Part shown: one piece after another, positions 1 to 64,000 of the stretch
Layout: the number at the start of each line of letters is the position of its first letter
Position numbering within the stretch: the first letter of the stretch is position 1
NCBI RefSeq assembly: GCF_963576615.1
Contig: NC_088708.1
Location: 31,131,191 to 31,195,190 of the forward strand
DNA from: Watersipora subatra
Lineage: Eukaryota > Bryozoa > Gymnolaemata > Cheilostomatida > Watersiporidae
Direction of reading: 5' to 3'
Length of the DNA: 64,000 bases
Notes under the pieces: model-generated
Told to the model about the DNA's origin: nothing
Databases searched by the model: none
Seen by the model: the letters and a program-made list of their open reading frames with translations, nothing else
Program-made: the position numbers and the translations under genes

Positions 1-477
1 AATAGCCAAAGCTTCTAAACATGTATATCAATTTTGGAACTTCAAGCGAGAAATGAATAAACTAAGCAAGGTTTTCTTTTTACCAATGGATGCTTCTTGG
101 CAAAGGTCAGAGGTTAGACTAGAATATTTGTAAGTTAACAGTGGATACTTTCAAAGCGATAAAATTTTGTTAGTCAGCAAATTTATATACTCGAGCATTT
201 TACTCGGTGTGTTTCAGATATGCCATTTGAGAATTTAGCTTAAAGATAAGTTTTCTGATTAGCCGCTTAGGTATGTCTTCCAGCACTGCTGCCTTTTAGC
301 AGATTATACCAAATGTCCTGTAGGATGTTTTTCTAAAATCTTAAATAATATAAATTTTGCAAACTGATTCTTAAAACATCAAGGCTCATTTGGAAATGAA
401 AGTGTATAAATTTATAGCAGTGGTACATATGAGAGTCAGGCATGTTCGAGTATGTTATTACACACTATATTTTATAG
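1..477 (+). other. CERT1: CERT1 intron, 5' part outside window
   Basis: No exon could be confirmed here. A Trp-Gln stretch near position 95-115 followed by GTTAGA loosely resembles the end of the preceding CERT1 coiled-coil exon, but it is two residues short and lacks a good acceptor, so it is not called. The 3' end (TTTTATAG at 470-477) is the acceptor of the first confirmed exon. Confidence 0.6.
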
Positions 478-3400
478 GAAGTGGAAAGGAGAAAGAAGGT
501 TGAAGAGCTGTACAAGTCTTGCAAAGACAGCTCACGAAAGCCTATTGTGATAGGAGGCCCAGACTATGAGGTGAGCATCATTACAACTGTTTTAGTTACC
601 AGACTACAACAACACCAATGGCGTAACTGAACTGTTTTCGTGGAGTTGTCTTCTCCCACCACATTTGTTTATAATTATTACCCTAGGACACTTAAGTATT
701 CGCGGCATCTAACTTTCGCGTTTTCGCGGAGTCATCATCACGCGAAAAATTAATGCGCGAAACTAAACTATCATAACGAACTAGCGAAAATTTGAAATTA
801 AATAGCTATGTTCTACACAGGCCTGTATTCACTGGTTGCAAGTTGGGGGGCTAATGTTAGACGACTAGTTATGAACATCTGGGGTGTGGAGAAGGAGGGG
901 GGGGTGCTGTAAGCTCCCAACAGGTTTCTCTTATGTAGGGCCTCAGCCGGGCCTCTCACGTGAAGTTTTAAAAAATTTTATTGGCAAGTATCAACATTTT
1001 TCTATTTTTTGAGATTTGCTTTGTTTTAGCTGATGTGACTGACAAAACGTTTTAAAATTAAAACAGGCAAAACTTGTATGCAGTTAAAAAGCTCAGAAAG
1101 AAGACATCTTTTTTTTTAAGCGTTTTAACAAAGATCATTTTTGCCGATTTTATTTCAAGTTCATTAAGTAGGATATGGGCAAGCAGATGTTTGCTAAAAC
1201 TTGATATTTTGCAAACCTTTATAAAAGTCGTCAACAAGAATATTTTGCCGCTGATGAAGATAATAATGACGCCTAAGAACTACTAAAAGTTGATGTTTGT
1301 ATCTATGGCTTCGAATAAAGTGAAATTCTACAGCGATAAAAACCTTTCTATAGCCGTTGGACTATGAAATTCCTAAAAAGTTGGGGCGTCTTAGCCGGCC
1401 AGCTGTCCAAGGGAATACGGCCCTGTAGTTCATTGATATCCACAACAAAATCGTGATATTAGAAATGCAGATAATTTTGTGTGTGATTGAGCTCATTGGG
1501 AAATTTCTAGTAAATTCGTTAATACACCGAATGAGCAGCATGGCAAAGCAAATTAAGATGACAAGTTTTTTTGGAAAAGCCAAGACAAACGAAGAAGATG
1601 ATGATATCAGTTTAGTCACCGAATTTGTAACTGATGAGGATGAAAGTCTGGTAGGTGAAGTCATACAATTAAATAATACTTATTGTAGTGATGAATTTTA
1701 CTGCCAACCAAAAACGATAACAACCCTCACCAGGTCCAACCATGTTATACAATTCTGGTTGTGATGTTGGTTGTTATCTATTTTCTTTTTTATGAGACAT
1801 GTACTGTATTTGATTTTTGTTTAATTTGAAATATTGTGAACTCAAAACGTGCCATGGCCATCGCTTGCTATAAATACTTGAGATCTAATATTGGTACCAT
1901 ATCGGTCCCGACGGAAAGGACCGAGACGTCATTGATAGTCCAAGAAACAAATGGCAGCAAGCGATCACGTTGAATTATCGATTTCTGCCATACATTTATA
2001 CCTGCGGGTTACAAATACAAACTAGTCGCAAATATAAAAACTTTTTTTACTAGAGGACCGGACCTGAGGAATTTAATTTGTTTGTTCCCCTGTATTTATT
2101 TTCACATCACTATATTTTCGCACTCATCAGAGCTGCGAAATTAAGTTGCAGCGAAATTTTACTCTGTGTGCTACTCACGAAACTAAATACTAGCGAAATA
2201 TAAGTGTCCTAGGGTATGGTGCATCATCAGTAGTAGGTGCTCGTTAAAGGGAAGTTGAAATGGCTGCACAGGAGAGTTTGTTATTGAAGCTCACAAATAG
2301 ATACAAGTGGGTAAGTGCAGGTGTGCCGATGCAGCAGCTAAAGCTGTGGCCTGACATACAGACACTCCCCTACTTACGAACATTCGAGTTACGAACAACG
2401 GTACATACGAACATGTCTGCGCGTATGTCCGCCGCTAATAAAGACACTTGGTGTTGATATTAGCAGCGGAAAGAAGCACTACTCGGAAGCACCACCCACC
2501 ATCCACCTTCCTCTGCCCAGTTCGTTGCAGTGCATAAGTGTGTGAACGCATCTCTACTGCGCAAAGAACTTTTTTATCTTCCTACATTGAAGTTATGGGG
2601 GAGGAAGTAACTTTTGAAGCCCATTCCAGCAACGACGAAGACCCTCTCATGATATAAATTACGTAGTACAGTACTGTACGTATTCTCTCCATTTTATTAA
2701 ATATTTTTTCAGTACAAACCAATACAGGCTACTTATACAAGCCTTAAACATACTTATATAAACCTTCAATATACTTATATAGGCCTTAAACATAAATTAT
2801 ATTACAAAATATAGCACTGAAGCAACTTACGAACTAATTCACCTTACGAACGATCGTTCGGAACGTAACTCGTTCGTAAGTTGGGGAGCGTCTGTATTTA
2901 TAAATAAATTCTTTTGTTTTTAGGTTGCGGTAGCCACACACTTTGGTTCATAACAAGCATATTCAGTGTGTGCTAAAATTACTTCATTCAATTCGTTTGT
3001 TGCTTGCCGATAGAGTAATTACGTTGTCGATCGTATATCGCTGAAAGTGGCATATAGGCGTATGCATAGGCCTATACAAACGCTTATACCATACCCCTCT
3101 TTCCTTGGTGGACATGTTTTTATATTTGTCATGCATAATCCTTTTTCGGTGCTCACAGGAAATCAGAAAGCGTCTTTAGCACCCAGCATCGACCGTTCTC
3201 CTATCGTATCACATGTTGTGTCTGTTGTTTTTCCAGGAAGGTCCGACATGCATAATTAATGAGGAAGAGTTCTTCGATGCAGTCGATGCATCTATGGACA
3301 AGCTGGAGACTGATGCAGAGCTGCTGGAGAAGCGAAAGGAAATGAGTAAGAATATCGTAAGGCACACTCCAGCTGCCAACACCCCAGGTTCTCTTCTCGC

Positions 3401-6400
3401 CCTCTCTCCTTCCAGCAGGCTCTTTGAGGAAGTGAGTGTAAAGATGTTGCCTTACTTGTAGTCGTAGCTGTTTTATGTATTGCTCTATCAATTTATGAAG
3501 TTGTCATACGCTGCAGTGTGTATCTATAAATTTATCATTGTCATATAGTGCATATAAAAAGCCGTAATGTGTTGCTCTATGCATTTGTAAAGCAATCATG
3601 TTCTATTCTTTTATTCATCGAGCTGTGTTGGAACTGTAGTATTTTGTCTTGCCATAAAGGTTAGGTTGTATTTGCTATCTCGCGTATTGACGCAATTCTT
3701 TTATGTTGTTCCTTTCTGTGCCCATAGAATTGTAATTATTGAACAGGTAAACAGTGTGATAGCTGAGCATATCAAGTATGCAGATTCAACCCTGGACAGT
3801 TCTGTTTGGGAGGCGATTCATGATGAGGGAGAGATGAAAGTCTACCGGAGAGAAATGGAAGAGGATGGGATGATTGTAGACCCGCTCAAAGCTGTACACC
3901 ATGTGCAGGTAAAGAGCAGCAGCCTACCTGCAAAATTTTTCAGTATTAATTGCATTGCTTCTGCTCCTTATTCTCATTTCTCATTGTTACAACATTGTTC
4001 ATTATTCACCGCTTTTGTTTTTAATTGCAAAAGTTTGATAAGGGGAACTTCCAACAGGTGGTTGTTAGTAGCGTAGCACATATGCACTAGCACCCTGCCA
4101 GTCCGGTACACCGTGAGAGATTGTCAGGTGTGCCAATGAAGCACACAGAATAAATAGCTGCATGATTATTACGAAATATTTGAAGGTAGCTGATTGGTAC
4201 AGGTATTAGAGTGTCTGTCTACCAAGCTGTATGTCTTGAGTTTTAATCCTGGACAGTGCAATCTTTTTTTAACCTCCAATCATGCCTTTGGATGGAAACG
4301 GCTCTTATTATAGTAAAGCTTTATTTGGTTATCTGATTATATCCGTCTTAAAAGGTTGCACACTCTTTCATCTCATCGCCCATATCATTCATAGTCCATA
4401 TGGTTCTCTATTTGCAGGGCGTCACCGGGCATGAGCTGTGCCACTATTTCTGGGACAACAGTGTGCGTATGGAGTGGGAGGGCACCCTCGACAGCACCGC
4501 AACCGTAGAAGTTGTGTCCGAGGACACAGTCATCACACACCAAGTTCACAAAAGGGTTTGGCCGACGACACAACGGGATTCAGTGTTCTGGTCGCACATC
4601 AGACATGTACCTAGCAAGGATGACACAAGTCCCGACGTTTGGATTGTATGTAACTTTTCGACGGAGCATGATAAAGCACCGGTTAGTGTCTGGTTAACTT
4701 TGTTTCCAGGGTTCCTTTTTCAATTTTGGTGAGCTATGAACCATTGTCGATAACAAAACAATTTTGCAATGTGCGAAAATAGAGAGTTGCACCTCTATAA
4801 TGACAATTGGAGTCTATATGTTAAAGAGTTAAAATATGGATGCACATGATGGCCTGTTATCCACTCTACTTGACCAAGTTTGAGAATAGACATCGTGCAT
4901 TCCTTAAAAGGAGTTTAACATGATAGTTTTACAAATAAGTTTTTATTACGAACAAATCAAGTTGAGATTGGATTCTTTTGTTTGTTCTTTATACAAACGT
5001 TGCAAAAAGTTGACAGATTGGCGTCTTTTCCTATTTTAGGGTAACTAAAATGTTAGATAAAAAATTTTGATAAAAACTAGAAAAGAAATAAACTTTGCTC
5101 AAAGTATTGCAATAGTAATATAATATGACTGATGACAGACAAGCTGCACAAACTAAATAGACATCCTTTTCCTGCAATGCCTGCCTGAATAGTTAAAACT
5201 ATAAAAATAAAAACACATCCATACTTATGTAATTAGTGGAATTTGCATTTGTGATAAACATCTGGTTATTTTAAACACAAAATTCTATGACTTTTTATAG
5301 AGCAACAAAAGAAAACAATATAGTAATCGTGCTTTGGTATCGTGCAAAGTTTGTCAGCTGAGTGGATAGTCAGCTATATAACAGAGATTCTTGCTTGTAT
5401 TCAACTTGTGCCACTGTGCCACTGCTTGTCCACAAGCAAAGTCAAATGATCGCAAATACTTTCATGAGACAATTGCTTTTCATTTTTTTTGCTGCAACCG
5501 TGTACTTAGCTGCTGTCATATGTCGTTTAATTAAGGGTATTTATAGATATAAATAGACAGGCAATGGCTGGAGTCTAGCTCAGCCTATTCTACCTACTAT
5601 TTAAGCTTGCATTGGCCCTTATATGGAGACAACCTTGCTGTGGATATTTGTAGCCAACCAAATGTGTTAGAGTTAAAATGAATGTCGCTCTGATATGCGA
5701 AACCACTGTCACTCCTCGTGATGATGGTGGGGAGACAACGAGAGACGACATCACTTGTCATGTGCAGTATGCTGCCAATGGTATGACATTATATGTATTG
5801 CCTGCTGAATGCTTCACCCGCTTTCCCGTATAGTTTCTTGCAATGTAAGATATACTTTTAGTTAAACAATGGAATGATTCGGTTGAAGATGAACTTGGCT
5901 ATGATCTGCGAGAGCAGATTATGCAGTGAAAAACTAACTAGAGCAAATGTCCGCACTAAAATATCCTATCACGCTTGTGGTGAGACTCCTTCCGCTGTTC
6001 CCCTATTTCCTCTTTTGTCCATGTTCTTGCTTTGTCGTGCTTTCAACATTGGTTATTACGCACTTTCACACATGTATCACTAAGGCTAGTTTCCAAAAGG
6101 GATGTCACAAATTGCAATATGTATTAGTTCCGAACACATACATGTAGGTACCTATGCTGTTTGCTATTGTGAGACGATCTGTCCCTTGGTACTAATTTAG
6201 ACTTGAGACGTTACTGTTTGCCTGACTCCTCGCGCTGTAGCTGTTCTCAGTAGCCGTTATTATGGGAATCACAGACTTTATACTATTAATCGCCCGTAAT
6301 TGCATGTTTCGCTTTGACTCTGTTTTTCATCTATAACACGATCATAAAGCAAAGCCTAAAACTATCTTATAGCTTTTTGGAGTTGTTTAACCATTCTCTG

Positions 6401-6820
6401 ATAACCTCCATTAACGCCTTTCTTGTTATGCAATTTGTGTGATTGGTTATTGCTCGCACTTTACTCTTGCTGTTTATTGAGTTCTTTTAGGTCTGTGTTT
6501 GCTATCTTTTATTTATATATCTTTATAAAAAGTTGGCACCAAAGTTTGCATCATCACTCATAGGCATATGCTGCAATCTTGATAACTCTCTACAACTTCC
6601 ACTAACATTGCTTCTGAACATTGACAGAGTCGGTAGGACAAACACTAACATCCAATCAGGCCCTGATCAGTGAATTGTATTGTTGATTATAGTGAATCCC
6701 GGAGGTTGGGCACCTCCATCTGTGCTCAGAGCCGTCTATAAACGCGAGTACCCAAAGTTTCTCAAGCGATTCACACAATATGTCACGGATGTCACAGCTT
6801 CTAAGCCTATCATGTTTTAA
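478..6820 (+). CDS. CERT1: Ceramide transfer protein (CERT/StarD11), 3' half, six constitutive exon positions
   Basis: CERT moves ceramide from ER to trans-Golgi for sphingomyelin synthesis. Exons: 478-570, 3237-3431, 3747-3908, 4418-4681, 5654-5780 (or alternative 5862-5979), 6693-6820. All have GT-AG borders and consistent phases, giving 322 residues plus stop. That matches about residue 276 to the end (598) of human CERT, so the N-terminal PH domain lies upstream of the window. The second exon carries the FFAT-type motif [10 protein letters not shown], which binds ER VAP proteins. Exon 4418-4681 starts the START cavity: the residues equivalent to human R442, E446, Q467, N504 and W473 are all present ([19 protein letters not shown]). 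The last exon contains NPGGW, with the W562 equivalent, and ends KPIMF-stop. Identity is clear from START-domain blocks. The 5' end is truncated by the window. Odd points are the duplicated exon, the minisatellite at the stop, and transposons in the 570-3237 intron. Confidence 0.95.
681..2214 (+). mobile_element. TA-flanked DNA transposon, degenerate, pogo/Tigger-like
   Basis: Inverted ends CCCTAGGACACTTAAGTATT (left) and the complement of AAGTGTCCTAGGG (right) are flanked by TA at 679-680 and 2215-2216, as expected for Tc1/mariner-pogo elements. Both subterminal regions carry many short GCGAAA motifs. A frame near 1549-1572 encodes QIKMTSFF, which fits the PCNA-binding PIP box found at the C-terminus of pogo transposases, followed by an acidic tail. 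No intact transposase frame is present. The element lies in a CERT1 intron. Confidence 0.7.
1453..1764 (+). pseudogene. Transposase C-terminal remnant with PIP-box-like motif
   Basis: This is an open frame of about 100 codons inside the 681-2214 transposon. The readable part is [11 protein letters not shown] followed by a run of Glu/Asp, resembling the C-terminal PIP box and acidic tail of pogo-family transposases. The upstream catalytic DDE region is not recognisable and the frame is too short, so I treat it as decayed. Assignment rests on the motif and on the flanking TIR/TA structure. Confidence 0.35.
2359..2894 (+). mobile_element. TA-flanked nonautonomous transposon, family A copy 1
   Basis: TIR CAGACACTCCCCTACTTACG (left) pairs with the complement of GTTGGGGAGCGTCTG (right), flanked by TA at 2357-2358 and 2895-2896. 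Subterminal ACGAAC/GTTCGT motifs occur at both ends. A short internal frame around 2596-2657 ([17 protein letters not shown]) may be a transposase C-terminus left by internal deletion. A second copy lies at 6889-7254. Confidence 0.85.
4190..4250 (+). repeat. tRNA-derived SINE head, family B
   Basis: The sequence GATTGGTACAGGTATTAGAG, followed by GTGTCTGTCTACCAAGCTG and a degenerate B box (GTTTTAATCC), recurs in the window. It is seen on the minus strand at 37650-37725, in both arms of the 35703-37185 palindrome, and weakly near 42260-42320. An A-box/B-box layout with about tRNA spacing suggests a tRNA-related SINE. It lies in a CERT1 intron. Confidence 0.5.
5654..5780 (+). CDS. CERT1: CERT1 START-domain exon, version a
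   Basis: The exon has 127 bases, enters in phase 0 and leaves in phase 1. The acceptor is TTTGTAG and the donor GTATGA. It encodes 42 residues around [13 protein letters not shown] with a loop rich in Asp/Gly, corresponding to about human residues 514-557, a beta-hairpin region between the N504 strand and the NPGGW loop. It keeps the CVR motif and an RDD equivalent of the human SRDN turn. Only 81 bases separate it from version b. Confidence 0.9.
5862..5979 (+). CDS. CERT1: CERT1 START-domain exon, version b (mutually exclusive)
   Basis: The exon has 118 bases, again phase 0 in and phase 1 out, with acceptor TACTTTTAG and donor GTGAGA. It encodes [17 protein letters not shown] and a shorter loop, ending ISYHAC. 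It is homologous to version a (8 of 11 residues match over [11 protein letters not shown]) and to the same human segment; LNN and AMIC are the human residues. It has no stop and both splice sites. Splicing both versions together would shift the frame, so they must alternate. A recent pseudo-exon is possible but less likely given the preserved frame. Confidence 0.85.
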
Positions 6821-7630
6821 GGTGTGGAATACTGTATCTGTGTAGTCATCTTTTGAGGTGAGTATATCATGTTCTAAGGTGTGGAATACAGACGGTTCCC
6901 AACCTACGAACGAGTTACGTTCCGAACGATTGTTCGTAAGGTGAATTTGTTCGTAAGTTGCTTCAGTGCTATATTAGTAGGGTAACCAATAAAGTAAAGG
7001 CCGGCAAATTCCTTTACAATACGTACAGTAAAAATAAAAAAGTTCTTTGCGCACTGGAGATACGTTCACGCACTTATGCGCTGCAACGAACTGGGCAGAG
7101 AAAGGTGGATGCTGGATTGGGCTTCTGAGTAGTGCCTATTTCCGCCGCTAATACGTCGGTAATACCGTCGGTATTAGCGGCGGACATACGCGCAGACCTG
7201 TTCGTATGTACGGGTTGTTCGTAACTCGAATGTTCGTAAGTAGGGAACCGTCTGTACTGTATCTGTGTAGTCATCTTTTGAGGTGAGTATATCATGTTCT
7301 AAGGTGTGGAATACTGTATCTGTGTAGTCATCTTTTGAGGTGAGTATATCATGTTCTAAGGTGTGGAATACTCTATCTGTGTAGTCATCTTTTGAGGTGA
7401 GTATATCATGTTCTAAGGTGTGGAATACTGTATCTGTGTAGTCATCTTTTGAGGTGAGTATATCATGTTCCAAGGTGTGGAGTACTGTATTGTGTAGTCA
7501 TCTTTTGAGGTGAGTATATCATGTTCCAAGGTGTGGAGTACTGTATTGTGTAGTTGTCCTTTGAGGTGAGTATATCATGTTCTAAGGTGTAGACTACTGT
7601 ATCTGTGTAGTTATCCTTTGAGGTGAGTAT
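6809..7630 (+). repeat. 57-bp minisatellite starting at the CERT1 stop codon
   Basis: The unit ATCATGTTCTAAGGTGTGGA... (57 bp) is repeated about eight times and is interrupted by the transposon at 6889-7254. The first copy includes the final codons and stop of CERT1 (ATC ATG TTT TAA), and later copies carry ATCATGTTCTAA. Each unit also contains GAGGTGAGTAT, a consensus-like splice donor. It lies in the 3' UTR or just downstream. The long minus-strand frame through it is only the repeat. Confidence 0.9.
6889..7254 (+). mobile_element. MITE, family A copy 2, inside the minisatellite
   Basis: The TIR is CAGACGGTTCCC at the left and GGGAACCGTCTG at the right. TA at 6887-6888 and 7255-7256 restores the minisatellite sequence GAATACTG when the element is removed. 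ACGAAC motifs are shared with the copy at 2359-2894. There is no coding capacity. An internal pair of GGCGG/ATTAGCGGCGG motifs forms a small hairpin near 7143-7190. Confidence 0.9.
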
Positions 7631-8850
7631 TGTCGGGACTATATTTCAATCATAGGAATGAATCGATAGAGAATTTAAGGGTGGTGTGGCTGTAATAATC
7701 TGTTTATTCATTAAAATCCTCAGAAGCTTTGATATTTATTTTGATGTCATAAATGAAAAATTGTTTATGTCAACAGACACTCTCTTTTTGCCTTTCATAT
7801 TTTTAGGTAATAAAAAATATGGAAACAATTTAAGTTTTCAATCTATTGTTAAATGGCCTGACACTTGCCACTCTTGAATGCAATGCCGAGTGAATGACAA
7901 AACAAGAGATCCAATTCCAAATTTTGTTTCATTTTAAATAGGATTTTTGTTGAAGTTTACTAAAAAATTTAAAATATAGTTTTTTGTCGAAGGTCGTAGA
8001 CACTCTTTTTATTCTTTTTAAAGACAGAATATAAAAAGAATAGTGGTGTATCCTAAGTCTGGAGGAATAAATTTTGTGAAACCAGTTTAAACACAGTCCA
8101 AACAAATTAGATTTATTTGTACATTTGTAGGTAAACAGCGATTAGATGTGCCTTTTATTACCTGTCACAGGCTTCCTATGCACAAATGGAACATTTTGAT
8201 TCATAGTTGTTTTGCATGATGTTCCTACTACACTTTATATACCTCTTATGCCTGCGGTACACATCCTACTATCATAGCCCTCATGCACCTCTATGTATGC
8301 TGTACACTTTCCTACTATAACCCTCGTGCACCTCCATGTATGTGGTACACTTTCTTTTTCTGCTTCAGGTCAGTGTCTGACATCAAGAAATCAATCAAGC
8401 TCAGATCGCAGTGTAAAGATTCCATTGCCTGCGCGAGCGCAACCACAATGCAATGACTCTTCTACCATTATTAATATAACATGAATAACCTTTCTAGTTG
8501 CCATGTATCTCTTGGCAAAAGTTGTTGTGTAATTGTATTAGCAAGACACCCAGCACTCTGAAGGTCCCTGTTATACCCTTGTATACCTCTGAGCGCGCTC
8601 ATACATTTTCAATGCATCTCTCCTTTCCAGGGCTGAGTGACCTTTTTATGGTTGTTACATTTTTAAGAATATAATATTTTTCGACCTTGTCTATGGATTA
8701 CTCTATTGTTATGATGTAATTTTGAGTAAATAACACCAAAAATACAATGAATCTTTGTACATGTACACAATGAAATAAATATATACGAGTGTTGTAGAAC
8801 ATCCTTCCAAGTGGTAGGAATTGATGAAACGATGGGTTCGTCTTCATTGT
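7631..8850. other. Tail-to-tail region between CERT1 and GKAP1
   Basis: This is AT-rich with no exon recognised. A plus-strand AATAAA at 8066-8071 could end CERT1 transcripts. A short near-duplicate (TATGC..GTACACTTTCCTACTATA) recurs around 8250-8350. TTTATT near 8113 is a possible minus-strand poly(A) signal for GKAP1, though distant from its stop. Confidence 0.5.
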
Positions 8851-11800
8851 TCACTTGCCTTTATGCTGAAATAAGGAAACAAATGCAAATTTACTTCATA
8901 GTGAATTCTGCTATACCACATTTACAGTAACACCATACCTAGTTTGTTCTCTAGAGGGTTAGATTGTGAGTATAACAGAGTTACGTAACGTACATAACCC
9001 TCATGCTTGAGCTCCAAAACAACCTGAACAACTAAGTTTTTAAAAAATTGACTGGTTTTGTGAAAAGTTTGAGATATATCATAAAAAATTGTTTGAGACG
9101 TATTTACTGATTAAAGCTGTTATAAGCTCCACATAAAATTCATCCTTGAAAGCTGGCGTGATTGGAATGCACAGGAGTTTAGTTTGCACCGTGTATTGAC
9201 GCACTTCTTAGAAGCTGAAAGAAGTGTGTACTTTGTAGTGACCGATGAGAAGAAAGTTAGCTAGGGGAGGCCAGGTTTCAACTCATCAACTTTCATAATC
9301 ACACCAAAAACCAGGCTGCAATTATTATAAAGCAAGGGTTTACACTCAGAGACTGCGTTGAAGAATTTAACAAGTAAATAAACTTAAGGTTACGTAATTC
9401 CTTCATATTGTAATCCTAAAGCTGCGTTCACACCAGCTGGTTTCAGGCCGATTGCCCCACTGACCAAGAGTCACATCGTGTGCACAAAGCAAATGAGCCC
9501 GAAACCAATTTTGTCCAGAGAATAATTTTATCGATGACTGATTTTCAATTTGAGTAGCCACTTAAACATATCGCCACATATTGTCATATTTGTCTTTACA
9601 TTCATGCATGTTTTTGTCATAGCTTTACTCTCCAGTAATAATTCTGTTAATAGCACCACTGAAGGGTGCTATTAACAGAATTATTACTCTCCATTCGATT
9701 ATTACAGTCATAGCATAATAATTGAAACATCTGCTTTAATTATTATCCGTTGATATAATAGTTGAAGCACGTTATGTTAGCAAAATGTTGTTCTCCCTAT
9801 AGATATCCATTATTAGTGATGAGCTGGGCAGTGCAAAATAATCAGTACACTTGCTAAACACGTCCACGATAAGCATCGTAGGAAACCGTTAACATAATGA
9901 AAAGCACGACTCACTAAAAATATACCACCTAAAGTCATCTGACCCTGCAAATAAAAACTGCCAAAATTGCCTACGCTCAGTCCAAACTCCTTCAAAATCT
10001 GGTCGATAGCTCCCATAAAATCATTTAGAGATCGGCCACAAAAACTTGGTTTGCAAATCGGCTGGTGTGAATGCAGCTTTACCTTGAGCTTGCTGATCTC
10101 ATTCTGCAGTGCGTGAACCTTTGACCTTTCCTTTTCAAGGTCACTGGTTAGCATGCTGACTTGAGCAGTAAGCTCATCTTTGATTTGGCTAAGTGAGTCC
10201 ACTTGTTGAAGGATTTCCGCCTTCTCTTTCACTGTAAGCAAAGCGACACAATTCAGAGTGTAGGGGAGTCAACCACTCACTCAATAGAATTATTAATAAT
10301 GAAGTATTCAGGAGAATGAAATGTTAAAATTGTTTCAATAAGTAACGGTAGGAAAGTGTAGCAAACAATCGCACATCACCACTGGACTTGACATGGTCAT
10401 GTCGGCACGAGTGCAATGTTTAATCTAGGGAAATGCTGGAGATGTATCAGTAGCTAGTAGTAATACATCTCAATACGGTGTATCCCACAGCCTCACCAAA
10501 CAAGAGTAGACAACACTTACTTTCACCTTGACCAAGAATAAAGCACAACTGCTTATTCCTCATTTTCACTTTTTTCAACTCTGCCTGCAAGTTTAAAATA
10601 ACATCTTATTAGATGAGTTTTGCTTTGTGCATTGAGACTGGAGTAATCTTGCTGCAGAATCAAATATAAGCAGACAACTCCTTTATCCAAAATGACGGTG
10701 TCTTCTTTAAAGGCAACCAGACCAACACAATCACAACTGAATATACTAGCCATATGATCTTTTTCTATGGAGCATTGAATAGCATTTCCACCATGATGCT
10801 AGCAGTGACAAATAGCTTCACACTTGTGTATTATCAAATCAGAGCTTGTAGGTCAGTAATATTGAAAAGCAGGTTCGCCAGGATGCTGACGTGCAATGCA
10901 ACTCACAGACAATTTGCGTGTACAAAAATGAGCAAAAAAAATCAAATTTATCAAAAAATCATTAAAACTGATTTGTATGAGAAAAATTCGATCTTTTTGA
11001 AAAAAAATCATGAATTTTTCTAATCCCGGTTTTATGAGGCATTTGTATATAGATTATAACTAGATTAATGACAAAGCTATTGAATCGGTTGATCCACCTA
11101 ATTACATACGGTAATATTATTAGCAAGGCGACAATGAATATCCCGCTGCTATATTGCTTGGCACAATTTCTTAAACAAACATCAAACCTTGGCACAATGC
11201 ATGGCTTAAATTGACATACATATGTTTTTAGAATGAATCTCTCCAACCAGTAGAAAAAACTACAATCTTTCATGGATCCTTAAGCATGCGCTGAGGCTGT
11301 TCCAGTAACCATGATGACTTACAATATAAAAAGCAGATAAGTTGGGAAAATCACCTGAGTTTCAGCTAGTTCAGACTTCAGTTCAGTTATTGCGCTGTCC
11401 CTTGATTCTAACTCGGTGTTATGCTTGGCTTGCAGCACAGCCTGCACCTTATATTGCTACAAGAGACCCAACAAACTAAAGAGTTGCTTGGCTTGCAGCA
11501 CCGCCTGCACCTTATATTGCTACAAGAGACCAACAAGTACAGCCTGCACCTTATATTGCTACAAGAGACCCAACAAACTAGAGAGTTATTCAGTGAAACC
11601 GATTAAGTATGTCTTCCTAACAAGAAATCTATCAACGCCTCCTGAAACATAACGAACCTTTTTATATTCCTCCTGTAGTTTATCTTTCTTAATCATACTG
11701 GCAGCTTCCGTTGCAACTTCGGTAAAGAAATCATCACCACTTCCGGATATTCTTCTTTGACCATTTTCAACATCTTCTGCAATAAGCATGTGCCATGCAT

Positions 11801-14800
11801 TGTATTCCCAACAATCCAAACTCCTAATCTAAACACATTTATATCCAATGACATACAGATATTAGCAGTTGTGTCACTTATATATATGCTTTTACATTTT
11901 GAAAGACGAGAGATCGATGTTTATGGCCTATCTCTTAAATGTCTTTTCTTACGTATGTCATGCTTCCTAGGGACGAATGATAGAGTTTTTTGATCTATTA
12001 TTATGTTTATTGGCTGTGTCCCTGTTAAAAACATGTGGCTAAATTCAACTTTTGAACATCTCTTAATTGTCGAAGTTTCGTGCCGAGTTCAACTGTAAAA
12101 ATCAGGTCGGAGTTTTGCTTCTATAAAAATCATTAATGTATTATTAGATCAGTAGGAGCAGGGTTAGTTATTTAACTTCATCATTTAAACTTTTGAAATC
12201 GCAGAAGTGATTCAATACCGTTAAAGTGTTAGATACTACGAAAAACTTCAAACATAATTATATTTTTAATAGCTGAACAAAGCAGCTGATAAGAAAAATG
12301 GCCATTTGTAGCTGCATATTGTTAACAAAAACGGGACGGGCAGGTGATCTTCCTTAGTACTAGAGGCTTAATCAAAACAACAAGTTTAAACTGGTTTTTA
12401 CAAAACTTGCTGATACTATAGAGTTGACAACACCACAGTTAACAACACCATAGAGATGACAGCACCATAGAGTTGATAACATCATAGAGTTAACAACACC
12501 ATAGGGTTGACAACACTATAGAGATGACAACGCCATAGAGATGACAACATCATAGAGTTAACAACACCATAGGGTTGACAACATCATAGAGTTGACAACA
12601 CCACGGTTAACAACACCATAGAGATGACAGCACCATAGAGTTGATAACATCATAGAGTTAACAACACCATAGGGTTGACAACACTATAGAGATGACAACG
12701 CCATAGAGATGACAACATCATAGAGTTAACAACACCATAGGGTTGACAACATCATAGAGTTGATAACATCATAGAGTTAACAACACCATAGGGTTGACAA
12801 CATCATAGATTTGATAACATCAAAGAGTTGACAACATTATAGGGTTGACAACACCATAGATATGACTGTACTACAGTTGACAGTGGCTTCATCATATGAG
12901 ACTGAAATTGTTACTTTGCATGAACCATGATGGTTACGAATAGTTAAAAGATTGTTCAGGTTTGTAGCAAAAACTTAGAGTTTTTGCTTAAGATTAATAT
13001 TCTAATACCTACACTATTATAGCCTCCGACATAAACTACAAGTCATTTACTAGCTTTTGTTTAATCATGCAAACCGCGCTGAAAAGGCAGTCACAATAGG
13101 AGCTATTTGCTCAATGGCATGAACAAATAACTTCAAACGGAACAAGATAAATAATCAAATGAAAAGTCATTAAGTATGGAGTATTTTCCTAAACTAATAG
13201 AATTTTAATAGGGTGCCATAGTTGATTATACGCAAAGTACAATTGACAACGCAACAAAATCTCATACTCCTACAATTACACAACTTCACTTTTGGCATTC
13301 CAAACAATTAAAAATGCCCCATGAGTAGTGTTTCAAATGTGTAGTCTACATCAGTAAACAGTACTGTAGATGTGAGGCAAACCCTATCATTGAAATGATG
13401 GTATAGAGATCTTTGCTCTTTCTCAAAATTCATGATTGAATTTTTGCCAATACGGCATCACAGCTGGTTAGTTATAATAGAGTGACTATCGTACATGACA
13501 TATGGAGCGTGTGAATATCTCGGTTGACATCTGAGCTAATTAGTGACACTTGTTGCTAAACTGATACGTAGCCACTGTCTGATGTTCGACAATGCTGTCG
13601 CCCCTCGCTTACGACATTAGGGTCAAATTGCTTAAGTGAAAAAATAATCAACAAAAAAACTAGATTAAGCATTTCGTAAAAATATACCGCTGACTTCTTT
13701 CAAATGCCTGTCAGCTTTTCAAATGCGCTCGGTATTTATGTGTACTTCACATCACTGAATTGGTTACTGAACTTTACTGTTGAGCCTGCTTTTAAGCTAT
13801 TATTAAGGTTTACATGACTCGCTGTGTTTGTATCACAAGGAAGTCGCGACAAACAATTTGACAATTTTTAATGCGGCCGCCGTCATAAACGATTAGCGAC
13901 ACGGCTAAGAAAAACAAACACATTCAAGTGTAAAATTGGAAAGATTTACAAAAGATAGAACATACTGAAACAATATCCAGATCTACCGCTCTCAGTGGTG
14001 GCAGACGTAGTTCACTACTCAATTCAAACTATCCCCTACTTTATAATCTCCATCATGAATGTTTACATACGTTTGCCCTCTGGTTGAACTGAGCCATGAT
14101 GAAACTCCTCTATGCTCATTGACTTGGTTTTTCCTTTGTTCTTTCCCTTGCCTTTCTTTTTGTTATTACGATCCCCTGCATGCTCTCCCCCTCCATCCAC
14201 ATCACCTATTTCACTCTTTGTGTGCTCGGAATGGCCTGCAGTCTGCACACAGTGCAATTACAACTTTTACCAGCGATCCCATCACATCCTTACATATTTG
14301 AACGGTGCAATTTGACAGGAAATAAAACCTCTGGGTAGCGTTCTAAGTACTCGATTTGTTTAACACATGAAGGTTCTGTTTGCGTAAAGGAGGTGTGACA
14401 TCAGAAAAATCTATTCATTGTGCGAAAAGTATCATGAGACAGACCACGGTATTTTATCAAGAGTAATTTTCTCATAGAATAAATTGCATGCATTCAGTAT
14501 GTAGCACAGGTCAATGATAAATACAATATTGTTGTTACATCCATTGACTTGAAAAGCTATATTACTGCTTCAGTTTCCTACATGTATATCTAAAGCTTTT
14601 ACAGGACTCTGTTATGGTTCCAAATAGTTAACACGTAAAAAAGATCTTGCTATCATCCTAATGAGTGCGTTGTCATCAGAATGTTTAGGCACTCGTTGCA
14701 TAGGAGCGTAAGCCTAGTTTGTATTGCTGTATACCATTACAAGCAATGCTATATCATAATTGCAACACTTTCAAAGTCAGCGGGGTAATCTTTAATTTAA

Positions 14801-17555
14801 AAATTTTTGTTATCAAACTTGTTCAAGTAATTTTTTGTTACAATAGAAAGATGAAAAGACCCGTTCTTCAATTTTCTACTATATTTACTTAGACAAAGTA
14901 TTGCACAAGCAGCAATGGAATGAATATCACGTAAAGAGCAAACTGAGGAGGGCATGTCTATATTTGGTTTTGATACGCAAATGAAATAATACAATGAAAT
15001 ATAAAAAAGTTATTGCTCTCTAAAGTTTTTAACATCCTTGTGTGACAATTCCTCTGATCAAAAAAACATTTTTTTCAAGTTAAACGCTGCCAAGCAGATG
15101 AATACTAGACTGTTGGGTAATGGTACTGGCACCAAACCTTGATTTATGATCAACACCTTTGAATACGAATCGATTGAAATATGACTAAACATTTGAAAAA
15201 AAAAATGTCTCTACATAGAAAGCAGTTTCCAACATGAAATGTCGGAAATTTCGCCGTTTTAGGCTTTCGCGTAGTTTTACAAGATACTGTGAAAAAGGTG
15301 GAGATAACCAACCAGTACGTTACAGTAATAAAAATACAAACTAGATTTGGTGTACATTGTAAAAGTAAATTGTTTATTATTTCTATCACACACTCTGTCA
15401 CGATGTTTAAGCATTTCTGAAACTACATTTCTGTTCAGGAGCCTCTAAGATACAGCAACAACAAAAACCTTTTCTATTGTCCATAAATTTAGGCTTTTAC
15501 TTTCATTTGTTTTACATAGTTTCTTATGTATGATATATGTTATAGACTTCATTTGTTTTAATGGTATATGTAATTACTTCAATAGTATTTATTATAGTCT
15601 TTTGAACACTCGAATGAAATAATAACCAATGAAATAAAACAATATGCTCTTGAAGAAATATTTGCTTCAGCATTCAATGGTTTTGACATACGGAGCAAAT
15701 ATCAAAAATAACTTCATATGTTAAGGTTTGGCTGAAGTTGAAACATAAAGATTCTTCAGCTGTATTCAACAAGATCTGTCACTTCACATTTTCAAAGTCA
15801 AACTTCTGTTCCTCTGCATAAATTAATAACTTTTACCAGATCATCTCTATACAGCAAATAAACATTCAGCAAATAAATGTGAAATCCGCATATTCAGTCA
15901 GACAAGTCAGCCTAAACCAACTGTAACGAAACACAAGCTATTTTACTGTTCAGAAAATTTTACAAATGTGGAGCTTATATAGTATTATTCTGTTACACGA
16001 TTTCCAATTGTAAAAGATTCTTCTCACATCTGTGCCACTCAAAAATATCACATAATGCCCAAACTGTGTTTACAATGTACCTGTTTTTCTAATTCGACTT
16101 TGCTCAAGAGAATGGCTTGTTGCAGCTCATCTTGGAAAAGCTCATCGACCTGGTCTTTGTCATGCTGAGCCCATGACTGGAATTGAGCTTCTTGAATAGA
16201 ACTGCCTCCTACATTGTTAGACCGACTGCCTCCAGACTTGCCCCCACCTCCTCCAAAGGCTAGAGATCTCAGCTAATCATATAAACCATAAATGTGAGCA
16301 GAACTCTTGATGCATATTAGGCCTACGCGAATAACGCATAATAGAAAATAAAAAAAATACTGCCAGCACATGCTGCCGCTACATTAGCTGTTATTTCTTT
16401 AAACTCGCCATTAAAGCACATAAATTATATAATTTTTTTATTGTATATTTCAATACATCAGTCTTGGCTTTCGAATGAGCTATTGTTTGCCATGAGACAG
16501 ACATTGGTTGGTGTTTATAGGATTTCCCCAGAGCTCTACCGCGAAAATGTTTACTGGCATAGTCTCGAAAATTGTGACGCCACAATTCTCATATTCGTTG
16601 TTGTGTGCTCTTACCGCTTATTTATCAATTACGAAAGTGACGATAATGACGCTAGTGGCAGGCGAAGGCAGGACAACTCCAGAGAACGAATGAAGATGAC
16701 AAAGGAATCAGTGTCATTAGTTCTCCATGTACATATTATTTCTATGATAAGTACCTCAGACTCCAAGAACCATACTATATTTTCCTGATGATATTATGCA
16801 CTGGCTCTTTATTTTTAATGCGATGTTACGGGTGACGACTGAGACTAATTAATTTCAAGCATTGCGTGATCTCGCGAAAGTGCGATTGACATTTAGTCCT
16901 AGGGCCACGCAACCGCAGGTCATAATTTAATCGATGTGATTTCATTACCTTTATCAACGACAGTACATTTATTGAAGCATAATTAATTAACCTAGAACAT
17001 TTATTAGCGCTCTCCGGGTTTAACAGCACCGATTGTCACAGAAAAACGCAGCCTCAATGGCAGCAAAAGGGATCGACGACCTAAGGCTAAATAAGAATTA
17101 TGACGCCACGTTTTGAGTACCTGAACCAAGTGTTTTTTGCAGGACGTACTTTTGACACCCCGTTTTCATAGTTCTATTATTCTTTGTGTATTGAATATAG
17201 GCTCATTCGAAAGCCAAGACTCTGATGTATTGAAATATATAATAAAAAAATTATGTAATTTATGTGCTTTAAGAAAGTCAATAAGAGAGAGTAAGATTCA
17301 AACCGAATACAGCAGCACCATGAAAGGTAAAGATTTTGGTGTATGCTATGGATATTCTATAAAAAGAGTTCATCCAATAAATTCCATACTCACATTTGCC
17401 GATTCTGTAGTTTGTTTCTTTTTATTTTTTTTCTTTGCAGCCGATTTCGATCGAGAATCCTTAGTTTTGGTATGTGTTTCACGAGATGCATCGTCATCAT
17501 CACTACCCTCTATTTTAAGTAAGGCAAAGCGCGATGCTGTTACAGATGCTGCCAT
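8851..17555 (-). CDS. GKAP1: G kinase-anchoring protein 1, complete, eight coding exons
   Basis: GKAP1 (GKAP42) is a Golgi-associated coiled-coil protein that anchors cGMP-dependent protein kinase I. Exons in transcript order: 17555-17394, 16272-16081, 14242-14071, 11776-11658, 11441-11355, 10584-10521, 10231-10083, 8865-8851. Phases agree throughout and give 319 residues (human 366). Start: ATG at 17555 opens [20 protein letters not shown], matching the human [10 protein letters not shown]-terminus; the upstream TTG frame is not needed. Exon 1 has a Lys-rich run and exon 2 starts LRSLAF and ends [12 protein letters not shown]. Exon 3 has [13 protein letters not shown] then SMSIEEFH, exon 4 has SGDDFF, and exons 5-7 are coiled coil ([23 protein letters not shown]). 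The last exon encodes only HKGK-stop, matching a basic human C-terminus. A TTTCAG 12 to 45 bases above the start hints at a 5' UTR intron. Intron oddities are listed separately. Confidence 0.95.
9419..10079 (-). mobile_element. TA-flanked MITE, family C, abutting a GKAP1 splice donor
   Basis: Left end AAGCTGCGTTCACACCAGCTGG and right end GGCTGGTGTGAATGCAGCTT are inverted copies. TA lies at 9417-9418 and 10080-10081. Inside is a near-perfect hairpin (9636-9692, arms of about 24 bases around AATAGCACC). The right edge touches the end of GKAP1 exon 7: the donor GT uses the exon-side G at 10082 and the T of the duplicated TA. A related, poorer element may be at 50968-51890. Confidence 0.75.
11427..11590 (-). 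repeat. 63-bp tandem repeat duplicating the GKAP1 exon 5 acceptor
   Basis: Three copies of CTGCACCTTATATTGCTACA (at 11442, 11505 and 11543) read on the minus strand as a pyrimidine-poor tract ending GGTGCAG. The copy at 11442 is the real acceptor of exon 5, and the repeat unit also includes the first exon bases (GCTGTGCTGCAAGCC). Using the middle copy would run into a TAG after about 15 codons. Confidence 0.8.
12412..12865. repeat. 17-bp minisatellite in GKAP1 intron
   Basis: The 17-bp unit ACCATAGAGTTGACAAC (with variants ATC, GGG, GATAAC) is repeated about 26 times. A block of several units, roughly 170-180 bp long, is itself duplicated (12420-12590 resembles 12600-12770). It lies in the intron between GKAP1 exons 3 and 4. 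Confidence 0.9.
16410..17272. mobile_element. Element with long terminal inverted repeats, GKAP1 intron 1
   Basis: About 75 bases at 16410-16482 (TTAAAGCACATAAATTATAT... CTTTCGAATGAGC) return in inverted orientation at 17190-17272 with few differences. The 700-base interior shows no transposase. Flanking duplications were not resolved. The 151-codon plus-strand frame at 17137-17592 crosses the right arm and antisense GKAP1 exon 1, and is not a gene. Confidence 0.65.
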
Positions 17556-20500
17556 AGTTGTTGACAAAAACTGGAAAATTGTCTACTCCTGAAAGATGAT
17601 GCAAACTTAACAAACACATGATTAGAGCACTGACACTTTGGTACTTGACATTTATAGAGCTAAATTACAAAACCATCACATGAGCTGTTCTCAACTTTGT
17701 TTTTGGTTCATTATAAATGTATAGAAGCAAAAGAAGATGCCGAAAGAAGATATAACAGATGTAACTTTATATACTTATTGAATCTGAATATCGAGCAGGT
17801 AAATGAATGGTAATACAGTATCGCAGTAACATTTGATTATAGCCTTGATGACAGTCATTACTACTAAAATCCGCACTTACTTTAAATGACTTTATTTTCA
17901 ATGCTGCTCATTTTCATTTACGATCATTTCAATGTCAAGTTTTTTTTCATTATAATGTTCAACTATGTGCATGCATATGAAAAATATTTCTGAGCAGACA
18001 AGGACTGATTAACTGATACCACCCGTTCATACTCCACTTTAATTGCTTCATAGAGGGCCACGATATTATGTTTAGAGATGCTAGCTATGTTACTTATTTG
18101 GCAGTGTGTGCCAATAATCCTTCTCTTTTTAAAACTTTTCAAAACAATTTATCAAGAAATTGTCTAGCGTCCCATCCTTTACATGAAAATTGAGCAACAA
18201 GCCACACAATAATTACTATGCCCAAGACATTTAAGATGTAAACTATTTGTCAATGAGATGAGCCTACAGATTTAGAAGATTGTCCAGTTTTCATGAAAAT
18301 GCCAACTAGTGAAAGGAGTAAGGCACACATCGAAAATACATGAGCGCCAAAAAAGGATTTTCAGATACACACTAGCTCAAACATCACCTGCATGCCTAAA
18401 GCGTCTAGCAGAAAGTTTACCGTTAGTCCTGATGTAATAGTAGACTTTCTGGTATAATTATAGATACCATTATGATAGCTACCGAAACGGTAGCTACCAT
18501 TAGATTTGATATAATGCTCTATTTTTGTTTTCAAAAAGAAGATTAAATGAATGTGTTATCTTATAGCGGTGTTTAAGGTTTCTAAAGGGTGAAGTCCCAT
18601 TTGAGTACTTGTTTCCAATGCAAGTTCTTTCAGTTAAATTGCTGTTCTAAACGAATCAGTATATGATCTATTTATTTTCATGACTTGTTCAAAAATACTG
18701 CATGCATCTGCACCCAATTTATTTTCGTCTCAGTAGCTTCAATTACAATAAAAAACAATTCCTGATTAAGGTTATTTACCTTAACGGGCAGTACAAGTTA
18801 GCTTAAATATATTGGTCTAATTTATGCTGTTTGAACATAAAAACAGTATTGCTTTACCTTTTCGGTTTATGAGCTAGACTAATTTTTTTGGCCGAATAAG
18901 AAAATCTATATTGGCCGAGCGCGAATTTATGTAACGTTTATATACGGCTCGCTAATGGGATGACTGTGATCCTCTGTAAGGAAACTTACAGAGGATTTTG
19001 GTCTCTGGAATTTGGTCTAAAAATTTGGAAACATTCTATTGGAAACAAAATACTGCTTGCAGGTTAATATTCGAAACTCCACTGCCGCGTAACACCTGGT
19101 TTCACGCGTGCACTTCTTGATATTGAATCCCAAATTTAGAAATCATTCATTGTAGTTATTAACATATTACTCAAGCAGGATTAAGATCAAGGTCTAACGG
19201 TTTACCAAGTTGTTTACTCTTTTGAAGCAAAATAGTCTCAGATGCATGAAACTGCGTCGCTTAAAAAAGTAAGCGTGGCATTTCAGCTGATAGTGATTGT
19301 TGCGTACGAGAGTAAGTAGGGCTCCAAGATGTAGATTTGACATTATAATCGATCTATAAATATTATATCGATTATAGATTTCAGGCTAACATAAACTCCC
19401 TAATTATGCTGGTAAACGCATGGGTTATAAGGTAAAGCAAGATATAAGCAAGATCATTGCGTTTTATTAGTAAAAACAGGTCCAGCTTGCACCATACACA
19501 GGGTAGTGCTTGAACACAGATAGTGTTTGTATTATGGATTGGCCATGCAGCGCACGCTAAGGATTTCAACGTTATTATAGATATTGAGATCTTTGAAATA
19601 AAACTGAATCATAGAGCAAGTATGACCTAAAAGGTAGAAGGCGAATGCCAGGAGCGAAAAATAAGATTGCACTCCTGACGTAAGAAGAGAATAATCCTGG
19701 GTAAACTACTGCATAACATACTCTCAAAAAATAAGGCACATCTACTATCTCCGAATCTCATGAAGAGAACATGAGTCAACCTGGGACCTCGATGCAGACC
19801 AGACTGCGAACAACAGTAGAGCCAATAAACTTGAAAAGAAATTAGTGACAAGAAATGATCTACACAAATGGGATGGGTACTCGTACCCATTCTGCTTTAA
19901 AATGTGTCAGCCATAGGTTGGTTGGTGCTATTATGGTGTGTGGTCTACCATACTATAACATGAGGTCCTACTTCCCTTTATCAAGAAGGTGAGACAAATA
20001 ATTGAGGCCTGTATTACATTGTCCACAAAAGAGTTGTCAATTATACAAACATGAACAACAAAATGCATTGTTACCTAAGCCTATGTGAAATATCAGGATT
20101 ACTATTTCTCTTTTGATTTAATATACCGATGTCTGCGGTAAAGACTTTCACAGGTAAACCTGCTCCGACTGACTAATCCAATAGGTACAGTCATAGTTTC
20201 TCATCAACGATGATAGAAGGTGGCTAAAATAAATAGTCCTTTCCAAATAGGTAAAGCGAAATGTGCAGGTCAATGAAGCACAACCGAGGAAAGATGCTGA
20301 ATGGAGACGACTATCCTCTCTCCAAGAACAGTGAAAAAAAACCACAGAAACTATAGGCACAGAATTGATGGGCTTTGAATCTTTTGTCTTAAACAAAACA
20401 CAAACGGTCTGTACATTTTGTTTGAACAGCATACCTACCTAGGAAAGAGAATGTGCAGATAGTTGAGTAATTTATTCAGATGAGTGACCTGTTACTAGCT

Positions 20501-22234
20501 GGGTCACGTGGTAGACCTCACTTCGTCTCATGGTAGGTGACATGGCGGCAGACCGTACCCTATAGTAACACTGGATGGTTAACCTGTAACATATGTCGTA
20601 TTGATGAATCAAAGGTTTTGATTTTTTCTTCACTTCTTTCAAGGTTGACTGGCAACAAAATTCACTTTACAGTTATTTGATATCAAAAAGTTCACCATGT
20701 CTTATTCTGCTGTGTTGTAGGTGCAAAATATGTGGAAATGTGATTACAAGCTCTTAAAAGCTAAAAATGGACAGTTAATTGCAGCCATCACAAAAACGCC
20801 GTAGGTTGGAATCCCTTTATTTTGATGTCATACTCAATTTGACGTGGTTATTGTTTTGACACGTGATGTTATCACGTGAAATAAAAGGTTCAATATATAA
20901 CGTCTCATAGTCTTTGAACCTTTTATTGGCCTTTCATTTGATGTGATAACATCACGTGTCAAAACAATAACCATGTCGAGTTGAGTACATCACCGAAATA
21001 AAAGGATTCCAAACTACGATGCTGTCGTTATGGCTGTGATTAACTGTTCGTTTTTGAGCTTTCAAGTGCTTATAATCACATTTCCACATATGTGCACCTA
21101 CATCACAGGGAAGTAAGACATGGTGAATCTTTTGATACCAAATAACTGTAATGTGAATTTTGTTGCAAGTCAACCTTTAAGTGTGCTAGCTGAAGCGTGA
21201 GTATTTTAACCAATCAACATTAAAGATTGGCGGGTGTAATAAGTATGATGTGCGCAGTTATTCCGCTGTTAATCAATGTAGCCGCAAGGAATAATCAGTT
21301 AGCACGCCTATTTGCAGACCTGTAGGTTCGGAGTTCAAATCCCCTTTGATTTTCGGTTTTTAGCGCTTTATTGTTATAACTGGACACCAACAGACAAATG
21401 ACAAATACTGAGATTTATATAGATAGTGTAGTTGATTAAAAAAATCTAAACATTTTGTCTATTTTCTTAAAAGTCTCAGTTTAACTTCAACAATTATTTT
21501 CAGGTCTCAACAAGTCAAAATGGAAACTCACTGGCTAAGAAAAATTCTCACTAAACTACTGACACCCAAGGAGTTCATGATACCTACGGAAAAGTTTTTA
21601 GTAAATCAGATGGCTATATTTTGAGAACTATAGTCACAAAATGAGTTGAATTTTTATAGACCCACGGTACTAGTCTCACAGTAACTTAGTGATGTGTTGA
21701 AATAAGTAGGGCATAGTTTACTTGTTACCATTTTAATGTAGAAACTTCATACGCTATTTTATTATCTGTAAATATGCAGGTTTCTGAGCAAATTTCTTTC
21801 ATCATCAATAAAAAGCTAAAGGAAGAACCACCATTTTGGGTTTAGCGGTTTTCAGCAGGATAAAATCAATTTTGGAATTGTCAGCTCTAGTAAAAATCAT
21901 TCCGTGAACCGTCAGAATGACCTTGAAATACTGTGAAAAAACTCCGTCTCAGTTTGTATCTGCATATGCCAGCAAGCTGTATTCTTGGTAGTAGTTCTTG
22001 AAGTACGGCTTGTAGTAGGTCAGCTCAATGAGTTTGAAGGGTCTTACCATTTTTTCAAAAGGATTCTCATCACGACTCGAATCGACTCTTTATCAGTTGT
22101 CTGATTGAAAGAGCCTGTTGTACATTGAGCTAAATTGTCTTTCATTCTAGAGGGTCATGTTGGGTGTTGTTACAGATCATCTACGGAGATGGAACCTGGC
22201 TGAAGATTTCTAACAACGCTGGTGCCTGCTAATA
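17556..22234. other. Divergent intergenic region between GKAP1 and LSM11
   Basis: This 4.7-kb AT-rich region separates two genes transcribed away from each other, so both promoters must lie here. I found no reliable core promoter motif. It contains the foldback at 20639-21181 and small hairpins near 18455-18505 (GATAGCTACC) and 18970-19005 (ATCCTCTGTAAG). Short frames here show no recognisable family. Confidence 0.5.
20639..21181. mobile_element. Foldback (near-complete palindrome) element
   Basis: The left half, beginning CAAGGTTGACTGGCAACAAAAT, is repeated in inverted, diverged form to ATTTTGTTGCAAGTCAACCTTT. Matching blocks include GTGGAAATGTGATTA and CACGTGATGTTATCACGTG. The centre is near 20905 (TTGAACCTTTTATT paired with AATAAAAGGTTCAA). 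The 73-codon minus-strand frame at 20952-21173 is simply one arm. Confidence 0.8.
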
Positions 22235-25200
22235 ATGGCAGAAGAAAGTCATTCAGATAATGTTTTAGCTTCCAGCTCCACGCAAGATGACAAGATTAAT
22301 CCTACCTCAGTCCACTTTGACCCTATTTCTGCTCTAAGTGCAGATGCGATTCCTGGTAAGATTTTGTGGAATCTTTTATGGAATCTCTTACTACAGTCAA
22401 ACCTCAACCTATGATCGAATCAATGTACAAACCTTATGGAAGGATGTGAAACTTGAGCAAATATGTGTTTGACATGCACATTATTTGCTAACATAGCTCT
22501 GGAGCTTCTCATAATGTTGCAGTTTTGCTAATTAGTCGATACATTATCTACAGTTTTTTGCCTCGTTTGATTGTATGGTGCATGAATAATACTAAGCAGT
22601 ATTTCATGCCTTTTGTTATAATTATAAATGTGCATCCAAAAATATTGTAGGTGGCAACAGTGGTGAAACAAAAGCAATACTTTCTCTAAAACCAAGCGTC
22701 ACAGAAAAATATGAACAAACATCTTTGGATGAAATTTTTAAAATAATCTGTTTCACCTCCTATTAGTTATCAGGAGAGAAAAAAATGAAAGTGATGCCAA
22801 GAAAAATGACTGAAACAAGTGAAGGTAGAGAGATTAAACTGTAGGCTGGATAATCACATATTAATTAAATTTATTTTTGAAATTATATATAAAATTATCA
22901 AATATAAATGAAAACAGAAATATATCAATAACCTGTTAATTTAAGGTTTGTGCAGCTCAAGTTAAACTTCGTATTTCTATCACCACTTCTACCCGAACAT
23001 CATGCACCTCCTGAATCACCAAGGCTATACCTCAACGAATTTGCTTTTCAATTGTTTAAGCAATGTGACAATCCATCCTCTTTTAATTGATTATCACTCT
23101 ATTCGTTTAATTTCCCACCCATCATTTACTTGTTGCTGCTTTTAGTTTGTAGGTTGTTTTATATAAAGCATTTGTTTTAACGTTATGTATGGTTACTTGA
23201 AGCATTCATTGTTAATTGTTCTGGGCTGCAAAGCAAATTAAACCAAATACAATGTATCCCTATAAGGATATTTGATCTGATATGCGAAGCAAATCTTGAA
23301 ATGGATCAACTTTATATATCAAGGAAATGCTGTATATCTTGTGTTTCAAATTGATGGTAGTTGGTTATAGGGCTCTTGTGGAACCGCAAAAACAGCCTTC
23401 CCATTAATCAGCCCAGTACTCAGTTTGGTTACCTGGAGATGAATGAAGAGAATAATAGAGTTAAATACCTGCATATATAACAGCCCTAGTACTCAGTTTG
23501 GTTACCTGGAGATGAATGAAGAGAATAATAGAGTTAAATACCTGCATATATAACAACCCAAGTACTCAGTTTGGTTACCTGGAGATGAATGAAGAGAATA
23601 ATAGAGTTAAATACCTGCATATATAACAGCCCTAGTACTCAGTTTGGTTACCTGGAGATGAATGAAGAGAATAATAGAGTTAAATACCTGCATATATAAC
23701 AACCCAAGTACTCAGTTTGGTTACCTGGAGATGAATGAAGAGAATAATAGAGCTAAATACCTGCATATATAACAACCCTAGTACTCAGTTTGGTTACCTG
23801 GAGATGAATGAAGAGAATAATAGAGTTAAATACCTGCATATATAACAACCCAAGTACTCAGTTTGGTTACCTGGAGATGAATGAAGAGAATAATAGAGCT
23901 AAATACCTGCATATATAACAACCCTAGTACTCAGTTTGGTTACCTGGAGATGAATGAAGAGAATAATAGAGCTAAATACCTGCATATATAACAACCCTAG
24001 TACTCAGTTTGGTTACATAGGAATGAGCAGACATGTTATCACCTGTTTAGGCCTGGCATCGGTTGAGCCTCTGCAGAACATCGGGGAGTTTGAGGCATAC
24101 CAAGCCAACCCTGAGCAGTTCTTACAGCAGCAGGCAGAGAGGAAGGAAAAAGATGCCTTCAGGAAAGCTGCCAAAGAAAAAAATGAACAAGAAAAGAAGC
24201 TGCTGCCGGCAGCAACGCCAGACAAGAAGTTGAAGAAGAATGTGTTAACTCGAATGCAAAGTTAGTATGGAAGGTTGGCTTTAGTTTTACCTTGACCTAT
24301 GCTTTGGCGCACTTAAGTGCAACATTTTGATTTGCATTAAGTTGTGTTTGCATTGAGTAGTTCCATTTCCCTCTGCTGTAGTTATATTCTGTCAGAGACA
24401 CTGCAATACATGAGGATCTCAATTAGCTATGTTACTAGCATGTTATGTATATGAATGTAATGCCATGAGTGTCCAACAATGATGCTTTCATATGTTTCCA
24501 TTTCCATAAGTTTTAACGCTTTAACACATTAAATGCCTTTGTATCATTAAATAATAAGCGCAGTGTATGTTAAATTGTAAGCGCTGTGAGGAAAATATTT
24601 CAAGGATTCTCGGCTGCAAGCGTTAGAGCATCATTACTTGGCATTTTATAAACTCGCTATAGACTGAGAACATGAATTTCAACGACAGCACATAGCCCAA
24701 GCCTTGTAAGCATACACTTTCCCATCATGTGTACGGCTAAAAATATGCATCTCAGTAGATATGTATTCTGACCAACAAGGTATGCTACATATCACACTCT
24801 GTATATATAGCATCACTTGCTGTTATCTTCAATCTGTTCGCTTTTTTCTCATAATGCACACCCTTTAAAGATTCGCACAATTTTTTTGACGTTTTTAAAA
24901 GTGGTCAGTTAGCTCAGTTGTCATGGGTTTGAGCCCTATACAAACTTACAAAGCAATGTTTTTGCCTGGTGGGTGCAATTACTTTGAAGCTTCCTAAGGT
25001 GGCTGGTTAGCTCTGTTGGATAAAGCCAGTCTCGAAATTTTTGTTGATATCATATGGTGAAAAATATTGCTTTTGGAGAGGGCGAAGAATCATCGTGTTC
25101 TACATATTAGGGTGAAAAAATCATATAACAGGGTCATGGTAACCTGAGGCCGCACTGTATTAGAAAACTACTCCTGGTTAAAATAGAGTTGTCTGTCCTC

Positions 25201-28200
25201 TAACAAGTTTGCCAAGATTCTGATTGGCGTCGTTCCATGAACTCCCGAATGGTTTACAGTCGAGAGTAGTATAGTGAGAGCAGATCTACACACACTAGGC
25301 GGAGCTTAGGGAGCAGGAAGTGACATCACATCAGGATCTGTTTGATTGACAGTTGGGGGGCGGAGCTAGGCGGTGTTGAGTCATGGTGTGAGTCATGGCG
25401 ATCTGTGTGATTCGTGGTGCGAGTAATGGTGTGAGTTGGTTGGTGACGTCGCGGTGGTGGTGTCGGTGGCCGAGTGGTGAGTCGGGCCGCGAGACGATTC
25501 GCGGTTGTATTTGGGATTATCGCGTCCGGTAGAGGTCGCTCTTCCGTGCCGTTTCGGGGATTGACGGAGAGCTCGGTGGCGACGGGTTGACGGACGGTGG
25601 CGGATGGATTTCGAGATCGTCGGAGCTTGTATGTATTTTCTTTTTTCCGATCCCGAATGAGAATGATGTGTCTGCGAACGAATATTCATTTTGATTGTAA
25701 ACTTCATAAATTCTGAAATTATCCATCGCTGTTATGGTTCCACTACTTTTTTAAAGATAATGTATAAATTGATGAAGTATTATTAGTTAGTGTTGATTGT
25801 TACTGGAGCTTCTGAGGAGTCAACTTCCAATAGTATGAATATCGACATTATTTCTGAAAGAACTTCCCAATTGAATATGAAACAAAGAGAGTATAGAAGA
25901 CCAACCAAGTCTAGATTGAACAGAACTACGTCATTACGAAGATCATCAAGAAAAAGTTCGGTAGTAAAGCGGTTATTCGAATCCAAGGAAAATTATATGG
26001 AAGGAGATGAGAAAATTACGTCACCTATTGCAACAGTTTTTAAAACCGAGGAAATGCAAGAACCATGGAAATGGATTGATCTAAAAGTTTTGGATATTCC
26101 AGCTTCGTTAGAAGTAATACAAGCAAATAAGTCTGAAGAAAATGACAATTGTGAGATTGCGTTGCAATTCTTCGTTGAACGTAAGGGAGAGCGTGTGGTA
26201 TTATGTTCGATCATCGAACCTCAAAAGTATAACATTCCCTCATCATTTCAATGGTTGACGCCAGCTCTCATGATATTGGATCGAAGTGAGATTTACATGA
26301 ACTCTAAGTCGTCATCAGGATTAAAACTTTTCAGAATTGACGGAGCATGCAATCTGAAGGAATTCAGAGAGAAATTAAACAAAGATTATAAACTCTGTAT
26401 ATCAAGACAGTAATGAGTTAAGGAAATGATATTATGATTAAATTTTATATAGTTTATTTGATGATATATCATAGGGATTTAAACTTACTATCAATGGATA
26501 TGTTATTGAATAAAAGTTTTGTATATAAAAATGCTAAAACATAATATAAAAAAGACTATTGAATTTCATTCAATCCCAATTTTCTTCTTCTTCTTTCATT
26601 GTCGAATGAGAATGAACTGTCTACAATCAAAACATACATTATTTTTAGTGAGATATAGTAAAAGTAAGACATACAATCAGATTAGATCATTCATTCAAAC
26701 TAAAAATCAAATATAATGTAATACTTACTGAAGAAGAAGAAGATCCATCCTTTTTCTGAATGGAATCTTCCTGTTGAGATACGGGAGCCTGCAATTGCAA
26801 TGATTACAGTCAGGATGGATTACTATAACCTTGCTGAGATAGTAGACTCCACATTCACAATGGACTCCAACTTAAATTGTAAATTTCAATTGCATTAGTC
26901 ATCGAATCATAGAATGATATGCAAGATGTAATACAGACAGAATAGGATATGCAATCAGCTAGAGTAGGACATACAGGCAATAAGAAAAACAAATATGTTA
27001 CATCACATAGTCAGACTAGGACACACAGACAGAGGAGGATATTCAGTTAAAATAAAGAAATAAATATAATGTACTACTTACTGAAGATTCAAATTCATAA
27101 AGCCTTCTCCGAAAAGGACTATATTTAGTTCGGTGATGCCCAGGATCCTACAATTGCATTGATTATAGTCAGAGTAGAACATGCAGACAAATTAAAACAC
27201 AGTCAGGTCTTACTTTGAATTTCAATTCCAACTCCTTTTGTTTTAAAGTGGAGTTATACAAAATATTAATTACTGTTTTCACAGATTGATACTCATTTTA
27301 ACATTCCTACATACCAATTGGAGTGAATTTTGTTGAATGTATTTGATCTTTAGTTACATGTTTTATCATTATACAACGATATTAGACGAAATAAATATAA
27401 TGTAATACTTACTTTTAAAGTCAATGTAACATCGAAGTTACGAAAGAACTCCTCTCTTTGCTGCTGCATGACCAATGATTTCTACAATAATTTCCAAAAT
27501 TACTTTGTATAATTTAATTGTTTCATTTAAGCAAACCCTATAATTCGAAATATATTTAATATGTAGTTTATATTCTCAAGTTTCCTTTAATCAAAAATAT
27601 AATTTAGTAAAATATTATAATGTAGTACTTACTTTCTTTTGAAGCTTGATCTTGAATTGAAAAGCCTTCTGTTTTTCAGGATCTACCTCTCTAGCCCAAG
27701 GGCAGTAGCCCCATATCTCAACACACGTGTCGATGCATTTTGTCTGAGTTAGGAGTCTATCCACGTTTTTGTCTCGAGCACACATTGTAAACTATTATAA
27801 ATAAAATGAGATGAAAAACTTATTCTTTCTCGTTGCTTATATAGTAAGCAGAATCAATATTATGGTTGATTAAACTTGTGTAATTTATGATCACGAAATT
27901 GTAAAATCAGCTAAACAGATTTCGCGAAATTCAATTTCGCGAAAGTTGACTATATAATATATATGATGTGAAATTTCGCGAAATCCAATTTCGCGAAAGT
28001 TGACTATATAATATATGATGTGAAATTTCGCGAAATCTAATTTCGCGAAATTCACTTTCGCGAAATTCAATTTCGCGAAAGTTGACTATATAATATATAT
28101 GATGTGAAATTTCGCGAAATCCAATTTCGCGAAATTCACTTTTCGCGAAATTGAATTTCGCGAAAGTTGACTATATAATATATATGATGTGAAATTTCGC

Positions 28201-31200
28201 GAAATCCAATTTCGCGAAATTCACTTTCGCGAAATTCAATTTCGCGAAAGTTGACTATATAATATATATGATGTGAAATTTCGCGAAATCCAATTTCGCG
28301 AAATTCACTTTCGCGTTGATGTACAAGTGAGCCGTGATTTATAAATGTATATATAATAATAAAATGTGAGTAAGATAAAAGCTACTGAAGATACAATAAA
28401 CAACGCTAGGATTGTGCTAGTCTATGTTAATATACAAGTGAGCAGTGATTATAATTGTATATAATAATAAAATGTGAGTAAGATAAAAGCTAGGGTTGTG
28501 CTAGTCCATGTTAATGTACAAGTGAGCAGTGATTATAAATGTATATATAATAATAAAATGTGAGTAAGATAAAAAGCTACTGAAGATAGAATAAACAAAG
28601 CTAGGATTGTGCTAGTCCATGTTAATATACAAGTGAGCAGTGATTATAAATGTATATATAATAATAAAATGTGAGTAAGATAAAAGCTAGGGTTGTGCTA
28701 GTCCATGTTAATGTACAAGTGAGCAGTGATTATAAATGTATATATAATAATAAAATGTGAGTAAGATAAAAAGCTACTGAAGATACAATAAACAAAGCTA
28801 GGATTGAGCTAGGCCGTGTTAATATACAAGTGAGCAGTGATTATAAATGTATATATAATATTAAAATGTGAGTAAGATAAAAACTACTAAAGATACAATA
28901 AGCAAAACTAGGATTGTGCTAGGCCATGTTGATATAAAAGTGAGCAATGATTATAAATGTATATATAATAATAAAATGTGAGTAAGATAAAAGCTAGGGA
29001 TGTGCTAGTCCATGTTAATATACAAGTGAGCAGTGATTATAAATGTATATATAATAATAAAGTGTGAGTGAGATAAAAGCTACTGAAGATACAATAAACA
29101 AAGCTAGGATTGTGCTAGGCCGTGTTAATATACAAGTGAGCAGTGATTATAAATGTATATATAATATTAAAATGTGAGTAAGATAAAAGTTACTGAAGAT
29201 ACAATAAACAAAGCTAGGATTGAGCTAGTCTATGTTAATATACAAGTGAGCAGCGAATATAAATGAATATATAATAATAAAACGTGAGTAAGATAAAAAG
29301 CTACTGAAGATACAATAAACAAAGCTAGGATTGTGCTAGGCCGTGTTAATATACAAGTGAGCAGTGATTATAAATGTATATATAATATTAAAATATGAAT
29401 AAGATAAAAACTACTAAAGATACAATAAGCAAAACTAGGATTGTGCTAGCCCATGTTGATATACAAGTGAGCAATGATTATAAATGTATATATAATAATA
29501 AAATGTGAGTAAGATAAAAGCTAGGGTTGTGCTAGTCCATGTTAATATACAAGTGAGCAGTGATTATAAATGTATATATAATAATAAAATGTGAGTAAGA
29601 TAAAAGTTACTGAAGATACAATAAACAGAGCTAGGATTGAGCTAGTCTATGTTAATATACAAGTGAGCAGCGAATATAAATGAATATATAATAATAAAAC
29701 GTGAGTAAGATAAAAGCTACTGAAGATACAATAAACAAAGCTAGGATTGTGCTAGACCATGTTGATGTACAAGTGAGCAATGATTATAAATGTATATATA
29801 ATAATAAAATGTGAGTGAGATAAAAGCTACTGAAGATACAATAAACAAAGCTAGGATTGTGCTAGTCCATGTTGATATACAAGTGAGCAGTGATTATAAA
29901 TGTATATATAATATTAAAATGTGAGTAAGATAAAAACTACTAAAGATACAATAAGCAAAACTAGGATTGTGCTAGGCCATGTTGATATACAAGTGAGCAA
30001 TGATTATAAATGTATATATATTAATAAAATGTGAGTAAGATAAAAGCTAGGGTTGTGCTAGTCCATGTTAATGTACAAGTGAACAGTGATTATAAATGTA
30101 TATATAATAATAAAATGTGAGTAAGATAAAAGTTACTGAAGATACAATAAACAGAGCTAGGATTGTGCTAGTCTATGTTAATATACAAGTGAGCAGCGAA
30201 TATAAATGAATATATAATAATAAAACGTGAGTAAGATAAAAGATACTGAAGATACAATAAACAAAGCTAGGATTGTGCTAGACCCTGTTGATGTACAAGT
30301 GAGCAATGATTATAAATGTATATATAATAAAATGTGAGTAAGATAAAAGCTACTGAAGATACAATAAACAAAGTTAGGATTGTGCTAGGCCATGTTAATA
30401 TACAAGTGAGCAGTGATTATAAATGTATATATAATAATAAAATGTGAGTAAGATAAAATCTACTAAAGATACAATAAGCAAAACTAGGATTGTGCTAGGC
30501 CATGCTGATATACAAGTGAGCAATGATTATAAATGTATATATAATAATAAAATGTGAGTAAGATAAAAGTTACTGAAGATACAATAAACAGAGCTAGGAT
30601 TGAGCTAGTCTATGTTAATATACAAGTGAGCAGCGAATATAAATGAATATATAATAATAAAACGTGAGTAAGATAAAAGCTACTGAAGATACAATAAACA
30701 AAGCTAGGATTGTGCTAGACCATGTTGATGTACAAGTGAGCAATGATTATAAATGTATATATAATAATAAAATGTGAGTGAGATAAAAGCTACTGAAGAT
30801 ACAATAAACAAAGCTAGGATTGTGCTAGTCCATGTTGATATACAAGTGAGCAGTGATTATAAATGTATATATAATAATAAAATGTGAGTAAGATAAAATC
30901 TACTAAAGATACAATAAGCAAAACTAGGATTGTGCTAGGCCATGCTGATATACAAGTGAGCAATGATTATAAATGTATATATAATAATAAAATGTGAGTA
31001 AGATAAAAGCTACTGAAGATACAATCAAAGCTAGGATTGTACTAGTCCATGATGATATACAAGGGAGCAGTGATTATAAATATATATAATAATAAAATGT
31101 GAGTAAGATAAAAGCTACTGAAGATACAATAAACAAAAACTAGGATTGTACTAGTCTATGTTGGTGTACAAGTGAGCAATGATTATAAATGTATATATAA

Positions 31201-34200
31201 TAATAAAATGTGAGTAAGATAAAAGCTACTGAAGATACAATAAACAAAGCTAGGACTGTGCTAGTCCATGTTAATATACAAGTGAGCAGTGATTATAAAT
31301 ATATATAATAATAAAATGTATTATTATATATACTCACATTACTTACTCTCATTTTATTATTATATATATATTTATAATCACTGCTCACTTGTATATTAAC
31401 ATGGACTAGCACAGTCCTAGCTTTGTTTATTGTATCTTCAGTAGCTTTTATCTTACTCTCATTTTATTATTATATATACATTTATAATCATTGCCCACTT
31501 GTACATCAACATAGACTAGTACAATCCTGCTTTGATTATTGTATCTTCAGTAGCTTTTATCTTACTCACGATTTATTATATATATATATATATTTATAAT
31601 CACTGCTCCCTTGTATATCAACATGGACTAGCACAATCCTAGCTTTGTTTATTGTATCTTCAGTAGCTTTTATCTTACTCACATTTTATTATTATATATA
31701 CATTTATAATCACTGCTCACTTGTATATTAACTCTTTCGCTACCACGTTAATTGTTGACCAAACGATTATTCTGCCCAAGTTAATTCAAACGGATTTTCT
31801 AAAAAATCCGATATACCGTTAGTATTTAAGCAATATCTCAAAAAATGAAAACATATATCGTTTTACTTTTAAATGTATCTTATTCAGAACAAAATTCTCC
31901 ACAAGATAGGTGTAAAATTGTTTAGCAACTCTTACTCTCACAAAATTCCTGACGCTTTTCTTTGCGTTGAACAAACTCGGTGTGTTTCTTATTGTCATGA
32001 CGATAACGGTCTGGTTTTACCGTTTTTGAAAAAATAATTAGAAATGGAATTGTTGAACCAAAAATTTAGTTGCACGTCATTGGCAACAAGGTTGTTTCAT
32101 TGGAAACAATTCTTTCAACAACATGTGGAGATTACTGTCTTCTCTTTGCAATATTTTGGAGCAGAGGATGTTCAATAGAAGATTTTCTAACAGTTATGCT
32201 AAAAATTTCTGAAACAGATACACGAGATCATGTAGTTCGAAAAACTATACTAGATAGATATGATTGGAATGAAAAAAAAATTAGTAAAAGTCTTAATAAC
32301 GAAGAAAATGAAGGTGTTGACAATGTACATATTCAAGGAACTTCCCAAATTGTTAAATTACTAGAAGATCTGACATAAATTTTTTTTTCTATATTTTACA
32401 ATTGAATATACATATATACTTTATATCGAAATAAAGTTGGTAACAAATACAACCGAATATTATTTACTTTTTGATATAAGTTTTATATATTGATATACTC
32501 ACACTGAGTTGGAGCTATCCTCAAAATAATCCACATATTAATCCATGTATGCCCCTTTACTAGTTCATCATCTTCATCTATTTACTGGTCGAGAAACTGT
32601 TATGGAATGGTTAAGCCAAACCAAACAGGAGAATTCCATAGGTAAACCTAGGAAAACAATCAGGTCGAATGCCAAGGCGCTTGTCCACACAACAGCCCCT
32701 GAAAACAGCGACACTCAACGAACTTAATCGCGAGTAGCCGGCTAACAGAATTCTAGCTGAAGCATACAAGCCTTATGGTATCAACACTCGATCGACCCAA
32801 ATTCTCAAATATAAGTAGGTATCAAGAGATGGTTAATGAGGCAGAATATTCCATCAGATTATGCAACGCTTATATAGTGAATTGAAGAATGATGGGTGTG
32901 TCCAAAGGAATTAATGAAGCGAAAATAGTAAACAGATTTTCGCGAAATTGAATTTCGCGAAAGTGAATTTCGCGAAATTGAATTTCGCGAAATTACACAT
33001 TATATATATTATATAGTCAACTTTCGCGAAAGTGAATTTCGCGAAAGTGAATTTCGCGAAATTGGATTTCGCGAAATTACACATATATATTATATAGTCA
33101 ACTTTCGCGAAATTGAATTTCGCGAAAGTGAATTTCGCGAAATTGGATTTCGCGAAATTACACATATATATTATATAGTCAACTTTCGCGAAATTGAATT
33201 TCGCGAAAGTGAATTTCGCGAAAACTGTTTATATATATCATTAGATCACAAAATTATTGAACCGCGACAACACTTCTACTTGTTATAAAACCTTCGAGCG
33301 AATATGCCTTTTCAATTCAGTTCATAACTTCACAATGAGTACCAGAGACAACAGAAAAAGGAAATTTCAAGAACGATTACAATGTGTAGATAAATGTGTG
33401 AAGCGATGGGGTTACTGCTCTCATGGAATGGAAATAAGCGTTCGGAAGCGAAAAGCTTGTCGATTTCTCTTACGTGAAAAGTTCTATCAAGATCTCAACG
33501 AAAGATTACGGTTTACAGTAAGTACTACAAATTCAATCTAGATGTTATGTAGGAATGATACAATGAATCTTCTCTTCTGAGTAGTAACTATGTGTTCTAG
33601 GCTGATTGTATTCATTGCAATTGCAAACTCCAATATCTTAGCAAAGTGTATGTTATATCCCTACTCAGATTAAAACAGATTATTTTAACTGAATATCCTC
33701 CTCTGTCTGTGTGTCCTAGTCTGACTATGTGATGTAACATATTTGTTTTTCTTATTGTCTGTATGTCCTACTCTAGCTGATTGCATATCCTATTCTGTCT
33801 GCATTACATCTTGCATATCATTCTATGATTCGATGACTAATGCAATTGAAATTTACAATTTAAGTTGGAGTCCATTGTGAATGTAGAGTCTACTATCTCA
33901 GCAAGGATATAGTAAACCATCCTGACTGTAATCATTGCAATTGCAGGCTCCCGTATCTCAACAGGAAGATTCCATTCAAAAAAAGGATGGATCTTCTTCT
34001 TCTTCAGTAAGTATTACATTATATTTGATTTTTAGTTTGAATGAATGATCTAATCTGATTGTATGTCTTACTTTTACTATATCTCACTAAAAATAATGTA
34101 TGTTTTGATTGTAGACAGTTCATTCTCATTCGACAATGAAAGAAGAAGAAGAAAATTGGGATTGAATGAAATTCAATAGTCTTTTTTATATTATGTTTTA

Positions 34201-37200
34201 GCATTTTTATATACAAAACTTTTATTCAATAACATATCCATTGATAGTAAGTTTAAATCCCTATGATATATCATCAAATAAACTATATAAAATTTAATCA
34301 TAATATCATTTCCTTAACTCATTACTGTCTTGATATACAGAGTTTATAATCTTTGTTTTAATTTCTCTCTGAATTCCTTCAGATTGCATGCTCCGTCAAT
34401 TCTGAAAAGTTTTAATCCTGATGAAGACTTAGAGGCGATAGATAATTTCAGAATTTATGAAGTTTACAATCAAAATGAATATTCGTTCGCAGACACATCA
34501 TTCTCATTCGGGATCGGAAAAAAGAAAATACATACAAGCTCCGACGATCTCGAAATCCATCCGCCACCGTCCGTCAACCCGTCGCCACCGAGCTCTCCGT
34601 CAATCCCCGAAATGGCACGGAAGAGCGACCTCTACCGGACGCCAACGAAATCCGATAATCCCAAATACAACCGCGAATCGTCTCGCGGCCCGACTCACCA
34701 CTCGGCCACCGACACCACCACCGCGACGTCACCAACCAACTCACACCATTACTCGCACCACGAATCACACAGATCGCCATGACTCACACCATGACTCAAC
34801 ACCGCCTAGCTCCGCCCCCCAACTGTCAATCAAACAGATCCTGATGTGATGTCACTTTCTGCTCCCTAAGCTCCGCCTAGTGTGTGTAGATCTGCTCTCA
34901 CTATACTACTGTCGAGTTACAAAATGTACCAAACATGAATGCTGTGTGGTTTGGTTTGCCTTTAAGGCTTTGTATTTATGTAGCGTATATTGTCATGAGT
35001 GGTATATATTAAAGGAGGTGTTCACTTATGCCTGCTGACTGCAGTCAAGTGCTGCCTGGTAAGTAGTGATTACAACCTTTAGCCCTTTTAGCTGGTTATA
35101 CGTTACTCATTGATAAACCCTCGTGTAAGAGTGCCTTGGCAACTACTTCATGTAATCTATCGACTTCTGGTTGTGTTACGTTGTCCGTTTACTGTAGAGT
35201 TAGAAGGCCCAGCTTCGCTGTTGCACAGTTGGGTGCAGTCTCGTACAAAGGTCAAGGTTATTACGAGATCATTCAGGAGTGTCCGTGGAACTTGCTCAGG
35301 TTTTGTTGTGGCATTTGACAGATACTTCAATTTGGTAAGTTTGACTAATTATTCTAGTTGTGCTATGATTGGTTTTTATTATGACTAGTTATGCTATGTA
35401 TGCTATATGATTGGCTGATTTGATTAGGACTAGTTATGCTATGTGTGCTATATGATTGGCTGATTTGATTACGAATAGCTATGCTATGTGTGCTATGATT
35501 GGTTGATTTGAGTACGGATAGCTATGCTTTGTGTGCTGTGATGGGTTGGTTTAACTAATCATGCTGAGAATTCTTTGTTTGTGTATCTTTTAAAATAGAT
35601 GTTAGTTTTTTGTACAAAAAAAAATCATGTGTTTTTTTGTCAAGAAGACCAAAGCATCTTTACGAACCTAACCATGCAATGACATTGATTGCATCACAAG
35701 TACAGTCGGCGCTCTTACAACGTAAATAATCCATTCCAGGAACCTTTACGTTATAGGAAATTCATGTTATAAGAACAGTAAAATGCATGTAAATTGCCTA
35801 ATTCGTTCCAAGATCTTTCCAGACTCACCCCTTTGGCCATATAAAAAAGAAAACCTTGACTTGACTCATTAAATTTGGGAGCTGTACCGTTTTATAGACC
35901 ATAATTGCGGTAATTTTTACAAAAAGTTGATGGGGAGCACATATCTTTGACGATCATTCACAATGATTTGCTTATTTTTTCTAAACACCAGTCTATTCGG
36001 CAAAGGAAAACTAATAACAAATATTTTCTACTTTTTCAATAATGCAAAACATCAAAATATTTTTATTATAAAAAAGCGGTACATATTATACTTCCTATTC
36101 TTTGGCTATCTGTTATCAGGGGGTCATGGTTAGGATAAAAGAGAACTTTCAACGATACTCCTGCTCGTGATATTCAGATTGGTGGACTGACGCGGTAACA
36201 CCTGCACCAATCGATCGCCTTTATATTAATGAATAATTGAGCAGCTACCCTATTCTCTGTTTTGTCGAACATCTGACGATTTTTGATGACAAACCATAAT
36301 GTTGCGAAAGTTCTATAAAGTAGATGCTCCTATAACGTAAATTCCAGATAACGTAAAAATTTTATGTAAAGTTTTTGCTTCCTACTATGTACAAAATTCC
36401 ATATAATGTAAAGTGGAAAGTTGGGCAAGTTTTCAAAATCGATTTGAATGTTAGTTTATTTGGCCGCACTTGCGGAAGAAAAAACACTGTGCATTCAGCG
36501 TTATATCTATTATAAAAGACTTTCGCGACATTTTAGTTCATTGTAATAGATCATTAAATGTGTCGCCAAAAAGGTGAATAGGATAGCTGCGCAATTGTTC
36601 TTTGTGCAATATTCAACTGCGCAATAAATAAAAGGCGATCGATTGGTGCAGGTGTTACAGCGTTGGTCCACCAGTCTTAATGTCACGAGTTGAAGTATCA
36701 TTGAAAATTATCTTTATCCGAACCTTGACCACTGGATAGCGATAGACGATGAGCAGGTAGAACCGCTTTTTATAGTAAAAAGATTTGTTGTTTTGCCTTA
36801 TTGTAGACGTACAGAGTATTTGTTATTAGCTTTACTTTGCTGTTTAGAGAAATAAGCAAATCGTTGTAAATGAACGTTAAAGATGTGCAGTCCCTATCAA
36901 CTTGTTGTAAACTTACCGCAATCATGGTCTATAAAACCAGTGAGATTGATCATAAAAAGGAGAAAAGTTTTTGATGCAAACCAATAATTCTGCAGTTACG
37001 GTACAGCCTGCAAATGAAAAGAGTTAAGTAAACTTTTTCCTTTTTCCATGAACAAAGGTGTGAGTTTGGAAAGATCTTGGAACGGATTAGGCAATTTACG
37101 TATATTTTACTGTTCTTATAATATAAATTCCCTATAACATAAGCATTCCTGGAGCGGATTATTTATGGTATAGGAGCGTCTACTGTATATGATGGATAAA

Positions 37201-40065
37201 ACGCTATACACATGTCAATTTTTCTGTCGCAAGTGCGGTGAGATCGATAAACATTAAAATCAAGTTTGAGAATTCGCCCGACTTCACACTTTACGCTATA
37301 TGGAGTTTTTTACGTTGTACATAGCAAAACTTCACATAAATTATTTACTCTATCTGGAATTTACGTCATAGGAGGTATACATTATAGGAGTAACTAGGCT
37401 ATCTTTTTGTTTGCTCGCATTTATTTCTCAAACTCTTGCACTAACAGTATCTCACTGTTCATAAGTATTACCTTGAAAGATAACAAAAGGATGTTGATTT
37501 ACCCTTTGGACAGTTTTCTTGTTAGAGTTTTTGTTTATGCAACTTGTTTTTGAAAATGTTTTATGTGACTAGCTAAGTATTTACAATACTAGGAGCCTAT
37601 TCATCTGTTCAAAACCATGGCTGGAGGTTGGCAAAAGCATTGCATCATGGGGGATTCAAACTCGTAAAATCCAGCTCGGTGGACTGACACTCTAACAACC
37701 ACGCCAATCGACCACCTTCCTTTCATTTGGGAATAATTGTACGCTTAGTTATTCTCTGTGCTTTATGGGCACACCTGACAGTCTCTCAAAGCACACTAGA
37801 CTGTCCAGGTTACTAGTGTTCATGAAACTAATTCTGGTTTGTGCATCATGTGCCTCGCAGTTGTTCTACTTCTAACAACCCCTGATAAGGCATTCTCTGC
37901 AATAGTAAAGGAGTTGTTTTCTCTCTAACTATAGCTTGAGATAATTTTTATTAATTAGCTGGAAAGTGCTACCGCTGTAAGTTGGTTGTATGTCTATGTA
38001 CTGACAAAAATACACAAGTCATCTCATTGTGTAGTGCTAAATATCTATCTTATCATTGTGGTTGCCCATACTAGCAGACACTACTATGAGCTGTGCTGAG
38101 TATTCTGTCTCTTGTCTTATGGCTCAACGTACGTGTATGAACACATTAGAACGGTAGAGCCCTTGCCTAGCATATAGCTACAGTGCTGTAGACCAACTCT
38201 CAGTATCTGAGAGGAATTGATGTACGGGGGGGGGGGGGGGGGGAGGGGGGATAGCAGAGGGTGTGCGAAGTTCAGGGGAATTAACTTGCTAGTTTATAAG
38301 TAAAGCGAGCAGTTCAACTTTCTGTCATTTGATTGGTTGGTAGATGGTTGACAAGCGAGCTGCGGTAAGTGTACAATCGGGCTCTTTAGTGATCTGGCTA
38401 GTTCACAGGTTTTCGCTTTGCATTACAAGTTGTAAATAAGTTTGTCCCAAAATATACAGATATTTCCTACCTGTAAGCTAGCCTGGGCGCAAATACGGAG
38501 TGGCAAGCAAGAAGTGAGCTCAGAAAAGTACTAGTGTATTGCAGCTTACTAAAGTTCATTCGGTTAATGCTTCTAGTCAGTCTTAAACTACTGGACCGCT
38601 GATCAGTGTCTCCAGATATTTACCATTTATAAAATAAGGCCACCTTGACATTACCAGCTATAAGACCATGGGCTTCTGACAGCCTTTGAGGTTTATGGTT
38701 GGCTATTTGCATACCTTTACAAGAGCAAAGACTGGCATGCTGAAATGGTTGCCAGGAGGCGATAAAAAATTTTGAGAAACATATTTATTATTTATACTTA
38801 TCATTAGTTTACATTTATGTTAACCATTTTAGCAGGTGAAAACTTGTATATCCTTAAAAATTATTATTCATAGTGCTATTTATAAACTTTGCGTGATTTC
38901 TCTTTATCTTCTGATCAGTACAGTCAGAGTTCAACTAATGCTTTTGTAATCTTAGATAGTAGAAGTGTGACCTCTGATGTCGGTCATATCCACTCTATCT
39001 TTATCAGTCAGGTTACAACTATGTGGGGGCCACAGCTATGGGGAGGCCACAGCTATGGGGTGGCCATAGCTATGGGGGCTACGACTCGGCAGGCCAAAAT
39101 CAGTAGCAATATTAGGAAACGAATGAACAACAATCGTCAAGTCTCTATCACTATGTTTCCACTGTGCGGGTGATGTGGTTGTGGAATTGTGCACTCATTG
39201 AGTTACGGGTTTTTGATGTACATTCGCATATTGAAAAAGATAAGGAATTCTATGCCGGAGGTCATAGCGGTGCACTACTGTTCTGCTTAGCAACACGCTT
39301 TCGCAATAGAAACAACTGAGGTTTCGAAAATGTTTAAAATGGAATAGCTTGCGCGGCATATCGCATCATTCGCAGGTGCTGTTTTTATTTTTCGCAAACA
39401 TGAAGCATTCGATAAAAAATACAAGTTTGTGGTTAATTCAAAAACTTGTAGTCAATCGAAGTTTGTGACAGCCTCGGAAACAGGCTGCAGGTGACTGCAG
39501 GTACTTATTATTAACTGGCTGGTTATGGATCTCTGCCTTATAGTTAAAGATAGAACGTTTCTTAGTTTATGTCTAGGGGATGTTAGGGTGTTTTAGGCTA
39601 TGGTTCTTAGTTCATGTCTAGGGGATGTTAGGGTGTTTTAGGCTATGGTTCTTAGTTCATGTCTAGGGGATGTTAGGGTGTTTTAGGCTATGGTTCTTAG
39701 TTCATGTCTAGGGGATGTTTGGGTGTTTTAGGCTATGGTTCTTAGTTCATGTCTAGGGGATGTTAGGGTGTTTTAGGCTATGGTTCTTAGTTCATGTCTA
39801 GGGGATGTTTGGGTGTTTTTAGGCTATGGTGGATGTGGACGAGACCTACTGCAGCATATACTCTAACAAGACGCATAAAAGTGCGCATAAGCCTAAAGAT
39901 CCTACACGTAGCGCTGTTGTTGTGCCTCTGGATGCTGAAGTACAGCAGCTTGTGCGTCGGGTTGAAGCCATGCATCTGACCACAACCAGCAATATCCAGC
40001 ATAGACATATAAATCAGCTGTTTATTCGTGGTGACAATGTCGTGTCCATATCGTGCTTCTCCTGA
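22235..40065 (+). CDS. LSM11: U7 snRNP-associated Sm-like protein LSM11, complete, four exons
   Basis: LSM11 replaces an Sm protein in the U7 snRNP ring and its N-terminus recruits FLASH for histone pre-mRNA 3' cleavage. Exons: 22235-22355, 24051-24260, 35198-35334, 39823-40065; phases agree and give 236 residues (human 360). Exon 1 begins MAEESHSDN and contains FDPISAL, matching the human FDPLLAL motif. Exon 2 has GEFEAYQ, a long Gln/Lys/Glu-rich stretch and KKNVLTRM, identical in core to the human RNVLTRM. Exon 3 holds the Sm1 half (VKVITRSFRSVRGTCSGF, VAFDRYFNL). Exon 4 starts VDVDETY, then a linker much shorter than in human, then the Sm2 motif RHINQLFIRGDNVV. A Polinton of 9.6 kb sits in intron 2, so that intron is 10.9 kb. 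A poly(A) signal follows at 40231. Confidence 0.95.
23409..24016. repeat. 73-bp minisatellite in LSM11 intron 1
   Basis: About eight copies of a 73-bp unit containing AGTACTCAGTTTGGTTACCTGG are present, nearly identical to each other, with alternating CAGCCCTAG/CAACCCAAG variants. The array stops only 34 bases before LSM11 exon 2. High identity between units implies recent expansion. Confidence 0.95.
24261..25258 (+). other. LSM11: LSM11 intron 2, left of the Polinton
   Basis: There is no exon here. Two tRNA-like pieces (near 24903-24945 with TTAGCTCAGTTG and GGGTTTGAGCCC, and 25000-25035 with GGTTAGCTCTGTTGG) look like SINE heads rather than working tRNA genes. The rest is AT-rich and unassigned. 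Confidence 0.5.
25259..25264. repeat. Polinton target-site duplication, left copy
   Basis: GTCGAG here is repeated at 34911-34916. A 6-bp duplication is the hallmark of Polinton/Maverick insertion. Confidence 0.9.
25517..25726 (-). CDS. Polinton ORF A, left copy, frameshifted
   Basis: An outward-facing frame starts at ATG 25726 (MDNFRIYEVYNQNEYSFADT) and runs 69 codons into a Pro/Ser-rich stretch. Compared with the right copy it lacks 11 bases near 25527, which shifts it into an early stop. An overlapping minus frame at 25393-25707 reads through to the shared His/Ser/Thr-rich C-terminus, so the true frame is uncertain. No family recognised. It is probably expressed divergently from ORF B across the 108-base gap. 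Confidence 0.4.
   Translation of the reverse strand: MDNFRIYEVYNQNEYSFADTSFSFGIGKKKIHTSSDDLEIHPPPSVNPSPPSSPSIPETARKSDLYRTR
25835..26413 (+). CDS. Polinton ORF B, unrecognised 192-residue protein
   Basis: The frame is open from 25790, but the first in-frame ATG is 25835 (MNIDIISERTSQLNMKQ); a TAG lies in frame just before 25790. The N-terminal third is basic (Arg/Lys/Ser). The rest looks like a compact domain with EPWKWIDLKVLDIP and ALQFFVERKGERVV, and a C-terminal LKEFREKLNKDYKLC. It is not recognised as any Polinton core protein. It lies wholly within the left TIR; the right TIR has lost all but its last ~37 codons. It faces inward, head to head with ORF A, and converges on the left WGYC gene's 3' end. 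Confidence 0.5.
   Translation: MNIDIISERTSQLNMKQREYRRPTKSRLNRTTSLRRSSRKSSVVKRLFESKENYMEGDEKITSPIATVFKTEEMQEPWKWIDLKVLDIPASLEVIQANKSEENDNCEIALQFFVERKGERVVLCSIIEPQKYNIPSSFQWLTPALMILDRSEIYMNSKSSSGLKLFRIDGACNLKEFREKLNKDYKLCISRQ
26570..27785 (-). CDS. Polinton left terminal spliced gene, C-x3-C-x3-WGYC protein
   Basis: Five exons face outward: 27785-27633, 27481-27413, 27147-27082, 26788-26729, 26620-26570. All exons are phase 0, and every internal donor is GTAAGT with an acceptor in TTGTAG or TTGCAG. The product is 132 residues. Exon 1 begins MCARDKNVDRLLTQTKCID and contains C17, C21, W25-G-Y-C28. Exon 2 is charged (QQQREEFFRNFD), exon 3 basic (HHRTKYSPFRRR), exon 4 ends in five Ser, and exon 5 is acidic and ends ENWD-stop. 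Function is unknown; the Cys pattern suggests a small metal-binding or disulfide module. The right-end gene at 33335-34165 is its paralogue, which supports the splice model. Confidence 0.65.
27905..28317. repeat. TTTCGCGAAA palindrome array, left
   Basis: Dense 10-bp palindromes TTTCGCGAAA are spaced by 4-8 bases and grouped in units of about 80 bases with GTTGACTATATAATATATAT. They lie 120 bases upstream of the left WGYC gene's start. The mirror array is at 32937-33222. Confidence 0.95.
28318..31318 (+). repeat. 110-bp satellite-like array inside the Polinton
   Basis: The full unit is 110 bp (GCTAGGATTGTGCTAGTCCA ... AAGATACAATAAACAAA). A short form of about 81 bp lacks the CTACTGAAGATACAATAAAC segment. 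Full and short forms alternate in higher-order blocks, for example 29220-29760 resembles 30130-30700. There is no coding potential. The array takes the place where core Polinton genes would be expected. Confidence 0.95.
31319..31735 (-). repeat. Inverted segment of the 110-bp array
   Basis: Nearly four units of the same repeat run in the opposite orientation, starting at a junction of ATATATAATAATAAAATG with its inverse near 31318-31345. The two orientations together form a large potential hairpin. The segment ends at TTAACTCTTTCGCTACC, where unrelated sequence starts. Confidence 0.9.
31736..32072. other. Polinton interior, unassigned
   Basis: AT-rich sequence with stops in all frames sits between the inverted array and the protease fragment. 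It may be decayed upstream protease or other core-gene sequence, but no motif was readable. Confidence 0.3.
32073..32378 (+). pseudogene. Adenain-like cysteine protease fragment (Polinton PRO), C-terminal part
   Basis: The frame has about 101 codons and no ATG; a TAG lies immediately before it. It contains LSTTCGDYCLLFAIFW near residue 15. The Cys-Gly-x-x-Cys context with following hydrophobics is typical of the catalytic-cysteine helix of the adenain/Ulp1-type proteases (C5/C48) that Polintons encode for capsid maturation. The upstream His and Asp/Glu catalytic residues are missing, so the enzyme is dead or only a fragment. A Ulp1-like cellular protease fragment cannot be excluded by eye. 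It is the only core-gene trace seen in this element. Confidence 0.55.
32379..32936. other. Polinton interior, unassigned
   Basis: This contains a 60-codon frame at 32545-32727 with no recognisable motif, and several stops. I see nothing assignable. It precedes the right TTTCGCGAAA array. Confidence 0.3.
32937..33222. repeat. TTTCGCGAAA palindrome array, right
   Basis: This is the mirror of 27905-28317: the same TTTCGCGAAA palindromes with TATATTATATAGTCAACTTT spacers, in inverse orientation. It ends about 110 bases before the ATG of the right WGYC gene. The 84-codon minus frame across it is only translated repeat. Confidence 0.95.
33335..34165 (+). CDS. Polinton right terminal spliced gene, C-x3-C-x3-WGYC protein
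   Basis: Exons 33335-33517, 33947-34006 and 34115-34165 are all phase 0 with GTAAGT donors, giving 97 residues. Exon 1 begins MSTRDNRKRKFQERLQCVD and has C17, C21, W25-G-Y-C28 at exactly the positions of the left gene. Its C-terminal half (REKFYQDLNERL) resembles left exon 2, so two exons appear fused or the intron was lost. Exons 2 and 3 are identical in product to left exons 4 and 5 because they lie in the TIR. The left exon 3 equivalent is missing. Outside the TIR the two genes have diverged strongly, yet the Cys/Trp motif persists, suggesting selection. Function unknown. Confidence 0.6.
33680..34910 (-). repeat. Polinton right terminal inverted repeat
   Basis: About 1.23 kb is the inverse of 25265-27050, lacking the segment equivalent to 25730-26301. 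The deletion junction is near 34433 (CTTAGAG joined to GCGATAGATAATTTC). Point differences are few. Confidence 0.9.
34438..34782 (+). pseudogene. Polinton ORF A, right copy, start codon lost
   Basis: The frame corresponding to left ORF A is open to a stop at 34782 and includes the longer His/Ser/Thr-rich tail (ending SHHESHRSP). Its first codon is ATA where the left copy has ATG, next to the 572-bp deletion junction. The frame stays open upstream to 34330 through antisense ORF B remnants, which is incidental. No family recognised. Confidence 0.4.
34911..34916. repeat. Polinton target-site duplication, right copy
   Basis: GTCGAG is identical to 25259-25264, directly outside the right TIR. Confidence 0.9.
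35703..37185. mobile_element. Large palindromic (foldback) transposon with TA duplication
   Basis: The end CAGTCGGCGCTC (left) pairs with GAGCGTCTACTG (right), flanked by TA at 35701-35702 and 37186-37187. The first ~140 bases are well-conserved inverted repeats (CAGTAAAATGCATGTAAATT, CGTTCCAAGATCTTTCC). Inverse blocks continue inward, including a SINE head at 36170-36235 and its inverse at 36635-36700, so almost the whole 1.48 kb is a palindrome centred near 36440. No transposase is seen. It lies in LSM11 intron 3. Confidence 0.85.
36315..37395. repeat. Second, overlapping inverted-repeat pair
   Basis: The block at 36315-36435 (CTCCTATAACGTAAATTCCAG ... TAAAGTGGAAAGTTGGGC) reappears inverted at 37270-37395, outside the right end of the 35703-37185 element. 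The left block sits at that element's centre. The motifs resemble the outer TIR, so related elements appear nested or rearranged. Confidence 0.65.
37645..37725 (-). repeat. tRNA-derived SINE head, family B
   Basis: On the minus strand: GGTCGATTGGCGTGGTTGTT, AGAGTGTCAGTCCACC, then GAGTTTGAATCCCC as a B box. It matches the copies at 4190-4250 and in the 35703-37185 palindrome. Confidence 0.55.
38226..38256 (+). repeat. Poly-G tract
   Basis: About 18 consecutive G, an A, then six G lie in LSM11 intron 3. It could form a G-quadruplex and is also a likely sequencing-length uncertainty. Confidence 0.9.
39559..39830 (+). repeat. LSM11: 45-bp tandem repeat of the LSM11 exon 4 splice acceptor
   Basis: Six copies of a 45-bp unit containing GTGTTTTAGGCTATGGT are present. 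The last copy is the real acceptor: the exon begins GCTATGGT at 39823. The five upstream copies carry the same TTTTAG-GCTATGGT junction but then continue TCTTAGTTCATG instead of exon sequence. The real copy differs by one extra T in the pyrimidine tract. Confidence 0.9.
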
Positions 40066-40230
40066 GCTTTCTTTTCTCAATATCATGCTATGTCTTTCTG
40101 ATTCATTATTGTACAATTACAAATCTAGAGTCTGTAGGACATGTAGTTCTTGCTCTTTGATATTCTACATGTACATAAACTTATTACATATTGTCTTATG
40201 TGCGCATTGTTTAGGATAATGTATATTTTT

Positions 40231-40236
40231 AATAAA
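40231..40236 (+). promoter_or_regulatory. LSM11: LSM11 polyadenylation signal
   Basis: AATAAA lies 166 bases after the LSM11 stop, in a T/A-rich 3' UTR followed by GTTCGTGTC. It is the first canonical signal downstream. Confidence 0.6.
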
Positions 40237-40478
40237 AAACTCAATGTTCGTGTCAACTGTAACCTTTTCTGTTGTATACACATCTCAGAAGACACAGCTC
40301 TATTCTAGAGCCTTCTGACAGCTATTTGATAATTGAGAGTTTTAATTAAATGAAAATATATAGAATGATGCAGAAATATATCCAGAATAGTAGACTGCTT
40401 CCTGGCTTTACCAAATAAGCAGTCAGTCTCTCACCTTAAGTCTGCGCATATGATTGTATTTTTGAGTGTCTGTTTGCC

Positions 40479-42444
40479 ATGTCAGAAATTACTGCAGGTA
40501 AGTTGCAATCCTGCAAAGTTGGAAAAGATGACTCTTGGTTTTATGTTCTTTGTAGTAGTAGCTTGTTAGTTGTAAAACGGAAGAGCATGGTTTTCTCATC
40601 AATTAGAAAACCTATGTTCAACTGGTGGGTTTTAACATGCTATAGTCTTACACCGTTAACGCTGTCACCTGGTTGTTTGTTGGGCATTTGAAGACGGGTG
40701 TCTGTAACGTGTCAGTGTAGTTTGACCTTTTTCTGTTATTCATTTGCTTTGCGGCTTAATACGTGTAGCAAAGTTCAATGAGCCTTTTTATCTACACCAA
40801 ACGCATGCTCTTATCACCGGTGTACTTTATATTCAACAGATATAGTAATCTTTTATTAGGTTCAAAGTTTGTCTAGTAGAAACCACAGCAATGGACCTTG
40901 CCTGGCATCCATTACTTCTGAAAATTGAGCATTATGTAATTCTTGTTGATTCCAATTGTTAATTTGACAATTTAATTATCAGGAAACACTCTTTTCTATC
41001 TTGTGCAATCACAATGAGTCATTCTTTTATTGCTTATCATGTCGATAGTTAGCTGCCGAGGTGATCACCTACATAAGCCTGTTTCTCGTCTTTTATTTCT
41101 TTTTTGATTTTCATGATTCTTGTTTGATGTCGTAAGGTCATCCATTTTACAACCTCCACCTAAACGCGCTCCTTTGGTTTCTATCATTACTTGTAAATCA
41201 AAGTTTCTGGACACTCTTTGCCTGACGTTAGCCAGTGACTGTCAGCATTAAACGATGTGTTTCTTAGCTCTGTTCTGTTGCGGGCCATGACTTGACAAGA
41301 TTGGATATTGGTTTATACCAAAGCAGCATGACAAAATGGTTTTGCATAAAACATCCTTTAGCTTATCTCGAGGGAAAATCCCTTGCCACGGGATACTGAA
41401 TACATACAGTGCTCCAAGTGCTTCCAACGCAGTTTTTCTTCTCTACGTACTTTAACAGTCTGTAAGTAACTTCAGTTAAATGAATATAATTTGCATGCTG
41501 CAATGCTGATATTGTACCATATCATGCGGTTGCCATTTATAAGCCTACTACTGAATGCCCAGCGTTGCACAGGTAATAAAATAATTACTGAATGAATTTG
41601 AGTAATCTACCTGGTAATCTATATATAATAAATATTTATTTTAACAATAGCCGTGTTTGAAGCCAGCTTAATAATTTTTATATTATGAATAATGATCAAC
41701 TGTGCTAGTAATAACCAATAGGAATTGCTCAAGCGTTTTAGCCACTAGTATTTTAACCGATGTAATGAATATGACCACGATTAATCCATTGTATCCAAGT
41801 AGCCTGTGTAAGCTTGCCATCTCCAGAGCTGGATATGCTGAGTTCAAATCTAGTATGAAGTGCATTTTCCATTCCTAAAACTTTATCGCTATAACTGGAA
41901 AGACGAACAGACACTGAGAGGTACATATATATAGATGGCATGACATACAAGAATTGAGGATTTAGTATTTTGATTGAATCTGTTACCAAGGATAGTGTAA
42001 CATTAAGGAGGCTTCTAAGCCAATCAAAATGTATTGTTTTCGTTAATGATCGGCCTATTTTGTTACTAAAATAATCTATAATAGCTGTATGCTCACAATG
42101 CAGCATGCATAATATGAAATTACTATATTAACTCAATATATTGCTTATATTACATTGTTATATTTAATTAAAATCATTAGTTGTATTATGTTCACTAGTA
42201 CTCTGAGCCATAAGAGATGGTCAGATATAGTAAATGTGCGCACAATTATTCCAAAATCTGGGAACGTGGTCGGTTGATGCAGGTGTTGGTTTATTATACT
42301 GCATGCCGGGGATTCAAATTTTTTACAATGCAATGTTTTTTCCAAGATCCAACTGTGGCTTCAGACAGACCGATGGACATGGCTCCTCATAAAGCAAAGA
42401 AGATTGATGAGATTGTGACTGATACTTTCATAAAATTAGCATGA
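40479..42444 (+). CDS. Candidate two-exon micro-gene (38 residues)
   Basis: Exon 1 (40479-40497) is ATG TCA GAA ATT ACT GCA G followed by GTAAGT. Exon 2 (42347-42444) follows TTTTTTCCAAG and reads in the matching phase: PMDMAPHKAKKIDEIV, then TDTFIKLA-stop. The product would be 38 residues, amphipathic at its C-terminus. The family is not recognised. Intermediate exons could be missing, and the link is only phase and splice-site logic, so confidence is low. It is downstream of LSM11 on the same strand. Confidence 0.25.
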
Positions 42445-44352
42445 TTATTGTTAATTCTTCGTTTTTTCGTGGTGTCATTCTATCGTTGTCTGCCATCTTT
42501 ATGGACAGCTTATATCGTTAAAAACATGAAGCTTCTGCTATTAATTATTGCAAACAATGCTTTTGTTTGCAATTTTTTTATTTTAGTATCAAAACAACGC
42601 CAAAAAATACTATTAATCAAGAGAATGACGATTGTTTTCTACAAAGATGGTGGCTTTTTCGTGGACGAGCGCATTTGCAAACAGGGTGATGACGTCAAAA
42701 AAAATGATGGATATGTTTCAATATTTATATTATATTGCTAAATCTAATATTCAATCAGTTTCAGGGAAATTTTATAAAATGTCTCGTGCAGTATATTCAC
42801 ACAGACTATACACCATATTCACACAGAGCAGTATACACCATATTGAAACTAAAGTTCTGAAAGGTATGAATAACGTGAATAAGCACAAAGTTTCATGGAA
42901 CCGATGCATTATCAGTGTTCATGGCTCTCACGTTATCACCCGCAAGTGTTAATGCGTCAGTGATTGGGAACTATGCAATACTACAGGCTACCGTTTCGAC
43001 AGAAAATAATCACACTAGTTAATAACATAGTCTTTCTATCTAAATACAATAAGGAGGAGCTCTCATTCTGCCTTAGCTGTAGGTACGTGTCCATTGGTCT
43101 CCTGGCTAGGATACATCGTAGCCTCCTTGTCTGGCTCTTCTACCACACTTACAACCGACTCAGGGAGAGGGTGGGTGATGTGACGCCTTGTAAGATGTTG
43201 AGGACTTTGCTGCTTGCTTCTTCTAATATCGATTCTTCGAGTGACTGTATACCTGGTGACATAATAATATGTCTCAAATGGTGCAGGAGTGGTATGGTGC
43301 AGAGTTGGTATGGTGCAGGAGTGGCATGGTGCAGAGATGGTATGGTGCAGGGGTGCTATGGTGCAGGGTGGTATGGTGCAGGGGGGTATGGTGCAGGGTG
43401 GTATGGTGCAGGGGTGGTATCATGGTGCAGGGGTGATATGGTGCAGGGGTGATATGGTGCAGGGGTGGTATGGTGCAGGGGTGGTATGGTGCAGGGGTGG
43501 TATGGTGCAGGGGTGGTATGGTGCAGGGGTGGTATGGTGCAGGTGTGGTATAGTGCAGGGGGATATGGTGCAGGGGTGGTATTGTACAGGGGTGGTATGG
43601 CGCAGGAGTGGTATGGTGCAGGAGTGGTATGGTTTAGTGTGTGGCAGCATAACAGCAAACAGGAGAAAATATTGAACTTATCAACAACGATTGCAAAACA
43701 GGAAAAATTGTAGTAGCAATTTTCTATAGCTGTTTTTGCCACAAATTAAATAATAATAAATTGTGCTGATTTTTAAGTAACTGTAGTAGAAAAAATATTG
43801 CCCATAATGCTAAATATTAATAATTATGTAATAGATTTAGCTCATCTAGCATTGCTTACTGAAACAGTTTTAAATGTCTACATATTACTTTATTGGCAAT
43901 AATTTCATTTCAAACAAAAATGTTTTCCAAATTATGCCATACAAGAATCATAAACTAAAAAAAACAAAAAGGCAGGAGTCAGTCAATAAAATCAAATAAA
44001 TGATTTGACATAGCATTTTAATTGCATTTGTTTGTTGAGAGAATGGATATTAGGTGAAATATTGCTAAAAGAGCCAGCAGTAATATTTTCAAAATAATTA
44101 TTAGACATGCAATTTATTTATATCATGTAAGCGGAAATAAGTTGAAACCTTGTAATTGTCATGTAAAAAATGAGGTCACAAACCATGAAAAATACTGAAT
44201 CTTATAATTGGTGGTTTAGTCACAACGGATTCACAATGGTTGGTTTTTTGTAAAAAATAATAGGTTGTTTTAAGCAATATACTACAAAAGCCACAGAAAA
44301 CAAAGTAGTAATAATGGATTACCCAGAACATTAAAATATTTTAGTTAGTCGA
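42445..44352. other. Intergenic, no gene recognised
   Basis: Frames at 42448-43452 show no family and partly run into the 16-bp minisatellite. A sequence at 43888-44008 (ATACAAGAATCATAAAC region) recurs diverged at 46626-46742. TTTATT at 44114-44119 is a possible minus-strand poly(A) signal for the neighbouring membrane-protein gene. Confidence 0.5.
43279..43635. repeat. 16-bp GC-richer minisatellite
   Basis: About 22 copies of TGGTATGGTGCAGGGG occur with length variants. Both strands are open in several frames because the unit is simple, giving spurious Gly/Trp/Val-rich and Pro/His/Thr-rich peptides. Its strand composition (G-rich plus strand) is unlike the AT-rich surroundings. Confidence 0.95.
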
Positions 44353-47300
44353 TTAGTAAGCAACCTCAACACCCCATCTTCCTTTTATCTGCGCTACAGC
44401 TTCTCTGTAAGCATTCCAAATGATTATAACTTTTCTCATGTTACTCCTGATTAAAGTTATCTTACAACAAGTTGCAAAATGCAAAAATTTCCATTATTAG
44501 TCTTTTACAACCTCTGCAGAGGATGAAATTACTATCAACTCAAGGAACATGGACTAACTTCAGCAGGCGCATTGCATGGACATACTAAAAAATTGCCTTG
44601 TCTTACTGCACAAACAATGCTACATTGTTGTCAATACATTCAAACATGTGGCAATCTAAAGAATTATAGGTAAATAAAATAAAATATGCTAAGAAATGCT
44701 TGATTTTCTGTCTCTAAAGGACAACTACAAACGAATTTGATGCGAAACAGCCAAACTTTGTCCAAGAAAGTTAGTATTCTTCAATAATTGCTTTGTATGT
44801 CAAAACTATCAAATGTTGAAGCAATTAGTTATAAAAGAGTGCATTGTAACTTGTTTAATTTGTTCCAGAGATACAAATATAAACGCTTCAAGTAAACACA
44901 TAGAGCATTATGTGATTAGCGTTAATTACATATAGTATTAAAACAGATGCACTGTAAGAAACTTGAAATTTAAATGTAAACGCTAAGATAATAAAACAAT
45001 AATATGTAATGAAAGGATGATGTGCAGGCTCTGTAACTTGCTCTATCTTACACTAAATATAACTAGAAGTAACTTACTCAAGCTTACACTGGATATAACT
45101 AGATATACCTTACTTTGTCTTATACTAGATATAGCTAGATGTAACTTGCTCTATCTTACACTAAATATAACTAGAAGTAACTTACTCAAGCTTACACTGG
45201 ATGTAACTAAATATACCTTACTTTGTCTTACACTGGATATAACTAGATATACCTTACTTCGTCTTACACTGGATACAACTAGATATACCTTACTTTGTCT
45301 TACATTGGATATAACTAGATACAGCTTGCTTCGTCTTACACTGGATATAACTAGATATACCTTACTTCGTCTTACACTGGATATAACTAGATATATACCT
45401 TACTTCATCTTACACTGGATATAACTAGATATACCTTACTTTGTCTTACACTGGATACAACTAGATATACCTTTGTCTTACACTGGATATAACTAGATAT
45501 AGCTTGCTTCGTCTTACACTGGATATAACTAGATATAGCTTGCTTCGTCTTATACTGAATATAACTAGATATACCTTACTTCATCTTTGGTCAGATGTCG
45601 GTTTAAGGGTGACCAGAGCAAGCTAACCTACACTGTAGAACTAGCAAGAAAAGCAATATATTGTTTGGTGCTTTTCCTGCTGCCACCTGGGTTCTTCTCA
45701 GAGAATAAAATCTCCACCTGTTGTCACAGATACTTTAGACAACTACGCCCTGAGGTTAACTTTTTACAGATTGGCATAAAAATGGTGCAGCAAAGTCTAT
45801 GCAAATATAGTTTATAATTATTGCCTATTAATTATGAACAATATGGATGTTGGCAAAGTTAAATTAAGTTGCTAATCTAGGAGTCGTCTACTGCCGACAT
45901 TCACAAAGCGTTTTAGATTTGGCAGACTTATATAAGAAACTTATTTGTCATCTGAACGTCTGTCCTACTGTCATGCAGTCAGAAACATAGTTAGCCTCAG
46001 ACCTATCGAAAGGCTTCCACTGCCTTTTTTGTGTTTTGGTTTATGCATATGCGCACCCGTGTCTTCGCCCACTTTCGACCTTTGCCCTATCATCTATACA
46101 GTTTTTATTTTTTTATCCAATGCAAAATTTACCTGGTTGAGATGAAAAAGACTGGCAGAATGAGAACAAAGCCAGCGAGTTGCCCAGCAGCCATAGCCAA
46201 CACCCTGTCCCAGCCCCAGTTATCAGGAGTCAAGTTGGCGAGTTTGAGGAAGACGAACATGGCCATGGGCAGCATGCCGAGTTCTAGGTGTTTCCTGAGA
46301 CAATGAAGTCTTATCGTCTGCTTTCTTGTTTTTGACATATAACCTTCGAGGCGAGGCCATGATATTTGAGCGTAGAAGACTGGCGCTGCCATCAGTATCA
46401 GTGACACGATCAGCATTAAGCAAAGCTAAAAAAAGAAAACTTTGTTTTTTGGTAGAATTCACAAATTACAATTAAAAAAGAGAAGCATTTTTCCTTTCAG
46501 CACATTCTTACTAAACAAATGTATATAGTTCGATATTAAAAATTCCGTAAAATAGTAACAGGCCTACTATAATTATTTTAGTAACAAACGTATTCAAGTA
46601 TTAATACACAAAGTAGGCCTTAATGTTTTTTATTACTTTTTTGGCGATAATTTCCTTCTTAGCAGAAATATTTTCTAGATTATGTCATACAAGAACTATA
46701 AAAAAGGGCAACAGTTAGTCAATCAAATCAAATAAACGTTTTCCAGACTCCCAGAAGCTTTGCATACACGGATGATAAGTCTTTGTAAGTCATCACAAAG
46801 ATGTCTGAAGCGCAGAATACAGATTCATCTATTATTAAGTATCACGATCGATAAATTGTATTTGAAAAGAAACTGTAATGATATATAATATGTAAATAAC
46901 AAAATATAGAAGCTATTGTAAGTCATTTTAGACTTCACCTAAAGCAAGTTAGAGTAAGTTACACTGTGTATCTTTATCACCGCCCCTACTTTTGTAGGTC
47001 TTTTTTGCAACATGCTAAGTCTGCCTCTGCCTGTTTTTCAGATAAAATAACAATAAAACTTTTTATTAGTAATGTTTTTATTAATTTATATTTTGCATTT
47101 TTAGATGTTTGTTTGCTTTATTTCATCAAAAATATATGAATACATACAAAAGAAATGAAACTAGACAACGAGCATCCAGAGAAGGTGATGATGAGGCCAT
47201 GTGCGCGATAGCAAAAGCTATTATTTAGCACGGACCTAGGTGGCATATTACAGGCAAAAATTAATTAAGCATTGAAGTTAAAAAAATTTATCCCAATAGC

Positions 47301-50300
47301 CATGCCCTTAAGCTCCTCTTAAAACCTAGCGTGTTTTGTATATTGTGATCAATGTGATTTATTGATTTGATTTTCATTGGCAATTACTATCATAGATTTT
47401 TTAAACAAAATAATTCAAACAAATTACGATATATTCACATTAAAATATATCTCATTTAACATATATGATAGTTCTACTACATGTAGCTGGTCTCATAATG
47501 AAGTAAATTCATATTCAGTGGTTTGACTGTAGCTGCAGTATGAACTGTGAAGATAAAACACATCTAGCACATCTACTAGACTCTCACTGTACTGAATGTA
47601 GCTGCAGCAGCAGAACATGCTGCCTAAAGTTGAGTAGTGACCTCTCAATTACTTCGACAGAGTCTAGCTATAATAAAATGAACAAAATCATCAAATATAT
47701 CAAATATAGCTTAATATTTATATATGGTTTGCATTTTTCTAATACAAAAATATCAAATTACTAAAATTATTAAAATCTAATCAAAAATCAAATTGAATTT
47801 CATTCAATCAAGGATATCTTGTTTAAAACTAAAGATATACAATGCATGTGTGGGGCTAGAACAGTGGTTCTAGAAGTTAACAACTTATCAATGCATTTCA
47901 GCTCCACAATAATTGACATTTCTATAGAGGATATGATGATCTAGAATGCTCTTACAGTGTTAATTTTAACACTTGGAATGGTCACTCACTTATAGTTTAG
48001 GAATGCATATGGGGAGCCAAATATAAGGACATTTGATGTACTTTTGACAGTAAGTGTTTTTCATAATTTGGAATAGACAAACCTTTTATTATAAGGTTAT
48101 ACAAGCATTATAATGAAGGTTTAATTTAATACATTAAGGTTATTTAAGAATAATATACAAATCATCTATTTAATATAGACCATTCCATACGTGAAAACTC
48201 TCCATTGGTTTACTGGTGTAATTTTTAGACATCATTGAAACGGACCTAGAGCAAATGCCTCAGACCTAACAATATATATACTTTTCAACTTGAGAATCAC
48301 ATTTAAAAACAGTAAGTTTAAAAATATAATTATATATTGCCAGTTGCAAAAGTTATTCTATAAGAACACACATGTTTTAAACGTAGTGACTTTGTACATT
48401 TTTAAGAAGTGCCCAGTGCCCCACGCCTGACAGCGCCTTCCTCCAGCTCGTCTACTTGTGACAATAAACGTATGTGACATTTTCATTGAATGACTTTTAG
48501 CAATTTGAGGCTCAAAAAGCAGATCATGAATATGTCATGACTAATTATATATGGCTAGCTATGAAATACAACGTTCACTTAGGGCTTAGGCCAACGTAGT
48601 AGACAAAGCCGTCAACTCCAATCTCACGCAACAGTATTTATCCCATAATTAATATACTATACAACGTTCAGCTCAAGTATTCAAAGACCAAGTCATGAAT
48701 TTACTTTATGATAAACTAACATGATAAAATATACTGATAAACCTTTGCTGACAATCATCTCAGCACCCAGACTTTCCATCTGGTGATGTAAAATTCCTAC
48801 AAATACTTGACTTTGTACCGAAATATTTTCTCACACATGACTTCTAAAGTTTATGTGGAAACATTGCAGTTTTATTGGTAAAAGTGAAGAAGTTTATCGA
48901 AATTCAAAATCAAATGTAAAACTATGCAGAAATAGCAGAGATTATATAAATTAGCAAGTTTCTATAAGATAGAGGATTTTTATGACTAAAATGTCTCGTG
49001 GTAGCTATAACATTGCTTCACGCTTGGCGTTCATCAGGCTGCGATTGGTCAATCGCAGCCTGATGAACGCCTAGCGTAAAACAATGTTATAGCTACCACG
49101 AGACATTTTAGTCATAAAAATCCTCTAGTTTATACATATATAAATATACATAAAATAATTTTCTAACCTCGGTTACTCAAGTCAGTGGTAATGCTTATGC
49201 ATTTTTAGGTCTCATACCAGAGACCTCCGAGTTTGAGCACTCACCTCAGGATCATAGCCGCTTCCATTAGCGCTTTTCTGCATTCACTTGTGTTCATTTT
49301 TGCCCATATTTGGGCAAACCACATTTAATGTGCATGTGTTATTGTACCCAGTGCTCCAAGAGCTACCCGGTATATATATACAGTATATATATATATGTAA
49401 TATATATATACGTAATATATATACGTAATATATACGGTATATATACAGTATATACATACCATATATGTACTGTATATCGTATTACCCACTTGAGCTAATC
49501 CGGGTGAAGAAACAATTTTCTTGTCGCATATACTTACATTTCAATTGCTATGTTAAAGCTTGCAGATGCAACACAACAATAGATACTCATAAAGTTATAA
49601 ACAATAAAATGGCTAACGGTCATAGCCTTACCTCTGAGTGGAAGAACTCATTTATTCTATAGATCTTTCCTTGGTAGAACTCGCTGATCCCCCCTGTAAT
49701 ACAATCTATGATAAGAGTCAAGGGTTTATGATGACTTTACAAGAGGGTGTCCAGAAAAGCAGTCCGTTGAAAAGGAATCAGTATTGATATTGAGAGGATT
49801 AGAAATTGAAGGTACATAAATTCTGTTCGTTGCCTTTTCTACGTAGAAGTTGCCTTTTCTACATAGAAGTCTTATAGATCAGGGAGACCTTTGCCCGAGT
49901 AAGGTGTACTGGGTGATGCCTGACATGGTTGGGTTAGGTGGCCAAATGGGTGGCAGAAGTGAGGCGGAAGACATGCTAGAGATGGGTTAAATTAGTAACA
50001 TGAGTGAGCTGGTTAAGAAGGAAGGATGTTAGGCTCACATCTATAACCATACGTTCTGGTTGCTTATATTCAAGTAGGGCAGCAAAAGGCAGTCCTTGGC
50101 TTTAGTCTCTAAGATGGTTACCTACTTTCGGACTACTAGCCGCTACTTTTTTCGGATGTTTGGAGCCATGCGGCTTATAAAATGGTGCGGCTATTCTGTG
50201 GTTTTTTTTCTATCCCCGCTAGGGTGCATTAACTGGAATATTGGGTTAGTGCGCCTCTAGCGGTGAAAGAAAGGCGAAGCAATGTCTAACGATAATGTTT

Positions 50301-52809
50301 TGTTAGGCGCTGGGTTAAAAAGCGTCGGTTAATGCGGAACAGTGCCGTCAGGCACTGTTCCGTATTAACCGACCTATGTATTGTTTTATTATCGTTTTTT
50401 TTAAAATAAAGCAGAGGCGGCTTATATAGGGGTGCGGTTAATAGTCCGGAAAGTATGGTAGATTGATGCAAAAAGTTCTGCTGCTATTCAAACTTTCTGA
50501 ATACGAGATCTTATCAGCTGCCTACAGCTTTCGTTATCCAGATAGCTGAGCAATAAATACCAGAATAACATAATATGTTGATATAGTGATAGCATAAATG
50601 CGTGTGACAAGTCGAAGAACAGCTCTAATAGTACCACATGCTGGAGTTTGATTCCCGGTAGACTATTGCTGGTGACAGGCCAGGCTTGTGAAGTTAATCC
50701 CGCTGCCACCAAATGGAGTTGATCACCAAATGAAGGCGGTCTCCCCAGACACATCTGTTTGTACTGACATTCTTCCGACGCAGAGGTAAGAACCGACCGT
50801 GTACCATGTATGCTTTTATGTTCTGGCAGAGTTCTAAAGTGATCTTGTCAAGGTTGTGGGCAGCAACAGATGCTTAAACTATCCTATTTGTATAGTATAT
50901 AAAAAAATGTTCATGAAGGATTGATCGACGACACAAGAGGACCTGCTCCAACGAAGCAGTTTCTTACTAAAGTTTCGTTTACACCAGGACGGAGTTGTGT
51001 TTCCAGGGAAAGTTGGAGTTGGAATAGCTTTTAGTCTGTTTACGATTTGAAATACATTTTTTCAGAGATTACACCAAACTAACTCGAACTTTGACTATAC
51101 AAAATTGGTTACCTTTTTTAGCCAATAAAATACCACATCGATATCTATTCCATTTTGACCGCTTATCACCATAAACGCAAAATGAAGTCAGCCCGCTGCT
51201 GCATATCATATTCATGCTAACTATTACAGTAATTCTTACAGCAATTAGTAAATTAATAGTTATAATTTAGTTCGTCTAGCGTAGGTTTCTGTAGTGATTG
51301 AACAAGACAACGATGACCTACTATTATGTTGAGCTGTAATTCAGTGATTAGTTGCTTAGTATTTATCAATTTCAATGCCATTTTTAACTGATCCTTGGGA
51401 GAACAGAATACACCGCCATTTTTCAATGCTGGTATTTTTGGCACTATTGCGAGATATGATTGATCAATTTTTGTTGCACTCCGTCAATGATGACCCTCAA
51501 GGTTGGACAAACATAGTATGTAGCATTTCATCGATTTTGAAATACGTTTTTGCAAAGACATTGCACCAAACTAACTCGAACGCCGACTACACAATATTGA
51601 TATCTGTTCCGTTTGCTTATATTTTCGATGCTATTAACATTCCAAGATATGATTGGTCAATTCTATGTTGTACTCCTTCAATGATGGCTGTTAAAATGGA
51701 CAAACATAACAAACACAGTATGAAGCATTTCACCGATCTCGTGTCAGCGACTGGGACCAAGCCGTTAAATTTTTGTCCTTAAAAACCACTACGAAAAATG
51801 GTTTTTACAACCATTTTTCGTTCACACCAAACTGACTTTATCAGTGAGGAAGCGACTACAATAAATCGTAAGAGTGTGAACGCAACTTTACAACCTGGTT
51901 GAGCTCTTGCAGTCTTGTTAAAGTGAAAAGAAGAACTTGTTAGTTGTAACCAAATTGGTAGTGCTAAGTAGCTCAGAAAACATGCAACTAGCTGAGCTGC
52001 CTGGCAGCAGTAGGATTGACACAATTCATGTACAGTCACACCCCAGTTAGCATGCAGAGGTTCAGATGTACAGAGTGCTAATATTGGGACATAAGTGAAC
52101 ATAATATGCTACATATACAGGTACAATCAGTGGCCTAGAAGCTTCTAAAACCCTTTCACTTGTTTAATGTTAAAATATACCCCGAATCCTCCACCACTGG
52201 GTGCTGTAGATGCCACTTGCTGTAGAAGTGTGGGAGTCGTGTTTCTCCTATCACTGATTTGGCATCAGTACACTTGACCCGGAGTGTAATTTACATGTAT
52301 TAGTAGAAAGGATAGCATTAGTAGAGTCCTTCCTTCACAACTATTACTTAATACAAACAAGTACGTACGTACGTACGTACCTGGATAGAGAAACCTGTCA
52401 TAGTGACATGAGACAGTAGCCAATGCGAAGGTATAGGCTGAGATCCAAACTGTATAAGCTGAGAGCTCCTTGTTTTTTCGCACAAGTTTTCGTGATGTCA
52501 TGAAGCCTAATATTGCGCTAAGGTTGCTAGCTACCATTGTCAGCATCGGCCAAATGCCGTGTAAGCTCGCATCGTAATAGAACATCGTTTCGAAGCCCGT
52601 ATGCTCCCATAACATATAGATATTTAACGGCGTTACGATTAAATTTATATGTAAGAGTGTGAAAATGAAATACTTATTTTGCGTATGATACTGAGTTGCT
52701 TTTAGCCCGTCTCCGGCAGCGGTGGCAAGAGAGCTGCCGATAGCAAATGATATTAGCCAGTCGAGCTGCAGCATGATTGAAGTGAACAGCTGTCTCCTAG
52801 TGCATCCCA
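44353..52809 (-). CDS. Unrecognised multi-pass (about 7 TM) membrane protein, 5' incomplete
   Basis: Four phase-consistent exons: 52809-52381, 49693-49632, 46425-46133, 44404-44353, giving 277 residues. The first exon enters at phase 1, so at least one upstream coding exon or a split start codon is missing; an in-frame Met (MLQLDW) lies inside it. Hydrophobic segments: LDWLISFAIGSSLATA, YFIFTLLHINLIVTP, GIWPMLTMVASNLSAIL, YTVWISAYTFALATV, LCLMLIVSLILMAAPVF, GMLPMAMFVFLKL, and AAGQLAGFVLILPVFFI. Loops contain HYDRFLYPGGISEFYQGKIY and a basic RLEGYMSKTRKQ; the C-terminus is REAVAQIKGRWGVEVAY. The layout fits a polytopic ER/Golgi or plasma-membrane protein, but I do not recognise the family. A GTAC microsatellite directly follows the first donor. 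Confidence 0.7.
45016..45590. repeat. 36-bp minisatellite
   Basis: About 16 copies of a 36-bp unit (ATAACTAGATATACCTTACT + TTGTCTTACACTGGAT) are present. The unit is 12 codons, so a 135-codon plus frame stays open through it, which is not evidence of a gene. It lies in the last intron of the membrane-protein gene. Confidence 0.95.
46626..46742 (+). repeat. Diverged dispersed repeat, copy 2
   Basis: It matches 43888-44008 in order and orientation (TATTACTTT, GGC.ATAATTTC, TTATG.CATACAAGAA, CAGT.AGTCAAT.AAATCAAATAAA). Copy 1 is 2.7 kb away, beyond the last exon of the membrane-protein gene; this copy is in its intron. The family is unknown. Confidence 0.55.
48972..49125. mobile_element. Short hairpin MITE with TA duplication
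   Basis: Two ~75-base arms (GAGGATTTTTATGACTAAAA ... GGCTGCGATTG) are inverted copies with only a few mismatches and a two-base loop, flanked by TA at 48970-48971 and 49126-49127. Almost no divergence between arms suggests a young insertion. Confidence 0.85.
49190..49375 (-). pseudogene. Non-LTR retrotransposon 3' end fragment
   Basis: Minus-strand sequence matches the end of the retrotransposon frame at 61733-62186: the GTG/GCACTGGG..CAATAACAC segment, AAATGTGG.TTGCCCAAAT, then GAGGTGAGTGCTCAAACTC and GGTCTCTGGTATGAGACC. It is decayed and adjoins an ATATAC-type microsatellite (49372-49480). Confidence 0.6.
50121..50458. mobile_element. TA-flanked MITE, family D
   Basis: End CCTACTTTCGGACTACTAGC (left) pairs with the inverse of TAATAGTCCGGAAAGTATGG (right), with TA at 50119-50120 and 50459-50460. 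The interior has a perfect hairpin GGTTAATGCGGAACAGTGCC/inverse near 50326-50374. It has no coding capacity. Confidence 0.85.
50968..51890. mobile_element. Possible diverged element related to family C, with internal duplication
   Basis: The ends TAAAGTTTCGTTTACACC and the inverse of GAGTGTGAACGCAACTTTA resemble the family C ends at 9419-10079. Inside, about 130 bases at 51430-51560 are repeated, diverged, at 51625-51755 (AGATATGATTG.TCAATT), and a CACCAAACTAACTCGAAC block occurs at 51072 and 51566. The 135-codon frame across it has no recognisable domain. Confidence 0.4.
52358..52380. repeat. GTAC microsatellite at a splice donor
   Basis: Five ACGT/GTAC units lie directly after the exon ending at 52381 (minus strand). 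The donor is GTACGT and is followed by further identical GTACGT copies. Confidence 0.9.
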
Positions 52810-54553
52810 CTGATCAAATGCCAAACTGATAAACAAAGATTGGAATTTTCTTAATCAGATCTTATGGATCCAAAGTCCGTCGTCCATTTACAGTATTGAT
52901 GGTAACATTCGCTGCTATAGCTGTTGATGTCACTTGGATTGATTAAGGTCAAGAGGTGATCAGAGGAGTACACTTTCAACTTTCTAGAGTTTACATTTTC
53001 TCTGTTAGTATTGGTAGGCCTTGTTTTTATCTTTGTTGAAACATAATTGATGGCAACTTGCCAAAAATATGCTGATTGGCTTTTAATGTTGAAGCCGCGA
53101 CGCACCCCTACCGCAGTGTAGTGTTACTTAAAAGCTAATTTCTAAAGTCAAACTTGCTGTTGACAAGGTAGCGTAGTTTAAGGCAAACTTGATCAAACTT
53201 GCCTTCATTTTTGTAATAATATTTAGCTTGTGTATGGAAACTCAAATCTATATAAACTATATCTAAACTATATCTATATATATCTCAAACTATAGAAATG
53301 AATCGCAAATACTAATTGTAGTTTTATACAAAAATTTGACAAGTTTTTAAATAGAATAACAATTAAAATAAACAATGAATTAGCCACCAGCATTGAAACA
53401 CTCGACACTTTTTACAATGAGTAAAATGCGTCAAGTGTTTATGTACTGGTCATCTGAAAGACGTCTGAACGTCATTTTGGGTTATTATACTGTTGATTTT
53501 CTACAGTGCAGCTGAAGCAATAAGTAGTTGCCAAAATTACATGAACACAATTGAAATAAAGGTCTGAAAAGTCAACTCTATTGAGTATGTGTAGCCATTA
53601 AACATTTCCTTAGTAAAGTGGGTCCACTATCGGTAAGAACACGTGTGGACAACTCCGAATTAGCCCAACACATCTTGATGAGTGCACTAATCAGGGTCGC
53701 TTTTTAAATAAACTCAATATTAAAAGGAGATGATACAATTTACAAGGAAATCTTTTTTGAGCGATCACTAGGTGAGCTGCAGGTATAGCGCAGTGTGTCG
53801 ACAGCACCAATAAAATTATAATACAATATTTGTAAATAAAATTGTATTTTCATTTAAATGAAAGCTATCTTCATTTTGTAGCCTACTTCATAAATATCTT
53901 GTTCAATGCTGCCTTAGCTAAAATCATAGAATATTATTTGAATTAATAAAATACTGTGCTGACAGCATTTGTGCTGCTGTCAACTGACTTGCATAATAAT
54001 TGCCAACAAACTGGATAATGGTTGACTTTGTAAGAGTCAGTACTTGTTACGTTGAATGGATTGTTTAACTCTCTAAGTTGTTATATTTCAAAGGTTCAGG
54101 ACAGATTGACAGTTATTCTAAAGCCCTTTGTAGCCATTGTGCAGCGGTTCCCTTAAGGAATTCTCAGAGACAAATGGTCTATACTTCCAGGTATCTAAAG
54201 AACCATTGTCTCTATATATTCTAAATATTCAGACCTACCTGTCAGCCTGGCTCCATTTATATAAGGAACTCTGACTTTTAATTAAACTGAGCAGTAAAAG
54301 AATAGAATGGGAAACAGGTGTAGGTTTGTTACAAAGCACCCAGCTGTTACTTTACAAAAGAGGCAAGTTTGTTAGCCTTCTAAGCGACATTGTTTCTGTC
54401 ATGTCCCTTATGTTTACTCTGTAAGTGATTTCTATTTTTAAACAAATGCTGTCCATGTTTGACTGCTAAACAAGGTTGTAGTGCTGGGCAGTCACCAGGT
54501 AGCAGCAAAAGCAGCAGGTGAGAATTTAGTATCGGTATCATTGCTGTGAAATC
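52810..54553. other. Divergent intergenic region, nothing recognised
   Basis: AT-rich sequence lies between the minus-strand membrane-protein gene and the plus-strand gene at 54554. It should contain the missing 5' exon(s) of the former, but none could be picked with confidence. Frames at 52851-53105 and 54380-54634 look random. Confidence 0.4.
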
Positions 54554-57500
54554 ATGCCAGGCCGAAGTCAGAGCGTTGCGGAGCAGAAGCGACAAAAAAA
54601 TGAACAGGACGTTAGAGAAAGTAAATCTGCTCAAATCCTACAGATCAGCAATGGGACGGAGAGAAGGTATAGTTATGATATAAATAATAAAATTAGTTTT
54701 ATTTACATTATCTGCTAGCGTAACTTGGCAGTGCTGCGAGGTCTTTCGTTAATCGGCGCTGGCTGTTTGAGACACGATAGTTGTCAAATCATTGCCTCTC
54801 GAACATGCATTGACAGAAACAAAAATGTTTTGACCTATAAAAAACAATCACACACGAACATCTGACATTACAATTTATGCTTGCCTATCAATAATAGCCG
54901 ATGATATATTTTAAAATTATATTTATTATTACATATTACTAGATATGCTTGGCCTCGAATCCTAAAAAGTCCTCTTAGCTTGTGAGTGACGACATGCTTT
55001 CCAGCCTCAGCACATGGAAGGCATAGCCTCAGCCTGTAGGCATCTAGCTTAAAGGTTTGACAAAAAAACTACTACTTTTCCTTTGTCTGCCTTAAGCTGA
55101 AACTAGGTGTGCATTTGCTATTGAGAACTTCCAGAAGATGCTAACTTTTTTATGTATAGCTGCCAACAATCTATATTAGCTATTATAGCCAAAGCTTGCA
55201 AAATTTGAGTAATCTCATAGAGCTAGACAGCAATGCGACCCTTCAAATGTTTGATTGCAACTTGCTTAGCTAAAAATAATATAAAACAACTCGCATGTAT
55301 TTTCCTAAATGCTGCATTCGAAACACAGCAAGGGCTTTGCCAAAAGTTATAATAAAAATCGTAACCTACTTCTGTAGCAATACATAATTAGGGCTTGGTA
55401 GGGGGGCACCCAAATGTTCTTGGTTATATGTTACTTCAATTACTAACATTTCGTAGGTGCTAGCAAAATATTGTTTAGCAAATAATAAACAATGTCCTAG
55501 TTTAAAAACTTTATAAAGAATTTTAAGGCGTTGTTAAAATTAGGCCAGTTGATCAGGTGTCTGGCCATCACGTTTATGGTATGTTAATATGGCCATCACG
55601 TTTATGGTATGTTAATATGGCCTTCATGTTTATGGTATGTTAGTATGGCCTTCATGTTTATGGTATGTTAATATGGCCTTCATGTTTATGGTATGTTAGT
55701 ATGGCCTTCATGTTTATGGTATGTTAATATGGCCTTCATGTTTATGGTATGTTAGTATGGCCTTCATGTTTATGGTATGTTAATATGGCCTTCATGTTTA
55801 TGGTATGTTAATATGGCCTTCATGTTTATGGTATGTTAATATGGCCATCATGTTTATAGTATGCTAATACGGCCTTCATGTTTATGGTATGCTAATATGG
55901 CCATCATGTTTATGGTATATTAGTATGGCCTTCATGTTTATGGTATGCTAATATGGCCATCATGTTTATGGTATGCTAACATGACCTTCATGTTTATGGT
56001 ATGTTAATATGGCCATCATGTTTATGGTATGCTAATATGGCCATCATGTTTATGGTAAGTTCATATGACCATCATGTTTATGGTATGTTAATATGGCCTT
56101 CATGTTTATGGTATGTTAATATGGCCATCATGTTTATAGTATGCTAATACGGCCTTCGTGTTTATGGTATGCTAATATGGCCATCATGTTTATGGTATGT
56201 TAGTATGGCCTTCATGTTTATGGTATGCTAATATGGATATCATCTTTATAATATGCTCATATGGCCATCATGTATATAGTATGCTAATATGGTCTTCATG
56301 TTTATGGTATGTTAGTATGGCCATCATGTTTATGGTATGCTAATATGGCCTTCATGTTTATGGTATGCTAAAATGGCCATCATGTTTATGGTATGTTAAT
56401 ATGGTCATCATGTTTATGGTATGCTAATATGGCTATCATGTTTATCATATGCTAATATGGCCTTCATGTTTTTGGTATGTTAATATGGCTATCACGTTTA
56501 TGGTATGTTAATATGGCCATCATGTTTATAGTATGCTAATACGGCCTTCATGTTTATGGTATGCTAATATGGCCATCATGTTTATGGTATGTTAGTATGG
56601 CCTTCATGTTTATGGTATGCTAATATGGCCATCATGTTTATGGTATGCTAACATGACCTTCATGTTTATGGTATGTTAATATGGCCATCATGTTTATAGT
56701 ATGCTAATATGGCCATCATGTTTATGGTATGTTCATATGACCATCATGTTTATGGTATGCTAATATGACCATCATGTTTATGGTATGTTAATATGGCCTT
56801 CATGTTTATGGTATGCTAATATGGATATCATGTTTATAGTAAGCTCATATGGCCATCATGTTTATGGTATGCTAATATGGCCTCCATCTTACTTTTTTAA
56901 TTCAACATCTATGCAGTACATAGAAACTTCTAATACCTTAGAATATTATTCATGTGCTAGATAGTTTGCCTCGCTGCAGAAATTTTCTCAAAGGCAATTT
57001 ATTTGTAGTCAATCTCGAGACTCTTCATCGTCAGCGAGGTGGCGCAAGCTGAGAAAGCGCTCACTAGCGTCGACAAGGTTGTCTGAATCACCGAGTCAAG
57101 AGGAAGCCCCACCTCTGCCAAAACCAGGTGAGAGGCAAGTTTGAACCTTTGTAATTTTCACAAGACCGGCTAGCTAATTAAGCATTCATGAAATCCTAGT
57201 AGTGAAAGTTAATCCTCCATGCTGTTTACCTTCCATGTCTATACTAGGGCAGCACGACGAGGTATCAGCATTCCTATAAAGAAAGCGTTATGTAATGTGA
57301 GAGATCAAAAGTAGAATCATTTAGGCGTGATTTGCTTTTCATTCCTATTTTAGCCTGGGAGCAGTTCTCTGACCACATCAAGATGTTTAACACGACAGGA
57401 GCAGCATACTCGACAGATAATGCCAAGTTGGGTTATGGCATCGGTGCCGCAGTCAACAAAACAGGAAGTGATATATGCAAGAGAATATTAAAAGGTAAGT

Positions 57501-59786
57501 GGTTTAACTGGTGTCTAGTGGCTTTTGACTGATCAGAGGCATTATTCCTAATACTTGGGAAAAACATCTAATTAAAGCCATTACACTATATATTGTGTCA
57601 TTAACATCTATGACCAGATTTGATGATTTTAAATAATTTACAATAAAATAGAAGAGCTAATTTATAGTCAAAATGTTTTTAATGCAATTATAGCAGGTTG
57701 TTTTTTCAAAATTAAAAGCTTTGGGGTCTATACTTAGATTTGAATCACATACAAAAAATGCCAACTCTGATTGTCTTGTTATTTAATTTCAGGCAAAATT
57801 GGTTTGGTAACGAATTGTAAGGCTCTAGTGTACACCCACACAATCATAACAAGTTGCTGGCCTATGCACTCACTCTGAAAGAAGCCTGGTTATTCTGCTA
57901 TTGATCAGCTGATATTATAATTGGTATTTGCTTGCGACAAGTTCAACATGTAGTCATAGTACCATAGTCTGCAGTCAAACCTCTACTTATGATCACCTTA
58001 AAATACAGATAGTCTGCAGTCAAACCTCTACCTATGATCACCTTAAAATACAAATAGCCTGCAGTCAAACCTCTACCTATGATCACCTTAAAATACAAAT
58101 AGTCTGCAGTCAAACCTCTACCTATGATCACCTTAAAATACAAATAGTCTGCAGTTAAACCTCTACCTATGATTACCTTAAAATACAAATAGTCTGCAGT
58201 CAAACCTCTACCTATGATCACCTCAATGTACAAATAGTCTCCAGTCAAACCTCTATATACGAATAGTCTCCAGTCAAACCTCTATATACGAATAGTTTAC
58301 TGTCAAACTTCTAACTATGATCACACCTACATCCTAATAGTCTACAGTCAAACCACTACATAAAAATAGGTTACAATCAGACCTTTACCTATGATCATCT
58401 CAGCATACAAACAGTCTAACATACAAACTAAGTTTGAGCAAATATTTCACTTTACATCCGAAGTAACTACTATACTAACATATGACCTCCAAAGTTTCCT
58501 GAAAGTGTTTTAAAAACAAAATGAGAATTAAAACTAAAACTTGAACAAATATAAATAACAAACTATATAAATTAGGCTAATTTGCAAATAATGTAGTTTA
58601 TGATAGAGTAGGTCAAGCCTTACATCTATATCTGCCACTTCCACCTTTGACCCTGTGCATTGTAAAGCTTATTGTAAACCATATCTGTTTCTCTATTGTA
58701 AAATAATAATAAAAACCTCGTTTTTCAATTATTATTACTTTATTAAATTATATTTACATCAAATTTAGTTTTTTACATAGTTTCATACAATGCATTCACC
58801 TTCATGCTATGTGTGTTTATCGATAGATTTTTAGCTGTAATATGAATTAAACAAAATTCAATGTATTCTTAGAAGTATTCACGCCAGAATACGCAAATAT
58901 GTTAATATGTTTCAAATATGTAACAACCATTGGACTGAGTTAACTTGGTGTATCTAGGTTTGATCGAGTTTGTATTTTACTAAAAAGTGTGCCTAATTAT
59001 ATAACTATGAATATTCTATGAGTGCCAATCATTTTTGGACTACAGCAAAGTTGAATTATTCAATTATTTTCATGCTACCTCCACTGGATTTGGCTCCTAC
59101 CACTTTATGTAGATGTATCAGAAAGGAAGGACAACCACCACTTTAACAAAAAATTTAAAATGACACTAGCATTGTCAGCATGCTCATTGGCAGCAGGCAT
59201 ACCATAGAAATTCATCATGTGATATGGTTGGATATATATACAATCTTGGACTGATAGGAGGCTTTTATTGTTGCAGTTTGGGTAAAGATAATGAGTTTTC
59301 TCCTCCTGTCTCTTGGTAGATATGAAAGATCAACTAGAGAAAAAGAAAGCCAAGGAGCTGCTGCTGCTTCAGAAACAACAAGCTGCCGAGGCAGAGCAAC
59401 AACAGTGTGAGATGGAATCACTTTCTGAAGACTCAGATGAGAGTGACGACGAAGAAAACGAGGAGAAGCGACAGAAGAAACTAAAAAATGAGGCGATCAG
59501 GTATTGGGGAATTATTCGTCGAGACGTTCAGGAAAGAATTAGAATACGAAAAGAAAAGAATCCAGCTGGCGGAACTTGGAACTCCTTACGTTCACAACTG
59601 CGAGCGCTGACGAGAGGCAATAACGTTAGACAAGAGCTTTATGAAAAATACGGAATTGTTCCAAGACCAGGTGCCAAAATTCCAGAGGATAGCATGAAAC
59701 CTAGAGCATCAGTCGATATCAAAGAAGTTATTAACAGATTCCAGTCATTTCAAGTTCGAAAACTGAAAGTTACATTCGCTAGATAA
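54554..59786 (+). CDS. Unrecognised charged 279-residue protein, four exons
   Basis: Exons 54554-54666, 57009-57127, 57354-57494 and 59320-59786 have agreeing phases (2, 1, 1) and good GT-AG sites. The start ATG at 54554 (MPGRSQSVAEQKRQKNEQ) has an in-frame TAG 27 bases upstream, but an acceptor-like TTTAG there means earlier exons are possible. Regions in order: basic/Ser-rich N-terminus with SSSSARWRKLRKRSL and a Pro-rich EEAPPLPKP; a folded-looking AWEQFSDHIKMFNTTGAAYS / YGIGAAVNKTGSDICKRIL segment; a coiled coil rich in Lys/Gln/Glu with a very acidic run (SEDSDESDDEENEE); and a conserved-looking tail (RYWGIIRRDVQERIRIR, NRFQSFQVRKLKV). No signal peptide or TM segment. The family is not recognised; it is probably cytosolic or nuclear. 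Confidence 0.7.
55553..56885. repeat. 28-bp minisatellite
   Basis: About 47 copies of ATGGCCTTCATGTTTATGGT + ATGTTAAT are present, with CCATC/CCTTC and GTTAA/GCTAA variants. Longer blocks are themselves repeated (55830-56020 resembles 56120-56230 and 56510-56700), showing higher-order duplication. It lies in the first intron of the 54554 gene. Confidence 0.95.
57958..58300. repeat. 45-bp minisatellite
   Basis: Seven or so copies of AGTCTGCAGTCAAACCTCTA + CCTATGATCACCTTAAAATACAAAT decay into shortened units up to about 58440. A 45-bp unit keeps frames open on both strands. It lies in the last intron of the 54554 gene. Confidence 0.95.
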
Positions 59787-60170
59787 CTTCTCTCAAGCAT
59801 AGTAAACAACAATTTCAACTGAGTATATATTAGTTTACATTCTCAAATATTTTAAAATAAGTATAACAGAAAGTATGTTATTAATTAAGCCTTTTTCATG
59901 TACTTGTATATACATTATCGTTAGTCTTTAAAAAGAATGTATTTCAGTTAGAAACCTTTTGGACATAAATTTACCATAACAAAATTATATCTGTAGATCA
60001 CGTGAGACAGTTTTCAATTTTTATATATTGCTAAATTTGACATCCACATGTGTAAATGTAATTGCAAAATGAATGTTAAAGTTCCGCATTAAATGAATGA
60101 AGATGCTTTATTTTGTTAATAAATGCTGAAAGTTTGTTAACAATTTTAGTTAACGAATAACTTTAATAAA
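59787..60170 (+). promoter_or_regulatory. 3' UTR and poly(A) signals of the 54554 gene
   Basis: AT-rich sequence follows the stop; AATAAA occurs at 60118-60123 and again at 60165-60170, either of which could end the transcript. Confidence 0.5.
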
Positions 60171-61660
60171 ATTTATGCATGAAAAATTCTGCCAATTTTG
60201 TGAAGTTGAATATAAGGCCATATAGTATATGGCCTTGTACACAGAACAAATATTGCATGTCTTCTATTATATGCAATGGCCAGTGTGAGGATCGATGGAA
60301 GACAACTTCTAAATGCCTAACTAAATTTGAAATTACGCCTTGTTGTCTACCCTGACGCTATATGAACAACCCCTTATTGTGATGGATAGTCAAAAGCAAG
60401 ATTTATCTTATATTGAGTATACGATTAAGCATGACAAAGAAAACACGGCTGCTACCTATATACCGGTATACTAATCTTGTCTTGAGTCAGCAAAAATTCA
60501 ATCTCTGCCCCACGAATGAAGTCAGCTAGTTTTGATGAGATTTAGCAAACAATTGTGGTTTGTTGATTGAGTGTGGCTGCTCACAGGCTAATATATCATT
60601 TATAGATTCACATATCTAGTTATGAGACTTAGCCTGAGTACCAAACAATGGTAGCTATTGCTAGGGCTGCTCCTTAAAGGCCAACGAATTCTTTGTGTTG
60701 ATCAGCGAAAATGGATTTTATTGCCCAGGCTTACATATATTCTAACTCAGTGGAATCTAGTAGATCTATTTGATATAAGCAATAATGTTTTGTTATAGAA
60801 ACAATGACAGTAAAAAGTTGGAAAGCCAACAGATTTAGAACTTTGCAGAATAGAACACTGCATTTAATCTATATATATATTTTTAAGTGTTTGTTGGTTT
60901 TTCGGTCTGTTGTATGTCCAGCTATAGCGATAAAATACGCTCACTCCCAGGGCTTGCTAGCAGGGCTTGCTAGCAGGGCTTGCTAGCAGGGCTTGCTGGC
61001 AGGGTTTGCTAGCAGGGTTTGCTAGCGTTAGCAATGAAAAAAACTGCTTCGCACTGGAATTGAACTCAACCACACTCATTTTGCAGTCAGGCTCACTAAC
61101 CACTACAACATGTGGCTACCTTGCCATGCTGTGGAATAATTGTGAACATACTTATTACATCTGCCAATCTTTAATGGCGCACGAACTGTCAGTGTTCTAA
61201 AAGAAAAATACGTGCCAGACTTCTCAAAATGCTTTAAATATATACATATCTCATATCTCAATATTTGTTAGTCTGTCTGTTCATGTGGTCAGTTATAGCA
61301 ATTAAAACCTAGCAAATGAAAAATACACTTCACAGAGGATTTGATCTCAAAACCTCCAGGTCTGAAAATCAGCAATCTACACCACTGCACTGCAATCATT
61401 CGACTGTCCAAAGTTATAAATGATTGTGATGACGTTAATAACAATGGTTAAAACACTTATGCCTAAATTGCTTGGGGTTATTAACTAACACAGTTGATCA
61501 TTTCACGTAAATGTAATGATTTTTAAGCTGGCTTCAAACACGGCTATTTATTTTAGTAAAGGTTTAGACTACTAGCTTACGAGGTAAGTTATTCAAGTTC
61601 ATTGGAGAATTATTTTATTACCCATGTAACGTCTGTCATTCGGCTAGTATGTATATGTAT
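60171..61660. other. Intergenic, small direct repeats and tRNA-like pieces
   Basis: No gene is recognised. Six 13-bp direct repeats AGGGCTTGCTAGC lie at 60950-61026. tRNA-like B-box sequences on the minus strand (near 61050 and 61335) suggest SINE debris. Confidence 0.5.
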
Positions 61661-61661
61661 G

Positions 61662-61667
<6 letters not shown>

Positions 61668-61726
<59 letters not shown>

Positions 61727-61732
61727 ATATAT
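61668..61732. repeat. AT microsatellite
   Basis: An uninterrupted (AT)n of about 50 bases is bordered by GTATGTATAT variants, immediately 5' of the retrotransposon fragment. Confidence 0.95.
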
Positions 61733-62186
61733 ATGGGATGAGTATGGCCTTAATAAACCACAACACTGGTGGGAAGCTCCTGGTAGGGTCAATGAAAATG
61801 ACTGTGCTAAGATCCTCTGGGACTTCTACATCCGAACTGACAAGCATGTCCTAGCAAACCAACCAGATATAGTGGTGGTAGACAAGGAGAACAAGAGAGC
61901 TACTATAATAGATATAGCAGCACCCAATGACTACAATATAGCCAGCAAAGAAAAAGAAAAGGTAGAGAAATATCTCCCTCTTGGAGAAGAGATCGAAAAA
62001 TGCTGGGATGTAAGAACAACTGTAATCCCAGTAGTCATTGGGGCACTGGGCGCAATAACACCGGCGCATAAAATGTGGCTTGCCCAAATACCAACAGCAA
62101 TCAACTCAAGTGAGTTGCAAAAAAGGGCGCTATTGGGAACAGCTAAGATCTTGAGGCGAGTGCTCGAACTCCCAGGTCTCTGGTAG
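61733..62186 (+). pseudogene. Non-LTR retrotransposon C-terminal fragment (endonuclease-like end)
   Basis: About 150 codons end at TAG 62186. Readable motifs are HWWEAPGRVNEN, KILWDFYIRTDKHV, QPDIVVVDKENK then [29 protein letters not shown] and [12 protein letters not shown]. The PD ... IID ... KE pattern resembles the PD-(D/E)XK restriction-like endonuclease at the end of R2/NeSL-type elements. The reverse transcriptase is absent. It is bounded by AT microsatellites, so this is a 5'-truncated copy; the frame itself is intact to its stop, suggesting modest age. Confidence 0.6.
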
Positions 62187-62239
62187 GAGACCCGAGTTAG
62201 AGCAGAATTTACCACCCATACGGGGTATCCGGGGTGAGG

Positions 62240-64000
<1,761 letters not shown>

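What the first reader, a model, noticed from the sequence alone, without database searches (positions are those of the whole stretch)
5654..5979. Mutually exclusive alternative exons inside the CERT START domain
Two homologous exons (5654-5780 and 5862-5979) are separated by only 81 bases. Both enter in phase 0 and leave in phase 1, so using both breaks the frame. Each encodes a credible version of the same START beta-hairpin just before the NPGGW loop, with different loop length and charge. The ceramide-contact residues (R442, E446, Q467, N504 equivalents) are in the upstream constant exon. The swap could therefore tune lid or pocket shape, lipid choice or membrane contact rather than abolish binding. 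I know of no such exon pair in vertebrate CERT.
Basis: partly seen in the sequence, partly recalled or inferred. Interest (0 to 1): 0.87.

Follow-up and report, generated by a model that had tools for sequence, protein, structure and literature searches.

The report
Duplicated exon in bryozoan ceramide-transfer gene
In the moss animal Watersipora subatra, the gene for the ceramide carrier CERT holds two diverged copies of one exon of its lipid-binding domain; a public gene model already uses the second copy in place of the first, so the protein probably comes in versions that differ at a hairpin that in the human protein touches the membrane-targeting domain.

Summary
The exon pair is real and correctly placed. 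Exon a (5654-5780) and exon b (5862-5979) are tandem copies of the CERT exon for human residues 514-556. Either one, joined to 4418-4681 and 6693-6820, gives a complete START domain. Both together shift the frame; neither gives an immediate stop. The window lies in Watersipora subatra (Bryozoa). Its public isoform X2 joins exon b directly to the upstream exon and skips a, so b is an annotated alternative. But X2 reads through b's donor into the intron and ends at 6083, losing the C-terminal START helix. Strict mutual exclusion (b joined to 6693) is plausible but unshown. The copies are old: 12 of 38 aligned residues identical, third codon positions near background, ceramide contact Y553 kept in both. 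The clearest difference is the beta-hairpin loop: b lacks human residues 534-537 and puts Arg at 532. In human CERT this loop contacts the PH domain, a contact thought to restrain Golgi binding. My leading hypothesis is that b weakens PH-START autoinhibition rather than altering the pocket. No RNA reads could be mapped and no second species with b was seen.

The parts
478..570 (+). CERT coding exon (coiled-coil region; P0123 residues 310-340)
3237..3431 (+). CERT exon with the FFAT-like stretch EEFFDAVDA (motif name recalled)
   Evidence: F352, D354 and A355 of P0123 nearly invariant in the 55-row alignment
3747..3908 (+). CERT exon, start of START domain
4418..4681 (+). Constant upstream START exon (equivalents of E494/N495 loop and N504); donor CCG|GTTAGT
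5654..5780 (+). Exon a, canonical copy of human CERT residues 514-556; enters phase 0, leaves phase 1; donor ATG|GTATGA
5781..5861 (+). 81-nt spacer intron between a and b; the nine CERT introns upstream of 4418 are about 190 nt or longer
5862..5979 (+). Exon b, diverged second copy; enters phase 0, leaves phase 1; donor GTG|GTGAGA
   Evidence: used in public isoform X2 (P0123)
5980..6083 (+). Read-through tail of exon b in isoform X2: 34 codons (the first one split by b's donor) and stop TAA
6693..6820 (+). Constant last coding exon (NPGGW loop, C-terminal helix, stop TAA)

Best explanation
An old tandem duplication of one START exon gave the W. subatra CERT gene two alternative versions, a and b, of human residues 514-556. 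Splicing from 4681 picks a or b (for b: seen in a public gene model). I infer that b is normally joined to 6693, giving a complete START domain, and that b read-through (model X2) is a second, truncated output. The functional difference I expect is at the beta8'/beta9' hairpin. Version a keeps the Val533-Pro535-acid537 loop that in human CERT packs against the PH domain. Version b lacks residues 534-537, has Arg at 532 and is net +5 instead of -1. Isoform b should therefore still bind ceramide (Y553, R520, C529 and R544 kept) but hold its PH domain less tightly, so that it sits at the Golgi more readily. Shown: anatomy, homology, b used without a in a gene model. Inferred: joint b-6693, weaker autoinhibition, any tissue control.
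Against: The only visible public model with b does not join b to 6693. No other protein fetched carries b, and the two bryozoan-like relatives with a full segment, P0150 and P0230, carry an a-type exon. Codon make-up of b is not coding-like: -0.56 per codon, where five left-out CERT exons score 0.01 to 0.31 and stop-free intron windows average -0.41, on only 320 training codons. The second-position signal (23 of 38, 0 of 2000 shuffles) weakens when shuffled codons are realigned (22 of 38 in that alignment, reached by 67 of 1000). Against the PH idea: 5 of the 167 other distinct CERT-like segments have a loop as short as b's or shorter, 60 of 168 lack the PP pair, and b's loop charge of 0 is ordinary. 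The docking paper's own discussion says its interface mutations had no effect on, or increased, the stability of the START-PH contact in its computations (PMC7729066).
Confidence: 0.5

Rival explanations
1. Exon b is an alternative last exon. Transcripts splice 4681 to 5862, ignore b's donor and end in the intron after 5979. They encode a CERT with PH domain and FFAT-like region but a START without the C-terminal helix, which cannot close its cavity: a transfer-dead or regulatory form.
For: This is exactly public isoform X2. The START cavity is closed by the C-terminal helix (PMC3127847, passage), and X2 lacks that exon; its tail is modelled at pLDDT 48-58.
Against: b keeps a donor stronger than a's at the right place and phase. 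Of 13 poly(A)-signal hexamers tried, 5980-6692 holds only CATAAA at 6343 and TATAAA at 6524, not AATAAA or ATTAAA. The 34-codon tail is no longer than chance allows: 874 of 6,633 non-coding windows of that length are stop-free. The tail scores like intron (-0.66 per codon).
Confidence: 0.3
2. Exon b is a dying copy: once used, now read mostly as splicing noise or intron retention, with no function of its own.
For: Much lower similarity to CERT than a (28.1 against 76.1 bits); the common T531 and C549 replaced (S, T); codon make-up intron-like; X2 fails to splice out the next intron.
Against: Open frame, intact splice sites, Y553/R520/C529/R544 kept; S at 531 and T at 549 also occur in other CERT-like segments (4 and 22 of the 167 other distinct ones). 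Simulated neutral drift from b itself, 3000 runs: at 0.25 changes per site 36% stay stop-free and 0.07% keep the CERT score.
Confidence: 0.17
3. The exon swap mainly tunes the lipid pocket or its choice of ceramides.
For: Position 521, a ceramide tail contact in simulations of human CERT, is Val in a and Leu in b; 525 and 533 also differ.
Against: Head-group contact Y553 and Met at 523 are the same in both; the changes at 521, 525 and 533 are mild, whereas the loop at 532-538 changes strongly.
Confidence: 0.2

Closest known systems
Mutually exclusive tandem-duplicated exons as defined by Pillmann et al. 2011 (PMC3228551, passages)
   Same: [quoted passage not shown] double inclusion breaks the frame
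   Different: One-of-two choice not shown by reads; the visible model uses b as a last exon, and that paper counts homologous terminal exons (its type B) as false positives
CERT / STARD11 (PH, FFAT, START ceramide carrier)
   Same: Domain order, both START versions complete when joined to the last exon, ceramide contact Y553 kept, PH contact residues kept
   Different: The known CERT and GPBP/CERTL forms differ by a serine-rich domain (abstract of PMC11642137 in listing), outside START (recalled); here the alternative lies inside START
W. subatra 'ceramide transfer protein-like isoform X2' (public protein, P0123)
   Same: Same gene and same exon b, following the same upstream exon
   Different: Reads through b's donor; its name says nothing of a duplicated exon, and none of my paper searches showed a paper that discusses one

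Membership tests
Mutually exclusive exons | Similar length (that study allowed 20 aa difference) | tested here: met
   42 and 39 full codons; criterion from passages of PMC3228551
Mutually exclusive exons | Conserved splice sites and reading frame | tested here: met
   AG/GT at both ends, phase 0 in and phase 1 out for both
Mutually exclusive exons | Sequence homology | tested here: met
   b E 1.2e-7 with a profile lacking both copies; a-b alignment score reached by 0 of 1000 codon shuffles
Mutually exclusive exons | Transcripts carry exactly one of the two | tested here: inconclusive
   X2 carries b without a; no protein with a of this species was visible and no reads could be mapped
Mutually exclusive exons | Both are internal exons joined to the same next exon | tested here: inconclusive
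   Phases allow both to join 6693, but X2, the one visible model, ends in the intron after b
CERT (STARD11) | PH domain at the N-terminus | tested here: met
   PF00169 at 43-128 of P0123, 53.7 bits
CERT (STARD11) | Complete START domain | tested here: met
   Profile 7-203 of 207 for a and for b joined to the last exon; X2 as annotated only to 157
CERT (STARD11) | Ceramide head-group contact Y553 | tested here: met
   Tyr in a and b; Tyr in 167 of 168 distinct segments
CERT (STARD11) | Ceramide transfer activity | not testable with these tools
   needs protein
Alternative last exon with intronic poly(A) | Poly(A) signal downstream of the exon | tested here: inconclusive
   No AATAAA/ATTAAA in 5980-6692; CATAAA 6343, TATAAA 6524

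The most novel reading that the evidence does not exclude
A splice switch inside START sets whether CERT is autoinhibited: a-isoforms hold the PH domain shut through the 532-538 loop, b-isoforms lack the loop and are constitutively free to bind Golgi PI4P. Vertebrates control this step by phosphorylation of the serine repeat (recalled); a bryozoan would also have put it under splicing control.
Probability: 0.15. Interest if true: 0.75.

Novelty: new member of a known kind. Interest (0 to 1): 0.5.

Why it matters
CERT supplies ceramide for sphingomyelin in animals, and its START domain is otherwise well conserved. Two natural versions of the same hairpin in one gene are a ready-made experiment on what that hairpin does, in particular whether the PH-START contact seen in the human crystal complex restrains the protein in animals at large. 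It also shows that a gene model can hide a duplicated exon as an alternative end.

Tried and rejected
A third copy of the exon: tblastn and profile scans of the window's six frames show only a and b; the next profile hit, on the minus strand near 20,900 (E 0.015), is a short chance-like match (the profile contained a and b, that did not). A second CERT gene: a whole-genome search with Pfam START gave 6 exon-level matches, of which only the window's looked CERT-like by its translation and by the segment profile; that search scores best candidates only. Spliced retrocopies that would show the b-6693 joint: the genome search with the spliced protein never got an answer. Long-range RNA pairing that might choose between exons: 6 weak inverted repeats in 4600-6830, none convincing, no second genome to test them. 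Rfam: 0 matches in 4400-8800. The b read-through tail as a real C-terminal helix: the X2 model lays it where the CERT helix is, but at pLDDT 48-58 and with an alignment that seems to have put it on those columns, so I take nothing from it. The a-b second-codon-position test looked decisive but weakened with realigned shuffles. Whether isoform a is in the public set: P0123 stands for 3 member sequences of which I can see one. In print: no held paper has both 'mutually exclusive exons' and 'START domain'; of 6,781 papers with three of 'mutually exclusive', 'ceramide transfer protein', 'exon', 'splice', the 20 listed had no occurrence of 'ceramide transfer protein'; the one paper with 'bryozoa' and 'mutually exclusive exon' is, by title and start of abstract, about splicing in diseased brown trout kidney; none has 'tandem exon duplication' and 'lipid transfer protein'; of 12 papers on CERT isoforms I saw titles and abstract starts only. 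The human tandem-exon survey PMC9741552 has no occurrence of CERT1, COL4A3BP or STARD in its main text.

Full report
What is there. The window's first 6.8 kb carry the 3' part of a CERT gene on the + strand. Spliced versions with either copy are open to the stop at 6818-6820. With both copies the frame shifts and stops inside b (stop at 5927-5929 by my count, 50 nt before the b donor). With neither copy the joint 4681|6693 itself makes TGA. Both START versions align over their whole length with human CERT (231.8 and 215.9 bits) and cover Pfam START positions 7-203 of 207 (105.8 and 96.8 bits). A profile of 28 CERT segments that excludes both copies finds a (76.1 bits) and b (28.1 bits, E 1.2e-7) in the window's six-frame ORFs, the next hit having E 0.015.

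Where it comes from. A database protein, P0123, is named 'ceramide transfer protein-like isoform X2 [Watersipora subatra]' and lies on a contig of 79,350,317 bases. The window lies on contig C1 of exactly that length, in a genome of 783,720,542 bases; the published W. subatra assembly spans 783.70 Mb (PMC12902671, abstract and passages). All of P0123 maps to this locus. Its exons run from about 18.5 kb before the window to 6080, in 11 tblastn pieces of 94.7-100% identity, flanking residues that tblastn adds included. W. subatra is a cheilostome bryozoan.

The decisive find. P0123 uses exon b: after ...EHDKAP it continues [39 protein letters not shown], so the upstream exon is followed directly by 5862 and a is skipped. 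It then ignores b's donor and reads 34 codons on to the stop at 6081-6083. So b is not just an open frame: a public annotation puts it into a protein instead of a. The protein set is clustered at 90% and P0123 stands for 3 sequences; what the other two are I cannot see. The read support behind the model was not available either.

Does b also join 6693? Indirect evidence says probably. b's donor (GTG|GTGAGA, 3.81) is better than a's (ATG|GTATGA, 1.75) on a generic consensus and sits at the homologous phase-1 place; 103 of 63,980 + strand positions in the window carry a GT donor that good. The intron after b has no AATAAA or ATTAAA. Only with 6693-6820 is START complete: X2's Pfam match stops at profile position 157 and scores 68 bits. 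The spacer intron of 81 nt is well under the shortest of the nine introns mapped upstream of 4418 (about 190-205 nt, between the pieces ending at -15747 and starting at -15553; 315 nt next), in keeping with a and b not being joined to each other. This is suggestive, not proof of steric exclusion.

Age and constraint. a and b share 12 of 38 aligned residues, fewer than a shares with human (20 of 42) or b with human (16 of 39). Third codon positions match at 14 of 38, near background in both controls (9.6 expected by shuffling; 0.368 against 0.295 with realigned shuffles). Second positions match at 23 of 38. That is extreme against plain codon shuffles (0 of 2000) but only mildly so when shuffled codons are realigned each time (22 of 38 in that alignment, reached by 67 of 1000). 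The safe reading is that the duplication is old, synonymous sites are near saturation, and b still looks like CERT, which simulated free drift soon erases. Against present use of b: its codons look like intron rather than CERT coding sequence, on a small training set of 320 codons.

Who else has it. Of 345 fetched or kept proteins of 60 residues or more (my own translation P0228 among them), only P0123 and P0228 carry b. Six others score b over a by 1 to 14 points in the segment; these are fragments without the exon or divergent STARTs. On the whole START, 23 of 345 score the b version over the a version, all but P0123 and P0228 by 14 points or less. The searches listed the best 120 of 447, 1834 and 183 hits. 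P0230 groups with W. subatra in a midpoint-rooted tree (96/80 support) and P0150 branches nearby; both are unnamed and both have an a-type exon. I saw no second species with b, and the DNA of the relatives could not be read, so a hidden b there is not excluded.

What the swap changes. In human numbering the exon is 514-556. Y553 is Tyr in both; 523 is Met in both; 521 is Val in a and Leu in b. The large change is at the hairpin loop: b lacks 534-537, has Arg for Leu532, and the whole segment is net +5 against -1 in a. In human CERT this loop and the one at 494-498 touch the PH domain in the autoinhibited state. N495, E498 and V533 are listed as contacting K32, W33, Y36 and Y96 of PH, and E494R, N495K, P535R and E537K are the START mutations described for that interface (PMC7729066, passages; the original Prashek 2017 paper is not held). 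Version a keeps Val533, Pro535 and an acid at 537. The W. subatra PH domain keeps all seven PH residues I checked (K32, W33, Y36, R43, Y54, K56, Y96; aligned to bird CERT P0213). Hence the leading hypothesis: b weakens PH-START autoinhibition. Cautions: 5 of the 167 other distinct CERT-like segments have a loop as short as b's or shorter, 60 of 168 lack the PP pair, b's loop charge of 0 is ordinary, and the docking paper reports no weakening of the contact by those mutations in its own computations.

Verdict. A genuine old tandem exon duplication in bryozoan CERT, used as an alternative in a public model. Mutual exclusion is likely but unproven. It is a new member of a known kind (tandem alternative exons), in a gene where my paper searches showed no report of one.

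Noticed in passing
about 6811-6870 and 7255-7630: A 57-bp minisatellite whose first unit overlaps the last CERT codons and the stop codon (ATCATGTTTTAAGGTGTGG...), with a main array of 6.6 copies at 95%; the consensus unit carries a good 5' splice site look-alike, GAG|GTGAGTAT, in what should be the 3' UTR.
   Followed up: partly
about 2358-2898 and 6888-7255: Two copies, in opposite orientation, of a short element with terminal inverted repeats (ACTTACGAAC...GTTCGTAAGT), judged by eye; the second one appears to have inserted into the minisatellite behind CERT.
   Followed up: partly
25260-25729 with 34435-34915, and 26302-27055 with 33680-34434: Long inverted repeat arms, 96.9% and 98.9% identical (one arm holds about 570 extra bases), around a 110-bp satellite block (28315-31732) that is itself partly inverted; could be a large mobile element or an assembly palindrome.
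   Followed up: no
5933-5938, 6601-6606, 6644-6649: ACTAAC branch-site-like motifs; the branch A of the one at 6644 lies 45 nt before the last coding exon, and one motif lies inside exon b.
   Followed up: no
G000:C10, L002 and L003: Two nearly identical START exons of another gene 48 kb apart in the same genome, which look like a recent tandem gene duplication.
   Followed up: no
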